Shown: one piece after another, positions 1 to 52,089 of the stretch
Numbering within the stretch: the first letter of the stretch is position 1
Layout of the letters: each line of letters begins with the position of its first letter
NCBI GenBank assembly: GCA_026413765.1
Contig: JAOAKI010000013.1
Coordinates: 1-52,089, forward strand
Direction: 5' to 3'
DNA: 52,089 nt
Source of the DNA: Microcaldota archaeon
Lineage (GTDB): Archaea > Micrarchaeota > Micrarchaeia > Anstonellales > Anstonellaceae
Translations under genes and position numbers: made by a program
Notes under the pieces: generated by a model
What the model saw: only the letters and a program-made list of their open reading frames with translations
Database searches by the model: none
What the model was told of the DNA's origin: nothing

Positions 1-816
1 TTTAGGCTCATATCTATTTTTTCTTTCAACAGCCCCCCAAACAGGCCTTATCCTAGATCCTGTTATTTTTCTTGCGTATTCAAAGACGTCTTTAATAGTG
101 TGTTGTTTTCCAGTTCCTATGTTAAGAATAGACCCTTTAGCTGCAGAGACTTCGCCTGCTTTTTCGATAGCATCTAATACATCTTCTATAAAAATAAAAT
201 CGCGAACAAAAAAAGGCGAACTGAGTTTCAATTCTGTATTTTTTAGGCAAGATATTATTACTGTTGGAATTAGCCTTCCAGGCTCTTCATAATATCCGTA
301 AGCAGAAAAAATTCTCAGTGTTGTGGTCGGAATTCCATGATACTTATATGCGTATCTACAATAATGTGTAAATGCCGCTTTAGTAATTGCGTATAGACTA
401 TTGGGCTCAATCATATCAGTTTCCTTCATCGGTCTATCCTTGACTCCATATTCTGATGAACTTCCAACATTTACAAATATCTTACAATCAATATTTTTTA
501 TCCCGTCTAGCAAGTTAATACTTCCTTTTAAATTTGTATCGATAATCAAATTTGTATTCTCTTGATAATGATAAGCTCCATAAGTGGCTAAGTGGTAAAT
601 AATTTCCGGCTCGATTTCTTTTAATGCACGAAATACTTCATCTCTATCCATTATATCTACAATGTGCACTTTACAATCATTAATAACATCTTTTAGACGC
701 CAAATGTTTGAATCTCTTCTAAGAAAAAGGTGTACTTCATTTTTGTTCTCAAGCATTCTCCTTACAAGACCAGAGCCTATAAAACCACTACCCCCGGTAA
801 TTAATATTCTTTTCAT
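1..816 (-). CDS. NAD-dependent epimerase/dehydratase, C-terminus cut by window edge
   Basis: Extended short-chain dehydrogenase/reductase acting on nucleotide sugars (UDP-glucose 4-epimerase-like; substrate not determinable). 272 codons are readable with no stop before base 1, so the 3' end lies outside the window. The N-terminus (MKRILITGGSGFIG) carries the Rossmann GGxGxxG motif. Further on are a Ser-rich strand (VGSSSEYG) and the catalytic YAITK (YxxxK) motif. A late stretch (LNIGTGKQHTIKDVFEYA) is typical of sugar epimerases. The ATG at 816 lies 1 nt after the stop of the upstream GT2 gene, so it is the tail of a minus-strand operon. Composition is AT-rich, like the rest of 1-7.9 kb. Family sure; exact sugar unknown. 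Confidence 0.9.
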   Translation of the reverse strand, partial: MKRILITGGSGFIGSGLVRRMLENKNEVHLFLRRDSNIWRLKDVINDCKVHIVDIMDRDEVFRALKEIEPEIIYHLATYGAYHYQENTNLIIDTNLKGSINLLDGIKNIDCKIFVNVGSSSEYGVKDRPMKETDMIEPNSLYAITKAAFTHYCRYAYKYHGIPTTTLRIFSAYGYYEEPGRLIPTVIISCLKNTELKLSSPFFVRDFIFIEDVLDAIEKAGEVSAAKGSILNIGTGKQHTIKDVFEYARKITGSRIRPVWGAVERKNRYEPK

Positions 817-817
817 A

Positions 818-1948
818 TCATCGCAACCTTTCTCTTTCTTCATTTGATAGTAACTGTCCTTTTTCATATTCTTTAAAATCATCTATTATTCTTTGTATTC
901 TTTCATTGAATAATGTCTTTATAACACTTTTAAGAAACCCCCTTAAAAAACTTCTCCTGATCTTCTCAATAATGATATCTAAAACTTTATATAATCCTTT
1001 AAGAAGTTTTTTTCTAGAAGGTGCTTCCATTTTTTTTTCAATTTTTTCATAAATATTTCTAGAGACTGTGCCATCTAAGATAAGAGTTTTTATCATTTGT
1101 TTGACATATGCTTTTTGATAATCTTTTTTTAACCTGGTAGATATAGCTTTAATCAAAGATTTATCAATCTTTAAAATTTTTAGTGTTTTTATTCTTTTTA
1201 CATAAAAGACATCTAATGTCTCATGAGGCAAAAGGATTTTATATCTAAATGCTCTTCTAATTTGTGTGTTCTGTTCATCGAGTATTAGTGGATCAGTATA
1301 AACGATCACTTTGCCATTAAATCTTGAAAGAAGATATAAAAAGATACTCAGATGCGTCCAATAGTAATATCTTTTTACATCACGTAATTTCCTAAATATC
1401 ACATTTAGTTTCTTTCTATTCAAAATAAAGCACGAAATATAACCTAAAAAAGGTATGTCTTCCTCCGGAGTTTTAGTTATATATTCTTTATATATTTCTA
1501 AAAAGTTTTCTCTAGTATAAATATTTTCGCTAAAAAAATCTTTTGCATATTTCAAAGAATGCGCTGGTGTAACCAACCCACATACAAATGGATTTTCCTT
1601 TTTTATCATATTTACTAAAAAGATTATATTCTTTGAAATTAATGGTGCATGATCATTAAGAAGCCAACAATATCTCCCTCTTGCCATTTTTAAAACATTA
1701 ATTATGTTTCTGTCACAACCTATATTCTCTATATTTTTTCTCAACCTTATAAAACTATACTTTTTTTTATACATTGAAACCATATTGTAAGTGCCATCAA
1801 AAGAATCGTTATCCGACACACAAATTTCGATGTCTTTTTCCATTCTGTATTTTTTTATTCCATCTGTCAATACTCTTAAGAGATCATCCAATGCTTCCTT
1901 TCTTTGAAATGTAGGAATACATATCGATAAGATTGGACGATTAGACAT
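818..1948 (-). CDS. Family 2 glycosyltransferase
   Basis: 376-residue GT-A fold glycosyltransferase, probably transferring a nucleotide-activated sugar to a surface glycan in the cytoplasm. The N-terminus (SICIPTFQRKEALDDLL) is the GT2 nucleotide-binding strand, with ICVSDNDSFDGT as the second strand. The usual DxD metal motif appears as LLNDHAPL, so the metal site looks changed. The C-terminal third is Lys/Arg-rich and helical, with no membrane segment. The ATG at 1948 is preceded by AGGTGAC. It sits between an APH-type kinase (15 nt upstream) and the epimerase (1 nt downstream). Acceptor and donor cannot be told from sequence. Confidence 0.88.
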   Translation of the reverse strand: MSNRPILSICIPTFQRKEALDDLLRVLTDGIKKYRMEKDIEICVSDNDSFDGTYNMVSMYKKKYSFIRLRKNIENIGCDRNIINVLKMARGRYCWLLNDHAPLISKNIIFLVNMIKKENPFVCGLVTPAHSLKYAKDFFSENIYTRENFLEIYKEYITKTPEEDIPFLGYISCFILNRKKLNVIFRKLRDVKRYYYWTHLSIFLYLLSRFNGKVIVYTDPLILDEQNTQIRRAFRYKILLPHETLDVFYVKRIKTLKILKIDKSLIKAISTRLKKDYQKAYVKQMIKTLILDGTVSRNIYEKIEKKMEAPSRKKLLKGLYKVLDIIIEKIRRSFLRGFLKSVIKTLFNERIQRIIDDFKEYEKGQLLSNEERERLR

Positions 1949-1963
1949 TTATATTGTCACCTA

Positions 1964-3028
1964 TCATATTCCAAGTTCTTGAAGTTTTGTCATTGCTTTC
2001 GATATTTTATATTCATTCAACGTTCTATAATTAAATTTATGTCTATGGACTGTTTTTGCTATTGCAATCCTTAAATAATATAACCAAAATTTTATCATCC
2101 AATCTCCGTTTATACTATTTTTATTTCCGTACCCATCTATAAAAGCATTCTGCACATTTTTTGGTTCATTTTGTATAAAACTACTCCAATATGCAATGTC
2201 GTATATAGGATCACCTATTATACAGTCTTCCCAATCAATAAGAATTATATTTCTTCTTGGGTGTAAAAAAGCATTATGGTTTGCAAGATCTCCATGCAAT
2301 AAACTTCCTTTATCAACATTTAAATATTCTTTATATTCAAATTTTCTGATTATTTTTGTCATATTATCTTCTTTTATAATGTTATATTTTCTGCAATATG
2401 ACAAATGTTTCTGTAAGTTTAATAGGACATACTCTTCCCATTTGTTATAGCATCCTATTATCCTCTTTTTATCTATATAGTATAGAAGATTAATAGGTCC
2501 GAAACCATCATATGATAATAGATGGTATATCTTACACGTCTTTCCTAATTTTGTTATTGCATCTAAGAATTCCTGCGGATTAGAAATCTCAGCTATCTTC
2601 TTCTCATTTAATTTTTCAAGAATTTCATAATCAAACTTACAATATCGTCTTGAGATGTCTATCTTAAAAATTGACGCAGAAGATAACCCTATTTTTTTTA
2701 TCTCTTGTCCTACGATTTTATCTAATAGAAAACAAGGTCCAGCGTATTTATGAGAATTTGTATTAATTTTAACTATAATACTTGTGCCTTTTTCAAGTTC
2801 TATTTCATATATTTGATGTAGAAATCCACTTGAAAAAAATGAAATTCTTTGAGGTGTTGTTGCAAAAATCTTTGCGCACACACTTCTTAAATGCTCTATA
2901 CACGACTTTTTTAATACCCTATGATTTTTTTTTATTTTGATTTCATTTGGCATTATATCGGTTTTGATCATGAACATACTCTTACGTATGGTCATGTATT
3001 TTTTTACTTCTCTATATAAATTTGTCAT
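1964..3028 (-). CDS. APH/choline-kinase-family phosphotransferase
   Basis: Protein-kinase-like small-molecule kinase (APH family). The catalytic loop HGDLANHN (HGDxxxxN) and the metal-binding LIDWEDCIIGDPIYDIAYW (DWE) near the C-terminus are diagnostic. The N-lobe Lys is in IIVKINTN. Inside a glycan island the likely job is phosphorylating a sugar or decorating a polymer with phosphate or phosphocholine; antibiotic resistance is a weak alternative. Start uncertain: a TTG at 3043, ATG at 3037, 3028 and 2995 are in frame. 3028 overlaps the sulfotransferase end by 17 nt; 2995 would remove the overlap. Strongly Lys/Ile-rich like its neighbours. Confidence 0.8.
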   Translation of the reverse strand: MTNLYREVKKYMTIRKSMFMIKTDIMPNEIKIKKNHRVLKKSCIEHLRSVCAKIFATTPQRISFFSSGFLHQIYEIELEKGTSIIVKINTNSHKYAGPCFLLDKIVGQEIKKIGLSSASIFKIDISRRYCKFDYEILEKLNEKKIAEISNPQEFLDAITKLGKTCKIYHLLSYDGFGPINLLYYIDKKRIIGCYNKWEEYVLLNLQKHLSYCRKYNIIKEDNMTKIIRKFEYKEYLNVDKGSLLHGDLANHNAFLHPRRNIILIDWEDCIIGDPIYDIAYWSSFIQNEPKNVQNAFIDGYGNKNSINGDWMIKFWLYYLRIAIAKTVHRHKFNYRTLNEYKISKAMTKLQELGI

Positions 3029-3944
3029 ATGTTTCATATCCAAATTCTTCTAGAAAGCCTTGATAGCAAATAGATCGAATTTCTTTTCTTTCAGCTACCG
3101 ATAGTTCATTCAACGACTTTTTATTGCTTTCAACATCAGCTATTCTTATTGTTCCCCACGGATAAATAGTATTTAATCTTTTTCTATTCCAACACGGTTT
3201 AGTTAATTCTTCATAATAATCAACTCTAATGATGTCACATACTTTCTTCATAAATTTTTCAACGTTCTCACACAAATCTTCATATCTAATTATATAAAAG
3301 TTTTTTGGAAATTTTCTCTTATATATAAGTGCATAATATTGCACTATATTCCATATTTGAGCATATCTATCTAAAGAGAGAGGAAAAGGTCTTTTTTTCG
3401 TATCCGCATAGGCGGAATATGGATTTCTTACAACATGAATAACTTTTGCATTTGGAAAATCATTGAATATTTTTGGTGCATCTATTCCAACAATCGGACT
3501 ATAACCAACATAAACTCTTTCTTTTCCAGTATAATTAAAATTTTTCCATGACTTAAAGGTACTTTGAAAAAAAGCTTCAATTAATGAAGCACGTTCACGC
3601 TTTTTTGATTTCATTAATTCTATAAAAACACTCTTTCTTTCCTTTTCATCCATTTCTATATTGGCATCTTTAAACTTACTTGACAGTGGAAATCGTATTC
3701 TAGTTTTCAACTCTTCATCAAAAAATAATTCGAAATCTTCTTCAACAGTCCCATTAAGAGGAAATTCTGGCCATCGATATTTATAAGGAAATAGCGAAGA
3801 TAGGTTATCTATACAGAATTTCGTTCCTAATTGCGATTCGAATGGATAAACATATAAAGCCGGATGACCATCTAAATATCTCTGCAGTGTGTTTCCTCCA
3901 TTTTCGTACATTGCAGAAATCATTATAAGTTCAAAATTGTTCAT
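3012..3944 (-). CDS. Sulfotransferase family protein
   Basis: 310-residue PAPS-dependent sulfotransferase-like protein. Near the N-terminus SAMYENGGNTLQRYLDGHP matches the 5'-phosphosulfate loop of the family (usual GSPRSGTTLLQ…HP), although the Arg-Ser-Gly core is replaced by Glu-Asn-Gly-Gly. The middle segment VIHVVRNPYSAYADT is the 3'-phosphate-binding strand (RNP…S). FYIIRYEDLCEN is also typical. Start chosen at the ATG at 3944 because GGGGTGAT lies just upstream and this removes an overlap with hldC (stop at 3949); an upstream start at 3974 is possible. Likely sulfates a surface glycan made by this cluster. Sulfated glycans are known on archaeal S-layers; the acceptor here is inferred. 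Confidence 0.82.
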   Translation of the reverse strand: MNNFELIMISAMYENGGNTLQRYLDGHPALYVYPFESQLGTKFCIDNLSSLFPYKYRWPEFPLNGTVEEDFELFFDEELKTRIRFPLSSKFKDANIEMDEKERKSVFIELMKSKKRERASLIEAFFQSTFKSWKNFNYTGKERVYVGYSPIVGIDAPKIFNDFPNAKVIHVVRNPYSAYADTKKRPFPLSLDRYAQIWNIVQYYALIYKRKFPKNFYIIRYEDLCENVEKFMKKVCDIIRVDYYEELTKPCWNRKRLNTIYPWGTIRIADVESNKKSLNELSVAERKEIRSICYQGFLEEFGYETYDKFI

Positions 3945-3948
3945 CGTA

Positions 3949-4500
3949 TCACCCCATAGATAACTTCTCTCCAAACATTTTATTTAAAATATCTTGAATA
4001 ATTTTGGTCGTAGATATTCTTTCAACCACATCAATTAAAACTACTCTTCCTCCATAGCTTTTGACAATTTCTGCTTCCGGTAATTTCTTATTTTTCCAAT
4101 CACTTCCTTTCACATATATGTTCGGTTTTATCTTTTTTAATAACTTTGCTGCATTTTCTTCATCGAACAAAATAATATAATCCACATAAGATATAGCAGA
4201 TAAAACTTTTGCTCTGCACCTCTGATTATTGATAGGCCTATTTTTACCTTTTATGAGTTTTATTGATTTATCTGAATTAAGTCCGACTATAAGAATATCA
4301 CCTAACATCTTAGCTTTTTTTAGATAATCCACATGTCCAGCGTGAAGTATGTCAAAACAGCCATTAGTGAATACAACCGTTCCAAGATCTTTTTTCAATA
4401 TCTTAGTTATTGCATTAAGACTCACTAATTTACCATCAAAAAAATCAGTTTCTGTATTTTCTCTTTTTATTTTTTTTCGTTTCTCGCCTTTCCTTTTCAT
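3949..4500 (-). CDS. hldC: D-glycero-beta-D-manno-heptose 1-phosphate adenylyltransferase
   Basis: 183-residue cytidylyltransferase-fold enzyme that adds AMP to heptose 1-phosphate to give ADP-heptose, corresponding to the C-terminal half of bacterial HldE/RfaE. Visible motifs: TNGCFDILHAGHVDYL (HxGH nucleotide-binding), KGKNRPINNQRCRAKVL (the family R-x6-R region), YVKGSDW, and the C-terminal ERISTTKII (ISTT). About 30 Lys/Arg-rich residues precede the fold. GGAGAA lies upstream of the ATG at 4500. It follows the separately encoded kinase hldA by 25 nt, so the bacterial fusion is split here. Unusual for an archaeon; AT-rich island. Confidence 0.92.
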   Translation of the reverse strand: MKRKGEKRKKIKRENTETDFFDGKLVSLNAITKILKKDLGTVVFTNGCFDILHAGHVDYLKKAKMLGDILIVGLNSDKSIKLIKGKNRPINNQRCRAKVLSAISYVDYIILFDEENAAKLLKKIKPNIYVKGSDWKNKKLPEAEIVKSYGGRVVLIDVVERISTTKIIQDILNKMFGEKLSMG

Positions 4501-4525
4501 TTAAATTCTCCAAATTGTTTTTCTG

Positions 4526-5473
4526 TTATAAATTATGCGATTTAATTAGAGACTCCAGTTCTTTTAAAGTTATTGATGGCTTCTCTTTACCTATCGACAT
4601 TCCCGCACCCTTATTTGCAATCTTTACAGCCTCGACAATATCTTTCTTCTTTAAGAGCATACTTGTAAGGATTGCTATAAATACATCTCCTGCTCCAGAA
4701 ACATTGACGATTTTTTCTGCCGCTGGAGAAAACAGATATTCTTTATCTTTCTCTAAAAGATAAACACCATCATCTCCCAATTTCACAATTATAGTGCATC
4801 TCATTTTTTCGAATAACTGTCTGGCAAGCATCTTTACTTTTTTTATGTCTTTCTCATATCTGTATCCAAATATTTCAAAAAGTTCCTTTCTGTTTGGTGC
4901 TATAATATCTGCCCCTTTGTAATCCAAAATATTTGCTTTAGCATCAACAATGATTTTTTTGCCATATCTTTTTGCATTTGAAAGAAGATATTCTTTCATC
5001 ATTCTTGTAATTGTGCCTTTCTTATAATCAGATATGACAACACAAGAACATTTTGCAACTAATTTATCTAGAATTTTTATTGTTTCTTTTTGAATTTTAT
5101 CATCAGGAACCTTAAGTTCCTCTAGATCCGTTCTAAGTATATACTGCCAAAATGGGGAAGTAGCCACAAATCTTGTTTTTAAAATGCTACTCATTTTTTT
5201 ATCGATTAAAATTCCAAACGTTTTAATGCCTAAATCTTTGCACATTTTCTTTAGACATCGACCAGCGTCGTCGCCCCCAACAATGCTAACTAATATTACA
5301 TCGTGCCCAAGATTTACAAGATTTTCTGCAACTATTCCTGCTCCACCTATACTATCTTTCTGATGAGAAATATTTAGGACGGGAACTGGTGCTTCTGGAG
5401 AAATCCTATCAACAGTCCCATAAACGTATCGATCAAGAATCAAATCCCCAACTACTAATACTTCACCGACCAT
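4526..5473 (-). CDS. hldA: D-glycero-beta-D-manno-heptose 7-phosphate kinase
   Basis: 315-residue PfkB/ribokinase-family sugar kinase matching the N-terminal domain of HldE/RfaE. It phosphorylates heptose 7-phosphate at C1 (beta anomer). Motifs: VGDLILDRYVYGTVDRISPEAPVPVL (family signature), GGAGIVAENL, and the anion-hole/catalytic-base NVSGAGDVF (GAGD). Near full family length for the stand-alone kinase domain. ATG at 5473, preceded by AGGGGAT. First gene of the minus-strand run 5473-1 and divergent from the GT9 gene. Substrate would come from GmhA, encoded on the other side of the composition break at 8990-9562. Confidence 0.92.
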   Translation of the reverse strand: MVGEVLVVGDLILDRYVYGTVDRISPEAPVPVLNISHQKDSIGGAGIVAENLVNLGHDVILVSIVGGDDAGRCLKKMCKDLGIKTFGILIDKKMSSILKTRFVATSPFWQYILRTDLEELKVPDDKIQKETIKILDKLVAKCSCVVISDYKKGTITRMMKEYLLSNAKRYGKKIIVDAKANILDYKGADIIAPNRKELFEIFGYRYEKDIKKVKMLARQLFEKMRCTIIVKLGDDGVYLLEKDKEYLFSPAAEKIVNVSGAGDVFIAILTSMLLKKKDIVEAVKIANKGAGMSIGKEKPSITLKELESLIKSHNL

Positions 5474-5500
5474 CTAATCCCCTGATCGTTTCTCTATTTT

Positions 5501-5510
5501 ATTTTTAATT
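5501..5510 (+). promoter_or_regulatory. Putative TATA box for GT9 gene
   Basis: ATTTTTAATT is centred about 26.5 bp before the ATG at 5532, the spacing found at other operon heads in this window. The surrounding DNA is AT-rich, so the match is weaker evidence here. It supports 5532 over the TTG at 5514. Confidence 0.4.
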
Positions 5511-5531
5511 ATTTTGCAAATTAATGCTTAT

Positions 5532-6755
5532 ATGCTTGTCAAGTTTATATTAAGAGATTTAATATATTATTCCATAAATATTAGTTGTCTAATTACAAAT
5601 TTCATATTTTTGCCTATTAAAAATAGCGCGAAAAAAAAACTTACTTATGATCTTTTAAAAGGAAAAATCAAAAAAGTATTAATTAATAGAAACGATCAGA
5701 TAGGCGACGCCGTGCTTTCATTACAAATCATCCGTCAGCTTTCAACAAAATTTTTTGTGACAGTTGTTACATCTGAAAAAAATCTCTTTATTTTTCAAAA
5801 GTTGAAAAACATCAAAATCAGGACTCAATCACAAAAACCACTATTTAAATATCGAGGAATTTTCCAAAAAAACTTATATTTTATTGTGTGTTTTATATCG
5901 TGTATTTTTTCTAATTTTTTCAAAATTAAGAAGTCGCATCCAAAAAAAACATTCGACTTAATTATTGACTTATCTGGAGATTTTGGTATAAATAGTAAAT
6001 ATTTATCTACTTATTCAATAGGGCCAAATAGGCTTTTTTATTCTCTTTGCTATACTTGTTGGTACAAAACTACATTCAGCATAGAAGGAACTCAGGGAAA
6101 ACATCTGCTCGAATCGTACAAAGATATGTTGAAAGATTGCTTAAATATAGACATTAGATTATCTGATCGCCCACCCACTAATTTCAAAAAAAGAAAAAAG
6201 AAGCAAATTTTTATTTTTGTTGGGTGCCGCTCAGAGAGAAACTTAACTTACAAAAAATGGAAAGAGTTTATTTTAGCGGCAAGTAAATATGGAAAATGTT
6301 TAGTCGCAGATGATCCACAGCAAGTTATTATGAATAATTTGAAAAAGGATAAAGAAATTATAACAAATAAAAGAATCAAACTAATAATTGGAGGCAAAAG
6401 CCTACAATATCTTGCAAAATTAGTAAACACTTCTTCTTTACTTATCGCACTCGATGGTGGAGGAGAACACTATCTTGAAAGATATACCCACTCATTCGTA
6501 ATATACACTTCTGGTCTTCCTTATCAGTGGAGACCTTTCTCACTTAATCCATATCAGACTGAATATTATCAGAAAGATCACGTTTTTGAGTACACTCAAA
6601 CTTCTAAAAATATTCACAAATTCGTATTTTATAGAGGGAGAAATAGAAAGCCGTCTTATGATCTATTAGACGATTTAATATATTGGAAAGAATTGGATAC
6701 ACAACTTTTTTCATATTTATTAAAAAGAGCGTTAAAATCAGTCTCATTTTTTTAA
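5532..6755 (+). CDS. Family 9 glycosyltransferase (heptosyltransferase-like)
   Basis: 407-residue GT-B fold protein of the ADP-heptose:LPS heptosyltransferase family. The N-terminal strand VLINRNDQIGDAVLSLQIIRQL is the GT9 signature (R-x-D/G-x-x-G-D). The second domain has LTYKKWKEFILAA (equivalent to W…F/A of GT9) and ALDGGGEHYLERY, matching the donor-binding D(G/T)GxxH loop, followed by a conserved SGLP/W segment. Next to hldA/hldC this fits an ADP-heptose consumer. ATG at 5532 chosen over TTG at 5514 on TATA spacing. An archaeal heptosyltransferase homologue is unexpected. Very AT-rich. Confidence 0.85.
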   Translation: MLVKFILRDLIYYSINISCLITNFIFLPIKNSAKKKLTYDLLKGKIKKVLINRNDQIGDAVLSLQIIRQLSTKFFVTVVTSEKNLFIFQKLKNIKIRTQSQKPLFKYRGIFQKNLYFIVCFISCIFSNFFKIKKSHPKKTFDLIIDLSGDFGINSKYLSTYSIGPNRLFYSLCYTCWYKTTFSIEGTQGKHLLESYKDMLKDCLNIDIRLSDRPPTNFKKRKKKQIFIFVGCRSERNLTYKKWKEFILAASKYGKCLVADDPQQVIMNNLKKDKEIITNKRIKLIIGGKSLQYLAKLVNTSSLLIALDGGGEHYLERYTHSFVIYTSGLPYQWRPFSLNPYQTEYYQKDHVFEYTQTSKNIHKFVFYRGRNRKPSYDLLDDLIYWKELDTQLFSYLLKRALKSVSFF

Positions 6756-6776
6756 TTTACTTAAAATAATACTCTC

Positions 6777-7913
6777 ATGGAGATTATCATAATTCAACCT
6801 TTTTTATTTGAAAGAGGCGGAGTAGAGAAAGCAGTTTTAGAAATCGCCAAAAAATTCAATCCTATTATTTATTCAGTTGTCTACAATCCAACAACTACTT
6901 TCGAGGATTTTAAGGATTTTGATATTAGAATATTGCCAAAACATCTACTTGAAAAACCATTCTTTTTTCTAAGAGGAGATCTTCGTAGATATGCAGCAGT
7001 TTCAGCAGGTCTGAGATGTTTTTTCTCAACAATAAAAGAAGATTATGACGTAATCAATGCTCACGCGACCCCTTCAGAATGGATAAGAAATCAAAATTCG
7101 CGGGTAGTCTGGTTCTGCCATTCTCCAAATCGAGAAGCTTTTGACCTTTATAATTTTCGTATGAGCCAATTAAGTTTTGAAAAGAAATTAGTAAACGCCG
7201 GTTTAATTCAGATATTTAAAAGTGTTGAAATGACAATAGTCCCAAAAATTGAAAAGATTGTTACAAACTCAGAATTTACAAAACAGAAAATTAAAAAATA
7301 TCTAAAAAGAGAAGACGCAGAAGTTGTTCATCCTGGGGTAGACCCGAATGAATTCGAAAATGAAGGGTATTCAAAATACTTTTTATATCCTTCAAGAATA
7401 ACTCCTGCAAAAAGAATGGAATTCGCTATCAATGCCTTCAGAACTTTTTCAAAATTAAAAAAAGACTGGAGATTAGTGATTGCTGGTTTTCTTTCTCAAA
7501 AAGATCTTTTTTATCTTGACAAATTGAAAAACATAAGTGCTGGTCTTAATGTTGAGTTCAGACCAAACCCAACAGATGAAGAATTGAAAGCACTATATGC
7601 AAACTGTTATGCGGTCCTTTTTTCTGCAATAAATGAAGATTGGGGTCTTGTACCTCTTGAAGCTATGGCTTCAGAAAAACCATGCATTTCCGTAAATGAA
7701 GGAGGACCAACTTATTCTATTCTAGATGGGAAAACAGGTTTTCTTATCAACTCTGAAAATGAAATGGCAACAAAAATGCTTCTATTGGCAAACAACCTTT
7801 CCTTGGTTGAAAGAATGGGAAAATTGGGCAGAAGCCACGTAATTAAACACTACACTTGGAAAAATTTTTTGAAAAGAATGAACTTGATTTTCAAGGAAGT
7901 TGCAAACAAATGA
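6777..7913 (+). CDS. Family 4 glycosyltransferase
   Basis: 378-residue GT-B glycosyltransferase (GT4/RfaB type). The N-terminal FERGGVEKAVLEIAKKF holds the Gly-rich acceptor loop. The C-terminal domain opens with FLYPSRITPAKRMEFAI, the usual R-x-x-x-x-K phosphate contact, and contains the E-x7-E donor motif in EDWGLVPLEAMASEKPCI. Last gene of the AT-rich island; only about 57 bp separate its stop from the higher-GC hddA gene. Likely adds mannose, heptose or a related sugar to the cluster's glycan; donor unknown. Confidence 0.88.
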   Translation: MEIIIIQPFLFERGGVEKAVLEIAKKFNPIIYSVVYNPTTTFEDFKDFDIRILPKHLLEKPFFFLRGDLRRYAAVSAGLRCFFSTIKEDYDVINAHATPSEWIRNQNSRVVWFCHSPNREAFDLYNFRMSQLSFEKKLVNAGLIQIFKSVEMTIVPKIEKIVTNSEFTKQKIKKYLKREDAEVVHPGVDPNEFENEGYSKYFLYPSRITPAKRMEFAINAFRTFSKLKKDWRLVIAGFLSQKDLFYLDKLKNISAGLNVEFRPNPTDEELKALYANCYAVLFSAINEDWGLVPLEAMASEKPCISVNEGGPTYSILDGKTGFLINSENEMATKMLLLANNLSLVERMGKLGRSHVIKHYTWKNFLKRMNLIFKEVANK

Positions 7914-7970
7914 ATATGGATATAAAGCTGTGTGTTTAAATTTTGCACAAAATTAATATGGGAGAGATTT

Positions 7971-9008
7971 ATGTCTAACCTTTACATCAAAGCACGCGCG
8001 CCTTCAAGAATTGGGATAGGTGGAGGCGGCTCAGATCTGCCTGCATTCTTTGAAAAGCACAAAGGGGCAGTGCTCAACGCAGCAATCAACCTGTATTCCT
8101 ACACAAAGCTTTCCAAAAACCACCGCGGGCCAACAAGGATTGTTTCGCATGATTGGGAAATCACAAGAGAGATAACCGATTTGAGGCTTGAATTTGGCTC
8201 AAACAAAAAGGACAATGTGGACATCGTAAAGGCAGTGATGGCCGAATGCGGCCTTTCCCCAAATGACGGCTACGAAATTCTAATCCATTCAATGGCGCCA
8301 AAGAACTCGGGCTTGGCAGGCTCGTCTTCACTTGTCGTTTCTCTTCTTGCCGCGATGTTCAATATGGCAGGAAAGCCGATGCTTGACAGGGACATGTTTG
8401 CAAGGACTGCCTACAAAATCGAGCGCGAAGTACTCAGGAGGCCGGGCGGATTCCAAGACCAGTATGCAGCTGTGTTTGGGGGATTCAATTTTTTGGAGTT
8501 TTCAAAAGAAGGCATAAAGACCTACCCATTGAGGCTTGAGGAAGACCTGATTTCGGAGTGGCATTCCTCCATGATGCTTTTTGAAACTCCAGTTTCAAGA
8601 TTTGCGCTTGCACACGAGATTGAAGGCAAAAAAGAAGAAGACGTAAGAAAAAATGGGGAAAGCGTAGATTACTTAAAAAAGATACGCGACTTGGCTTATG
8701 AAATGAAAAATGCGTTGATAGCCGGGGACACAAAGCGGCTTGGCGAAGCGCTGCACTCCTCTTGGGAGGAAAAAAGACGCCTTCCAGGCGTCTCAAATCC
8801 AGAAATAGACAGGATTTACGATGTCGCAAGAAAGCATGGGGCATACGGAGGAAAGCTTTGCGGAGCAGGAGGAGGCGGCTTTTTATTCATCGTGTGCGAC
8901 GTTTCCGAGCGCAAAAGGATAACGAATGCGCTTGCAAAAGAAGGAGCGCGTTTTGTGAATTTTGACTTTGATTTTGAAGGGATGGTATCATGGAGAACAG
9001 CCTATTGA
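7971..9008 (+). CDS. hddA: D-glycero-alpha-D-manno-heptose 7-phosphate kinase
   Basis: 345-residue GHMP-superfamily kinase that phosphorylates D-glycero-D-manno-heptose 7-phosphate at C1 (alpha anomer), feeding the GDP-heptose route. Motifs: ARAPSRIGIGGGGSDLPAF at the N-terminus, the ATP-binding PKNSGLAGSSSLVVSL, GGFQDQYAAVFGG typical of HddA, and the C-terminal GHMP loop KLCGAGGGGFLFIV. ATG at 7971 is preceded by GGGAGAG; a GTG at 7932 is in frame but lacks such a site. Overlaps gmhA by 19 nt. First gene after the composition break, with much higher GC than the genes to its left. A related fucokinase-type activity is the main alternative. Confidence 0.88.
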   Translation: MSNLYIKARAPSRIGIGGGGSDLPAFFEKHKGAVLNAAINLYSYTKLSKNHRGPTRIVSHDWEITREITDLRLEFGSNKKDNVDIVKAVMAECGLSPNDGYEILIHSMAPKNSGLAGSSSLVVSLLAAMFNMAGKPMLDRDMFARTAYKIEREVLRRPGGFQDQYAAVFGGFNFLEFSKEGIKTYPLRLEEDLISEWHSSMMLFETPVSRFALAHEIEGKKEEDVRKNGESVDYLKKIRDLAYEMKNALIAGDTKRLGEALHSSWEEKRRLPGVSNPEIDRIYDVARKHGAYGGKLCGAGGGGFLFIVCDVSERKRITNALAKEGARFVNFDFDFEGMVSWRTAY

Positions 9009-9562
9009 AAAAGAGGATAGCCGAGCACATATCTTTGGCAAACGAAATCATCCGAGACGAACGCTTGCTTTCACAAGTGCAAGAAGTCTCAAGAAGAATC
9101 TCCTCCTCCTTAAAAGAGGGAGGGAAGATCATATTCATGGGCAATGGTGGCTCGGCGGCCGACGCCCAGCACATGGCAGCAGAGTTTGTGGGCCGCTACG
9201 CCAAAGAAAGACAAGCGCTCCCAGCAATCGCGCTTACCACAAACAGCTCAACAGTCACCGCAATAGGGAATGATTACGGGTTTGAAAAAATATTCTTGAG
9301 GCAGCTTCAGGCGTTCGCTCAAAAAGGCGACATAGTTGTGGGCCTTTCTACGAGTGGAAACTCTCCAAACGTGGTTGAAGCCCTCAGCTTTGCAAAAAGC
9401 AGGGGGATTTTTTGCGTTGCGTTCGTAGGCTCAAAACCATGCAAGCTCGACCGCATTGCAAACATCTGCATCAAAGTGCCTTCCGAAAGCACACCACGCA
9501 TCCAAGAGATGCACGAGCTGCTGCTGCACATAATCTGCGAAGAAGTTGAAAGTTCATTTTAG
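8990..9562 (+). CDS. gmhA: Sedoheptulose 7-phosphate isomerase
   Basis: 190-residue SIS-domain isomerase converting sedoheptulose 7-phosphate to D-glycero-D-manno-heptose 7-phosphate, the first committed step of heptose activation. Motifs: FMGNGGSAADAQHMAAEFVGRY (phosphate loop and metal/catalytic residues), LTTNSSTVTAIGNDYGFEKIF, GLSTSGNSPNVVEAL, and C-terminal IQEMHELLLHIICEEVE with the catalytic Glu/His helix. Full family length. ATG at 8990 lies inside the hddA end; translation is probably coupled. Its product could serve both HddA (alpha) and HldA (beta). Confidence 0.95.
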   Translation: MENSLLKKRIAEHISLANEIIRDERLLSQVQEVSRRISSSLKEGGKIIFMGNGGSAADAQHMAAEFVGRYAKERQALPAIALTTNSSTVTAIGNDYGFEKIFLRQLQAFAQKGDIVVGLSTSGNSPNVVEALSFAKSRGIFCVAFVGSKPCKLDRIANICIKVPSESTPRIQEMHELLLHIICEEVESSF

Positions 9563-9569
9563 GGTTGAT

Positions 9570-10574
9570 ATGAAAGTTCTCTACTTTGTTCATACATTTG
9601 GAGAGCAAAACGGAATCTCAGTCCATCTTCTTAATCTCGTCTCTAACCTGCCGCCATCGGTGAAATACAAGGTCATAAGTGGAAGCGGGCAAGGCGTTCC
9701 ATTTTTTTCATCATTGAGGCTACCTACTCCCACCCAAATTCTAAATGCGCTTTCATACGATTTTGACATCATCCATGTGCACGGCTATGGTAATTTCTAC
9801 TCATTTTTTGGCGCTCTAATTTCTTTTTTGAAAGGCAAGCCTCTGATCTGGACTATTCACGGATACCCACAAATCAGTGGCGCAAGAAAGCTCCTTTATT
9901 ATTTCTACAAGCATTTCCTGGCGCCATTTATTTTTTGGAGGGCAAAAAAAATAATCTCAGTGTCGCATTCTGCCCTTCCTTTTGTCAAAAATGAGACCTC
10001 AAAGGAAGTCGCAGTCATCCCAAACGGAGTAGACTGCGAGCTTTTCAAGCCTTCTTTTGGATACAAGAAAGCAAAATACATCTGCTTTGTTGGCAGGCTG
10101 GATAAAGACAAGCAGGCAGAAAAACTTCTTGCATGTGACCAATACCCTCTGCTTTTTATTGGCGCAAATGAAGGAAAAACAAAAGAAAATCTGGTGCTGA
10201 AAGCAAAGCTTCTTGGAAAGAAAGTCGAGTTCGGAACGTTCAGCTATTATGACATGCCAAAAGCTTACCAAAAATGCAGATATGTCGTCTTGCCCTCCAA
10301 ATACGAAGGTTTTCCATTGGTGCTTCTTGAAGCGATCGCATGCGGCAGGCCATTCTTGTGCACAGATGTCGGAGAAAACAAGCGCATACTCTCATTTCTT
10401 TTCAAAAATCCGCAGCATTTCATCTTCAGCAAAAACCCCAAGGAGGCAATAGACAAGCTCGAATCTATCGATCTTACCCAGCAGCTCAAAAAAGCAAGAA
10501 AAAAATTGTCTTTCTTTTCCTGGAAGGAAATTTCAAGGCAAACTGTGGAAGCCTATAAGCAAGCTTTATCTTAA
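9570..10574 (+). CDS. Family 4 glycosyltransferase
   Basis: 334-residue GT-B glycosyltransferase. MKVLYFVHTFGEQNGISVHLLNL is the acceptor domain's first strand and loop. IHVHGYGNF and PLIWTIHGYPQ are typical GT4 strands. The linker KEVAVIPNGVDCELF (IPNGVD) leads into the donor domain with FVGRLDKDKQAEKL and the E-x7-E motif in SKYEGFPLVLLEAIACGRP. ATG at 9570 chosen because GGGTTGAT lies directly upstream; an in-frame TTG at 9546 is less likely. It ends 9 bp inside the convergent hddC-gmhB gene. Likely a heptose- or mannose-adding enzyme of this operon (hddA-gmhA-GT4). Confidence 0.9.
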   Translation: MKVLYFVHTFGEQNGISVHLLNLVSNLPPSVKYKVISGSGQGVPFFSSLRLPTPTQILNALSYDFDIIHVHGYGNFYSFFGALISFLKGKPLIWTIHGYPQISGARKLLYYFYKHFLAPFIFWRAKKIISVSHSALPFVKNETSKEVAVIPNGVDCELFKPSFGYKKAKYICFVGRLDKDKQAEKLLACDQYPLLFIGANEGKTKENLVLKAKLLGKKVEFGTFSYYDMPKAYQKCRYVVLPSKYEGFPLVLLEAIACGRPFLCTDVGENKRILSFLFKNPQHFIFSKNPKEAIDKLESIDLTQQLKKARKKLSFFSWKEISRQTVEAYKQALS

Positions 10575-11831
10575 TGCCTTTTTGACGATTTTTGCGGCTT
10601 CATTTAGGTTTTCGCATACAAAATCCGCAGTGGCATTGTAAAGCCCGTCTTTCCCCCCATAGCCTGTTGACACCAAAATTGTGGTGCAGCCTGCCTTCTT
10701 TCCCATTGCAATATCTGCTGTCGAGTCCCCAATCACGAAGCATTTTTTCAGCTCGAGACCAAACCTTTCTTTTGCATCAAGCAGCATCCCTATTTTTGGC
10801 TTTCGGCAGCTGCAATTTTCCTCTGGCCTGTGCGGGCAAATCAAAACATCTGCAACCTCCACCCCAAAAAGTCGAAGCTCAGAAAGCATCTTGCCGTGTA
10901 TCTGCTCAAGCATCTCTTTTGTGGCTATTCCTCGCCCAACCATAGATTGGTTTGTCACTATGAAAAGCGGCAGGCCCAAAGAAGAAAGCGTCTTGAGGCC
11001 TTCAATTGCGCCCCTTTCAAATTCAAATTCCGCAGGAGTCTTTACGTAGTCGTGCCTATGCCGGTTGATCACCCCGTCCCTGTCCAAAAATATCGCAGCC
11101 CCTCCTGCTTTTTTTGCAGCTTCTGCTATTCTGTGCGCACTGACTGTTTTTGCTGCCTTTGCAAGCGACTCAAAAGTGCCAATATCCAAAAATCTACCAG
11201 TCCCTCGATAGGCAAAGAGCTTTCCTTTTTTTGCAAGCAAAGGAAAGCCTTCTTCCTCCATTGAAAAAGACTTTTTCTTGATATTCTTTTCAAGAAAAGA
11301 AAGGGCAGAAGGCTCAATAAGATAGGCGCCGCTGTTGAAATAGCCTGCTCCATCCGCCTTTTTTTCATCAAAGCTTTTGACTTGGCCGGTTCGCTCTATT
11401 TTCAGGCTGCCTCTTGCCGCAAGCGATCCCCACAAAGCAAATATTGTTGCCTGACTTTTCATTTTTTTGTGGAAAGCCAAGAAAGGCGCAAGCTCAAAAT
11501 CAATGAAGCTATCCCCATTTAGTACAAGCGCAGTTTCTTTTATCTTTTTTCTTGCAGCCAAAACTGCCCCGCCAGTTCCAAGCGGCGACTTTTCCCTAAG
11601 ATAGCTGATCTTAAGTCCCCACTTTTTTCCATCTTTACAGTATTTCTTTATCATCCAGTGCTTGTAGCCAGTCAAAAGCAGGCATTTCTTTATCCCAACC
11701 AAAGCAAGCTTTTGCAGCACGAACGAAATAAAGGGAGTTTGGTTGACTTTTACAAGCGGCTTTGGGACCTTGTAAGTAAGAGGCCGCAATCTGGTCCCCA
11801 GTCCTCCTGCAAGAATAATCCCCAAAGGCAC
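10566..11831 (-). CDS. Fused heptose-1-phosphate guanylyltransferase and heptose-1,7-bisphosphate phosphatase
   Basis: 421-residue two-domain enzyme. Residues about 1-225 form a nucleotidyltransferase: IILAGGLGTRLRPLTYKVPKPL (GxGTRLxPxT…PK), VLNGDSFIDFEL (metal Asp), GTGRFLDIGTFESL. Residues about 235-421 form a HAD phosphatase of the GmhB type: AIFLDRDGVINRHRHDYVKTP (DxD), FIVTNQSMVGRG, CPHRPEENCSCRKPKIGML (the GmhB zinc loop with Cys/His), FVIGDSTADIAMGKKAG. Order equals HddC+GmhB, the last two steps to GDP-D-glycero-alpha-D-manno-heptose. GTG at 11831 chosen: GGTGG lies 5 nt upstream. Longer starts (GTG 11879, or 12011) run towards or into the divergent flippase. Convergent to and 9 bp overlapping with the GT4. 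Confidence 0.88.
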   Translation of the reverse strand: MPLGIILAGGLGTRLRPLTYKVPKPLVKVNQTPFISFVLQKLALVGIKKCLLLTGYKHWMIKKYCKDGKKWGLKISYLREKSPLGTGGAVLAARKKIKETALVLNGDSFIDFELAPFLAFHKKMKSQATIFALWGSLAARGSLKIERTGQVKSFDEKKADGAGYFNSGAYLIEPSALSFLEKNIKKKSFSMEEEGFPLLAKKGKLFAYRGTGRFLDIGTFESLAKAAKTVSAHRIAEAAKKAGGAAIFLDRDGVINRHRHDYVKTPAEFEFERGAIEGLKTLSSLGLPLFIVTNQSMVGRGIATKEMLEQIHGKMLSELRLFGVEVADVLICPHRPEENCSCRKPKIGMLLDAKERFGLELKKCFVIGDSTADIAMGKKAGCTTILVSTGYGGKDGLYNATADFVCENLNEAAKIVKKALR

Positions 11832-11862
11832 AGTTCCACCAATAGCTTCAGCGGCGCTTTCC

Positions 11863-11871
11863 TTATTAAAT
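11863..11871. promoter_or_regulatory. Possible shared TATA element between hddC-gmhB and flippase
   Basis: TTATTAAAT reads as a TATA-like box on both strands. Its centre is about 26 bp before the flippase ATG at 11893 (leaderless) and about 36 bp before the GTG at 11831, which would leave a short leader carrying GGTGG. Only 61 bp separate the two genes, so one symmetric box could drive both. Confidence 0.5.
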
Positions 11872-11892
11872 CTGCGCACATAACTTCCAACT

Positions 11893-13521
11893 ATGGATGA
11901 CGAGCCTGAGCAGTCTTTCACTAAAGTCGCAAGCGGCACTGCCTGGAACCTATTTGGGACATTCTTTATCAAAATCCTATCATTTCTATACACCGTTTTT
12001 CTTGCGCGCACGATTGCCCAGCAAGATGTGGGAGTTTTTTATCTTGCGCTTGGGTTGCTTGGGTTTTTTGGCTTCATGAAAGATTTCGGCCTTCCTTATT
12101 CTCTTCTTAGATTTGTCCCTTTTTATGAGGCAAAAGGAGAGCATGGGAAAGCTGCAGACCTATTCAAAAAAACTTTGATTGTTGTTGGCGCTGCAGGGCT
12201 TTTTCTTTCTGCTTTTGTATGGGCTGCGGCAGAGTTCATAGGTATGCTTTACCAAAACAGTGCGCTTGCAGATGCGCTGAAACTTCTTGCTGCCTTTCTT
12301 TTCATAGACAACGTTGGGCGAGCTCTTGGAACCTTTGTTCAAAGCAAGACTGACATTAAAACTGTCCAGCTGGTCTCAACTGTCCAAATATTCCTGAAAT
12401 TTGGCCTGACAGTGCTTTTTGTCTATTTTTTTGGGCCAGGCCTTTTTGCAATATGCGCAGGCTATGTCCTTTCTTACCTCTTTTCCTACCCCTTGTTTAT
12501 CCCCTCTGTCATCAATTACATAAAGCTTTCCCCAAGGCAAAACCAGGCGCTTTCGTATTTCGAGATTTTCGGTGAAATCGCTCCTTTTGGGTTGATGCTT
12601 ACTGTGATCTATCTTTTCAACACGATAATGTCTTCGGCTGACAGGGTGTTTTTGGGTTATCTTTTGCCGCCAGATTCTGCTGCAGCGGCAGTTGCTGTCT
12701 ATTCGTTTGCAGTCATGCTTGCAAACAATGCCATGATTTTCCCTGGCGCGGTAAGCTCAATTTTTCTTCCTGTCATCTCAAAGCTTATCGGAAAAGGCGA
12801 CATGCAGAACGTAAGGAGGCAGATTGGGGTTGCCCAGCGGTGGGTATTGTTTATCACCTTGCCGATGGCAGCTGCGATGGCGGCTTATTCTGCTGAGATG
12901 CTTGCAGTGTTTTTTGGATCAGCTTATGCAAAAGGCGGCATGGCAATGACCATTTTCATCTTCGGCCTGATGTTTCCTGTTTTTTCGCTTACAATCAGCC
13001 TTGCGCTTGCAGCGATGCGCCTTCTTGACCTTGAAATGAAAGTGGCGGCGGTTGCAGCGGTTTCAAACATCATCTTGAATGCAATCTTCATCCCGCTTTG
13101 GAAGATAGAGGGCGCTGCGCTTGCCACTGCAATCGGGTTTGCAATATGGGGCGCACTGATGTTCAAATACGGAAAAGAGAGAATCGGCTTTCAGACTTCT
13201 GCAGAAGCATACAAATTGCTTTTTGCAGGCTTCTTGGTATTCATTTTGGCAGTTCTGTTCAAGCCTGCAGTTGAATTTGCAGGCCATCTACCAAAATTCA
13301 GCGGGGAGTTTGCCCCTTATTTTGCAAAGCTTTGGTATTTGGGAATGATTTTGGCAGTAGGGGCGGTCAATTCTGCCTTCTTTGCAGCCTTTTCGGTCTT
13401 TTTTAAGTGTTTCTGGAAAGAGGACCTGCAGGTGTGGAGCAAGTTTGCCCAAAGATTGCATCTTCCCAGCGCAGTTGTTTCATTTGGTGAGCGCCTGCTC
13501 AAATCTGGGATGGCAAAGTGA
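11893..13521 (+). CDS. Polysaccharide flippase (Wzx/MATE-like, MOP superfamily)
   Basis: 542-residue integral membrane protein with about 12-14 hydrophobic segments spread evenly along the chain. The N-terminal pattern (SGTAWNLFGTFFIKILSFLYTVFLARTI) followed by DVGVFYLALGLLGFFGFMKDFGL is the usual opening of archaeal and bacterial oligosaccharide flippases. Expected role: moving lipid-linked glycan across the cytoplasmic membrane. ATG at 11893 lies 26 bp from a TATA-like box. Its TGA overlaps the ATG of the downstream mutase (TGATG), so the two are translationally coupled. Confidence 0.9.
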   Translation: MDDEPEQSFTKVASGTAWNLFGTFFIKILSFLYTVFLARTIAQQDVGVFYLALGLLGFFGFMKDFGLPYSLLRFVPFYEAKGEHGKAADLFKKTLIVVGAAGLFLSAFVWAAAEFIGMLYQNSALADALKLLAAFLFIDNVGRALGTFVQSKTDIKTVQLVSTVQIFLKFGLTVLFVYFFGPGLFAICAGYVLSYLFSYPLFIPSVINYIKLSPRQNQALSYFEIFGEIAPFGLMLTVIYLFNTIMSSADRVFLGYLLPPDSAAAAVAVYSFAVMLANNAMIFPGAVSSIFLPVISKLIGKGDMQNVRRQIGVAQRWVLFITLPMAAAMAAYSAEMLAVFFGSAYAKGGMAMTIFIFGLMFPVFSLTISLALAAMRLLDLEMKVAAVAAVSNIILNAIFIPLWKIEGAALATAIGFAIWGALMFKYGKERIGFQTSAEAYKLLFAGFLVFILAVLFKPAVEFAGHLPKFSGEFAPYFAKLWYLGMILAVGAVNSAFFAAFSVFFKCFWKEDLQVWSKFAQRLHLPSAVVSFGERLLKSGMAK

Positions 13522-14885
13522 TGGCTATGCTGTTTGGCACAAACGGCGTTCGCGGAAGGCTTGATTTGCTGACACCTCGGCTTGCATTTGACTTAGCAGC
13601 ATCTTTTGCGCAGTGGTGCCAAAAAGGAAGTATCATGCTGGCAAGGGACATGCGCCTTACTAGCCCGATGCTTTATTGCGCAGCCAAATCGGCAATATTG
13701 GCTGCAGGAAGCAATCTAATTGAGCTTGGATTGACTTCCTCGCCGGTTGCAGAATTCATGCTTTCAAAGCACAAAGCCAAAGGCCTAATCGTTGTTACTG
13801 CTTCCCACAACCCGCCTGAATGGAATGCATTGAAATTTGTTGACAGCAGAGGGATTGCAATCTCTCGCCAAAGAGGGCAGGAAATAGAAAATGCTGCACT
13901 TTCGAAAAGCTATTCTTTTGCAGACTGGGACAAGATAGGAAAAGAGCAGAGGATACAAAATGCAGCAGAATTGCATGCGGCAGCAGTGTTGGCTGCAATT
14001 GATGTGCGGAAGATAAGAAGGGCAAACCTGAAAGTCGTGCTTGATTTTGGGAATGGGACCGCAAGTCTTTCTGCCTTCCTTTTTGAGAAGCTGGGCTGCC
14101 AAACTATTTTGCTGAACAAAGAGCTGGACGGAAATTTCCCCGGCAGGCCATCCGAGCCTTCAGAGCAGAACATTTCAGCCATGCTTGAGACGGTCAGGAA
14201 GGAGTCTGCAGACATGGGGATTGCATGGGATGGCGACGCAGACAGAGTGATTTTCTGCGATGAGAAAGGAAATTTCATCGTTGGCGACAAGGGATTTGCA
14301 GTCTCTGCAGTTCAGGCATGCAAGGAAGCAAAAGGCAAGAAAGAAAAAATTGTCGTGACTACAGTGGCAACAAGCAAGGCTGTTGAGGAGGCATGCGCAG
14401 AATTTGGAGCCAAGACGGTCTATACTAAAGTGGGGGCACCCTATCTTGCAGAGCAAGTCGTCCGCCTGCAAGGAAAGGTGGTAAGCGCAGGCGAGGAGGT
14501 TGGCGGAATCATCTGGCCGTCTTTTTCTTTGGCAAAAGATGGCATTTTTGCCGCTGCCAAAGTCTGCGAGATGGTTTGCGAAAGGAAGCTTTCTTCATAT
14601 GTTGCTCAGCTGCCTGCTTACTTCAATGCAAAGCAAAAGATTGCCGCAGACGCAAAATATATGCAGGAAGCGCTGCAGGCTGCCAAAAAGCATGCAGAGG
14701 CTTCGAAAGGGAAGCTTACTCTTTTGGATGGGGTTCGCGCTGATTTTGAGGATGGCTGGGTCATTGTGCGTGCAAGCGGGACCGAAAATGCTATGCGGGT
14801 TTTTGCGGAGGCAAAAAGCAAAGCCCGCGCAGAGGCTTTAATGAAAGAGTACGCTGAAGTTGTCCAAAAGGCGCTAGAAAAATAA
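13521..14885 (+). CDS. Phosphoglucosamine mutase / phosphomannomutase family
   Basis: 454-residue alpha-D-phosphohexomutase interconverting hexose 6- and 1-phosphates (glucosamine, mannose or glucose), supplying sugar-nucleotide synthesis. Motifs in order: LFGTNGVRGRL (start), VVTASHNPPEWNALKF with the phospho-serine, AWDGDADRVIF (metal loop DGDADR), SAGEEVGGIIW (sugar-binding GEEVGG), and VRASGTENAMRVFAEA (phosphate-binding). The GEEVGG rather than GEMSG form does not settle the substrate. ATG at 13521 overlaps the flippase stop. The 3' end overlaps the convergent AEC permease by 12 bp. Confidence 0.92.
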   Translation: MAMLFGTNGVRGRLDLLTPRLAFDLAASFAQWCQKGSIMLARDMRLTSPMLYCAAKSAILAAGSNLIELGLTSSPVAEFMLSKHKAKGLIVVTASHNPPEWNALKFVDSRGIAISRQRGQEIENAALSKSYSFADWDKIGKEQRIQNAAELHAAAVLAAIDVRKIRRANLKVVLDFGNGTASLSAFLFEKLGCQTILLNKELDGNFPGRPSEPSEQNISAMLETVRKESADMGIAWDGDADRVIFCDEKGNFIVGDKGFAVSAVQACKEAKGKKEKIVVTTVATSKAVEEACAEFGAKTVYTKVGAPYLAEQVVRLQGKVVSAGEEVGGIIWPSFSLAKDGIFAAAKVCEMVCERKLSSYVAQLPAYFNAKQKIAADAKYMQEALQAAKKHAEASKGKLTLLDGVRADFEDGWVIVRASGTENAMRVFAEAKSKARAEALMKEYAEVVQKALEK

Positions 14886-15767
14886 TTCAAAAAGTGCCAG
14901 CGCAGGCAAAGAAAGAAGCGTGCTTGCAAATATTGCGCCTGCCACAATTTTCTCATTTAGCCCAAGCTTTGTGGCAAGCACAAAATTTGTCACCCCCACC
15001 GGCATCATTGCCTGCAGCAGCGAAATCTGGAACATCTTGCCATCAAAGCCAACCAAAGCAGATGCCAATATGAAAATTGCTGGGAAAAAAACAAGCTTTG
15101 CCGCGCTGATTGCCAGCGAAGGCAAAAGCGGGATTTGGCACTTTATAGAAAGAAAAAGCCCCAGGCTAAAAAGCGCAACCGGCGCAGTGGTTCCCCCCAC
15201 TCCCTCGATTATTTTGAAAATGAATGCAGGAATGGCAAGGCCAAGAAAAGAGAAGGCAGCACCTAGGATGCAGCTTAAAATCACTGTGTTTTTGAGAAGC
15301 CTCTCTTTTGCAAGCTCGTTGTCCTTGCTTTTTGTCATCTTCATCACAAGAATTATCGCAGGGCCGAACATGACGATGTTGTAGACAAATGCCACCACTG
15401 AAGCAACAGGCAGGGCATCTGCCCCGAACTTCATCTGGACAGCAGGAAAGCCCATGTATATTATGTTCCCAAAAAACGAAGTCAAAAGCAAAACTGAAGC
15501 AGCTTTGCCGTCTAGGACGCCTCCCTTCCACAAGAAGAAGCTTGCGGCTATCGCAGCCAGCATTGGCAAGAGGTTTGCAACTATTAGCACCCCATATTCT
15601 GCGCCGATATGGACAGAAGAAAGCTTGGCAAAAATGAGCGCAGGCATCGCAACGAAATATACGTAGTCATTTAATGCCTGAAATGCTTCTTTGGAAAGCA
15701 GCCTAAAATAGCCGGCAAGAAATCCAATGCCAATGATGCCAAAAATTGCGCTGACAACCTCAAGCAT
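14874..15767 (-). CDS. AEC-family (auxin efflux carrier type) permease
   Basis: 297-residue membrane protein with about 10 predicted helices. The N-terminal pattern (IFGIIGIGFLAGYF … LNDYVYFVAMPALIFAKLS) is characteristic of the AEC family, and the half repeat near residue 240 (LLQAMMPVGVTNFVLATKLGL) matches its second bundle. The family exports or imports small organic anions such as malonate, malate or amino-acid derivatives; substrate unknown here. ATG at 15767, with a TATA-like AT stretch about 27 bp upstream. Stand-alone on its strand, divergent from the ACT regulator. Confidence 0.88.
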   Translation of the reverse strand: MLEVVSAIFGIIGIGFLAGYFRLLSKEAFQALNDYVYFVAMPALIFAKLSSVHIGAEYGVLIVANLLPMLAAIAASFFLWKGGVLDGKAASVLLLTSFFGNIIYMGFPAVQMKFGADALPVASVVAFVYNIVMFGPAIILVMKMTKSKDNELAKERLLKNTVILSCILGAAFSFLGLAIPAFIFKIIEGVGGTTAPVALFSLGLFLSIKCQIPLLPSLAISAAKLVFFPAIFILASALVGFDGKMFQISLLQAMMPVGVTNFVLATKLGLNEKIVAGAIFASTLLSLPALALFELFF

Positions 15768-15818
15768 GCGACTTTTTTTGCTTATAAGATTTTATTATTT
15801 TTCCCAAACAAATGCACA

Positions 15819-15826
15819 TTTTTAAA
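15819..15826 (+). promoter_or_regulatory. TATA box for ACT regulator
   Basis: TTTTTAAA is centred about 27.5 bp upstream of the ATG at 15850, predicting a leaderless transcript. A second AT-rich element on the minus strand about 27 bp from 15767 could serve the divergent permease. Confidence 0.6.
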
Positions 15827-15849
15827 CATTCCTGTTTTTAAATATACAT

Positions 15850-16347
15850 ATGCTTGGTGTGCTTGAGGAGCATTTTGCAGGCCAGAGGGCAAAACTTAAG
15901 GTGATAAACTGCATGCTTCGGCTTGGGCTTTCGGTTGACAAAGAAGGAAGAATATTTTGCGAACGAATACAAATGGCGCCTGCAAAGATAGCAAAGGCAT
16001 TGGGGATTGACCGGAGAGTGGTTATTCAGACTGCAAAAGAGATTGCGTCAGACGAAAAGCTCCTCACCGTCTTTTCTCACCTTTCTCCAATCGCAAATGT
16101 CTCAATGGCTGCAAAATTTTTGGGCCACGACTGCTTTGAGATAAACGCAGATCCGCACAGCGTAGGTGTGGTTGCGCAGGTTTCAACAATACTTGCAAAC
16201 AACAATGTGAGTATCAGGCAAATAATCACCGACGATCCAGACTTGTATCCTGATCCAAAAATGACAGTTGTAGTCGAAGGAAAGTTGCCGCAAAAGGCAA
16301 TTGCGCAGCTAAGAAAGCTGGGCATCCAGTCGATAGTGCTAAAATAG
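15850..16347 (+). CDS. HTH plus ACT-domain regulatory protein
   Basis: 165-residue protein. The N-terminal half looks like a helix-turn-helix (MAPAKIAKALGIDRRVVIQTAKEI). The C-terminal half is an ACT ligand-binding domain (GVVAQVSTILANNNVSIRQIITDDPD, then a terminal strand). This architecture matches the archaeal group annotated as predicted regulators of amino-acid metabolism with an ACT domain. A small effector, probably an amino acid, would bind the ACT domain; DNA targets are unknown. It reads into the sugar nucleotidyltransferase 12 bp downstream. Confidence 0.8.
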   Translation: MLGVLEEHFAGQRAKLKVINCMLRLGLSVDKEGRIFCERIQMAPAKIAKALGIDRRVVIQTAKEIASDEKLLTVFSHLSPIANVSMAAKFLGHDCFEINADPHSVGVVAQVSTILANNNVSIRQIITDDPDLYPDPKMTVVVEGKLPQKAIAQLRKLGIQSIVLK

Positions 16348-16359
16348 GGGGTTGATTTT

Positions 16360-17064
16360 GTGAAAGCAGTAGTTTTGTGCGGTGGCAAGGGCACAAGGTT
16401 GAGGCCATACACATATACGATACCAAAGCCAATGCTTCCTTTAGGCAAAAAGCCGATACTGTCTTATGTTCTTGCCTCGCTGAAGTCTGCAGGCATCAAA
16501 GAAGCATATCTTACTGTAGGCTATCTCCATGAGCAAATCAAGGATTATTTTGGGGATGGCAAAAAGATAGGCATGAAGCTATACTACTCAGTTGAAACCG
16601 AAGAGCTTGGGACGGCAGGCTCGGTCTTGCCTCTCCAAGACAAGCTCAAAGAAAGCTTCATTGTCATGATGGGCGATCACCTTTCGAACCTGAACATAAA
16701 GGAGATGATCGCATTCCACAAAAAAAAGCAGGCGTTTGCGACAATCGCGCTGAACAGGAAAGGGGTGCCGCTTGAATATGGTGTTGCGGACTTGGAGGGA
16801 GAAAGAATCATAAGGTTCAGGGAAAAGCCAATTGTCCAAAATTTCGTCAATGCTGGCGTTTACATTTTTGAGCCTCAAATTTTCAATTACATACGGCCCA
16901 AAGAGGATTTTGCGACCCACGTGTTTCCGCGCTTGCTTGAAAGCAAGCTGCCTGTCTATGGCTTTGTGTTTTCTGACTATTGGCTTGACATCGGAAGAAC
17001 CACCGACTATGAGCACATAAATCAGCTGATTTCAATCATCGACTTGGCAAATTCCGCAAAATAA
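16360..17064 (+). CDS. Sugar-phosphate nucleotidyltransferase
   Basis: 234-residue single-domain nucleotidyltransferase. N-terminal VLCGGKGTRLRPYTYTIPKPML is the GxGTRLxPxT…PK signature. FIVMMGDHLSNL holds the metal-binding Asp. The C-terminal region includes NAGVYIFEPQIF and YWLDIGRTTDYEHIN, common to glucose-1-phosphate thymidylyl/uridylyltransferases and mannose-1-phosphate guanylyltransferases. No left-handed beta-helix is present, so it is not a full GlmU. GTG start at 16360 with GGGGGTTGAT directly upstream. It probably activates the product of the mutase at 13521-14885. Confidence 0.88.
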   Translation: MKAVVLCGGKGTRLRPYTYTIPKPMLPLGKKPILSYVLASLKSAGIKEAYLTVGYLHEQIKDYFGDGKKIGMKLYYSVETEELGTAGSVLPLQDKLKESFIVMMGDHLSNLNIKEMIAFHKKKQAFATIALNRKGVPLEYGVADLEGERIIRFREKPIVQNFVNAGVYIFEPQIFNYIRPKEDFATHVFPRLLESKLPVYGFVFSDYWLDIGRTTDYEHINQLISIIDLANSAK

Positions 17065-17067
17065 AAG

Positions 17068-17943
17068 CTAAAACAGGGTCGCAATCCCTTCTTGGATGCT
17101 TATCTTTGGGATAAAACCGATCTTTTCCTTTGCAAGCCTGCAGTCAGCAACGCTTCTTTTTATCTCGCCTTCCTGGGCAGGGGCAAAGACAGGCTCTATC
17201 TTCTTTTTTGTGATTTTCTGCATGATTTCAAGAAGCTGCAGCAGAGTCGTTTCTTTTCCTGTCCCTATGTTTATCGGCGGGCAGCCGTCTGATTTTAGCG
17301 CAAGAAAGAATGCGTTGCAGACATCTTCTATGTGAATGAAATCCCTGCTTTGCTTGCCATCTCCATAAATTGTCGGCGGTCTGCCCTCGTTTATTGCCTT
17401 TGCGAATTTTGCGATTACGCCTGCATAAGGGTTTGAGCCTTGCCCTCTCCCGTAGACATTGAAGAGGCGCAGTGTGCAATTTTTCATCCCATATAACCTG
17501 CTGTACAGATTTACATAACCCTCTGCTGCAAGCTTTGAGGCGCCATAAGGCGAAATAGGCGCAGTTTGATGGCTTTCTGAAATCGGGATTTGGACAGGGT
17601 TGCCATATACTGCAGCAGATGATGCGAATATGACTTTCTGAATATCGTTTTTCCTTGCAGCCTCAAGAACATTGAGCGTACCAAGAGCGTTTACTTGAAA
17701 ATCCTGCAGCGGATTGGAAATCGAGGAGCGTACATCTATCAAGGCAGCCAGATGGACTACTGCCTGCGCATCCTTGAGCGCTTTGGCGGTTGCCTCAAAA
17801 TCAAGGACTGAGCAGCAAGAATATTCCACTTCCTTTTGCTTTGGAGCAACTAAGTCAATTACTCTTATTCGATGCCCTTTTTTTCGCAGAAATTCTGAAA
17901 GCGCCGAGCCTATGAACCCAGAGCCGCCTGTAATCACAATCAT
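17068..17943 (-). CDS. NAD-dependent UDP-sugar epimerase
   Basis: 291-residue extended SDR, probably a UDP-glucose/UDP-GlcNAc 4-epimerase. Motifs: MIVITGGSGFIGSALSEFL (Rossmann loop), VVHLAALIDV, IFASSAAVYG (catalytic Ser), SPYGASKLAAEGYVNLY (YxxxK), RLFNVYGRGQGSNPYAGVI, GDGKQSRDFIHIEDV. ATG at 17943 chosen because GGGGTGAAG lies just upstream; a TTG at 17976 would overlap the preceding gene. It follows the AglH-like gene by 4 nt, so it sits in the minus-strand operon 22650-17068. Confidence 0.92.
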   Translation of the reverse strand: MIVITGGSGFIGSALSEFLRKKGHRIRVIDLVAPKQKEVEYSCCSVLDFEATAKALKDAQAVVHLAALIDVRSSISNPLQDFQVNALGTLNVLEAARKNDIQKVIFASSAAVYGNPVQIPISESHQTAPISPYGASKLAAEGYVNLYSRLYGMKNCTLRLFNVYGRGQGSNPYAGVIAKFAKAINEGRPPTIYGDGKQSRDFIHIEDVCNAFFLALKSDGCPPINIGTGKETTLLQLLEIMQKITKKKIEPVFAPAQEGEIKRSVADCRLAKEKIGFIPKISIQEGIATLF

Positions 17944-17947
17944 GTCT

Positions 17948-18919
17948 TCACCCCAAAAGCAAAACGATTGCAGCAAGCCCGCAGGCTATCTCGGCAGCCA
18001 TGAAAACTATGACTAGATTTTTTTCGCTTATGCCTCCTGCAAGCTTCATGACAAGCTGCGCAGCCCCTCTTACTTTCCCTTCAAGAGGGTAGAGCTTCTC
18101 TTGGCGAAGCTCGCCCCACCATTTCTTTGATGGAAAGCCGTTGTATGCTTTGATGAAAAAGTCAATCACATGTGGAATCACCAAAATCGCGCCAGCAGAT
18201 TCAAGGTTTCCTATTATCACCGCTGTTGCAAGCGCTGCCCCTATCGAGAGATTGCCGATGTCGCCTGCAAATACTTTTGCGGGATACCAGTTGTATTTCA
18301 GGAAAGCCAGCAGCGCGCCAAGCATTGCGGCAGCAACCATCCCCATCTCCGCTATGCCTTTTGCTGCTGCCAAAATCAGTATGGTGGCAAACATCACTGC
18401 GCCCATCCCGGCTTCAAGGCCGTTGAAGCCAGCAAGCATGTTGGTCAGGTTGGAAGCCACTGTCACGCCAAGCGGAATCAGAAAAATAATATAGATATAG
18501 CCAAAATCGACCGTCCCAACAAACGGTAGTGCTATCTGGGTGCTTCCTGCTGCGCTTACTGCAACCAAAGGCAGGGCGGCGACCATCGGAAGCACTGCTT
18601 TTGTTGCCTGGCGCATCTCAAACAAGTCATCATAGGTTCCAATCAGCGCAATTATCATCAGGGTAAGCATTGCTGCCAGAACCTGAATTAAGTTGAATTG
18701 CACGCCCATGAAAGTGTAAAATGCAAGCGCAATAAGCAAAGAGCCAATTGCCCCCATTATTATTCCCAGCCCGCCCATCTCTGCAACCTCAGGCTGCCCG
18801 CTTTTGTTGACATCTCTGCCTGTAATTCCTGCAGCAAGAAGCTTCCTGATCAAAATAGGCATGGCAAAAAAAGTTATGAGAAAAGAGCTTGCAAGGACAA
18901 CCAAGATAATCTCAATCAT
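17948..18919 (-). CDS. MraY/WecA-family sugar-1-phosphate polyprenyl transferase (AglH-like)
   Basis: 323-residue membrane enzyme with about 10 helices. It would transfer a sugar 1-phosphate (commonly GlcNAc-1-P) to dolichyl/polyprenyl phosphate, starting lipid-linked glycan assembly. Motifs: IGTYDDLFEMRQATK (DD metal/substrate site), NMLAGFNGLEAGMGAVM, VFAGDIGNLSIGAAL (catalytic GD), and HVIDFFIKAYNGFPSKKWWG (HIGH-like cytosolic loop). ATG at 18919 is preceded by GAGGTGGG and overlaps the upstream gene's stop by 4 nt (ATGA). This links the sugar-nucleotide genes to a membrane carrier. Confidence 0.9.
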   Translation of the reverse strand: MIEIILVVLASSFLITFFAMPILIRKLLAAGITGRDVNKSGQPEVAEMGGLGIIMGAIGSLLIALAFYTFMGVQFNLIQVLAAMLTLMIIALIGTYDDLFEMRQATKAVLPMVAALPLVAVSAAGSTQIALPFVGTVDFGYIYIIFLIPLGVTVASNLTNMLAGFNGLEAGMGAVMFATILILAAAKGIAEMGMVAAAMLGALLAFLKYNWYPAKVFAGDIGNLSIGAALATAVIIGNLESAGAILVIPHVIDFFIKAYNGFPSKKWWGELRQEKLYPLEGKVRGAAQLVMKLAGGISEKNLVIVFMAAEIACGLAAIVLLLG

Positions 18920-20529
18920 TCGAATCCCACCTCAAAAACGCTGGTATCGCCAAACTCGGCAATTTTTTTTGCTTTTCCTGAAACGCCAAGATAAAGATCA
19001 AGAAAATGAGGATAGCTTGCTTCTTCTTCGAAAACAATCAGCCTGTTTTTGTCCGAGTCATATGAAAGGTTTTGCAAAAAATGCATTCTTGAGATAGGCA
19101 GATAGCCATAAAACCTGAAGTTTTTGTCAAATAGCTCCCCATCCGCAAGCGCAAGCTTCCCATTCTGGCTGAGCCTGCGCCCAACTATTTTTCCCTCTTG
19201 GGAGGCAAAAAGCGCCAGCTGTCCATAAGAGGAAGACACAACACCTGCGAACCGATAAGAGGTGTAATTTTCAAGCAGCTTGCTGTCGAAATCCGAAAGC
19301 GACAGGACCAAATACGCTTTAGGCGCGCTCATCTTTCCTTCCAGCAAATACTGCTTGAGCTCGTCTTTTGGCAAAACAAAAGCATTCGGAAGGAAGAATT
19401 TGACTGCCTTCTCGTTTTGGAGCATTGCAACTGGCGATGCGCCTCTTTCGGATAGGAAATAAAGCGCGCTCATGAAATCCGGGTCCAAATAATTTGGGTA
19501 GAGTGTCTTGCTTTGCATGAAAGGGTAGAAAGCCCAAACAAAAATCGATGCAAGAAGCAGCAGGATTCCGAATGTGCCAAAAATTTTTTTGGCGTCATTT
19601 TGGTAAAGGTGCACAACAATCGGCAAAATCGGAGCCAAAAATAGCGCGCCTGCCGCAGCTGCAGTAAGCGGGGCACCAAAAAGCAATATGCTTCCAGCAA
19701 AGAAAGCATAAGCCATCAAGAAGGCAGAAATCAGCATGATGCTGGGTTGATGTTTTTTGCTGCTAAAGGCTTCTGCTGCCTGAAGCGCAATGATTGCTGC
19801 TCCCGCAGCAGGCACAAACAGAGCGCCAAAAATGCCAGCGGCAAGATAAGCCCAGCCTTCCAAAACCAGCAAGCCTGCAGAAAGCAAGAACGTCATCAAA
19901 GCAAGCTTTTCTGGATGAATCGCAAGCGATGGCGGAAATAGAAAAGCGCAAAGCACAACTGCTGCTGCAGGAAGCGCAACCTTTGTCTTATCTGCATTCT
20001 TTGTTGCCTGTGCACCAAGAAAAGCAAGCAGAGGCAGTGCGATTTGAGGGTTTAGCGCGCACGCAGCTCCCGCCACAATTGCCGCAACAGCATAAGCGTT
20101 CGAAATCACAAGAAAGACTGCAAAAGCAAAAAAAGGCAGCGAAAACGCTTCAGGATAGAATGTGGCAGGAAGGAAATAAAGGCCTGTCAGCGAGAACGCG
20201 TAAAGCAATGCCGCGCCTGCCGCTATTTTCTTTTCTGCAGTAAGTTTTGCCGCGCTGAAATAAAGCAATGCGGCAGTCAGTCCAAACAAAATGGGCGGGA
20301 ACACCAAAAGAAAGGCAGCAGTGCAAAACGGTGTTGCCTCTTGCTGGCCTGCAAGCCTGCAGAAAATGCCATTCATCAACTGTCCAATCTTGATATGGAT
20401 TGGCTGGTCAGCTCCCTCCTTTATCTTTTGCGCAAGCTCAAAGTCCGCCAAAGTTGTCTTGAGCGGGAAATGCAAGCAAAGCGCAGCAGCCAAAAAAATG
20501 AAAAATGCAATTTCAAGATCTTCTTTCAT
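18916..20529 (-). CDS. Multi-pass membrane protein, possibly GT-C-fold
   Basis: 537 residues: about 11 hydrophobic helices in residues 1-360, then a soluble domain of about 170 residues. The first extracytoplasmic loop contains LADFELAQKI; an acidic DxE pair there is common in GT-C glycosyltransferases. The soluble part opens with DPDFMSALYFLSERGASPVAML, reminiscent of the post-membrane region of oligosaccharyl- or mannosyltransferases. Both resemblances are weak. ATG at 20529 chosen because GGTGGAT lies directly upstream. It overlaps the HMG-CoA reductase end by 17 nt and the AglH-like gene by 4 nt. A role in glycan transfer outside the cell is inferred mainly from context. Confidence 0.6.
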   Translation of the reverse strand: MKEDLEIAFFIFLAAALCLHFPLKTTLADFELAQKIKEGADQPIHIKIGQLMNGIFCRLAGQQEATPFCTAAFLLVFPPILFGLTAALLYFSAAKLTAEKKIAAGAALLYAFSLTGLYFLPATFYPEAFSLPFFAFAVFLVISNAYAVAAIVAGAACALNPQIALPLLAFLGAQATKNADKTKVALPAAAVVLCAFLFPPSLAIHPEKLALMTFLLSAGLLVLEGWAYLAAGIFGALFVPAAGAAIIALQAAEAFSSKKHQPSIMLISAFLMAYAFFAGSILLFGAPLTAAAAGALFLAPILPIVVHLYQNDAKKIFGTFGILLLLASIFVWAFYPFMQSKTLYPNYLDPDFMSALYFLSERGASPVAMLQNEKAVKFFLPNAFVLPKDELKQYLLEGKMSAPKAYLVLSLSDFDSKLLENYTSYRFAGVVSSSYGQLALFASQEGKIVGRRLSQNGKLALADGELFDKNFRFYGYLPISRMHFLQNLSYDSDKNRLIVFEEEASYPHFLDLYLGVSGKAKKIAEFGDTSVFEVGFE

Positions 20530-21802
20530 ATCCACCAGCTTCAAGCTCTGCGATCAGCTCTCTTGCCCTTTTTTCGGTTATATTTTTTTCCTCCGCCATT
20601 TTCTTTGCTACCTGCTCTATCTGCTCGCCCTTTGCGCCTGCCGCAATTGCAACGTTTCTGGCGTGAAGCTCCATGTGACCCTTTTGGATGCCTTCGGTGA
20701 CAAGCGCCCTCAGCGCAGCGAAGTTCTGCGCAAGGCCGACGCTTGCCATGATGCAAGCAAGCTCAACCGAGCTTTTAACTTTCATTATTGCCAGCGCAAG
20801 CCCGGCAGTAGGCAAAGAGCGTATTGCGCCGCCCACTGTCCCAGCCGCCAAAGGAAGCTCAATCTCTCCTTGCAAATCGCCATTTTTCAATTTTCGGTAG
20901 CGTGTCAGTGGCAGATATTTTCCGCCAATTGATGCATAGGCATGCGCCCCTGCTTCAATAGCCCTCCAATCATTGCCGGTTGCAAGCGCCACCGCATCAA
21001 TACCGTTCATGATGCCTTTGTTGTGAGTTGCAGCGCGGAAAATGTCTGCTTCGGCAAAAGCCCAAGCATCCAATATCGCATCCACTGTCTTTTCGCCACC
21101 AATTGCCTCTTTTTTCCATATTGCGGTTGCCCTTGCAAGCCGCAGGACAGAAAGATTCGAAAGTATCCTCAGCCTGGCAGAGGCTCCAGCAATTTCCTCG
21201 ATTGCAGGCGAAACGCCTTCCAATATCGTATTTACTATGTTTGCGCCCATCGCATCCCGTACATCAATGTGGAATTCAGCAATCACCATCTGTCCTCTTT
21301 TTGTTTCCAGCACCCTTGCAGCAAAATTGCGCACTCCCCCATTCCTTGCTTCAATGCTTTTGGCAAAAGGAGAGGCGGCTTCAAGCACTTTCTGCTTTGA
21401 CGAATTGAGCAATTCTGCAACCCTCTGCGCGTCTTTCATGCCCACAAGCTGGATTTGCCCAATCATTACTGGCGGGTCTGCGCTTGCTGAAAACCCGCCG
21501 CTTTCTTTGCATAGCTTGGCTGCATAGCTTGCAGCAGCAACCACTGATGGCTCTTCAATGCACATCGGCACCAGCACTTCTTTGCCATTCACTACAAAAT
21601 TTGTCGCCACCGAAAACGGAAGGCAGTGCACGCCAATGACATTCTCGCTTATCTTGTCTGCCATCTCCAGCGAAAGCGCGCAGCCAGACGCCAGCATCTG
21701 GGTTTGCTGTGCAGAAAGATTGGCGATCTTTCCGACTATCTGCTGCCTTTCCTTTATTGGAAGCTTGTAAAATCCTGAAATATGGCTTTGCATTCTCATC
21801 AC
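20513..21802 (-). CDS. Hydroxymethylglutaryl-CoA reductase, class II type
   Basis: 429-residue HMG-CoA reductase, giving mevalonate for isoprenoid lipids and the polyprenyl carrier. The N-terminal ISGFYKLPIKERQQIV and ENVIGVHCLPFSVATNFVVNG (ENVIG, residues 53-57) resemble the class II (NADH-linked, bacterial-type) enzymes. Further motifs: IDVRDAMGANIVNTILE (cofactor-binding DAMGxN), ATHNKGIMNGIDAVALATGNDWRA (catalytic Lys and Asp), GTVGGAIRSLPTAGLAL, and a late HMELHARNVA with the catalytic His. Some archaea (for example Archaeoglobus) use class II. Start overlaps the agmatinase end by 4 nt (ATGA). Confidence 0.92.
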   Translation of the reverse strand: MMRMQSHISGFYKLPIKERQQIVGKIANLSAQQTQMLASGCALSLEMADKISENVIGVHCLPFSVATNFVVNGKEVLVPMCIEEPSVVAAASYAAKLCKESGGFSASADPPVMIGQIQLVGMKDAQRVAELLNSSKQKVLEAASPFAKSIEARNGGVRNFAARVLETKRGQMVIAEFHIDVRDAMGANIVNTILEGVSPAIEEIAGASARLRILSNLSVLRLARATAIWKKEAIGGEKTVDAILDAWAFAEADIFRAATHNKGIMNGIDAVALATGNDWRAIEAGAHAYASIGGKYLPLTRYRKLKNGDLQGEIELPLAAGTVGGAIRSLPTAGLALAIMKVKSSVELACIMASVGLAQNFAALRALVTEGIQKGHMELHARNVAIAAGAKGEQIEQVAKKMAEEKNITEKRARELIAELEAGGYERRS

Positions 21803-22650
21803 TTCATATGGGCATATCCAATCAGCTTATAGGTAAGCTTGGCTGCGAAAAACTCCGACACCAAGCTGCCTGGGATTGGCGCAAGCTCAACAACGTCAAA
21901 TCCGACAATCTTGCGCTTTGATGCAACAGTGCGCAACAGGCTCAGCACTTGCAGATATCTGAGCCCACCTGGCTCGGGAGTCCCAACCGCAGGCACTTCG
22001 GACGGGTCAAATCCATCAAGGTCAATTGTGACATAGACTTTGTCGCGCAGCCTTTCTATGACTTCATTTTTGTCAAACTCAACACCAAAAATATCAAGCT
22101 TTTTTACTTCGTTTGCTTCTTCCTCAGAATAGCTTCTTATTCCTACCGAGACAGCATGCAGCTTTTCCCTGCAGCGCGCCATTGCGCAGGCATGGCTGTA
22201 GCGGCTGCCTTCGTATTCTTCCCTCATGTCGGCATGCGCATCTATCTGCAATACCGAAATTTCTTTTTTGTCGAATCTTTCCTCTATCGCCCAGAACGCG
22301 CCTATCGAGACTGAATGCTCTCCGCCAAAAAGTACTGGGAATTTGCCGGCATCAAGCACTGCGCCCACTGCCTCTTGCACGAACTGGCAGTTTCTTTTTG
22401 GGTTGCCTCGGTCCACCTCAAGCTCGTCTTCAGTGTATATTTTTACTTTTTTTGTTATCTCTCCAAGCTCCAAGTCATAAAGCTCAAGTTGCCTTGAGGC
22501 GTCTATTATTGCGGCAGGGCCTGCCCTTGCGCCGCATCCATACGAGGTAGTCGAATCATAAGGGGCTGAAAGCACTATGACATCTGCTTCCTCTTTTTTG
22601 CAAGAAACTCCAAGAAATGTCCTGGGCAGCCCTTTGTGGAATATCTCCAT
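21799..22650 (-). CDS. speB: Agmatinase/arginase-family ureohydrolase
   Basis: 283-residue manganese ureohydrolase, most likely agmatinase (agmatine to putrescine plus urea). Metal-ligand motifs: FGGEHSVSIG (His), VLQIDAHADMREEYEGSRYSHA (DAHAD … SHA), and TIDLDGFDPSEVPAVGTPEPGGL (DxD, GTPEPGG). ATG at 22650 has GGGAGGTTG upstream. First gene of the operon running to 17068. Polyamine synthesis is the expected pathway; formiminoglutamase or guanidinobutyrase activity cannot be excluded. Confidence 0.9.
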   Translation of the reverse strand: MEIFHKGLPRTFLGVSCKKEEADVIVLSAPYDSTTSYGCGARAGPAAIIDASRQLELYDLELGEITKKVKIYTEDELEVDRGNPKRNCQFVQEAVGAVLDAGKFPVLFGGEHSVSIGAFWAIEERFDKKEISVLQIDAHADMREEYEGSRYSHACAMARCREKLHAVSVGIRSYSEEEANEVKKLDIFGVEFDKNEVIERLRDKVYVTIDLDGFDPSEVPAVGTPEPGGLRYLQVLSLLRTVASKRKIVGFDVVELAPIPGSLVSEFFAAKLTYKLIGYAHMK

Positions 22651-22683
22651 TTCAACCTCCCTTTCTTTTCACCCAAATAGTGC

Positions 22684-22690
22684 TTTTAAA
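22684..22690. promoter_or_regulatory. TATA element between speB and ubiA-like gene
   Basis: TTTTAAA (a near palindrome) is centred 27 bp before the ATG at 22714 and 37 bp before the ATG at 22650. It fits a leaderless plus-strand transcript and a short-leader minus-strand one that carries the GGGAGGTTG site. Confidence 0.5.
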
Positions 22691-22713
22691 CCCACATTAA
22701 TATATTTTTCTTT

Positions 22714-23562
22714 ATGGGCATTTCCGCCTATCTTCGGCTGTTCCGAATAGAGCATGCGCTCATGCTTTGCGCCGCAGTCCTTTTTGGGCAGCTGATCTCT
22801 TCGCCAAGCTTGCCGCCTATCCAAATCCTCCTGGCATCGCTTGCAGTGCCTTTTTTCCTGCAGATGGGCAGCTTTGCCCTCAATGACTTCCTTGACCAAA
22901 AGACCGACAAAGAAAACAAGCGGCTCGACCGGCCGCTTGTGACAGGTGAAGTTTCTCCCTCCTTTGCCCTCCTTTCTTCAATCGTGTGCATTTCGGTTGG
23001 GATAGCTTTCGCGCTTTTGCTTCCCCAAAGCGCCTTTCTTGTTGCGGCTGCCTTTGCAGCGCTTGCGGTCCTCTACAACCTCTTTCTCAAGGACCTGCCT
23101 CTTGTTGGAAACGTTTACATTGCGCTTTCAATGGCAATCCCTTTCGTTTTTGGGAGCCTCGTTTCAGCAGGCCAGCTTACTGGCAGCTCGCTTTCGGTTG
23201 CCGCAGTGGCATTTGTCGCAGGGCTTGGAAGGGAAATAGTAAAGTCCGCAGAAGATGTCAAAGGGGACATTTTGCATAGGGGATCAAAGTCGCTTCCAGC
23301 CATAGTTGGGAAAAAGAACGCATGCATTCTTGCAGCGCTTATCTATTTTGCCTTGCTTCCAGTCTCTTTCTTGCCTTTTTTTTCAGGAGTAAAGGCAAAT
23401 CTGCTTTCACTTGGGCTTGTGTCGGTATCCTCGCTTTCTTTTGCAGCACAAGCGGCAATCCTCTTGTCAAGCCAGGATGATGAGACCCTAAAAAGAGCAA
23501 GGAAAGCTTCTCTTTGGTTTTTGGCTTTTGGGCTGTTTGGCTATCTTGCAAGCATCTTATAA
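22714..23562 (+). CDS. UbiA-family prenyltransferase, probable digeranylgeranylglyceryl phosphate synthase
   Basis: 282-residue membrane prenyltransferase with about 8-9 helices. It carries both Asp-rich motifs: SFALNDFLDQKTDKENKRLDRPL (NDxxDxxxD, about residue 58-66) and GREIVKSAEDVKGD (DxxxD, second site). In archaea the single UbiA paralogue of this type usually adds the second geranylgeranyl chain to geranylgeranylglyceryl phosphate to form the ether-lipid core. Other UbiA roles are possible. Leaderless start at 22714 supported by the TATA element. Confidence 0.85.
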   Translation: MGISAYLRLFRIEHALMLCAAVLFGQLISSPSLPPIQILLASLAVPFFLQMGSFALNDFLDQKTDKENKRLDRPLVTGEVSPSFALLSSIVCISVGIAFALLLPQSAFLVAAAFAALAVLYNLFLKDLPLVGNVYIALSMAIPFVFGSLVSAGQLTGSSLSVAAVAFVAGLGREIVKSAEDVKGDILHRGSKSLPAIVGKKNACILAALIYFALLPVSFLPFFSGVKANLLSLGLVSVSSLSFAAQAAILLSSQDDETLKRARKASLWFLAFGLFGYLASIL

Positions 23563-23620
23563 TTCAATCCACCTGTAATTTAAAATTTTTCATTGTTTAG
23601 ATTCTGCTGGGAGGTGTTTT

Positions 23621-24493
23621 ATGGAAGCATTGACAAAAACAAATCTGCATTTGCCTCTTTTTTCTTCTGGCAAAGTTCGAGACACCTATCTTCTTGAGGA
23701 TGGCAACCTGCTGATGGTTGCAACCGACAGAATTTCTGCTTTCGATGTAGTGTTCAATGAAGGCATCCCATACAAAGGGATTGTCCTTACTCAGCTTTCG
23801 CTTTTCTGGTTTGAAAAGCTAAAGCACATTGTCCGCAACCACCTCATTTCTGCAAAGCTTCCGCCAGGGCTTCCAAAATATCTGGAAAGAAGAAGCATGG
23901 TAGTCAAGAAGGCAAAGCCAATCAAGCTTGAGTGCGTAGTGCGCGGCTATCTGGCAGGAAGCGGCCTAAAAGAATACAATCAAAGTGGTACGGTGTGCGG
24001 CATCAAACTTCCGCCCGGGCTTAAGAACTCAAGCAAGCTGCCCTCGCCAATCTTCACGCCATCTACAAAGGAACAGGTCGGACACGACCGAAACATAACT
24101 GACGAGGAAGGCAGGCAGATTGTCGGCAGAGAGACCTTCGAACAAGTCAAGGAGCTTTCGCTGAAAATCTATGAATATGCTTCAAAATACGCCGCCACAA
24201 AAGGAATAATCCTGGCAGACACGAAATTCGAGTTCGGCTTTTACGATGACCAAATCATCCTTATTGACGAAGTCTTGACACCGGATTCTTCGCGCTACTG
24301 GCCAGCAGATGAATATGAAGAGGGAAAAAACCAGAAAAGCTTTGACAAGCAATATGTGAGGGATTATCTTGAGTCGCTTGGGTGGAACAAGCAGCCCCCG
24401 CCACCTGCGCTTCCACCTCAAGTGATAAAGAAAACCACAGAAAAATATATCGAGGCTTACGAGCGCCTCACAGGAAAAAAATTTGAGAGGTGA
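23621..24493 (+). CDS. purC: Phosphoribosylaminoimidazole-succinocarboxamide synthase
   Basis: 290-residue SAICAR synthetase of the longer bacterial/yeast-like type, joining aspartate to CAIR in purine synthesis. Motifs: [31 protein letters not shown] (ATP loop and signature), [72 protein letters not shown] at 23621 with GGGAGGTG upstream. Followed by purE at 5 nt after its stop; no other pur genes are in the window. Confidence 0.97.
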
Positions 24494-24498
24494 TTTGG

Positions 24499-24915
24499 AT
24501 GGTTGATGTGCTGATAATTCTTGGCTCGCAGTCCGATATGCCAATCGCAGACAAAGTCACTAAAACCCTAGATGAGCTGGGTGTCTCCTATGAGCTCAAA
24601 GTTGCCTCCGCACACCGACAGCCCGACCTGCTTGACAGCATAATCAAGCAATCCGACGCAAAAGTATTCATCGGCATTGCGGGCCTTTCTGCCGCCCTTC
24701 CAGGGGTCATTTCAAGCAAGACAAAAAAGCCTGTGATCGGGGTGCCTGTCAGCGTGAACCTTGGCGGGCTTGATGCTTTATTGTCGATTGCGCAAATACC
24801 TCCCGGCGTGCCTGTCGCGGCAGTTGGGATTGATAATGGCAAAAATGCGGCGCTTCTTGCAGCGCGTATCCTTGCGCTTTCCAATCCCCAGCTGGCAGCG
24901 AGGCTGGAGAAATGA
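24499..24915 (+). CDS. purE: N5-carboxyaminoimidazole ribonucleotide mutase (PurE)
   Basis: 138-residue PurE, rearranging N5-CAIR to CAIR, the substrate of PurC upstream. Motifs: [16 protein letters not shown] (GSxSD), [12 protein letters not shown] (catalytic His, AHR), [25 protein letters not shown] (GxxAxLPG). Full class I length. ATG at 24499 chosen because GGTGATTT (which includes the purC stop) lies directly upstream; a GTG at 24490 is in frame. Ends 4 nt inside the methyltransferase gene. Confidence 0.95.
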
Positions 24916-25490
24916 AAGAGTATGTCCCACCGATCCTTTCGCTGTGCAAAAGGGGCCCCCAAGTAGTTTTGCCAAAAGACATTGGTCTGATTTTGGCATA
25001 TTCTGGGGTAGGCAAAAATTCTTTGGTAGTTGATGCTGGCAGCGGCAGCGGCTGGCTTGCAATCTCGCTTGCAAATATTGCAAGAAAAGTGGTTTCATAC
25101 GAGTGGAGGGAAGAGTTTGCCAGACTTGCAGAGCAGAATGCCAAGCGCGCAGGAGTTTCTGAATCGCTTGAAATCAAGCGAAAAAACGTTTTTGATGGCA
25201 TAGATGAGGAAGGAGTTGACTTAGTCACGCTTGATTTGGCAGAAGCGCACAAGGCGCTGCCGCATGCGTATTCTGCGCTGAAGGAAGGCGGATTTGTTTT
25301 TGGCTATTTCCCAAACATTGAGCAGGCAAAAACATTCTATGAAGAATGCCAAAAGATCGGATTTTCCGAGCTGCACATGGTTGAGTCTTTCGTCAGGCAT
25401 TTTCTTGTAAGGCAAGCCGGAACGCGTCCGCAAAATACTGGGCTGGTGCATACAGGCTATATTGTGTTTGGCAGGAAGCAAAAGCCTTAA
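24912..25490 (+). CDS. TrmI-like class I methyltransferase (short form)
   Basis: 192-residue SAM-dependent methyltransferase. [19 protein letters not shown] is motif I (DxGxGxG) and [22 protein letters not shown] is motif post-I. The early [18 protein letters not shown] and late [18 protein letters not shown] resemble archaeal TrmI (tRNA m1A57/58). TrmI is usually about 250 residues with an N-terminal beta domain; here that part is missing, so either the enzyme is minimal or it acts on another RNA. It begins inside purE (4-nt overlap) and ends just before rpl11. Confidence 0.78.
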
Positions 25491-25500
25491 AATGCCTCCC

Positions 25501-25508
25501 AATTATAT
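25501..25508 (+). promoter_or_regulatory. TATA box for rpl11
   Basis: AATTATAT is centred about 26.5 bp before the ATG at 25531, supporting that start and a leaderless L11 mRNA independent of the purC-purE-methyltransferase run. Confidence 0.55.
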
Positions 25509-25530
25509 CCAAAAGCTAAAAGTGGTTGCT

Positions 25531-26016
25531 ATGTCGCAAGTCGTAATCCCTGCTATTGTAGAAGGCGGAAGGGCAACTGCGGGTCCTCCTCTTGGGCCTG
25601 CGCTAGGGCCGCTTGGAGTGAATATCGCGGCAATCATTGATGAGATAAACAAAAAAACATCTGCGTTTGCTGGTTTGAAAGTCCCAGTGAAAGTAGTGGT
25701 TGACAAGGCGACAAAAAAGTTCCAAGTCGAGGTTGGCAGCCCATCTACCGGTGAGCTTTTGAAAAAAGAGCTTGGGGTTGAAAAAGGAAGAAAAGGCGGG
25801 CCTGAAGACCCAAAAACAATAGGCAATCTGAAATTCGAGCAAATTGTCAAAGTGGCAAAGGCAAAAAGCGGCAGCACTCTGGTCAAGAGCCTCAAGCAAG
25901 GCGTCAAGGAAGTCCTTGGCACCTGCGTTTCTTTGGGAATCACGGTGGAAGGCAAGGACGCACGCCAAATTATCAAAGAGGTCAACGAAGGCAAATTTGA
26001 TTCGGCTCTCCTCTAA
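25531..26016 (+). CDS. rpl11: 50S ribosomal protein L11 (uL11)
   Basis: 161-residue L11. It begins SQVVIPAIVEGGRATAGPP and holds the family signature GPALGPLGVNI. The C-terminal rRNA-binding domain includes KSLKQGVKEVLGTCVSLGITVEGKDARQI. ATG at 25531 chosen over upstream in-frame ATG 25492 and GTG 25462, because L11 proteins begin at this point and a TATA box sits 26.5 bp away. In many archaea rpl11 follows secE-spt5; here that pair is 3 kb away on the other strand, so the ancestral cluster has been rearranged. Confidence 0.97.
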   Translation: MSQVVIPAIVEGGRATAGPPLGPALGPLGVNIAAIIDEINKKTSAFAGLKVPVKVVVDKATKKFQVEVGSPSTGELLKKELGVEKGRKGGPEDPKTIGNLKFEQIVKVAKAKSGSTLVKSLKQGVKEVLGTCVSLGITVEGKDARQIIKEVNEGKFDSALL

Positions 26017-26051
26017 AAAAGCTTTTATTCTCGCGCCTTCTAATGGTTTGC

Positions 26052-27680
26052 ATGCGCACAAAAGTCCTATTTTTTCTTTTTGCTTTCTCATGCTTTTTGC
26101 ACGCAGGTGTAATCTGGAGCACTCAATTTCCATCAACGCCGACAAGCATTGTCAGTGCTGGGGGGTCCATCATCATAACTTCTGCTGAAGGCGGGATTTA
26201 CAGCATCAACCCAAGCAAAGGCTCTATAGAGTGGAGCACCAACCTAAACGGCAAAATCTTTCCTGCCCCAAAGCTTTCCACCAACACAGTAGTTGCAGCC
26301 ACCACCACGCAAAAAGTGTTCTTTATTTTGCTGCAGAATGGCAAAATACAGGAAAGTTTTTCCCTGCCAGCAAATATAGATTCGTTTGATGTCAGCTCAA
26401 GTCGGCTTTTTGCAGCATTCTCAAAAAATCTGACCGCCTTTGACTTCAAAGGAAAGCAATTGTGGCAAAAGCAGTTTCAAGACCTAGTCAGTCAAATCTC
26501 CTTCTCATCTGATGTTCTTTTTGTCATTGCAGGCGAGGAGCTTTTTGCGATAGATGCAAGAAGCGGAGCCACACTTTGGAAAACTGATGCTGGCGGTAGC
26601 GTTTTTTCCCCTCCGCTTGAGGCAGACGGCAGCATCTATTTTGGCTCAAGCTATGGGAAGTTCTATTCTTTTAGCGCAGCAGACGGAAGGTTGGAATGGC
26701 TTTTCAAAACGGATGGCTGGGTCGTTTCTCCACCTGCTGTAGATGATGACTCTATTTATTTTGCATCAACTGGCGGCTCGATTTACCGTGTCTCAGTCAA
26801 CGGAAATCTGAAATGGAAGGCAAATATAGGAGGTGCGGTCTGGTTCTCACCAATCATTTACGAAAGCAAAATGGGCAAGCAGGTGGTTGTCGTAGCAGAT
26901 GACGGTTCGGTTTTTGGCCTTGATGCGCAGACAGGCAAGCAGATTTGGTCATTTTCTTTTGAAGGCAGGCCAACCGCTTTTGGTTTCCATGACGGCGTAT
27001 TTGTTTTGGCGACAAGCAAAAGAAAGCTTTATGGGTTCTTGCCATCCCCATCCTGCGCAATCACCTATCCGCAGAAGGAAGACGTTGTGGGAAACTGGAG
27101 CATTGATGTGCGCGGCACTGCCTATTCGGAATCAGGTCTGCTTGCGGTGGAAGTAAAGGCAGGCTCTTTGGGCTGGATGCGCGCAATCGGCACTAATGAA
27201 TGGCAGGTTCCAATTGACTTTTCTGCAATGGGGTTTGACACAATTGATATCTTTTGCAGGGCTATTGATTCTGCTGGCAGGGAAGAGAAAGGCGAGTATT
27301 CTTCCACCAGAATTACTGTTTTGCCTGGCGCGCCACTGCAGCAAATGCTGGTTGAAAGCCCTCCAGAGGCAAAGCTAAGCAAGCCGTTCAACATTTCTAT
27401 AAAAGACATGAGCGGAAGGCATCTTTACCGCGTCAAAATATCACCACAAGGTTCGCAGCCGCAAATTTTGGACAGCCCGGCAACCATCAAGCTTGACCAG
27501 ACAGGCTATGCGCAGATTTTGATCGAGAAATCCGGCTATCTTCCTGTGACCATCTATGTCGATGTCAAAGGAGAAAGCGGCGGTCTTGAGATTATTCTTT
27601 TGGTGTTAGTTGTGCTTGCCGCCGCTGCTTTCATGTTTTCATCAAAGATAAAAGATCTCCTGTCTTTCCTGAAGAAATGA
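26052..27680 (+). CDS. Exported PQQ-like beta-propeller protein with C-terminal membrane anchor
   Basis: 542 residues. The N-terminus (MRTKVLFFLFAFSCFLHAG) is a signal peptide. Residues about 20-335 are repeated beta-propeller blades of the PQQ/BamB type (IYSINPSKGSIEW, LFAIDARSGATLWKT, YSFSAADGRLEWLFKT, VFGLDAQTGKQIW). Two Ig/PEGA-like beta regions follow. A hydrophobic helix near 515-532 and a short basic tail (KIKDLLSFLKK) anchor it outside the cell. No enzyme motif seen; probably a surface scaffold or binding protein. ATG at 26052 chosen: a TTTTATT box lies 26 bp upstream (26023-26029); an ATG at 26043 is also in frame. Confidence 0.82.
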   Translation: MRTKVLFFLFAFSCFLHAGVIWSTQFPSTPTSIVSAGGSIIITSAEGGIYSINPSKGSIEWSTNLNGKIFPAPKLSTNTVVAATTTQKVFFILLQNGKIQESFSLPANIDSFDVSSSRLFAAFSKNLTAFDFKGKQLWQKQFQDLVSQISFSSDVLFVIAGEELFAIDARSGATLWKTDAGGSVFSPPLEADGSIYFGSSYGKFYSFSAADGRLEWLFKTDGWVVSPPAVDDDSIYFASTGGSIYRVSVNGNLKWKANIGGAVWFSPIIYESKMGKQVVVVADDGSVFGLDAQTGKQIWSFSFEGRPTAFGFHDGVFVLATSKRKLYGFLPSPSCAITYPQKEDVVGNWSIDVRGTAYSESGLLAVEVKAGSLGWMRAIGTNEWQVPIDFSAMGFDTIDIFCRAIDSAGREEKGEYSSTRITVLPGAPLQQMLVESPPEAKLSKPFNISIKDMSGRHLYRVKISPQGSQPQILDSPATIKLDQTGYAQILIEKSGYLPVTIYVDVKGESGGLEIILLVLVVLAAAAFMFSSKIKDLLSFLKK

Positions 27681-27702
27681 AAATCCACTTTTTATAACAA
27701 TA

Positions 27703-27710
27703 TTTTTTAA
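27703..27710 (+). promoter_or_regulatory. TATA box for the 219-residue protein gene
   Basis: TTTTTTAA is centred about 26.5 bp before the ATG at 27733 and supports that start over the nearby out-of-frame ATG at 27714. Confidence 0.5.
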
Positions 27711-27732
27711 GCTATGCCCACAAAACAAAAAT

Positions 27733-28392
27733 ATGCACAAGGCAGCATCAAGCATGCAAAAAGGCATACACTATCAGGAATTGGGCAACAGGAAATGGCC
27801 GACCAGAGAGCTAAAGGACAGCGCAGAGTCATTGTTCAGGATAGTCGACAATATTGTCGGAAAACTGCAGCGTGCTTTAGATGTGCAAAAAGGGATTCTG
27901 ATTTCTTGTGCGCATTCAGCTCAAACTCTTGTGGACTGGCAGAAAGCAAAAAGCCTAATTGAGCAGAATAAGGGTTCCGAAATCCCTTATAGCCGGCTTC
28001 CAAAAAGAGAGGTTCCTGCTGCCGGCAAAATCATCAGCCTGCTGAAGAAAAAAGAGCTTTCAATTGAGGATGCAAAAGAGATTCTTGCTCTTTCGGGAGA
28101 AATTGTTGCCCAGGCAAAAAAAGAAGGCTGGGAAAGCCCGACAATAGGCTATGCCACCTATGTCCACTACAAAATCAGGCAAAACGCATCTGCATTCTTT
28201 CATCTGCTTTCCATTTTCAAGCTTGCGCAAAACTGCCAGCTTGAGGAAGCCCACAACTATTATCTTGAGCTGAAGAAGAAGGAGACGGCCGCATCCAAAA
28301 TAGTTGACAAATTCATGCAATCGCAAAGCTTGCTGTTTTTTCTTGAAGCATTCTGCGGTGCTGAGAAAAAAATATTGGAAAATGTAAGCTAG
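27733..28392 (+). CDS. Unknown helical protein
   Basis: 219 residues, not recognised. It is predicted almost entirely alpha-helical and soluble, with no signal peptide, no Cys pair and no obvious nucleotide-binding loop. Segments such as WPTRELKDSAESLFRIVDNIVGKL and EDAKEILALSGEIVAQAKKEGW look like helical bundle repeats; an overall resemblance to translin-like or four-helix bundle proteins is only impressionistic. It is a single gene under its own TATA box, and its stop overlaps the convergent spt5 stop by 4 bp. Confidence 0.7.
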   Translation: MHKAASSMQKGIHYQELGNRKWPTRELKDSAESLFRIVDNIVGKLQRALDVQKGILISCAHSAQTLVDWQKAKSLIEQNKGSEIPYSRLPKREVPAAGKIISLLKKKELSIEDAKEILALSGEIVAQAKKEGWESPTIGYATYVHYKIRQNASAFFHLLSIFKLAQNCQLEEAHNYYLELKKKETAASKIVDKFMQSQSLLFFLEAFCGAEKKILENVS

Positions 28393-28847
28393 CCTTTCTC
28401 TTCTTGTGAAGCCTTTTGGAACACCTTTATCGTGTTTGCCTTAATTGTCACTGGTATTGGCACTGCCACTTCGGTAAGCTCGACTGTCACCTCTTCTTTG
28501 TTTGAGTCTATCTTTATCACTCGCGCCTTTTCTCCTTTGAATGGACCAGAGATAAGCTCAACAATATCTCCTTTCGAGACTGAGAGGGCAGCAGGCTTTG
28601 CAGCCTCAATCATCCCTTCTATCTCGGATATTTCCATAGGCTTTTCAAGTATTCCCTTTATGTGCGTTATTCTCAATCCAGCTTGCCTTATCGAAACTTC
28701 ATCTTCGCCTTCTGCAATAAGGTAGCCTTTCAAATCCTCAAAATGCGCAAGAGAGTAAATCTTGAGCTTGTCTTTCTTTGCCTTCTTGTAAAGCATCTCA
28801 AGCACAATCCTTTCCTGGCCCGCAGTCACCCTGTATACATATATCAT
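28389..28847 (-). CDS. spt5: Transcription elongation factor Spt5 (NusG homologue)
   Basis: 152-residue archaeal Spt5: an NGN domain (MIYVYRVTAGQERIVLEML … YLIAEGEDEVSIRQAGLRI … GILEKPM) followed by a KOW domain (VSKGDIVELISGPFKGEKARVIKIDSNKEEVTVEL). It binds the RNA polymerase clamp, with Spt4, to keep elongation processive. ATG at 28847 (codon 3 of a longer GTG-started frame) chosen because GAGGTG lies 5 nt upstream. It follows secE by 9 nt in the ftsZ-secE-spt5 operon. Confidence 0.95.
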   Translation of the reverse strand: MIYVYRVTAGQERIVLEMLYKKAKKDKLKIYSLAHFEDLKGYLIAEGEDEVSIRQAGLRITHIKGILEKPMEISEIEGMIEAAKPAALSVSKGDIVELISGPFKGEKARVIKIDSNKEEVTVELTEVAVPIPVTIKANTIKVFQKASQEEKG

Positions 28848-28856
28848 CTTCACACC

Positions 28857-29018
28857 TCATACAAATTCCAAAAGAAAGGCGATGATTGCCCCCAAAATCC
28901 CTATAATGAGTATTCCCAACACAGTTACTTTGACTATCGTCTCAAATTCTTTTTTCCTTGGTAGACTCGCCACTGCTATGATTCTTCTTATTTGCCTGAA
29001 AAAGCCTGCCACATCCAT
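28857..29018 (-). CDS. secE: Preprotein translocase subunit SecE (Sec61 gamma)
   Basis: A 53-residue gene, short enough to be missed by length filters. The translation runs MDVAGFFRQIRRIIAVASLP … KKEFETIVKVT and then a single membrane helix (VLGILIIGILGAIIAFLL). The amphipathic helix with the K-x-E-F pattern followed by one membrane span is the archaeal/eukaryotic SecE form. GGTGAT lies 5 nt before the ATG at 29018 and overlaps the end of ftsZ's trailer. Position between ftsZ and spt5 matches the common archaeal order. It forms the SecYE channel with SecY, which is not in this window. Confidence 0.93.
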   Translation of the reverse strand: MDVAGFFRQIRRIIAVASLPRKKEFETIVKVTVLGILIIGILGAIIAFLLEFV

Positions 29019-29032
29019 CCTTCATCACCAAT

Positions 29033-30133
29033 TCAGCCAAGCATGTCCAAGTCAAGTTCTGTTTCGGCTGTCTGCCATTCTCTGTTCATAGACTGCAGCT
29101 CATATTGCGGGAATTTTGCCCCTGCAATGACTGCAAGTACCCGGATAGAGCTTTTCTTTGCAGACTTTTCGATTCTTGCCCCCCATATTATGTGCGAGGA
29201 AGGATCAATCCTTTTTGAAATCTCTGAAACTATCAGTTCCGCCTCTTTGAGAGTCATGTCCTCGCCGCCTATCACGTTGATCAGCGCCCGGTTGGCGGTG
29301 GAGATGTCGACATCCAAAAGAGGAGAGTTCATTGCGGTGTCGACTGCTATCAATGCTCGCTGGTCAGGCTTTGCCTCAACCGATGCCTCTCCTATACCAA
29401 CCACTGCGCAGCCTGCCCCCGACAGTATTGTCCGCAAGTCGGCAAAATCAAGGTTCACAAGGCCTGCCTTTGTCACAAGCTCAGCAATCCCTTTCACTGC
29501 GCCTGCAAGGACTTCGTCTGATACTTTGAAAGCAGTGTTGAGGGGCAGGTCAGGGACGATAGACAAAAGCTTGTCGTTGGGTATCACTATCACGGTGTCA
29601 GCATGCTTGCGCAATTTCGAAAGCCCCTCCAAAGCATTCTGCATTCTGGTTTTCCCTTCCGAAGAGAATGGCAGCGTGACTACTGCTACTGTCAATGCGC
29701 CAATCGATTTTGCCTGCTCTGCGATAATGTGCGCAGAGCCTGTTCCTGTGCCGCCTCCCAGCCCGCAAGTCACGAAAACCATCATCGCATCCGAGATGGC
29801 AGCCTTTATCTCTTCGATCGATTCTTTTGCAGCCGCCTCCCCAACTGCTGGGTTTGAGCCTGCGCCCATGCCGCGTGTCGTCTTCTTGCCAAGCAATATC
29901 TTTTTGTCCGCCCTCATTTTGACAAGGTGCTGGACATCAGTGTTCATGGCAACTAAGGTGACCCCCTCAATTCTCATCTCGTACATGCGGTTCATTGTGT
30001 TGCAGCCTGAGCCTCCTGCGCCAACCACATATATTTTTGGCCTGGAGCTTTCAATAAACTTCAGCAACTCAGCATCTTCAGGGGAGACAACCACTCCTTC
30101 AGGAATTTGCTTTTCTATCTGGTCCAAGCTCAT
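29033..30133 (-). CDS. ftsZ: Cell division protein FtsZ
   Basis: 366-residue tubulin-fold GTPase that forms the division ring. Motifs: IYVVGAGGSGCNTMNRM (residues 34-50), MNTDVQHL, the tubulin signature GGGTGTG at 126-132, PNDKLL, and the T7-loop region NLDFADLRTIL with its catalytic Asp. The tail ends DLDMLG. A TTTATAAT box (30191-30198, read on the minus strand) lies about 60 bp upstream, giving a leader of about 35 nt with AAGGTAA before the ATG. First gene of ftsZ-secE-spt5, coupling division, secretion and transcription functions as in many Euryarchaeota. Confidence 0.98.
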   Translation of the reverse strand: MSLDQIEKQIPEGVVVSPEDAELLKFIESSRPKIYVVGAGGSGCNTMNRMYEMRIEGVTLVAMNTDVQHLVKMRADKKILLGKKTTRGMGAGSNPAVGEAAAKESIEEIKAAISDAMMVFVTCGLGGGTGTGSAHIIAEQAKSIGALTVAVVTLPFSSEGKTRMQNALEGLSKLRKHADTVIVIPNDKLLSIVPDLPLNTAFKVSDEVLAGAVKGIAELVTKAGLVNLDFADLRTILSGAGCAVVGIGEASVEAKPDQRALIAVDTAMNSPLLDVDISTANRALINVIGGEDMTLKEAELIVSEISKRIDPSSHIIWGARIEKSAKKSSIRVLAVIAGAKFPQYELQSMNREWQTAETELDLDMLG

Positions 30134-30204
30134 AACATTACCTTGCGCCCGCTAACCTCAAACACTTTACGTCGAATATGTTTGAGAAAGTTTATAATAC
30201 CAAA

Positions 30205-32130
30205 TTAAGAACCCTGGTTTGCCTCTTTGTTGCCGGAAAGCACTCCAAAAAGATCTGCCCGGCCGTCATGCAGAGCTTTTGAGCGCTCAGACAAATAGCC
30301 GCCTTGGACAAGCCTTTTCATGAAGCGCTTGCTGTCCTCCTTTATCCCTGCCATCAGAATGATCGGGCGCTTGCTGTCTGTGATGTCAATTATGAATCGG
30401 TATTCGTTTGAGCCGACCATCCCAAGCCGCACTACTGATGCAGAAGCATTTGGCAGATATTGCTGCTTTATCCTGCCTTTGAAAATCGATGTGAGCCTGT
30501 CCCGATTCAGGCTGAAGCCAGAATTGATGAAAACCTCTGCCAAAGCAAACAGTGTCTTGTCGAACGCATCCGAAATATGCGGGTATTTGTTGAGAAAATC
30601 CTTGAATCTGTTGCGCGCGGCGGCAACAAAATCCAGGCAAAGCCTGCTGTATTTTTGGGATTCTTCTGGCGCGCGGGATTTGTGGAACAGATAAAGCTGG
30701 GAAGAGAGAGGCAGCTGTGGCTTTGGCAGGCTTTCGGCTTCAATTTTTTCAAGGTATCTGGCAAGTCTTTCATCCGAGCCTTCCAGCCTTATCTGCCTTA
30801 GCTTTTCTTCTGCCTTCCTTTTTTCAACCAGCTTCTCCAAATAAAGTTGCGCGCGCATCTGCGCATTTTTGATTTCCGACAGCCTCAATTCCAGCGAGTC
30901 AAATTTCGACTTTGTCTCAAAATAATCTTTCGAGCAATCAATCTTCTCCTTCAGGCTCTTCATCTTCTCTTCGGTTTCATCTATTTGGTCTTGTATTTCA
31001 AGATATTTCACGAAATATTGCATCCTTGCAAACTGCTGCAGATGCACAGCCTCGAAGATTTTTTTTGCCTTTTTTGCGAGCACCACTGCCTCCTGCAAAG
31101 CCGCCGCCTCCTCCTCAAAGCGCAAGATAAGCATGGCTTTTTGCTCTGGCAGCTCCCCCTCCCCGCTCTTCAAATAAATTTTGTAGTCGTGGTTTCTTAT
31201 TCCGTTGATTATTTTTTCGACCTGGTGTCTCTTTTTTCCTGCCTGCGCTATGAAATAGTCTATTATGTGGATAGATTCTCTCATGTTGCTTTCGCACGAC
31301 GCAATCGTCTCGCACAGCTTTTTTACTTTTGGACGCTCCTGCTGCCTTATTTGGGTCTGCATCAGTTTTTCCAAATCGCTCTCGATGGATTCCATTTTTG
31401 CATGCAAAGCAAAAACCTCAAACGGCGTGCCGTCTTTGAGGAGATTTTTGCAGCCCTCAATTAAGGCGTAATCAGGATTTGCATCCATAAAGATCTTGAT
31501 TGCCTTGCGCGTCAATTCCTGGCCTATCTTTTCAGACAGCCCAGAAAGTTCTCTCTCAATCATTCTTGCAAAATCCTCGTCGATTTTTTTGCCAAACCCA
31601 GAAAGGATTTGCAAGACTATCTTGTCTTTTTCCTCTTGCGCCTCTTTCATGATTTGCTGTCCAAAGCTTTCGATGGCTGCATCCACATTGCCGAATCTTT
31701 CGGATTCCTTGTCGATTTTCTCCAGCAGCTCCTTCAATTCTTGGGATGCCTCATGGCTGCTGCCAGAATTTGCCTTCCTCAAAATTTTTTGGGAAATTTT
31801 TTGCAGCCTGGCGCGCTCCGCTTCCAGTGCAGAAATCGCTGCATAAGCCGACCTGACCTCATTTTCAAGGATAGAAAGCTGCGGCTTGAGCTGCGCCTGC
31901 CTTTCCTCCACAAGTTTGCCTACCCTGCCGCATTCGTGCACATATGCCAGCAGAATGCTTTCTTCCACCCTGTTTTTGTGCTCTTTCCATTCTTTTCTTG
32001 TCTCTTCTGGATATTCTCCCGAGTTGAGAAGGAATTTCCTGAACTTGCTTATTTTCCTTCTTGCCAGCGTGCCTATCTGCCTTCCGTCAGCAATCACAGC
32101 AACTGCTCTGGACGGTTTCAAACTTTGCAT
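30205..32130 (-). CDS. Long coiled-coil protein of unknown function
   Basis: 641 residues, not recognised. It is dominated by charged heptad-like helices: about residues 60-190 and 230-470 are near-continuous coiled coil (for example ENEVRSAYAAISALEAERARL, EETEEKMKSLKEKIDCSKDYF). A C-terminal domain of about 160 residues has mixed alpha/beta character (VVRLGMVGSNEYRFIIDI … RPIILMAGI). No Walker or membrane motif is visible, so it is not a complete SMC. ATG at 32130 chosen (an in-frame start at 32199 exists): TTTAAAAA at 32153-32160 is centred 26.5 bp upstream. It lies upstream of ftsZ on the same strand, 71 bp apart, so a division or chromosome role is possible but unproven. Confidence 0.72.
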   Translation of the reverse strand: MQSLKPSRAVAVIADGRQIGTLARRKISKFRKFLLNSGEYPEETRKEWKEHKNRVEESILLAYVHECGRVGKLVEERQAQLKPQLSILENEVRSAYAAISALEAERARLQKISQKILRKANSGSSHEASQELKELLEKIDKESERFGNVDAAIESFGQQIMKEAQEEKDKIVLQILSGFGKKIDEDFARMIERELSGLSEKIGQELTRKAIKIFMDANPDYALIEGCKNLLKDGTPFEVFALHAKMESIESDLEKLMQTQIRQQERPKVKKLCETIASCESNMRESIHIIDYFIAQAGKKRHQVEKIINGIRNHDYKIYLKSGEGELPEQKAMLILRFEEEAAALQEAVVLAKKAKKIFEAVHLQQFARMQYFVKYLEIQDQIDETEEKMKSLKEKIDCSKDYFETKSKFDSLELRLSEIKNAQMRAQLYLEKLVEKRKAEEKLRQIRLEGSDERLARYLEKIEAESLPKPQLPLSSQLYLFHKSRAPEESQKYSRLCLDFVAAARNRFKDFLNKYPHISDAFDKTLFALAEVFINSGFSLNRDRLTSIFKGRIKQQYLPNASASVVRLGMVGSNEYRFIIDITDSKRPIILMAGIKEDSKRFMKRLVQGGYLSERSKALHDGRADLFGVLSGNKEANQGS

Positions 32131-32152
32131 GCCGATATTGTTGTAATCAGTG

Positions 32153-32160
32153 TTTAAAAA
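32153..32160 (-). promoter_or_regulatory. TATA box for the coiled-coil protein gene
   Basis: TTTAAAAA on the plus strand (TTTTTAAA on the minus) is centred about 26.5 bp from the ATG at 32130. It predicts a leaderless transcript and fixes the start. Confidence 0.6.
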
Positions 32161-32219
32161 TATATGTTCGAACAAAAAGTAAAAAGTGCAAATACTCAAC
32201 AGACAATGGTGTGAAAAAT

Positions 32220-32507
32220 ATGGTGTGGGATGATCTGAAAAAAATAGTAAAAGGCGCTCGTCTTGAACTTAACAAAATGAAAGGTTCAGCAGCTGAAGAA
32301 ATATCTATGTTGAGAAGCGAAGCGAGAGGAAACGAAGTTCAGCGGACGGGGCGCGGAAGCAACTATCGGGAAAGAAAAATCGACATCTTGACTGGCAAAA
32401 AGGGCTCATGGATAGATGTGAAGGTTAAAAGCGGGCAAGCCAAACTGTCCAAGCTTCAAAAGAAAACAAAAAGAAAAAAATCGCGCTACAGAATAGACAG
32501 ATATTAA
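32220..32507 (+). CDS. Small PD-(D/E)XK nuclease-like protein
   Basis: 95 residues. The N-terminal 40 residues are a charged helix (LKKIVKGARLELNKMKGSAAEEI). The C-terminal half has RERKIDILTGKKGSWIDVKV then KSGQAKLSKLQKK: a strand with Asp followed by a D-x-K and the K-S-G-x-A-x-L-S-x-x-Q pattern seen in archaeal Holliday-junction-type and VRR-like PD-(D/E)XK nucleases. It would be a minimal nuclease core with a very basic tail. ATG at 32220, with GGTGTG upstream; an in-frame earlier start would overlap the divergent gene. Nuclease activity is inferred from the motif only. Confidence 0.65.
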   Translation: MVWDDLKKIVKGARLELNKMKGSAAEEISMLRSEARGNEVQRTGRGSNYRERKIDILTGKKGSWIDVKVKSGQAKLSKLQKKTKRKKSRYRIDRY

Positions 32508-32563
32508 TCTCTTCAAAGGCATAAGCCAAAATATTGCGCAGAGATTTTGTGTATTGCAGGTAT

Positions 32564-33121
32564 TCAAAGCAGCCCGATCGCCTGCTTTCCTTTTTGCAGC
32601 CCATTTCTTATTGAGTGGGCGCCAGGCAAAAAGGCCATCAGCTTGAGGCCTTTTGCAACACTGTCGATTACTTTCACATGCCTTGCAACGCTTTCCGGAG
32701 TCAGCACCCAGCGAAATGCCTTGAGTGAATGCTGAATCTTGAGCCTCAGCCCAGTAATCTCAAAGTCCTGGTGCGTCTGGATGCGGTAATGGAAAGGTGC
32801 AAGCCATCCAAAAAACAGCACCACCCTTGCATCCACCTTCTCCCGTTTTGCAAGCAGCACTGCTGCAACCGAAAGCTCAAGACAGCTTGATCCGCAAGAG
32901 GGGGTCTTGCCAGGAGTTATCTCAACGTGCATCTTCTTTTCTTCCCTCAGAAACTTGCGTATGTTCCTGATGGCAGTTTTAGGGTCCCTTTCAATGCCGT
33001 TTTTCTCAAGGAACTCAAGATATTCTGCATGCAGGCTGTCTGCTTTTTGCTTGCATTTCAGCAGCATTTCAAGCTTTTCTGCGTAGTCTTTCCATTCTTT
33101 ATCTGTGAAAACTGCTTGCAT
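32564..33121 (-). CDS. Unknown protein with possible transglutaminase-like Cys-His core
   Basis: 185 residues, not confidently recognised. The N-terminal 65 residues are helical. The middle has PSCGSSCLELSVAAVLLAKREKVDARVVLFF, then a short gap and a His in APFHYRIQTHQDFEI. A Cys at the head of a helix, a strand about 20 residues on, then a His and an Asp is the layout of transglutaminase-like/papain-fold proteins, so that fold is possible. No signal peptide. The stop is 40 bp after the AMP phosphorylase stop's strand neighbour, so the two minus-strand genes may be co-transcribed. Confidence 0.6.
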   Translation of the reverse strand: MQAVFTDKEWKDYAEKLEMLLKCKQKADSLHAEYLEFLEKNGIERDPKTAIRNIRKFLREEKKMHVEITPGKTPSCGSSCLELSVAAVLLAKREKVDARVVLFFGWLAPFHYRIQTHQDFEITGLRLKIQHSLKAFRWVLTPESVARHVKVIDSVAKGLKLMAFLPGAHSIRNGLQKGKQAIGLL

Positions 33122-33161
33122 GCTTTATTTTATATGTGGTAAAAAATAAAAAATCGCAGTT

Positions 33162-34688
33162 TTATCCTATCTTGATTGGGTTCCATCCTTCAAGCGCCTT
33201 TATTGCAAAATCAAGCTTGGCCTCCGAATTCGAATAGATCGTGTAGAGAATCTCGCCTTTCTTGACGCTCTTGCCAACCGAAGAATGCAGCATTATGCCT
33301 GCGGCCTTGTCATTTGGCGCACCTGCTGCGCGCGCTACTTTGGCAATCATCTTATTGTCAATATGGATTATGCGCCCGCTTTTGTCGGCTTCAACTTCAT
33401 ATCGGTATGCAGCAGTCGGCAAGTCTGAAATCTTGATGTTTGGCTTGCCGCCTTGCTTTTCTACTATCTCCCTGAATTTCGCAAGCGCCTTGCCGCTTTC
33501 TACAATCCTTTTTGCAGCCTCAAAGCCGCAATTTTTCTTGGCTTTCCCTGCAAGCTCAAGCAAGCTTCCTGCAAGAAGGCAGGACTTCTCATAAAGGTCG
33601 GCAGGCCCGGCATTGTTCAGCACTGAAAGGACATCAAGGCACTCAAGCGCAGGCCCTATCCCTCTTCCTATCGGTCTGCTTCCGTCTGTTATTTTGACCA
33701 CAATTTTCATGCCAAGTTTTTTGCCTATCGAAATGAAGCTTCTTGCAAGCTTGCTTGCCTCTGCCTCGGTTGGGATTTTTGCTCCCTTGCCGATCGGGAT
33801 GTCAATCACCACATATTGCGCGCCAACACTCTTCTTTTTCGCAAGAATAGAAGCAAGCATTACTCCTTTTGGGTCAAGCGAAAGCGGATTCCGGATTTTT
33901 ATCAGCTTGTCATCTGCTGATGCAAGCTGCAGCCCGCCACCCCAGACTATGCAGCCATGGGTTGTCTTCACAATTCCCTTTAGCTCCTCAATGTCAAATG
34001 ATACATTGCAAATAGTCTCCATAGTGTCGGCTGTCCCTGCCGCAGAAGTTATCGAGCGGCTCGATGTCTTTGGAATATAGATGCCTGCTGCTGCAACGAT
34101 AGGCACGATCACCATTGTCGTGCGGTTTCCTGCAACTCCGCCGATGCAGTGCTTGTCGCATATTGGAGAGACACCTAAATCAAGTGTCCTTCCTGTCCTG
34201 ACAATGCTTTCAGTAAGGCCAACTATTTCCTCCTCGTTCATCCCACGTATGTAGACTGAGGTAATGAAAGAGGCAAGCTCAGCCTCAGAAAGGCGGTTTT
34301 GCATTAGCTCTCTCATCACTGTGTCAATCTGCTCTTTTGTGAGAGCCTTGCCATCCATTTTGCTTTTGATATATTCTATTGACTCGGGCCGTTGCATGTG
34401 CAGAATCTCTATTCTGTCACCATCTTTGGCTTCAAGCTCTTCTGCTGCCTCTGCAAATAGCCCAATCTCGCCTGGCCTGACCAAATCCGCAGACAAATCG
34501 ATTATGCAGACGCTTTGCTTTTCGCCTTTTCTGAGGATAACTCGGTGGCCTATGTACAAGTCGTTTTGGTGCGCCTCATCTTGGTTCAACACCACTATCT
34601 TGCTTCCAGACGTTATGTCGAAGCAAATCGCCTTGCATATATATTGCTTGTATTTCCAAACTTCGTCTTTTGGGAGCAATTTTGGCAT
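33162..34688 (-). CDS. deoA: AMP phosphorylase
   Basis: 508-residue archaeal AMP phosphorylase of the thymidine/pyrimidine phosphorylase superfamily. It splits nucleoside monophosphates with phosphate to ribose 1,5-bisphosphate, feeding the archaeal type III RubisCO/NMP salvage route. The extra N-terminal domain of about 85 residues is the feature separating it from bacterial DeoA. Motifs: ALTKEQIDTVMRELMQNRLS, GRTLDL, CDKHCIGGVAGNRTTMVIVP, KTSSRSITSAAGTADTMETI (phosphate site), ASILAKKKSVGAQYVVIDIP. ATG at 34688 chosen (TTAAAAAT at 34711-34718 is 27 bp upstream); another ATG at 34697 is in frame. RubisCO and ribose-1,5-bisphosphate isomerase are not in the window. Confidence 0.95.
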   Translation of the reverse strand: MPKLLPKDEVWKYKQYICKAICFDITSGSKIVVLNQDEAHQNDLYIGHRVILRKGEKQSVCIIDLSADLVRPGEIGLFAEAAEELEAKDGDRIEILHMQRPESIEYIKSKMDGKALTKEQIDTVMRELMQNRLSEAELASFITSVYIRGMNEEEIVGLTESIVRTGRTLDLGVSPICDKHCIGGVAGNRTTMVIVPIVAAAGIYIPKTSSRSITSAAGTADTMETICNVSFDIEELKGIVKTTHGCIVWGGGLQLASADDKLIKIRNPLSLDPKGVMLASILAKKKSVGAQYVVIDIPIGKGAKIPTEAEASKLARSFISIGKKLGMKIVVKITDGSRPIGRGIGPALECLDVLSVLNNAGPADLYEKSCLLAGSLLELAGKAKKNCGFEAAKRIVESGKALAKFREIVEKQGGKPNIKISDLPTAAYRYEVEADKSGRIIHIDNKMIAKVARAAGAPNDKAAGIMLHSSVGKSVKKGEILYTIYSNSEAKLDFAIKALEGWNPIKIG

Positions 34689-34710
34689 GTTTTGCATATT
34701 TTTGTGAAAG

Positions 34711-34718
34711 TTAAAAAT
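34711..34718 (-). promoter_or_regulatory. TATA box for AMP phosphorylase gene
   Basis: ATTTTTAA on the minus strand, centred about 26.5 bp before the ATG at 34688. It sits between the 3' end of the 5S gene and the CDS, so the phosphorylase need not depend on 5S read-through. Confidence 0.5.
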
Positions 34719-34726
34719 AGATTGGG

Positions 34727-34843
34727 TGTCAGCAGCAATGCGCCTTCCCGCGATTCATCGCAGTACAAGCCGCATCGTGAGAGGGCTTAACTTCCGAGTT
34801 CGGAATGGGTTCGGGTGTTTCCCCTCTCCTATGGCCGCTGACA
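34727..34843 (-). rRNA. rrf: 5S ribosomal RNA
   Basis: About 117 nt on the minus strand. Recognised by the universally conserved core CCCGAACCCATTCCGAACTC followed by GGAAGTTAAGC. The ends TGTCAGC and GCTGACA pair perfectly as helix I, which sets the boundaries. No 16S, 23S or tRNA gene is adjacent, so this 5S is an unlinked gene. A TTTTTTAA element at 34864-34871 (read on the minus strand) is centred about 25 bp before the 5' end and is a plausible own promoter. Confidence 0.95.
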
Positions 34844-34863
34844 GCATGCTTGTGGCTGCAACC

Positions 34864-34871
34864 TTTTTTAA
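34864..34871 (-). promoter_or_regulatory. TATA box for 5S rRNA
   Basis: TTAAAAAA on the minus strand, about 25 bp upstream of the predicted 5S 5' end. The spacing is what an archaeal TBP/TFB promoter needs for transcription to begin at the mature 5' end or within a nucleotide or two. Confidence 0.55.
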
Positions 34872-34928
34872 GCTTTGCGCAATATTTCATATACTATTTT
34901 TCCACAAACTCTCACATGTGGTGTTTTT

Positions 34929-36398
34929 ATGCTGACTCAAAAGGAAAGAAACTGCAATATCGAAAGTGGGCGCCAAAACAAAAGCTTGCTTTTTTTTCGC
35001 CAGTTGAAAACAGATATCCACCCCGACAAAAAGCTTTCAAAAAAGCTTTCAATCCAGACGAGGGATTGCGCATTGAGCTTTCTTAAGGCGCTTTTTGCCG
35101 AGCAAAACACAAAAAAGGCAAAGCAAGAAGCAAGCAGGCTGATTTCGCTTTGTAACCAAAAGACCTACGAGCTTGCAGTCAATATGGTTGAAGAAAGCCT
35201 CTCAAAATATGGCGGCAAAATCAGCCCGAGCCGATTCCTTCCAGATATTGCGCTTGTGAAGGCAATCAGGCAAAAAGAGCAGAAACTCGAAATTAAAAGC
35301 TCCAAAATGCTGTTGAAATTCGAGAAGATAGTCGAGTATGCAATCAAGCTTGGCCCTTTCCAGACCAGCCTTACGCTTGAATGGCTTGAGAAATTTTCAG
35401 AAAAGTTCCCGCAAGCGGTGGATTATGCAAAAGCGCATGCGCTTTATTTGCTCCAGCAAAAATTCGCATCCAGCCTTTATCACGCTTCCAATGCAAAAGA
35501 GATCACAAATTCCTGCTGGTATGCGCGCCGCGCAATCAGCCTGTCAAAAAGCAAAAGCGACACTGTGAACAAAATCAGCCTCATTTGCGAGGAGTTTTGC
35601 AACTCTTGGCATGTAAGGAAGATTGGCTTGGAGCCAGACGAGGTAAGAAAAATATTTTCCAGCGAAATTCCTGACTTGATGTTTTTCTCAGAGATACACC
35701 TTTTCTTTGACAACTGCAGGGAGAAAATCGGAAGGGCACTAATTGAGCACAGAATCCAGGAGGCTCAAGAGCTTGCCCTGAAGGCAATGAGCAAGGCAGA
35801 GGAGCTTGCAAGCAAAGCGCTCATTGCGGAGTTCAAGATGCTTTACCTTGAGGCAAGCCTCTTTGAGGCGCTATTTGTGAAAAACAGCCTAAAAGAGGCA
35901 ATCGAGCATGCAAAGCAAGTTGTTTCGCTTTCAAAAAAACAAAATGCCCCGCTGCCGACATTCACCTCCGAGCTTTTTTTCAGGTACGCCTATCAGACAA
36001 GCAAGCAGGGAGAGCTCTTGAACAATCCTTGCGTAATCCGGCGCACAATTCTTCGCGAAGTCCCTGGCATCCAATCAAATTACACTGCAGAAATAGAGAG
36101 GCTTGAGCTTCAACTGAAAAACGAGGCAAGATCCATCCTTTCGCTTGCAACCGACAAAATGCAAGACGACCTTTTCTTCATAGCCTACAGGATAGCGGAG
36201 CTTTCGTTTTTTGCGCCTTCCAAGACATTCTTGCAAAAAAGAAAAACAATAGTCGAAATTCTCGAAAGCTTTGCTCAGGAATACGAAATGAAGTACGGCA
36301 AGCAGTCAGCCGACCGCGTTGGCTATTCTTTAGAGAAAATAAGAGGGCGGCTTTCAAGGCTGTTGCCTGACTTGTACCAGAAACCCTCAATTATTTAA
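34929..36398 (+). CDS. Unknown helical repeat protein
   Basis: 489 residues, not recognised. It is almost wholly alpha-helical with paired helices about 35-40 residues apart (for example YAKAHALYLLQQKFASSLYH, EAQELALKAMSKAEELASKAL, EAIEHAKQVVSLSKKQ), which suggests a TPR-like solenoid. Near the N-terminus LKTDIHPDKKLSKKL contains HPDK, as in J-domains, followed by a helix (SFLKALFAEQNTKKA); a divergent J-domain is possible but unproven. No membrane segment. ATG at 34929 chosen (GTGGTG just upstream, TATA-like TATACTATT near 34891-34899); an in-frame start at 34875 is an alternative. Confidence 0.65.
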   Translation: MLTQKERNCNIESGRQNKSLLFFRQLKTDIHPDKKLSKKLSIQTRDCALSFLKALFAEQNTKKAKQEASRLISLCNQKTYELAVNMVEESLSKYGGKISPSRFLPDIALVKAIRQKEQKLEIKSSKMLLKFEKIVEYAIKLGPFQTSLTLEWLEKFSEKFPQAVDYAKAHALYLLQQKFASSLYHASNAKEITNSCWYARRAISLSKSKSDTVNKISLICEEFCNSWHVRKIGLEPDEVRKIFSSEIPDLMFFSEIHLFFDNCREKIGRALIEHRIQEAQELALKAMSKAEELASKALIAEFKMLYLEASLFEALFVKNSLKEAIEHAKQVVSLSKKQNAPLPTFTSELFFRYAYQTSKQGELLNNPCVIRRTILREVPGIQSNYTAEIERLELQLKNEARSILSLATDKMQDDLFFIAYRIAELSFFAPSKTFLQKRKTIVEILESFAQEYEMKYGKQSADRVGYSLEKIRGRLSRLLPDLYQKPSII

Positions 36399-36399
36399 A
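36391..36399 (+). promoter_or_regulatory. TATA box for GT4 gene
   Basis: TTATTTAAA is centred 26 bp before the ATG at 36421, predicting a leaderless transcript. It overlaps the stop codon region of the preceding gene. Confidence 0.6.
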
Positions 36400-36420
36400 G
36401 GAAGTCAATCGATTTGTTAG

Positions 36421-37536
36421 ATGATGAACATAGCGCTGTTTACCGATAGCTTTCTCCCTATCCGCGACGGAGTAGTGTCTTCCATTCTGGCTTACCGGCA
36501 GGGGCTTTCCTCTTACGGCCACAAGATGTTCATCTTCGCGCCCCAGCTTGAGGGCGCAAAAAAAGAGCCTAACGTGTTTCGGTTTGCCTCGCTGCCTTTC
36601 CCCCCTTACCCGGAATATCGCGCGGCAATTTTCCCTCATGTGTCCTCTTCTTATGCAAAGAAGCTGCAAATTGACTTGGTGCACTGCAAAGCGATGACTA
36701 CAATGGCGCTTTCTGCAGTCTGGTTTTCAAAGAGAGCAAAGCTTCCTGCGATGGCTTCGGTTGAGACAATGATACCTGAAGGGATGCACTACTTAATCCC
36801 AATCAAGCAGGCGGAAGGGATAGGAAAAGCCGCAATCTGGGCATATTTGCGCTTTCTTTATTCAAACTTCCGCCTGGTCACTGCGCCGTCCTTGCATTCG
36901 TGCAAAATCCTCAAAGAGCATGGCATCGACGCGATTTTGCTGCCTTCCCCGGTGGACACCGAGAGGTTCAAACCGCGCCGCTCTTCTGTCAAAAAAGAGC
37001 TGGGGCTGGAAAAGAAAAAAGTTGTCCTTTCGGTTGGAAGGATCGTCAAAGAAAAGAACTATGATATCCTGCTTGAGGTTGCAAAGCTGCTTGAAAAGGA
37101 AGAGGTTGTTTTTTTGCTTGTTGGGAAAGGGCCCTATCTGGAAGAGTTTCGGCACAAGGTTGCAGCAAGAGGCCTCTCTTCTTGCATCCGATTCGCAGGC
37201 TTTGTTCCAGATGAAAGGCTTGTGGACTTCTATAATGCCTCGGATGTGTTTGTTTTTCCGTCCACATTTGAGACCCAAGGGCTCACTTTGCTTGAAGCGC
37301 TTGCATGCGGGAAGCCTGCTTGCATCCTGAAAGGCACGCCGATGCAGGAAATCATGGTCGAAGGAAAGACCGGCTTTTCATTTGCATCTGCGCCCGAGTG
37401 CGCAGAAGCCATCCTCAAATGCATTCTGCAAAGCAGCAAGATGGCGGATGCCTGCAGGAAAAAGGCACTGGAATATTCAATTCCAGCCTGCACAGCCAAG
37501 CTGCTTGAAATTTACGGCAAGCTTTTGTCTTCTTAG
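36421..37536 (+). CDS. Family 4 glycosyltransferase
   Basis: 371-residue GT-B enzyme. The N-terminus (NIALFTDSFLPIRDGVVSSILAY) is the mannosyl/glucosyltransferase type (FTDxFxPxxxGV). IDLVHCKAMTTMALSAV and the linker AILLPSPVDTERF precede the donor domain VVLSVGRIVKEKNYDILL with the E-x7-E motif in FETQGLTLLEALACGKP. Likely a lipid or glycan mannosyl/glucosyltransferase; acceptor unknown. A single gene before the ATPase locus, with a 65-bp gap after its stop. Confidence 0.88.
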   Translation: MMNIALFTDSFLPIRDGVVSSILAYRQGLSSYGHKMFIFAPQLEGAKKEPNVFRFASLPFPPYPEYRAAIFPHVSSSYAKKLQIDLVHCKAMTTMALSAVWFSKRAKLPAMASVETMIPEGMHYLIPIKQAEGIGKAAIWAYLRFLYSNFRLVTAPSLHSCKILKEHGIDAILLPSPVDTERFKPRRSSVKKELGLEKKKVVLSVGRIVKEKNYDILLEVAKLLEKEEVVFLLVGKGPYLEEFRHKVAARGLSSCIRFAGFVPDERLVDFYNASDVFVFPSTFETQGLTLLEALACGKPACILKGTPMQEIMVEGKTGFSFASAPECAEAILKCILQSSKMADACRKKALEYSIPACTAKLLEIYGKLLSS

Positions 37537-37601
37537 GCCGTTTGGCAAGCCAAAACCTTATAAGCATGGCAAGTGAATGTAGCAAAGGCGAGGGCATAGG
37601 C

Positions 37602-38411
37602 ATGATAGACATCAGGTATCTCTCATATGGGGCGGCAGGAATTGGCCTTCTTGGGGCTTTGGGATGCTTTGGGGCAGGAGGCAATCCAATCCTCACCTTT
37701 GTATTTGGGCTGATGTGCATGCTTGGCTCAGTAGGAGCGGTTGCCCTCTACAAATACGGCTATTTGATCATCCCGTTTCTCACCAAGCAAGGAAACATCG
37801 TGCAAATAATAGAGGGAGGCTATGAGATACCTCCATCAAACGACGTGATAATAAAGAACGTAGGCGGAATTTATTATGCCTCAAAATTCCTCGGGGTTCG
37901 CATTTTTGAATCTGCATCCGAAAAAAGCACGGAAGAAAACATAGTCTATTCAGAATATTTCGAGCGAGCAATCTCAAGCGTCAAATATGTGACAAAATTT
38001 GCGCTTATGGTCTATATGAAGGACATAACCGAATACCGCAACCGAATTGAGACTAAGCATGCTGAAGCCCAGCTTCGGCTTGCCCGCGAGCGAGACAAGC
38101 CCGACCCAGATGTCCTAAAGCTCGACCGATATGAGAAAGAGGTCGCAATGTGGGAAAACCAGATAAACAAGCTCACAAGAGGGATCAAACCAATGGGGGT
38201 CGTCTCTTACGTGATGACCACCGCAGTCGGAGTAAGCAAAGAAGCAGCAATCGCTGCGGCCACTGCGCAGGCAAACGAGCTGAAAGCAACAATCTCAAAC
38301 GCGCTGAATGTGCAAGTCGAGCTGCTCAGCGGGGACGAGATGCTGCGCTGCTTCCAGTGGGAGACGATGATTCCGCCAAACCCACAAGAGCTTGAGCAAA
38401 CGCTTGTATAG
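37602..38411 (+). CDS. Membrane protein with two N-terminal helices, first gene of the HerA/VirB4-like locus
   Basis: 269 residues, not recognised. Two hydrophobic helices lie near residues 7-27 and 32-55, with a Gly-rich short turn between (CFGAGGNP). The rest is a soluble, probably cytoplasmic domain with strands, a long charged helix (DITEYRNRIETKHAEAQLRLA) and a C-terminal alpha/beta part (YVMTTAVGVSKEAAIAAATAQANELK). It precedes the ATPase with an 11-nt gap and a GGTGTGG site. It could be the membrane partner recruiting the ATPase, as small membrane subunits do in conjugation-like systems. ATG at 37602 chosen: a TTATAA box at 37558-37563 gives a short leader; upstream in-frame starts (37566, 37542) exist. 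Confidence 0.7.
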   Translation: MIDIRYLSYGAAGIGLLGALGCFGAGGNPILTFVFGLMCMLGSVGAVALYKYGYLIIPFLTKQGNIVQIIEGGYEIPPSNDVIIKNVGGIYYASKFLGVRIFESASEKSTEENIVYSEYFERAISSVKYVTKFALMVYMKDITEYRNRIETKHAEAQLRLARERDKPDPDVLKLDRYEKEVAMWENQINKLTRGIKPMGVVSYVMTTAVGVSKEAAIAAATAQANELKATISNALNVQVELLSGDEMLRCFQWETMIPPNPQELEQTLV

Positions 38412-38422
38412 GTGTGGTTTTA

Positions 38423-40015
38423 ATGGGGCGCTTGAAGCTTTCCGAAGTGGATAACGTGGATGTTGCAAGGAGAAATATCTTTGTCCATCCGCCTGAGCCG
38501 CCAGCCGAAGCCTTAATGGCAGACCCAACAAATTCAATCTATATCGGCCGGACGAAAATTTTCCATGTGCCATTCTATTGGACTTTCCAGAAAACAACAA
38601 ACCCGCACATTTGCGTGGTAGGAATCACAGGCTCCGGAAAGTCCTACTTTGTCAAGACTTTCATCACAAGGGCAAGCTTTGTTTGGGGCACAAATGCATT
38701 CATAATAGATTGGGCAGGCGAATACAAGGATTGGGTCAAGCAGACAGGCGGAAAGGTCATCTCGCTTGGGAGAGGCTCTTCAATCAACCTGCTGGACACT
38801 GCCGGCATGAAGCCAAATGACCGCATAAAGCAGATTATGAGGACGCTGGATATCCTCACCGACATTGGGCACTATCCTGAGCAAAGAAGGCTGACTGAGA
38901 TGGCGATTGAAAAGGCGTATGTAAACGCAAAATTCAAGCTCGACTCGAAAATACAGGTCGATGGGCTTGGCAGGCCTCTCAAGCCGCCCACACTCAAAGA
39001 TGTCCAAAAAGTGCTGGAGGACCTTGCAGAATCCGGCACCTATGACTTTCCTGCCGAGCTTGAGAACGCGATCTACCGGATAAGGCAGTTCACAAGGGAA
39101 GGCGAAGATTTTTTCGCTCAGCAATCTACTATCGATTTGGAAAAGCTTACCAAGGGGGGACTTGTTGACCTGGACCTTTCCGGTCTGCCCGACGAGACAT
39201 TCAGGGGGCTTGCAGCCCTCTCAATGCTGCAGTTCATCAAAGAGAAGATGAGGGAAGAAGGCTGGTCCCCAACAAAAGGCCTGAAGCTTCTTGTCGTCCT
39301 TGATGAGGCCTGGAAAATCGCAAAAGATGACAATTCGGATGCAGTCATGATAGTGCGCGAAGGGCGCAAATACCAATTCGGCCTTATCGTCGCATCGCAA
39401 AATCCAACTGACATTTCAGAGGCCATCTTTTCAAACGTCGGAACCACTTTCATCTTGCGCGTCAAGTTCGAGCGCTATCTTGACTATTTGCAGGCAACTT
39501 TGAACTTCTCAGACTACATGAGAAACGAGATTGCAAAACTTGGCGTGGGGCAAGCTGCAGTCAACATGGCATTCCAGACAACTGCAGACTATTCGGACAC
39601 CTTCCTTCTCGAGAAAATCGAAGGCGAAGAGCCGATGCAAGAGTTCTTCTTGGATTTGGAGTCTGTGCTCAGCCAAGAAGAGCTCATGATGGAAGGCACA
39701 ACAAGGTCAGTATCTTTCGAGAAAGAAGAGCTCAAAAAGAAATTGCGCGAGTTTGGGCTTGGCGAAGAGCAAGCAGACGACATAGTCTCGATTTTTGCGG
39801 CAAAGGGCAGGAGGCTGGAAGTTGCCTCATTTGTCATTCTGCTTCAGCGCTATGGAATTGCAAGAAGCCACATCAGCGGGCTTCTGAAGGATTTGGGGCT
39901 GGAGGATTCAGTCGTTGTCTCCATCCTAGCCAGCGCAGACGAGCTTGCAATAAGGCTTGGCGACGAAGATATAACCGAGTATATCTTGGGGGAGGCAAAG
40001 AAAGCGGTGATTTAG
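38423..40015 (+). CDS. HerA/VirB4-family ATPase with extra C-terminal domain
   Basis: 530-residue P-loop ATPase of the HerA-FtsK/VirB4 type, motor of DNA or protein translocation. Walker A GITGSGKSYFVKTF is at residues 67-80. FIIDWAGEYKDW follows, as in VirB4/HerA proteins (D-x-x-G-E-Y). Walker B LLVVLDEAWKI (DEAW at 294-297) and FGLIVASQNPTDISEAIFSNVGTTFIL (sensor-type Gln, arginine region) complete the core. Residues about 430-525 form a separate helical domain (FEKEELKKKLREFGLGEEQ … ITEYIL) that is homologous to the next gene. No membrane helix seen. ATG at 38423 with GGTGTGG upstream. Confidence 0.88.
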   Translation: MGRLKLSEVDNVDVARRNIFVHPPEPPAEALMADPTNSIYIGRTKIFHVPFYWTFQKTTNPHICVVGITGSGKSYFVKTFITRASFVWGTNAFIIDWAGEYKDWVKQTGGKVISLGRGSSINLLDTAGMKPNDRIKQIMRTLDILTDIGHYPEQRRLTEMAIEKAYVNAKFKLDSKIQVDGLGRPLKPPTLKDVQKVLEDLAESGTYDFPAELENAIYRIRQFTREGEDFFAQQSTIDLEKLTKGGLVDLDLSGLPDETFRGLAALSMLQFIKEKMREEGWSPTKGLKLLVVLDEAWKIAKDDNSDAVMIVREGRKYQFGLIVASQNPTDISEAIFSNVGTTFILRVKFERYLDYLQATLNFSDYMRNEIAKLGVGQAAVNMAFQTTADYSDTFLLEKIEGEEPMQEFFLDLESVLSQEELMMEGTTRSVSFEKEELKKKLREFGLGEEQADDIVSIFAAKGRRLEVASFVILLQRYGIARSHISGLLKDLGLEDSVVVSILASADELAIRLGDEDITEYILGEAKKAVI

Positions 40016-40016
40016 G

Positions 40017-40313
40017 ATGGCAAAGACGGTCTTTTTTACCAAAGAGGAGCTTCGCAAAAGGCTGAGGACATTTGGCTTGGATGAGCTGAAAGTTGCCGAG
40101 ATCGCCTCGCTTTTTGACAAAAACAACAAGCATATCGACGTCATTTCGTTTGTCATAATGCTTGAGCGGTTTGGGGTGCAGCGCTCAGACATCTCATCTT
40201 TCTTGCACGATTTGGGGATTGATGAGCCAACCCTTATCAATATTTTTTCGAAAGCAGACTTTACGAGGCTAGGCCTGGGCAACCAGGAAATAACGCAAGT
40301 TGTGCTTGCGTAG
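40017..40313 (+). CDS. Stand-alone copy of the ATPase C-terminal domain
   Basis: 98 residues, begun 1 nt after the ATPase stop. It aligns without gaps to ATPase residues about 428-522: both have F-x-KEEL-(K/R)-K-(K/R)-LR-x-FGL, then SFVI-x-L-x-R-x-G, RS-x-IS-x-x-L-x-DLG and a final IT-x-x-x-L. By eye about 40 of 95 positions are identical. It is a paralogue of that domain, all-helical, possibly an adaptor that competes or pairs with the ATPase tail. No known function. AGG just before the ATG lies in the ATPase stop region, indicating translational coupling. Confidence 0.82.
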   Translation: MAKTVFFTKEELRKRLRTFGLDELKVAEIASLFDKNNKHIDVISFVIMLERFGVQRSDISSFLHDLGIDEPTLINIFSKADFTRLGLGNQEITQVVLA

Positions 40314-40321
40314 GTGAGTTT

Positions 40322-40747
40322 ATGGCAAATGTATGCATCATCTGTGAAAAAGAAAAAAGCGGATTTCCTGTGCAAGACGACTACGTCATCTTGGCGATCA
40401 GAAAAGTGAAGAATTTCTTGCGCATAGCAAAGAACAACAACCTGGTCGTCTGCCAGGATTGCCTGGAGGTCTACCAGAAGAAGAGGGCCAAATACGAAAG
40501 GGACCTTGCAATCCATGCAATAATCGGAGGTTTCATTCTGCTCACAATGATTTTCTTGCCGATATTCACTACGGGTTTCTCACTAACTGCGGTCTTTTTT
40601 GGCTTGCTGCTGTTTGGATTGGTGATGCTGCTGTCAGTCTTTTCCCACTGTCCCAAAATCCAGCAAACAGCTCCAAAAGAAGAAAAAGAGGCAGAGCCAA
40701 GCAATCGCCCCGAGCCAAAAAAGCCTTCCAGAAAGAAGAAAAAGTAA
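40322..40747 (+). CDS. Zinc-ribbon-like membrane protein
   Basis: 141 residues. N-terminal Cys pairs (CIICEKEKSG … NNLVVCQDCLEVYQKK) look like a treble-clef or zinc-ribbon site. Two hydrophobic helices follow (IIGGFILLTMIFLPIF and a second through LLLFGLVMLLSVF), then a Cys and a highly charged, Pro/Lys-rich cytosolic tail ending KKPSRKKKK. Soluble metal-binding domain and basic tail would both face the cytoplasm if the two helices form a hairpin. Fourth gene of the locus, gaps of 8 and 14 nt to its neighbours. Confidence 0.75.
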   Translation: MANVCIICEKEKSGFPVQDDYVILAIRKVKNFLRIAKNNNLVVCQDCLEVYQKKRAKYERDLAIHAIIGGFILLTMIFLPIFTTGFSLTAVFFGLLLFGLVMLLSVFSHCPKIQQTAPKEEKEAEPSNRPEPKKPSRKKKK

Positions 40748-40761
40748 GGTAGGTGTTTGGT

Positions 40762-41514
40762 TTGGTCTTGCCGCAAGCTTCGCCTGCGCAGTCTGCTCAG
40801 TCTCCTGCTGAGCCAAAAGTCAGCGGATTTCGCATACAGGCAAAAAGGCTCAAGCAGCCAACCGAAATCGCCCAAAAGCTTTCCGAGCTTTCTTTCTTGG
40901 AGATGACGGTGGAGAAAGACAGCCTCATTGCACTAAACGTGGAGTCTCGAGATATACAGAAAAACCCATATCTTTTTTCAATCGTGTATTTCAGGCCAAC
41001 AATGATCGAAGTCCTCTATTCATGCCCGCCTACGCTTGCCCCAAAAAAAAGAAGGCTAGATGTATTGAGGCATTTTCTGAATCTCTTGACACTTGTGGAT
41101 GATTGCTACAAAGTTGAAATGAAGCAGATTTACCAGCTGCTTGAGGCTTCATTTGCGCAGCTTAGCGAATATGTCTCGACAGACTATGACAGGCTTTTTG
41201 CCCTCTACGACAATCTCAAGACCGATTTTGCGCAGCTGCAGAAAAAATACAACGACGCAAAAGAGGCAAGCGCAAGCCTCTCAAAAGAAAATTACGAGCT
41301 GAAGACAAAAAATGACGAGCTTACGCTGAAACTCAAGTCGCTTGAGACATTTTCAGACACTATCCTGGCTCTTAAGATACAGGAATGGCTTGCTGAGCAC
41401 AAAGGGGAAATCAACATCGCAGACTTTGCCAAAGTCTACAATGTTCCGGAGACCCGCGTTGAGCAAATGCTCAACAAACTCGTGACAGAAGGTTATTTAG
41501 AGACCAAAGGTTAA
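40762..41514 (+). CDS. Coiled-coil protein with C-terminal winged helix
   Basis: 250 residues, not recognised. Residues about 15-130 form an alpha/beta domain. About 140-200 is a coiled coil (NLKTDFAQLQKKYNDAKEAS … NYELKTKNDELTLKLKSLE). The last 50 residues (IADFAKVYNVPETRVEQMLNKL then VTEGYLETKG) are a winged helix-turn-helix. The TTG at 40762 is preferred because AGGTG lies 6 nt upstream; a GTG at 40753 is the alternative. The winged helix may mediate protein contacts or DNA binding in the ATPase locus. Confidence 0.7.
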   Translation: MVLPQASPAQSAQSPAEPKVSGFRIQAKRLKQPTEIAQKLSELSFLEMTVEKDSLIALNVESRDIQKNPYLFSIVYFRPTMIEVLYSCPPTLAPKKRRLDVLRHFLNLLTLVDDCYKVEMKQIYQLLEASFAQLSEYVSTDYDRLFALYDNLKTDFAQLQKKYNDAKEASASLSKENYELKTKNDELTLKLKSLETFSDTILALKIQEWLAEHKGEINIADFAKVYNVPETRVEQMLNKLVTEGYLETKG

Positions 41515-41535
41515 TCCTCTTTTACTGTGGTAAAA

Positions 41536-44112
41536 ATGGCAGATGACGCACTGAAGCTTAAAATTTCAAAAAAAGCTTATGTTTTTGAATTAAAGAAGAA
41601 ATTCGAGGCAAAAAAGACATTTTCGATCAAAAAAGCCGCCGCCCCGACCCCTGCCGATGCAATAAAAGAGAAGATTGAATCTATTTTCAAAAAAAACGCG
41701 CCAAAAGATGAAAAGCCGTCGCCGCCTTCTGCCCCAAAAAGCACCATTCTTCAGGCTATTGCAGTCGCATTTGTCGTTTTTTTTGGGCTGGTGCTGTTTG
41801 TCTTGATTTCGGTCTTTTCTACTCCAGTTTCGCAGCCGCTCCCACAGCCAAAGCCCCATTTTAGCGGGACACTTTCTTTCAAGATTGACGACTGGCTAAT
41901 GCTGACAAGTCAATCTGGGGAAGAAAACGCATACTCTGCCTACATGCTTGTTTCATATTCTGCCTCCAATCTTTCTTCTCTGAATTTTTCAGTCTCTTTG
42001 TATCCTCAACAGCCTCCAACGCATGTCTTTCTTCTTGATTACCCAAAAGACAGCGCAAGCTCATACAGCTCGTTCAAAAAAGCCCTCACCGCAAACCTCA
42101 AGAAGCACTCGATTGCGGTAAGCGAGATTGGAATCGAAAAGCTGCCCTCTCTTGGGCAAGAAAGCATCTTGATAATCCCGACCGGATATTTTCCGGCAGA
42201 GCTGCTTGGGATTGGAAATTCGTTTACTTACAAGGATTTGCTTGCAAAAGGCGTCACACTCATTTACATTGGGATGCCTTTTGACAACCAGGCGCTCAAC
42301 CAGGATGGCTTGCCTGTCTCAGTCAGCCACCGGTCGCTATCTTTTGACAGAAAAGCAAGGCCTCGCTCAACCGAAGGCTTTAGGCTGTTTAATGCGCAGT
42401 ATGCTGTCTCTTCCTCTCAGGAAGACAAAGAGCTGGTCGTGCGCCCTCAGATTTACGGCTCGGTCTCCCACCTAACCTACAAAAGCGGCTCATTGCTTTT
42501 GCTTCCGCAAAGCCTTGACGGCGGGTGGCGGGAGCGCGATGTTGCAGGAAGCTGGATGGAGAAGGGAGAGGTTGCGGCAGAAGACATTGCAATGCTGATT
42601 TTGCAGCAGCCCTGGACAGCCAGCTTGGACAAAAAAGTGTTCACAGCCAGCCTCAATTCCACAAAGATCTCAATTTTCAGCAATTCTGTTGGGCTGGATC
42701 GCGTCTATGTCAAGCTGGTTGCAACTGCAACCGACCTCAACGGAATCACGCAAAACTTTCTTGAGATTGTCAAGTTGGAAAAAAAGCAGAAAGGCACCCT
42801 TTCGCCTTCCGAGCCAAAGATAATTCCATTTTATCTTTCAGGTCAAAAAGCCCGCCTCAATTTGGCGCTAAGGGAAAACTCCACCTCCCCAGTCAAGCTC
42901 TATGTTGAGATGTACAAGGATGGCCAGCTTCTGCAAAGGACGGACGTGGAGCCCGGGCTTACAATACCCACCACCGAAAAGTCAATAGACCTGCAGGTCA
43001 ATTCTGAGCCAGGAAACTATGTCGTGCTTATCACGGATGACAGCGGCAAAATCTATGCTGGTTGCGAGCTTGAAGTAGCGGATTTGGACATTTCGCTAAA
43101 TTACAGCAACTGGGAAAAAGGGAAATTCTCGTTTTTGCTTTCTTCATTTGGCCAGCCAATCGAGCCGAGAGCAATCTCGGTCAGCATTGACGGAAAGCAT
43201 GAAACATATTATACGCCGGCAATGCTTGCGTTCACTCCCACCGCAACCGTCCTTGAATATTCCTATCCTGAAAAATTCGAAAGCGGAACCTACAATTTCA
43301 TTTTCACAATTGGCGCTTACAAAAAAGTTATAACGCAAGAGTATGTCCGTGTCCCACAAGTCTGGGAAAATCCAGTCGTGCTTCTTTTGGGGTTCCTTTC
43401 CCTTGTGATTACTGTAATTGGCACAATTATGCGAAAGCCAGAGGAAACAAGATATGGTCTGGACATACCCGATTTCCCGCCGCTTTCGACAATCAAGATA
43501 CCCGTCAAACGCCAGACAGTGATGGAAATCTTTGAGTCGGTCAACAACAGCTATTCTTGGCAGAGAATGCCATTGCGACTTGAGGAGATAAAAAACGGCT
43601 TCAGGAAACTTACTTATCAGGGAAAGCCGATTTTGATTGGTGATTTCAACCTTGAAAGGATACTTTCGAAAATGGAGCAAGAGGGGCTGGTAAAGCAAGA
43701 AGCAGGCTATTGGGGGCTTACAAAATGGGAAAAGGAAAGCAACCACTCAATCCACTACCTTACAGTCTATCGCATGCTGAGGAACGCCTTTGTCAACAAT
43801 GCAGTGAAATTTTCCAAGTTGGATGCGATTGAGGAATGCGATGTCAAGGCAATCGCAGCAAACGAAGAGCTTTTCATCCACATAATGGAAAAGCCGTACG
43901 ACAGGCAAATCCACCGCGCGCTTGCGACCGCAAAGAAAGGGACCACGTTGCTTGTTTTCAAGACTAACGATGAAAAGGAAGCGTTCAGGGCACTGCTGAA
44001 CAGCACATCTAAGCTTGCGGTCGCGCTGAAAATGGAAATCGAGAGTGGCAGAATCTTTTTAATCTCTGCAAAAGATGAAATTTCTGCTTTTCTCAAAGGC
44101 TTGATAAGGTAA
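41536..44112 (+). CDS. 858-residue bitopic membrane protein with cytosolic winged-helix tail
   Basis: Not recognised. Order: a Lys-rich cytosolic head of about 70 residues; membrane helix about 70-95 (AIAVAFVVFFGLVLFVLISVF); an extracytoplasmic region of about 510 residues, mostly beta, with Ig-like strands near its end; a second helix about 610-633 (VVLLLGFLSLVITVIGTIM); and a cytosolic C-terminus of about 225 residues with winged-helix features (FNLERILSKMEQEGLVKQEAGYWGL). ATG at 41536 (codon 4 of a GTG-started frame). It looks like a sensor or envelope-spanning scaffold joining outside to the ATPase genes upstream. The next gene starts 4 nt after its stop. Confidence 0.75.
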   Translation: MADDALKLKISKKAYVFELKKKFEAKKTFSIKKAAAPTPADAIKEKIESIFKKNAPKDEKPSPPSAPKSTILQAIAVAFVVFFGLVLFVLISVFSTPVSQPLPQPKPHFSGTLSFKIDDWLMLTSQSGEENAYSAYMLVSYSASNLSSLNFSVSLYPQQPPTHVFLLDYPKDSASSYSSFKKALTANLKKHSIAVSEIGIEKLPSLGQESILIIPTGYFPAELLGIGNSFTYKDLLAKGVTLIYIGMPFDNQALNQDGLPVSVSHRSLSFDRKARPRSTEGFRLFNAQYAVSSSQEDKELVVRPQIYGSVSHLTYKSGSLLLLPQSLDGGWRERDVAGSWMEKGEVAAEDIAMLILQQPWTASLDKKVFTASLNSTKISIFSNSVGLDRVYVKLVATATDLNGITQNFLEIVKLEKKQKGTLSPSEPKIIPFYLSGQKARLNLALRENSTSPVKLYVEMYKDGQLLQRTDVEPGLTIPTTEKSIDLQVNSEPGNYVVLITDDSGKIYAGCELEVADLDISLNYSNWEKGKFSFLLSSFGQPIEPRAISVSIDGKHETYYTPAMLAFTPTATVLEYSYPEKFESGTYNFIFTIGAYKKVITQEYVRVPQVWENPVVLLLGFLSLVITVIGTIMRKPEETRYGLDIPDFPPLSTIKIPVKRQTVMEIFESVNNSYSWQRMPLRLEEIKNGFRKLTYQGKPILIGDFNLERILSKMEQEGLVKQEAGYWGLTKWEKESNHSIHYLTVYRMLRNAFVNNAVKFSKLDAIEECDVKAIAANEELFIHIMEKPYDRQIHRALATAKKGTTLLVFKTNDEKEAFRALLNSTSKLAVALKMEIESGRIFLISAKDEISAFLKGLIR

Positions 44113-44116
44113 AGAT

Positions 44117-45292
44117 ATGAAAATAGCAATGCTTGGATGGGAGTTTCCTCCTTTCGTGTCAGGAGGATTGGGCACGCATTGCTTTGAGCTAACCTACAGG
44201 CTTGCAAAATTTGGGGTCCAAATTGATTTCTTCCTGCCCGTGGGCGCAAAGCAGGAGGGCATGCCTCCTTCTCTTCGGTTAATTGAAGTCGCAAAGACGA
44301 TCATCTTCCCTTATCTTTCATTCTCAAAATCCAAAAGCAAGCCCCCCTCTTATGGCGAAAATCTGATTGCAGCAGTTGAAGAATACAGCAGAGACTGCGT
44401 CAGAGTGGTTTTAGAAGAGGCAAAAAAATCGCGCTACGATCTGCTCCATTCGCACGATTGGATGACCGCAAGCGCAGCACTGCAAATACGGAAAATCCTC
44501 AACATCCCGTGGGTGCACACCTTCCATTCCACCGAATTTGACCGGACAAGCTGGCCATGGGAATATATTGTTGGGATAGAAAGGATGGCGGCATGCGAGG
44601 CAGACAGGATAATTGCGGTAAGCAAGCGAACAAAAGAGCAGGTTTTGAGGCTTGGCGCAGCCGAAAGCAAAATAAGGGTTATTTACAACGGCGTGAATTT
44701 CGAAAGGTTCGCCTCCTCATCCATCCCATCGCACTCCACGCAAATAAAGAAAGAAAAGCAGATCGTGCTTTTTTTTGGGAGGCTGACCGAGCAGAAGGGC
44801 CCTGTCCAGTTTTTGCATGCGGCAAAAAAAGTGCTTGAAAAAAAGCCGAACACTTTATTTTTGGTGGCAGGCAAAGGCGAGCTTTTGCCGCTGCTTATCA
44901 ACATTTCAATGCAGCTTGGCATCAGCCACAATGTCAGATTCTTGGGCTTCGTTCCTGAAGAAGAGCAAAGGATGATTTACAAGCTTGCGGACGTCTACGT
45001 CATGCCGTCTACCTCTGAGCCATTTGGCATTACTGCGCTTGAGGCAATGTCTTCAGGCACTCCTGTGATAATCTCAAAGACTTCTGGGGTTTCAGAGATA
45101 ATAAAGGCTGCGATAAGGGTTGACTTTTGGGATATAAACGCAATGGCAGAAAAAATAATCGCAGTCCTTTCCTATACTCCTTTGTCCAAAACAATGTCCC
45201 AGCTTGGGATGAAAGAGGCCTCCTTGCACACATGGGACAAGACTGCAAAAGAGACTCTCGAGCTTTACAAAGAGGTTTCAAAAGTCTTCTGA
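44117..45292 (+). CDS. Glycogen-synthase-like glycosyltransferase (GT4/GT5)
   Basis: 391-residue GT-B enzyme. N-terminal KIAMLGWEFPPFVSGGLGTHCFELTYRL has the W-E-(F/Y)-P-P-x-x-x-GG-L-G pattern of archaeal glycogen/starch synthases and related GT4. LLHSHDWMTASAAL and VHTFHSTEF follow. The donor domain has VLFFGRLTEQKGPVQFLHAA, VAGKGELLPLLI and the E-x7-E in SEPFGITALEAMSSGTP. Likely adds glucose to an alpha-glucan; the GH57 enzyme 1 kb away fits storage-glucan turnover. Last gene of the plus-strand run from 37602; its end overlaps the convergent unknown gene by 15 bp. Confidence 0.82.
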   Translation: MKIAMLGWEFPPFVSGGLGTHCFELTYRLAKFGVQIDFFLPVGAKQEGMPPSLRLIEVAKTIIFPYLSFSKSKSKPPSYGENLIAAVEEYSRDCVRVVLEEAKKSRYDLLHSHDWMTASAALQIRKILNIPWVHTFHSTEFDRTSWPWEYIVGIERMAACEADRIIAVSKRTKEQVLRLGAAESKIRVIYNGVNFERFASSSIPSHSTQIKKEKQIVLFFGRLTEQKGPVQFLHAAKKVLEKKPNTLFLVAGKGELLPLLINISMQLGISHNVRFLGFVPEEEQRMIYKLADVYVMPSTSEPFGITALEAMSSGTPVIISKTSGVSEIIKAAIRVDFWDINAMAEKIIAVLSYTPLSKTMSQLGMKEASLHTWDKTAKETLELYKEVSKVF

Positions 45293-46324
45293 AATGAATG
45301 CCTTTTTTTCATGGTCGTACACAAAAGTTCTTCTTTCATAGTATTTGCCGTTTGCCGTGATCAAGATCTTCTTTTCAGGAAGGAGTATCCTGCCTTCCAC
45401 ATTTGGGAAATGGGTCGGCGCATTGATGGAGAGGCGGGCCTCAAAGACAGCTTGCCTGAAATTGTTTTTCATTGAGGGCGGATCATCTGACTGAGAAGGC
45501 GTTCGGCACTGGAAATAATAAGAGGAGGGCTCTGAAAGCCTATCGACAAATTGCTCAATTTTAATTCCAATGCTTTGCGCGGCTGCCAGTATATTTTTGA
45601 CAAAAAACTCAAACGCAACTCCTGCCTGCTGCGAAACATTCTCCATTATGCTGATTGGGTCTTGCGGAGCCTGGCTCCCATAAGCGCCAACAGTTACTTT
45701 CAAAGAGCGCAAGACAAAAAGGTTTGATTCGAAATCATAGTCTGCGTCTATGACAGGCTCAATAAGCCTAAGCTTCTTTTCATGAACGATTTCCTGCGGG
45801 ATGCTGGAAATGACCTCCTCAATTTTTCCAATTTCTTGCACCTGCCGCTCTGTTTGGATGTATATTCTTGGGTCATTTTCATCATTATAGACAAAAGCAG
45901 GCTTTTCCCCAAAGAAATACCATACAAAATTTGCAAACAGCTTGCTTGCATTTCCAGCTAAGCGATAAAGCGGAAGCAGCTGCTCGAATTTTGCATATTT
46001 GCACTTTTCCAAAAGCTTTCTTGGCTTGGCAGACTCAATTTCTTTTGCCTCGTATTCCATCAATTTTACAATCTGCCTGAGCCTTCCCAAATCGCATTCT
46101 TGCGCCTCGCAAGAAAGCATGAAAATCCGCCTTTCTACCTCTGAAAGATAGGTCAGCAGCGAGGCGACTTCCTTTTTGCTCAGCCCTACCTTGGCAATTG
46201 CGTTGTTTTCAAAAACAATCTCTTTGTATTGCAAGAACTTTTTTTTGACTAAAGGCGCTGTTATATTCTTGAAGTCCTCATGGATAGCTTTTGCTTTTGC
46301 AATAAGCTGGAAGCGTTCTGACAT
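45278..46324 (-). CDS. Unknown 348-residue protein
   Basis: Not recognised. The N-terminal 140 residues are helical (AKAKAIHEDFKNITAPLVKK, LSKKEVASLLTYLSEVERRI). The remainder is alpha/beta, with a C-terminal beta region (ARLSINAPTHFPNVEGRILLPEKKILIT … YYERRTFVY). No membrane, signal or nucleotide-binding motif seen. It is similar in size and in helical-then-beta layout to the gene at 47544-48575, but no clear sequence match is visible by eye. ATG at 46324; a symmetric TATA-like box centred at 46353 lies 29 bp upstream and is shared with the divergent GH57 gene. Confidence 0.65.
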   Translation of the reverse strand: MSERFQLIAKAKAIHEDFKNITAPLVKKKFLQYKEIVFENNAIAKVGLSKKEVASLLTYLSEVERRIFMLSCEAQECDLGRLRQIVKLMEYEAKEIESAKPRKLLEKCKYAKFEQLLPLYRLAGNASKLFANFVWYFFGEKPAFVYNDENDPRIYIQTERQVQEIGKIEEVISSIPQEIVHEKKLRLIEPVIDADYDFESNLFVLRSLKVTVGAYGSQAPQDPISIMENVSQQAGVAFEFFVKNILAAAQSIGIKIEQFVDRLSEPSSYYFQCRTPSQSDDPPSMKNNFRQAVFEARLSINAPTHFPNVEGRILLPEKKILITANGKYYERRTFVYDHEKKAFISEDF

Positions 46325-46349
46325 ATCACTATTATATGCCTTTAAAGCC

Positions 46350-46357
46350 TTATAAAT
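46350..46357. promoter_or_regulatory. Shared TATA box between divergent genes
   Basis: TTATAAAT with flanking bases reads as a TATA box on both strands. Its centre is about 28 bp before the GH57 ATG at 46381 and about 29 bp before the ATG at 46324. Both genes would be leaderless, driven by one element. Confidence 0.55.
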
Positions 46358-46380
46358 TCATCCAATAAATAGTGCTTTGC

Positions 46381-47547
46381 ATGAAGATATGCATCTATTT
46401 CCAAGTCCACCAGCCTATGCGGCTTTCGCGCTATTCGGTTTTTGGCCGCCCGCTAGGCTATTTCGATGATGAACTCAATTCGCAGATAATGCACAAAGTT
46501 GCGCAGAAATGCTATCTGCCTGCAAACAACCTGATTCTTGAGCTTCTGGAAAAGCACCCCAATTTTTGCCTCAGCTTTTCTCTGACTGGAGTATTTTTGG
46601 AGCAGTGCAAAAAATTTGCGCCCGAAGTGCTTGAAAGCTTTGCAGCGCTGGCAGCAAGCAAGAAAGTGGAGTTCTTATCAGAAACATACTACCATTCCCT
46701 TGCGTTCCTTTTCCAGGAAAAAGACGAATTCATAGAGCAGGTAAAGCTTCACCAGCAGGCAATCTCGCAGCTTGCGCCTCCATCAAAAGTGTTCAGAAAT
46801 ACTGAGGCGATGTTTTCAAACGATGTTGCCTATCTTGCAGAAAGGCTCGGCTATAGCGGAATAATGGCAGAAGGGCTCGACCACATTCTTGGCTGGCGCT
46901 CTCCAAATTACTTGTATACTGTTAAGGGTTGCCAAAAAATAAAGGCTCTTTTGCGGCATTACCGGCTTTCGGATGACATAGGCTACCGATTTTCTGCAAG
47001 ATGGTGGAGCGAATACCCACTTACAGCTGAAAAATACGCCCGCTGGCTTTCCGAACTTTCTGGCGAGTGCGTCAACATATTCATGGATTATGAGACTTTT
47101 GGAGAGCACCACTGGCAAGACAGCGGCATTTTTGAGTTCTTGCGGCATCTGCCGGCAGAAGTTGAAAAAAGGCAAAACCTTGAGTTTGCGACTCCTTCTC
47201 AGCTTGTGGACACGCTTGCCCCCAAAGACGACATTGACGTTCCATACTTGACTTCATGGGCAGACATCGAAAGGGATACTTCCGCATGGCTTGGCAACCA
47301 AATGCAGCAAAACGCCTTTGCGCTTCTGCAGTCGCTTGAAAAGCCAGTCAAAGAATCGCAAGACCCCGAGCTTTTGCACATCTGGCGGCTCCTTGGAAAT
47401 TCCGACCATTTCTATTACATGTGCACAAAATCGCTTTCTGACCAAGACGTGCACAATTATTTTTCGCCTTATGATTCGCCTTTTGAGGCTTACATAAACT
47501 ACATGAATGTTCTTCTTGACTTCCAGCAAAGGCTGAAAAAAAGCTAA
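46381..47547 (+). CDS. GH57 family glycoside hydrolase (alpha-amylase/glucanotransferase type)
   Basis: 388-residue GH57 enzyme cleaving or rearranging alpha-1,4-glucans in the cytoplasm. Region I IYFQVHQPMRL (HQP) opens the protein. FCLSFSLTGVFLEQ, FLSETYYHSLAFLF, VFRNTEAMFSNDVA and GIMAEGLDHILGWRSPNYLY (Glu region) follow, and VNIFMDYETFGEHHW is the conserved region with the catalytic Asp. Length fits the compact archaeal alpha-amylase subfamily. ATG at 46381 chosen on TATA spacing; a GTG at 46372 is in frame. No signal peptide, so it probably works on storage glucan made by the neighbouring GT. Confidence 0.9.
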   Translation: MKICIYFQVHQPMRLSRYSVFGRPLGYFDDELNSQIMHKVAQKCYLPANNLILELLEKHPNFCLSFSLTGVFLEQCKKFAPEVLESFAALAASKKVEFLSETYYHSLAFLFQEKDEFIEQVKLHQQAISQLAPPSKVFRNTEAMFSNDVAYLAERLGYSGIMAEGLDHILGWRSPNYLYTVKGCQKIKALLRHYRLSDDIGYRFSARWWSEYPLTAEKYARWLSELSGECVNIFMDYETFGEHHWQDSGIFEFLRHLPAEVEKRQNLEFATPSQLVDTLAPKDDIDVPYLTSWADIERDTSAWLGNQMQQNAFALLQSLEKPVKESQDPELLHIWRLLGNSDHFYYMCTKSLSDQDVHNYFSPYDSPFEAYINYMNVLLDFQQRLKKS

Positions 47548-48575
47548 TAGTAGTTTTGCAAGCCATCCAGCTTGATGACCTCTCCGTTGCCTAGCTCGAC
47601 CGACAGCTTTTTGCCTTCTGCCCCAAACTCGCAGTAGACTATTGCGCGAGCTTTTGGCCTATTTATTATCAGCGAATCTCCAGACCTCAGCTGGTAATTG
47701 CCGTTTTTGAGCACAGTAACCAAAACGAATCTGTACGCGGCTGGCTCGCTCCTGTTTGGCGCATACCCATCTATTTCAATTCTGCCAACTGAAAAAGCAG
47801 GCTTTCCAAGGTCTTGGCTAAGCCTGCCGAAGTCAATGTTCATGTTGGTTTTGCAATAGCTTACAAAATCGTTCTTGATATAGACTGGAAGAACAATTTC
47901 TCTAGACTGCAAGCTTATATGGTAGGTAGTTTTGACTATATAATAGCTTTCATCCTCTTTACTGTAATGTATTTTTGCTGCCGAATCGTAAGGGATTATT
48001 TTCAGCTCAGAAGCAATGTCTTCATTGATTGCGGTTGCCTGTACAAACACCGCCCCGACGCTTTGATTTTTCCTGTGTTTGTAATACAGCCTGAAAAACT
48101 CGTTTCCCCTGTAAAGCTTTTCGATTTCGATTTCTTGCCCATAAGCTACAAAGTCCCCTAAAAACTCATTCAGCTTGACAATCTGCTCTGGATTTACTGC
48201 CGCAGCCAGCAAAAACCTATATGCAGACTTCCTGTTTATTTTCGGGATTGCCTCTATTGTCGCTCTTTTTGCATACTCCGCTTTTTCATTGAGCAGTTTC
48301 AAAAGCTCATAGGGCTCTTCGTTCTTGTGGACCTTTCTTTCAATCTCCCTAAAAAGAGAGATTGCCTCATTTTCTATTTTCAGCGTGAAACAAAAATCGT
48401 TTATCTTTTTCCAATCCTCTTTTGATGGGGCTGGCTTCTTTCCAATCCCATTCATCAAGATGCTTTCAGCAAGCGGAGCCCCAAACTTGCCTATCTGGCT
48501 TCGCAATTCTGCCATCCTTTGCTTAGTATCAGCAACACATTTTTGCGCATGCTTCAAAATAATGTCTTTTGTCAT
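47544..48575 (-). CDS. Unknown 343-residue protein
   Basis: Not recognised. Residues 1-150 are helical (ILKHAQKCVADTKQRMAEL, ENEAISLFREIERKVHKNEEP). From about 150 onward it is beta-rich (GAVFVQATAINEDIASEL, YHISLQSREIVLPVYI, RFVLVTVLKNGNYQL). No membrane helix, Cys cluster or P-loop. ATG at 48575 with a TTTATAAA element (about 48599-48606) centred 27.5 bp upstream. The stop overlaps the GH57 stop by 4 bp. Its size and helical-then-beta layout recall the gene at 45278-46324 on the other side of GH57; relation untested. Confidence 0.65.
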   Translation of the reverse strand: MTKDIILKHAQKCVADTKQRMAELRSQIGKFGAPLAESILMNGIGKKPAPSKEDWKKINDFCFTLKIENEAISLFREIERKVHKNEEPYELLKLLNEKAEYAKRATIEAIPKINRKSAYRFLLAAAVNPEQIVKLNEFLGDFVAYGQEIEIEKLYRGNEFFRLYYKHRKNQSVGAVFVQATAINEDIASELKIIPYDSAAKIHYSKEDESYYIVKTTYHISLQSREIVLPVYIKNDFVSYCKTNMNIDFGRLSQDLGKPAFSVGRIEIDGYAPNRSEPAAYRFVLVTVLKNGNYQLRSGDSLIINRPKARAIVYCEFGAEGKKLSVELGNGEVIKLDGLQNYY

Positions 48576-48655
48576 ACTTCCTTTTCTGTCTCAAATCTTT
48601 TATAAATATATCTTTTTCCATTTTTTGCAACACAAACAGGCAGCGCAATAATCAA

Positions 48656-48665
48656 ATATATAATA
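48656..48665 (+). promoter_or_regulatory. TATA box for the membrane Cdc48-like gene
   Basis: ATATATAATA is centred about 27.5 bp before the ATG at 48688, predicting a leaderless mRNA. The neighbouring divergent gene has its own box 58 bp away. Confidence 0.5.
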
Positions 48666-48687
48666 TAAATGCACAAATTTCATTTGG

Positions 48688-51414
48688 ATGGCAGACACCG
48701 ACAGGAGCCTTTCGAGGCAAAAGTTGCTTGCTACTGCGCAGATGCTGCGAAGCGACGAGAACATTGGGGGAGCGCTTCTGGTGGCGTTAGGCACGCTTTT
48801 TCTTTTGATTTCGTTCAATTTCTACCCGCTTTTTGTCTCGTTTTTTCTTGCCGCGCTTTCAGGCGCAATAGCTTACAGCCGGCCGCCGCTTGGCACAATT
48901 TTTGGGATGCTTGTGGGATTTCCTGCGGTTTCTTACCAGTCGCCTGTACTTGCATGGGTTTTTTGCGCAGCAGTGGCAATCACGCTTTTTGAGGCTTTCG
49001 AGCACTGGAGCACAATATCATTCTTGAAAATCGCAATCTTTCTTCCATTTGCCCCCCCTCCAATCTCATATATTTCAGGCTTTCTGATGCTTTTCCTTGC
49101 AATAGCTGCATTCAGGTTCGGCAGCAGGCATTCGCTTTTCATTTCGCTCCCCTCAGTTTTCATCGTTCTTCTGCTTTCGACATTGTGGCTTCAGCCCACT
49201 TCTTCGTTTGTCACAATCTCAAACGATTATCTTTCCCTTTATGGCCCTGGGATGCCGCAGCTTTTGAACAACGAAAAGCCGCAGGTTGAGCTTGGGCAGC
49301 TTTTCGCAGAAGCCTCAAACTCGTTTTGGATGCTTTTTGATGCAGAAAACATCCGCCTCTTTTCGGAGGCAATTGGCCTGATATTTTCAAACACCGCAAA
49401 GCTTTTCACTGTTGATTTTGCCTTTCTGCAGCTTTTTGCATGGGCGATTGCGCTTTTTGCTTGCGCAAGCCTGCCGCCAAAAATAGAGGACGGAAGCTTC
49501 CTGTTTTTTGTCAAGCCGCAGACAAGGGCAAAATACAAGCAGACAATCGCCTCGCTTTCCCTTTTCATAATCCCGCTAAACAATCTCTTTTTTGCCGCAT
49601 CGTTCAACAACCCAATCCAGCCAGCCTCATTTGCCTATTGCGCGGCAACCGTTGCCATCATTTCTGCAATCGAGCATTTCGGGATTTCGCTTTCCCGCGA
49701 GAAAATTGTTTTGCGCAGGCAAAAGCAGAAGGCATTTGGGAAGTTTGGGCTGCAGGATCTTTCTGAGTCAGACGGCGTCCAATCGCTTGCCGACGTTGGC
49801 GGATATGAGGATGTCAAAAGCGAGCTTCGGGAGGCAATCATCGCGCCGCTGAAGCAAAAAGAGCTTGCATACACTTATGGGATAAAGCCGCCAACCGGAA
49901 TACTGTTTTTTGGCCCGCCTGGCACCGGAAAAACCCTATTGATGAAGGCGCTTGCCAAAGAGCTTGACTTGCCATTTTATTATGTCAAATGTTCCGATCT
50001 GCTGTCAGAGTGGTACGGAGAAAGCGAAAAAAACGTGGCAGAAGTGTTTGCGATTGCAAGGAAGAATGCGCCCTGCGTGCTCTTCTTTGATGAGATTGAC
50101 TCGATTGGCAAAAGAAGGGACGCCTATTCAAATGATGATGTGGCGCCGCGCGTGATGTCGGTGCTTCTTTCCGAGCTGGATGGCTTCAAGGGCAAAAAGA
50201 ACGTGATAACAATCGGGGCGACCAATGTGCCTGACCAGCTTGACCCGGCGCTCATGAGGCCGGGCAGGTTTGACAAGATAATCTACATGCCGCTTCCTGA
50301 TTTTGAGGCAAGGAAGGCAATCTTCAAGGTGCATCTCAAAAAGCTGCCTGTTGCGCCTGACATTGATTTTGACAAGCTGGCTTCGATGACCGAGCGCTAT
50401 TCTGGAGCGGACATAAAAAACATCTGTACTGAGGCCTCGCGGGAGGCTGCAAGAGAGGCAATAAAATCCGATGTTGTTGTCCCAATCTCAATGAAGCACC
50501 TCACCTTGATGATAAAGAGAATCAAGCCCTCTGTCAGCTTGGACATGCTTGAAAGCTACAACAAATTCAGGATGGACTATGAAAGGAGAAGCAGGGCGGA
50601 GGAGAAGAAGCCGGATGAGCGGCAGGTTCGCTGGGAGGATGTGGCGGGCCTTGAGGAGGTGCGCCGCATACTGCTTGAGTCAATCGAGTTGCCTCTGTTG
50701 CATGAGGATTTGATGAAAGAGATGGATGTCAAGCCTTCGAAAGGCTTGCTTTTATTTGGCCCGCCAGGATGCGGAAAGACGATGATTGTCAAGGCTGCGG
50801 CAAACGAGCTTTCCGCCAACTTCCTTTCAATTTCAGGCTCCGAGCTGATGCGCGGCAGCCGCTCCCCTGTTGTGGTGGTGCGCGAGATTTTCAACCGCGC
50901 GCGGGAAAGCGCGCCCGCATTGATTTTCATTGACGAAATTGAGGCGCTTGCCCCAAGCAGGGAGCACTACAGCGGAGGAATTCTCTCCGAGCTTCTGCAG
51001 GAAATCGATGGCATTAAAGAGCTGAAAAACGTTATGATAATTGGCGCTACAAACAAGCCATCCGCGCTTGACCCTGCGATTTTGCGCCCTGGAAGGTTCG
51101 ACAAAATCATCTATATTCCGCCTCCCGACCTGCAGGCGCGAAAGCAAATCTTTGCAAGCAATTTGGCCAAATTCCTCGAAAGGCTTGACTTGAATGCGCT
51201 TGCAGCCGCAACCGAAGGATTTTCAGGAGCAGACATTGCGTCAATCTGCCAAGATGTCAAAATGCAGCTTGTGCGCAACCGGCTCAAAGGCAAGCCATCA
51301 ACTCTGACTACTGCAGATGTGATGGAAGTGATTTCAAAAAGAAGGCCATCGATTACTCAAAAAGACCTCAAAGAATACATTGCTTTCATGCACGAATATG
51401 GAGAAAGAAAATAA
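48688..51414 (+). CDS. Membrane-anchored double AAA+ ATPase (Cdc48/p97-like)
   Basis: 908 residues. About 1-330 form a hydrophobic domain with roughly 8-9 helices in place of the usual soluble Cdc48 N-domain. Two AAA+ modules follow. D1: Walker A GPPGTGKT at 409-416, Walker B VLFFDEIDS, RPGRFDK with arginine fingers. D2: Walker A GPPGCGKT at 691-698, Walker B LIFIDEIEAL, RPGRFDK. Linker and helical lids (YSGADIKNICTEA, FSGADIASICQDV) are typical of the VCP/NVL group. Likely an unfoldase or segregase at the membrane, perhaps acting on membrane or secreted proteins such as the neighbouring S-layer precursor; that substrate is a guess. Leaderless ATG at 48688. Confidence 0.92.
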   Translation: MADTDRSLSRQKLLATAQMLRSDENIGGALLVALGTLFLLISFNFYPLFVSFFLAALSGAIAYSRPPLGTIFGMLVGFPAVSYQSPVLAWVFCAAVAITLFEAFEHWSTISFLKIAIFLPFAPPPISYISGFLMLFLAIAAFRFGSRHSLFISLPSVFIVLLLSTLWLQPTSSFVTISNDYLSLYGPGMPQLLNNEKPQVELGQLFAEASNSFWMLFDAENIRLFSEAIGLIFSNTAKLFTVDFAFLQLFAWAIALFACASLPPKIEDGSFLFFVKPQTRAKYKQTIASLSLFIIPLNNLFFAASFNNPIQPASFAYCAATVAIISAIEHFGISLSREKIVLRRQKQKAFGKFGLQDLSESDGVQSLADVGGYEDVKSELREAIIAPLKQKELAYTYGIKPPTGILFFGPPGTGKTLLMKALAKELDLPFYYVKCSDLLSEWYGESEKNVAEVFAIARKNAPCVLFFDEIDSIGKRRDAYSNDDVAPRVMSVLLSELDGFKGKKNVITIGATNVPDQLDPALMRPGRFDKIIYMPLPDFEARKAIFKVHLKKLPVAPDIDFDKLASMTERYSGADIKNICTEASREAAREAIKSDVVVPISMKHLTLMIKRIKPSVSLDMLESYNKFRMDYERRSRAEEKKPDERQVRWEDVAGLEEVRRILLESIELPLLHEDLMKEMDVKPSKGLLLFGPPGCGKTMIVKAAANELSANFLSISGSELMRGSRSPVVVVREIFNRARESAPALIFIDEIEALAPSREHYSGGILSELLQEIDGIKELKNVMIIGATNKPSALDPAILRPGRFDKIIYIPPPDLQARKQIFASNLAKFLERLDLNALAAATEGFSGADIASICQDVKMQLVRNRLKGKPSTLTTADVMEVISKRRPSITQKDLKEYIAFMHEYGERK

Positions 51415-51503
51415 ATTATTACTTATTACCACTAAAATTCGTCAGTTCTGTGTTGAATATTTAGTTTAATGTCGATATATAATATTTTTTTTATAAACAA
51501 ACG

Positions 51504-51518
51504 TTTTAGCAACTAAAA
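51504..51518. promoter_or_regulatory. Perfect inverted repeat upstream of the S-layer promoter
   Basis: TTTTAG (51504-51509) and CTAAAA (51513-51518) are perfect inverted arms around a 3-nt centre, 4 bp upstream of the TATA box at 51523. The position suits an operator or activator site or an extended BRE region. In AT-rich DNA a 6-bp inverted repeat can be chance. Confidence 0.3.
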
Positions 51519-51522
51519 AAAA

Positions 51523-51530
51523 TTTATAAA
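51523..51530 (+). promoter_or_regulatory. TATA box for the S-layer gene
   Basis: TTTATAAA preceded by a run of A residues. With the 26-bp spacing used elsewhere in the window, transcription should begin near 51552, just before a hairpin-forming sequence. An earlier TTTATAAAC at about 51490-51498 is a second candidate. Confidence 0.65.
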
Positions 51531-51551
51531 GCTAACCTATGACATCAAACC

Positions 51552-51692
51552 AGGACCTCTATGAGAGGCACTAGCCTGTGCCTTAAGGGGAGTGTATAGG
51601 GCAAAAAATGAATGTCGTCCAAAAATGCACCAAAAAAGGTGCAGTGAAGTGTTTATGATTTGCCCTAAAAGGACGACATTTGAGGTGAATAG
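51552..51692 (+). promoter_or_regulatory. Structured 5' leader of the S-layer gene (possible pseudoknot/switch)
   Basis: About 140 nt without a plausible CDS. Visible pairings: CCTCT 51556-51560 with AGAGG 51564-51568; GGCAC 51567-51571 with GTGCC 51578-51582; a 9-bp perfect pair 51597-51605 with 51659-51667; a 10-bp perfect pair 51611-51620 with 51671-51680; and TGCACC 51626-51631 with GGTGCA 51638-51643 (loop of six A). The 9- and 10-bp pairs are interleaved (A, B, A', B'), so they form a pseudoknot or exclude each other. The 10-bp partner ends 1 nt before the GAGGTG ribosome binding site (51682-51687) of the ATG at 51693. Ligand or factor unknown. Confidence 0.6.
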
Positions 51693-52089
51693 ATGAAAGG
51701 AATAAACATAAAGAAGATAGCGGCCTTCGCAGGCGCAGCTGTCCTCTTTGGCGCAAGCCTTGCAGTTGCCGACGTGGTTTATGGCAATGTGCAGCTTGTT
51801 GACCAATCTGGCCAGCCGACTGTGAAGATCGTTGTCGGAAGCAAAGCTGCAATCACCGACGGTGTGGCAGCAGCCAACATCGCGGCAAAGATTGCAAACG
51901 AGGCATACAAGAGCTCGACACTGACTGCTGGCCTTTCTGGGCAGGCAACCTGCAGCGTTGGCACCACAAACGCAACAGGCTCTTGCTCAGTAGTTGAGAC
52001 CAGCAAGAAAGTGGTCCTGGAAGTTGTCGTTCCAGGAGAAGTCGCAGGAACCCACACCTTCAAGACCCTGATAACTGACACAATTGACA
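51693..52089 (+). CDS. S-layer protein, N-terminal part (runs off window)
   Basis: 132 codons readable, no stop in window. The N-terminus (MKGINIKKIAAFAGAAVLFGASLAVADVVYG) is a signal peptide with basic start, hydrophobic core and AxA-like site. Then QPTVKIVVGSKAAITDGVAAANIAAKIANEAY closely follows the opening of methanococcal and DPANN S-layer proteins (VVGSxAA…DxVAAANIAAKI). Beta-rich sequence follows, with an NAT glycosylation sequon. GAGGTG 5 nt before the ATG, a long structured leader and a strong TATA box suggest high, controlled expression. The glycan genes at 1-22 kb could decorate it. Confidence 0.9.
   Translation, partial: MKGINIKKIAAFAGAAVLFGASLAVADVVYGNVQLVDQSGQPTVKIVVGSKAAITDGVAAANIAAKIANEAYKSSTLTAGLSGQATCSVGTTNATGSCSVVETSKKVVLEVVVPGEVAGTHTFKTLITDTID

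Follow-up and report, generated by a model that had tools for sequence, protein, structure and literature searches.

A conserved Micrarchaeota operon that resembles the membrane motor of an ancient machine for transfer between cells

The Ced system of Sulfolobales, consisting of CedA, CedA1, CedB, CedD and CedE, is, with Ted in Crenarchaeota, among the nearest described counterparts of the Micrarchaeota operon analysed here (PMC11868833, PMC9905601). Ced and the Micrarchaeota system are both chromosomal, use two paralogous ATPases of the HerA/VirB4 type and combine VirB4-like N-terminal domains and transmembrane (TM) anchors with a small pilin of two TM helices and a CedA-like channel, which is putative in Micrarchaeota; a relaxase is essentially absent. 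The Micrarchaeota ATPases are nearest to CedB and CedD, which are also a precedent for divergent VirB4 domains with split functions (PMC11868833). In contrast to Ced, the Micrarchaeota N-terminal domain is a gene of its own, sometimes tandemly duplicated, genes 4 to 6 of the operon have no Ced counterpart and each genome holds about 10-16 CedA-like matches. The Micrarchaeota system is phylum-wide whereas Ced is crenarchaeal, and its scores are far under the curated Ced cut-offs.

Other relatives share some of these traits. The VirB3/PrgI-VirB4 proteins, namely TrwM/TrwK of R388 and the full-length PrgI-VirB4 fusions of about 1020-1140 aa that some Micrarchaeota encode additionally (L198, L199, L200, L205), have the same layout of two TM helices, N-terminal domain and ATPase, a fold that the model of gene 1 matches and a related ATPase. 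The operon version, however, is split in two genes, with a divergent N-domain sequence, an ATPase of a separate clade, no relaxase and essentially no VirD4. Among ultra-small symbionts, the Patescibacteria have a near-universal chromosomal VirB4 with VirB2/VirB6-like parts (PMC12102498), but they keep TrsD/VirD4 and an unsplit VirB4, and the ATPase affiliation and the partner genes are different. In nanohaloarchaea, likewise DPANN symbionts, an Ig-like outside region is tied to a VirB4-type motor in one giant SPEARE-type VirB4/TraG polypeptide (PMC10266531), whereas the Micrarchaeota have separate, phylum-conserved genes of ordinary size (861 aa). HerA-NurA shares the ATPase superfamily; the operon ATPase differs in having a membrane anchor and neither a HAS barrel nor a NurA partner, and the genuine HerA is separate. 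In the literature searched, which excluded most subscription papers and preprints, we found no account of a Micrarchaeota system of this kind, and its novelty is therefore provisional. The paper on Mia14 names type IV pili together with SecDF and Tat, but no split-VirB4 system (PMC5498576).

Architecture and conservation of the operon

The window, a stretch of 52,089 nucleotides, belongs as contig 5 to a Micrarchaeota MAG of 840 kb, and the genomes closest to it are MAGs of the same phylum. The first-pass annotation had described six closely packed genes on one strand between 37602 and 44112, and all six were found there with intergenic gaps of 1-12 nt:

37602..38411, forward strand: gene 1 (269 aa), VirB4 N-terminal domain preceded by two TM helices, as predicted with AlphaFold2 and Foldseek
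38414..40015, forward strand, probable start 38423: gene 2 (533 aa), VirB4/CedB/CedD-type ATPase with a C-terminal tail domain
38621..38644, forward strand: Walker A of gene 2, GITGSGKS, residues 70-77 (alignment A5)
39302..39307, forward strand: acidic pair D297-E298 of Walker B in gene 2, invariant in alignment A5
40017..40313, forward strand: gene 3 (98 aa), the tail domain of the ATPase copied as a gene of its own
40322..40747, forward strand: gene 4 (141 aa), hairpin of two TM helices behind an N-terminus rich in Cys (zinc-finger-like)
40753..41514, forward strand: gene 5 (253 aa), C-terminal winged helix (wHTH) behind an alpha/beta N-domain and a coiled coil
41527..44112, forward strand: gene 6 (861 aa), bitopic with the N-terminus inside (AlphaFold2, pLDDT 85)

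The three membrane proteins that the annotation had counted were recovered (P0001, P0004 and P0006), as were its two winged helices, with wHTH-like domains in P0005 by weak profile matches and in P0006 by the model.

The neighbourhood was analysed in 56 named loci of relatives, taking for each gene the loci with enough flank to test it. Gene 1 was present in 52/52, gene 4 in 53/53, gene 5 in 48/48 and gene 6 in 44/44 testable loci, and the order 1-2-4-5-6 was kept in all 41 loci that could be tested for it, which is far beyond chance. The co-occurrence of the partners with the ATPase, which the annotation had proposed as a check, was thus observed. The operon ATPase itself was found in 59/59 relatives searched. 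Intact operon copies are about 51-85% identical to it; in a few relatives the copy is partial or absent from the contig. The proposed six-gene unit holds for genes 1-2-4-5-6 and not for gene 3, which is a separate gene in only 12/56 loci and is a lineage-specific extra. It is 41% identical to residues 430-526 of the ATPase, as expected of the duplicated tail domain that had been noticed before. Glycosyltransferases were considered as further members and rejected: among the loci that could be tested, a GT4 gene lies directly 3' of gene 6 in only 12/34 and 5' of gene 1 in only 5/41, which places these genes outside the conserved unit. Close to the operon, at 48688-51414 of the window, a membrane-anchored CDC48-like AAA protein is encoded; look-alikes, judged by eye, adjoin pilin genes in other genomes (L123:14643-17312 and L126:181-4392).

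For genes 4 to 6 no counterpart in type IV secretion systems (T4SS) was identified. Profile searches with gene 4 returned weak Zn-ribbon-type matches only. The wHTH domain of gene 5 resembles the winged helix of CdvB (2xvc, E 2.8e-4). In the model of gene 6, a TM helix (71-97) is followed by an outside domain (115-606, alpha/beta and then Ig-like), a second TM helix (616-634) and a cytosolic wHTH with an alpha/beta part (662-860), which places about 490 residues outside between the two helices. The Foldseek matches were generic Ig-repeat adhesins with low TM-scores and pointed to no specific family; the outside half is Ig-like and adhesin-like as modelled. Conservation was 0.58 in the cytosolic wHTH versus 0.35-0.41 in the outside half, and the orthologues had 1.05 N-glycosylation sequons per 100 aa outside versus 0.37 in the cytosolic part. 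Both differences are consistent with the predicted topology and with a variable outer face.

A probable VirB4 motor split over two genes

Gene 2 encodes a RecA-like ATPase of the VirB4/TraG/HerA superfamily, as judged by profiles and by the alignment, with Walker A and B motifs. The two motifs had been reported before; GITGSGKS and LDEAW are nearly invariant across the aligned homologues. Since the orthologues begin with MG.L, translation probably starts at the ATG at 38423. The Pfam models DUF87, AAA_10 and TraG P-loop matched above cut-off, and a HAS barrel was not found by Pfam. Among the NCBIfam models, CedD (78.4 bits) and CedB (78.0 bits) were followed by VirB4-type models and then by HerA at 50, all under the equivalog cut-offs, which are 600 for CedD and 700 for CedB. 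With the ATPase of the fused PrgI-VirB4 proteins, hhalign gave an E-value of 1.9e-23. In a tree of the ATPase cores, the operon ATPases formed one clade (100/100) and HerA a separate one (100/100), with the ATPases of a second operon beside the operon clade and the fused PrgI-VirB4 proteins elsewhere; the deep joins are limited by long branches.

The AlphaFold2 model of gene 1 (pLDDT 86, from an alignment of 49 sequences) shows two TM helices, behind which comes a domain of mixed alpha/beta structure that contains a helical hairpin. When this model was searched with Foldseek against 350,542 PDB chains, the top four matches were all VirB4/TrwK of R388 (E 1.3e-3 to 6.3e-3, probability 1.00), whereas the fifth (E 0.14, probability 0.33) was background. 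The TM-score to R388 VirB4 was 0.39, so the likeness is one of topology and not a close one. Sequence-profile searches of PDB and Pfam with alignment A2 gave nothing significant, nor did the NCBIfam models or hhalign against the fused PrgI-VirB4 of other Micrarchaeota, and the predicted match is therefore one of structure alone. Since the VirB4-type fold adjoins the ATPase gene, genes 1 and 2 appear to be a split, membrane-anchored VirB4, with the N-terminal domain encoded in the gene next to that of the ATPase. The ATPase, labelled HerA/VirB4-type earlier, is of the VirB4/Ced kind and not HerA, and the system, whose other genes had been left unrecognised, is recognisable. In six loci (L062, L069, L075, L079, L082, L089) the N-domain gene is tandemly duplicated ahead of a single ATPase gene.

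Pilins, channel-like proteins and a second operon

The first-pass annotation had seen no pilin. VirB2-like pilins, with a signal peptide, two TM helices and a G-A-E-x-R-x-R motif, are encoded elsewhere in the genome of the window. In other lineages they adjoin the operon, directly 5' of gene 1 in L056, L062, L069, L086 (three in tandem) and L089. Their best Pfam matches were usually T4SS_pilin and TrbC, at sub-threshold scores. All 59 relatives have such pilins, often in tandem arrays. In 295 genomes of the phylum, counted by hand, gene 1 was found in 256 and the pilins in 254; both were present in 246, neither in 31, and 18 were discordant (Fisher p 6e-26, with the genomes treated as independent and shared ancestry ignored). 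Within the family f21, some genera keep gene 1 and the pilins and other genera are without both. The operon in the window has neither a pilin nor a channel gene; both lie on other contigs of its genome. Two tandem pilin arrays are located at contig ends (G000:C13:9784-10710 and G000:C7:61622-62138), where the assembly was probably interrupted by the repeats.

A paralogous ATPase (ATPase2) is near-universal in the relatives. It is followed by a paralogue of gene 5, so that gene 5 accompanies the ATPase in both operons and is a probable motor partner. In many genera a paralogue of gene 1 and a protein with five TM helices (5TM) are encoded ahead of ATPase2, and some second operons also have a short pilin-like protein with two TM helices upstream, in the order pilin, 5TM, gene 1-like, ATPase2, gene 5-like. 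In the genome of the window the parts of this second operon are present and dispersed:

C10:2433-3194: gene 1-like protein
C10:16410-17786: ATPase2
C10:58419-59372: 5TM protein

The 5TM family, whose gene lies beside the paralogous VirB4 module, was found in 58/59 relatives. The recurrent named matches of the family and its paralogues were CedA and CedE only, weak and under the cut-off throughout; no CedA was found over its curated cut-off in any of the 59 genomes. Such CedA/VirB6-like membrane proteins, about 10-16 matches per genome, also occur in tandem blocks of six, two of them in the genome of the window and others in L171, L172 and L173:

L169:9820-16858 (contig C1), reverse strand: CedA/VirB6-like block
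L170:1505-11747 (contig C14), forward strand: CedA/VirB6-like block

One block lies beside two multi-TM proteins resembling SecD/SecF, and another is followed by secreted proteins of 1366 and 1050 residues. The protein at L169:15464-16858 has a Cys-rich, knottin-like insert with weak Pfam matches to small-toxin families, which is probably just a disulfide-rich loop.

Proposed function and its alternatives

We consider it likely that the operon is the motor unit of a chromosomal, domesticated T4SS-like apparatus, comparable to Ced, which would build VirB2-type pili and move macromolecules across the envelope. This reading is based on the gene order, the fold of gene 1, the affiliation of the ATPase, the VirB6- and VirB2-like genes in the paralogous operon, the phylum-wide distribution and the near absence of relaxase and VirD4; the identity of the motor is well supported. 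A coherent translocation-type system had been suggested before, and the conserved gene order and the split VirB4 of the T4SS/Ced kind strengthen that suggestion. Against it we counted that the putative pilin and CedA matches are all under the curated cut-offs. In the proposed mechanism, the membrane-anchored N-domain of gene 1 and the C-terminal ATPase of gene 2 would assemble into an oligomeric VirB4 ring beneath the membrane. Genes 4 to 6 would be lineage-specific additions: gene 5 would serve the ring as a soluble partner or adaptor, while genes 4 and 6 would connect it with the membrane and the exterior, where the Ig-like outer domain of gene 6 would face a partner cell. The ring would extract the VirB2-like pilins from the membrane and drive macromolecules through the CedA/VirB6-like five-helix channels, possibly at contacts with the host. 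For the substrate and its direction, DNA import is slightly favoured over protein export.

That gene 2 is the end-resection ATPase of HerA-NurA in an unusual neighbourhood is highly improbable, in spite of its DUF87 domain and of a NurA that is encoded in 42/59 relatives and in the genome of the window, on a contig without the operon. As the earlier annotation had held, the locus is not HerA-NurA repair: gene 2 has no HAS barrel, and HerA, a distinct 100/100 clade, is encoded separately with a HAS barrel (G000:C1:16680-18125). Seven of the eight genomes without a strong HerA are also without NurA (Fisher p 3.8e-4, the genomes not being independent), whereas all eight keep the operon ATPase. 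The annotation had regarded a known HerA with nurA elsewhere as an argument against a distinct system. Its nurA part was found and the operon ATPase did not turn out to be HerA; since a separate HAS-barrel HerA exists for NurA, NurA elsewhere does not count against the operon. We also doubt that the operon serves chromosome segregation or division through a HerA/FtsK-type DNA pump tethered to the membrane, whose wHTH proteins would bind DNA and which would have no link to secretion or pili. Such a pump would fit a core gene kept in all 59 relatives, including genomes of 500-600 kb, the ATPase superfamily, and two wHTH proteins, of which that of gene 5 resembles CdvB's. Against it stand the VirB4-type N-domain, the genes for a pilin and a CedA-like protein that the sister operon carries, the joint retention or loss of gene 1 and the pilins, the large outside domain of gene 6 and the existence of a separate HerA.

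An ordinary conjugative element was rejected as well, since relaxase and VirD4 are essentially absent and the operon is universal and vertically conserved in place. The one relaxase family searched, PF03432, was over cut-off in 0/59 genomes and VirD4 (PF02534) in 3/59, with none of either in the genome of the window, and no relative of the operon was found in viral contigs. A T4SS-like exporter that pushes protein effectors into the host, a role suggested for such systems in Patescibacteria and nanohaloarchaea, differs from the transfer motor favoured here in the substrate only, and is possible, if the less probable version. The symbiotic lineage, the absent relaxase, the wide retention of T4SS in Patescibacteria (PMC12102498), the large secreted proteins beside VirB6-like clusters and the giant Ig-like VirB4-linked proteins by which nanohaloarchaea have been proposed to subjugate their hosts (PMC10266531) are in line with it. 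However, neither an effector nor a VirD4-type receptor was identified, and the nearest named ATPases, CedB and CedD, are DNA-transfer motors.

The operon bears on how Micrarchaeota obtain from their hosts what they cannot make. By cryo-EM, ARMAN cells were seen to contact Thermoplasmatales cells through pili and bridges that resemble synapses (PMC4110969). As a tentative extension of the T4SS-like reading, we speculate that a phylum-wide host-interface nanomachine might consist of a pair of split-VirB4 motors, VirB2-like pilins in tandem arrays and six-channel CedA/VirB6-like blocks followed by giant secreted proteins. It would be the machinery behind these pili and bridges, and in it gene 6 would be the contact receptor whose Ig-like outside domain signals via the cytosolic wHTH to the motor. 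With motor, pilin and channel candidates named, the exchange between Micrarchaeota and hosts becomes testable in existing co-cultures. The operon presents a VirB4 cut into two genes. On the favoured reading, machines of the T4SS/Ced type are, outside Crenarchaeota too, a chromosomal trait shared by a whole phylum, a parallel to the Patescibacteria. Found in nearly every Micrarchaeota genome, this operon has the look of a membrane motor from an ancient machine that is related to type IV secretion and transfers molecules between cells, and is a testable candidate for how tiny symbiotic archaea swap molecules with their hosts.

Follow-up and report, generated by a model that had tools for sequence, protein, structure and literature searches.

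The DNA upstream of an S-layer gene at the end of an archaeal contig carries two interleaved inverted repeats, and this raises the question of whether they fold as RNA and what such a fold could do for the gene. The window (the whole stretch of DNA that was analysed, 52 089 nt) is contig C5 of an 840-kb, Micrarchaeota-like genome. An analysis of its letters, hereafter the original prediction, had read the two repeats as a pseudoknot or a translational switch in the leader of a gene for a surface protein. The identity of this gene is borne out by a PF05124 S_layer_C domain (E 2.8e-9) within its first 132 codons. Only the 5' part of the gene is present (51693–52089, forward strand, start codon at 51693), since the contig ends at 52089 inside it; intact homologues of the protein are mostly about 860–1040 aa long. 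Contigs of relatives likewise end in or near their S-layer gene (G042:C34, G063:C15 and G056:C31). S-layer proteins are very abundant, and the product of the gene at 51693 is probably abundant as well.

Arms and promoter of the leader

All features of the leader lie on the forward strand. A TATA-like box (TTTATAAA) is located at 51523–51530, and from the archaeal TATA-to-start spacing of ~25 nt the transcript is predicted to begin at about 51553. In the 11 leaders tabulated for this feature the nearest TTTAWA box in range stands 154–202 nt before the start codon. Downstream of the box, stem A is formed by a 5' arm at 51597–51605 (TAGGGCAAA) and a 3' arm at 51659–51667 (TTTGCCCTA), and stem B by a 5' arm at 51611–51620 (AATGTCGTCC) and a 3' arm at 51671–51680 (GGACGACATT); all four arms are assigned from sequence together with the covariation described below. 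These are the perfect, interleaved 9-bp and 10-bp pairs that had been claimed, at exactly the positions given for them, and G51610–U51681 may add an eleventh pair to stem B. The 5' arms are separated by linker L1 (51606–51610; 1–47 nt, median 8, across 46 leaders), the 3' arms by linker L3 (AAA, 51668–51670; 1–18 nt, median 4, across the same leaders), and loop L2 (51621–51658) spans 38 nt here and 14–61 nt in the 46 leaders. As stated originally, the ribosome binding site GAGGTG (51682–51687) begins 1 nt beyond the second pair, outside all arms.

Chance was addressed by shuffling. None of 5000 dinucleotide shuffles of 51552–51692 contained interleaved perfect arms summing to at least 19 bp (shuffle maximum 17), which agrees with the expectation that arms of 9 + 10 bp are unlikely to arise by accident. 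Pseudoknot-aware folding, a check that had been proposed, was run on the last 150 nt of the leader with G-U pairs allowed, and the best pseudoknot of the window copy (−36.2 kcal/mol) was more stable than those of all 60 shuffles (mean −22.6, minimum −29.8 kcal/mol).

Covariation and distribution of the pseudoknot

A search for the N-terminus of the S-layer protein succeeded in 50 of 59 related genomes and, when an alignment was used, in 221 of 301 genomes of the phylum; the 39 named S-layer relatives are listed as Candidatus Micrarchaeota, 'ainarchaeum' or unclassified archaea. From these relatives 89 upstream regions were collected, 67 of them distinct. An alignment-free two-helix search of the last 150 nt gave a pseudoknot that beats all 60 shuffles in 34/67 leaders, and a search limited in loop length recognised one in 52/67. 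The latter figure comprises 46 curated leaders and six read by eye (L009, L021, L028, L029, L055 and L066), in which the automatic A arm was ambiguous; stem A of L066 is weak. No pseudoknot was seen in the remaining 15 (L025, L031, L035, L040, L041, L043–L046, L048, L049, L051, L072, L079 and L090). The recurrent layout starts with a 5' arm of A containing GGGC or GGGGCC, followed by an A-rich linker, a 5' arm of B ending in YCGCC or similar, a loop with the motif GNUAAYNNUUNU, the 3' arm of A, a short linker, the 3' arm of B and GAGGTG. A further 40 leaders, a few of which duplicate those already collected, extend the range to f12 and f13, two families within the same class; for several of these 40 (L144, L145, L147, L151 and L155) presence was judged by eye. 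By reading, the pseudoknot occurs in about 13 families (f1, f2, f4, f6, f7, f9 and f11–f17), and it is absent from the S-layer leaders read in families f18 to f21.

The original prediction had proposed to look for compensatory changes in orthologous S-layer leaders. We did so in an alignment (A3) of 41 rows, namely the 46 curated leaders minus L002, L003, L013, L071 and L056, in which the stems were aligned by register and the loops trimmed or N-padded to equal length. Both-sided changes are present in 15 of the 16 base pairs, with 153 compensatory cells and scattered G-U pairs in the stems, and a separate count on 42 rows agrees with this result. Of 656 cells 91.9% pair, a figure that is flattering because the rows were picked for a visible knot, which also guided their alignment. 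More weight therefore attaches to the slid-register control, in which 32–45% of the cells pair, and to the held-out leaders described below, than to the raw percentages. In 500 shuffles no alignment reached any covariation measure of the real one. Interleaved helices with compensatory changes are what defines an H-type pseudoknot, and since the stems covary, the leader folds as RNA.

For searching, a model (R1) was built in which stem A alone is encoded as base pairs. In six held-out S-layer leaders outside its training set stem B forms in 6/6 and a clean stem A in 5/6; the exception, G083, has a mismatch in stem A, and there the automatic search picked other helices and the knot was read by eye. 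Among the 301 genomes of the phylum R1 gave 44 matches at E ≤ 0.01 in 43 genomes, and 42 of the 44 directly precede the start of an S-layer gene. Neither of the two exceptions (G097:C8, E 0.003, and G121:C4, E 0.004) forms both stems, nor does a weaker match (G028:C104, E 0.038). The S-layer gene of G097 itself has the knot (L141). One match (G095) belongs to another order of the class and again precedes the S-layer gene. At a loose cut-off (E ≤ 1, 39 genomes) further weak matches appear, as expected by chance. In its own genome the window copy is the setting of a single R1 match at E ≤ 0.05, and no second copy of the pseudoknot was found there. The element is thus found before one gene only, as autoregulatory leaders are. 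With covariation, six held-out leaders and a near-exclusive linkage to the S-layer gene all pointing the same way, we are nearly certain that a conserved pseudoknot is present in this mRNA leader, as one half of the original prediction had it.

Loop motif, ribosome site and 5' hairpin

In most leaders the motif GNUAAYNNUUNU follows directly after the 5' arm of B and is unpaired. Its third and fourth positions (U3 and A4) are invariant in 43/43 leaders and U9 in 42/43 (L002, L003 and L013 excluded). The window copy departs from this pattern: a hairpin, TGCACC-AAAAAA-GGTGCA (51626–51643, arms 51626–51631/51638–51643), has been inserted into L2 and the 5' half of the motif is lost, while a GUUUAU resembling its 3' half is retained. 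The inner 6-bp hairpin had thus been described correctly, yet as a part of the conserved element it does not hold up; it is a local insertion in a conserved loop, particular to the window copy, and we rejected it as a functional part. Other inserts occupy L2 in L003, L023, L047, L068, L145, L154 and L155, and in L003 they likewise replace the motif. The stems of the window copy and of L003 are nevertheless perfect, and the outer pair of stem A is U-A in the window but C-G in most congeners. Because these two copies keep perfect stems and the outer pair has been swapped, the stems seem to be selected even without the loop motif, and this retention is our main reason for favouring a structural role rather than a ligand pocket, as an argument rather than a test. 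Two other ideas for this region were discarded. Pairing of the loop motif with the start-codon region is hardly stronger in native combinations than in swapped ones (mean −5.53 vs −5.31 kcal/mol, permutation share 0.199), and the frame of a leader peptide starting at the AUG in CUAUGAGAGG is lost in L003 and L012 (by eye).

The second half of the original prediction, a translational switch that controls access of the ribosome, fared worse. The Shine-Dalgarno core AGGUG lies outside every arm in 46/46 leaders, at a distance from stem B that ranges from 1 to 51 nt (median 7), and in none of the 46 is the ribosome site part of, or paired by, the 3' arm as in translational pseudoknot riboswitches. 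In the genus of the window the site is just 1 nt from stem B, so that an effect on initiation is possible there.

The original prediction had also placed two hairpins at the 5' end. Both can be drawn, one of them as CCTC/GAGG, but the relatives favour a single kink-turn-like hairpin at 51556–51590 instead, composed of a C-stem CCUC, a bulge UAU, GA, the hairpin GAGGCACUAGCCUGUGCCUU, AA and GGGG. A relaxed kink-turn pattern matches 16/22 leaders of families f1, f15 and f17 (1.03 expected from shuffles) and the string [CU][UGA]AUGA occurs in 19/22 (4.97 expected), figures that are no independent test because the pattern was drawn up after reading the same leaders. A strict search with GA on both strands, applied to 102 leaders (including a few repeats with shifted starts, e.g. 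L144 = L066 and L152 = L084), hit 9/62 pseudoknot leaders where 2.02 are expected, and the hit in L022 looks fortuitous. A canonical kink-turn combines a C-stem, a 3-nt bulge, tandem G-A pairs and a second stem; the window copy reads GA/AA, with AA in the place of the second GA, and the f7 leaders read are without the hairpin. On these patterns the 5' end of the leader in f1, f15 and f17 may form a kink-turn-like hairpin, a tentative assignment.

Candidate functions and related RNAs

We propose that the S-layer mRNA leader is a cis-acting RNA element in which a pseudoknot stands upstream of a free ribosome site. The folded leader would shield the mRNA of one strongly expressed gene from decay at its 5' end and would prevent pairing between leader and ribosome site, while the conserved loop might dock between the helices or be held by a bound factor. 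The variable distance to the ribosome site suits such a protective or insulating module better than a ribosome-access switch. This organism may well possess enzymes that degrade RNA from the 5' end, since two predicted beta-CASP ribonucleases, aCPSF1 and a second one, are encoded in its genome. In our judgement the most likely mechanism is a folded 5' module with two tasks, protection of the mRNA and keeping its ribosome site accessible, and we put it forward tentatively. Three observations stand against it: the invariant unpaired loop bases also resemble a ligand or protein site, many Micrarchaeota S-layer genes (the 15 distinct leaders and the families f18–f21 named above) lack the element, and in the genus of the window the ribosome site is close enough to stem B for initiation to be affected. 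A wider reading, which we consider possible but speculative, is that pseudoknot and GNUAAYNNUUNU make up a new archaeal class of regulatory RNA that senses an ion, a metabolite or S-layer precursor still awaiting export; such sensing might set the output of the Micrarchaeota cell coat, with help, in one group of families, from an L7Ae-type kink-turn where the mRNA begins.

Feedback by a protein was suggested at the outset, and the protein bound to the leader could be either the S-layer precursor or an RNA-binding protein, for instance one of the L7Ae family seated on the kink-turn; binding would alter translation or stability as the protein accumulates. Association with just one gene is typical of autoregulatory leaders, the kink-turn-like hairpin recurs in f1, f15 and f17, and two L7Ae-family proteins are encoded in the genome of the window. 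In other archaea L7Ae regulates its own mRNA through a kink-turn in the leader (PMC6298567, PMC5539422). Yet the S-layer protein is exported, f7 carries the pseudoknot without a kink-turn in the leaders read, and the S-layer mRNA is not named in PMC5539422; we regard feedback as a minority possibility that is rather doubtful. A riboswitch for a small molecule or an ion, with GNUAAYNNUUNU as the ligand pocket and a knot that forms or tightens on binding, seems unlikely. Its attraction is that a compact pseudoknot contains unpaired bases that are invariant over 43 leaders, a feature shared with known pseudoknot riboswitches. It has to contend with a linkage to one gene per genome, none of them for synthesis or transport, with the loss of the motif in L002 and L003 while the stems are kept, with a ribosome site that belongs to no arm, and with the lack of a riboswitch match in Rfam.

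The two helices could also be alternatives, A or B, that act as a switch. When only nested structures are allowed, stem A survives in the window copy and grows into the 5' arm of B, 7 nt of which pair into L2; stem B is invisible in this fold because the extension takes its 5' arm. Of the 46 leaders, 23 retain A and 16 retain B when folded in this way, counts that decide little between knot and switch because nested folding cannot show knots, and at least 4 nt of the 5' arm of B pair into L2 in just 11/46. The 3-nt junction between the two 3' arms had been suspected of straining their simultaneous formation. A coarse two-helix model, however, places both helices for the linker sets of 46/46 leaders and rejects, among the control linker sets tried, 0+0 nt for either helix size and 1+1 nt for helices of 9+10 bp, so that the junction appears to be no obstacle in principle; since the linkers enter as maximum distances and threading is left unchecked, the model says no more than that the two helices could coexist. 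As, moreover, neither state would cover the ribosome site, we think a switch between A and B improbable. Chance repeats or DNA operator sites without any RNA fold, for which one could cite an AT-rich leader just after a promoter, can practically be dismissed in view of the shuffles (0/5000), the both-sided changes in 15/16 pairs, the scattered G-U pairs, the conserved unpaired loop and a position downstream of the TATA-like box.

Searched against Rfam release 15, the window gave no match at the curated thresholds except for 5S rRNA elsewhere in it; the leader at E up to 5 gave two sub-threshold matches, which we took as chance, and 20 related loci gave one tRNA only. The 5S rRNA gene of the window is at 34727–34842 on the reverse strand, and no tRNA gene is present in the whole window. 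As no catalogued RNA family was matched, the leader appears to be an element of a novel type that serves control or protection. H-type pseudoknot riboswitches commonly include the ribosome site in their 3' arm. SAM-II, SAM-V and preQ1 riboswitches resemble the leader as small two-stem H-type knots near a ribosome site; they differ in that here this site is in no arm (46/46), L2 measures 14–61 nt and Rfam gives no match. HDV-like ribozymes hold an extra helix and a catalytic C between the two 3' arms, for which the linker found here is too short (1–18 nt, median 4) and without sequence common across families; we therefore rejected this class.

The nearest in theme is the SLH motif RNA, a bacterial riboswitch candidate of Synergistaceae and Firmicutes and likewise a structured leader, about 60% of whose members precede genes for proteins with S-layer homology domains (PMC6429828). 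It is bacterial and attached to a different protein family, and it was compared here by description alone. Leaders bound by L7Ae share with ours an archaeal mRNA leader and a kink-turn recognisable by a protein, but their kink-turn hides the ribosome site (PMC5539422, PMC6298567), whereas our kink-turn-like hairpin is far upstream of it; they differ also in that our gene is that of the S-layer and that conservation centres on a pseudoknot. The leaders of archaeal ribosomal-protein genes are similarly lineage-restricted and each tied to one gene or operon, and none of the motifs listed in the available part of PMC7247131 concerns an S-layer gene; S-layer, Micrarchaeota and pseudoknot are all unmentioned in that text, and S-layers are unmentioned in PMC2864571. 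Among the literature matches listed there was no report of an S-layer pseudoknot leader or of a Micrarchaeota/DPANN counterpart. What emerges is a well-supported leader RNA that precedes a gene for a cell-surface protein in uncultured archaea with small genomes. This RNA is open to probing in vitro without culture of the organism, and its conserved loop offers a target in the search for a partner.

Leaders without the pseudoknot show common features of their own in two families. Upstream of the start codon, the f18 leaders L156 and L157 have in common a hairpin region around GCCGAAAGGC. In the f19 leaders L158, L159 and L160 a common string of approximately GGAGYGRGGCUAAGCCAUAG lies between promoter and start codon and is perhaps a second conserved leader RNA.
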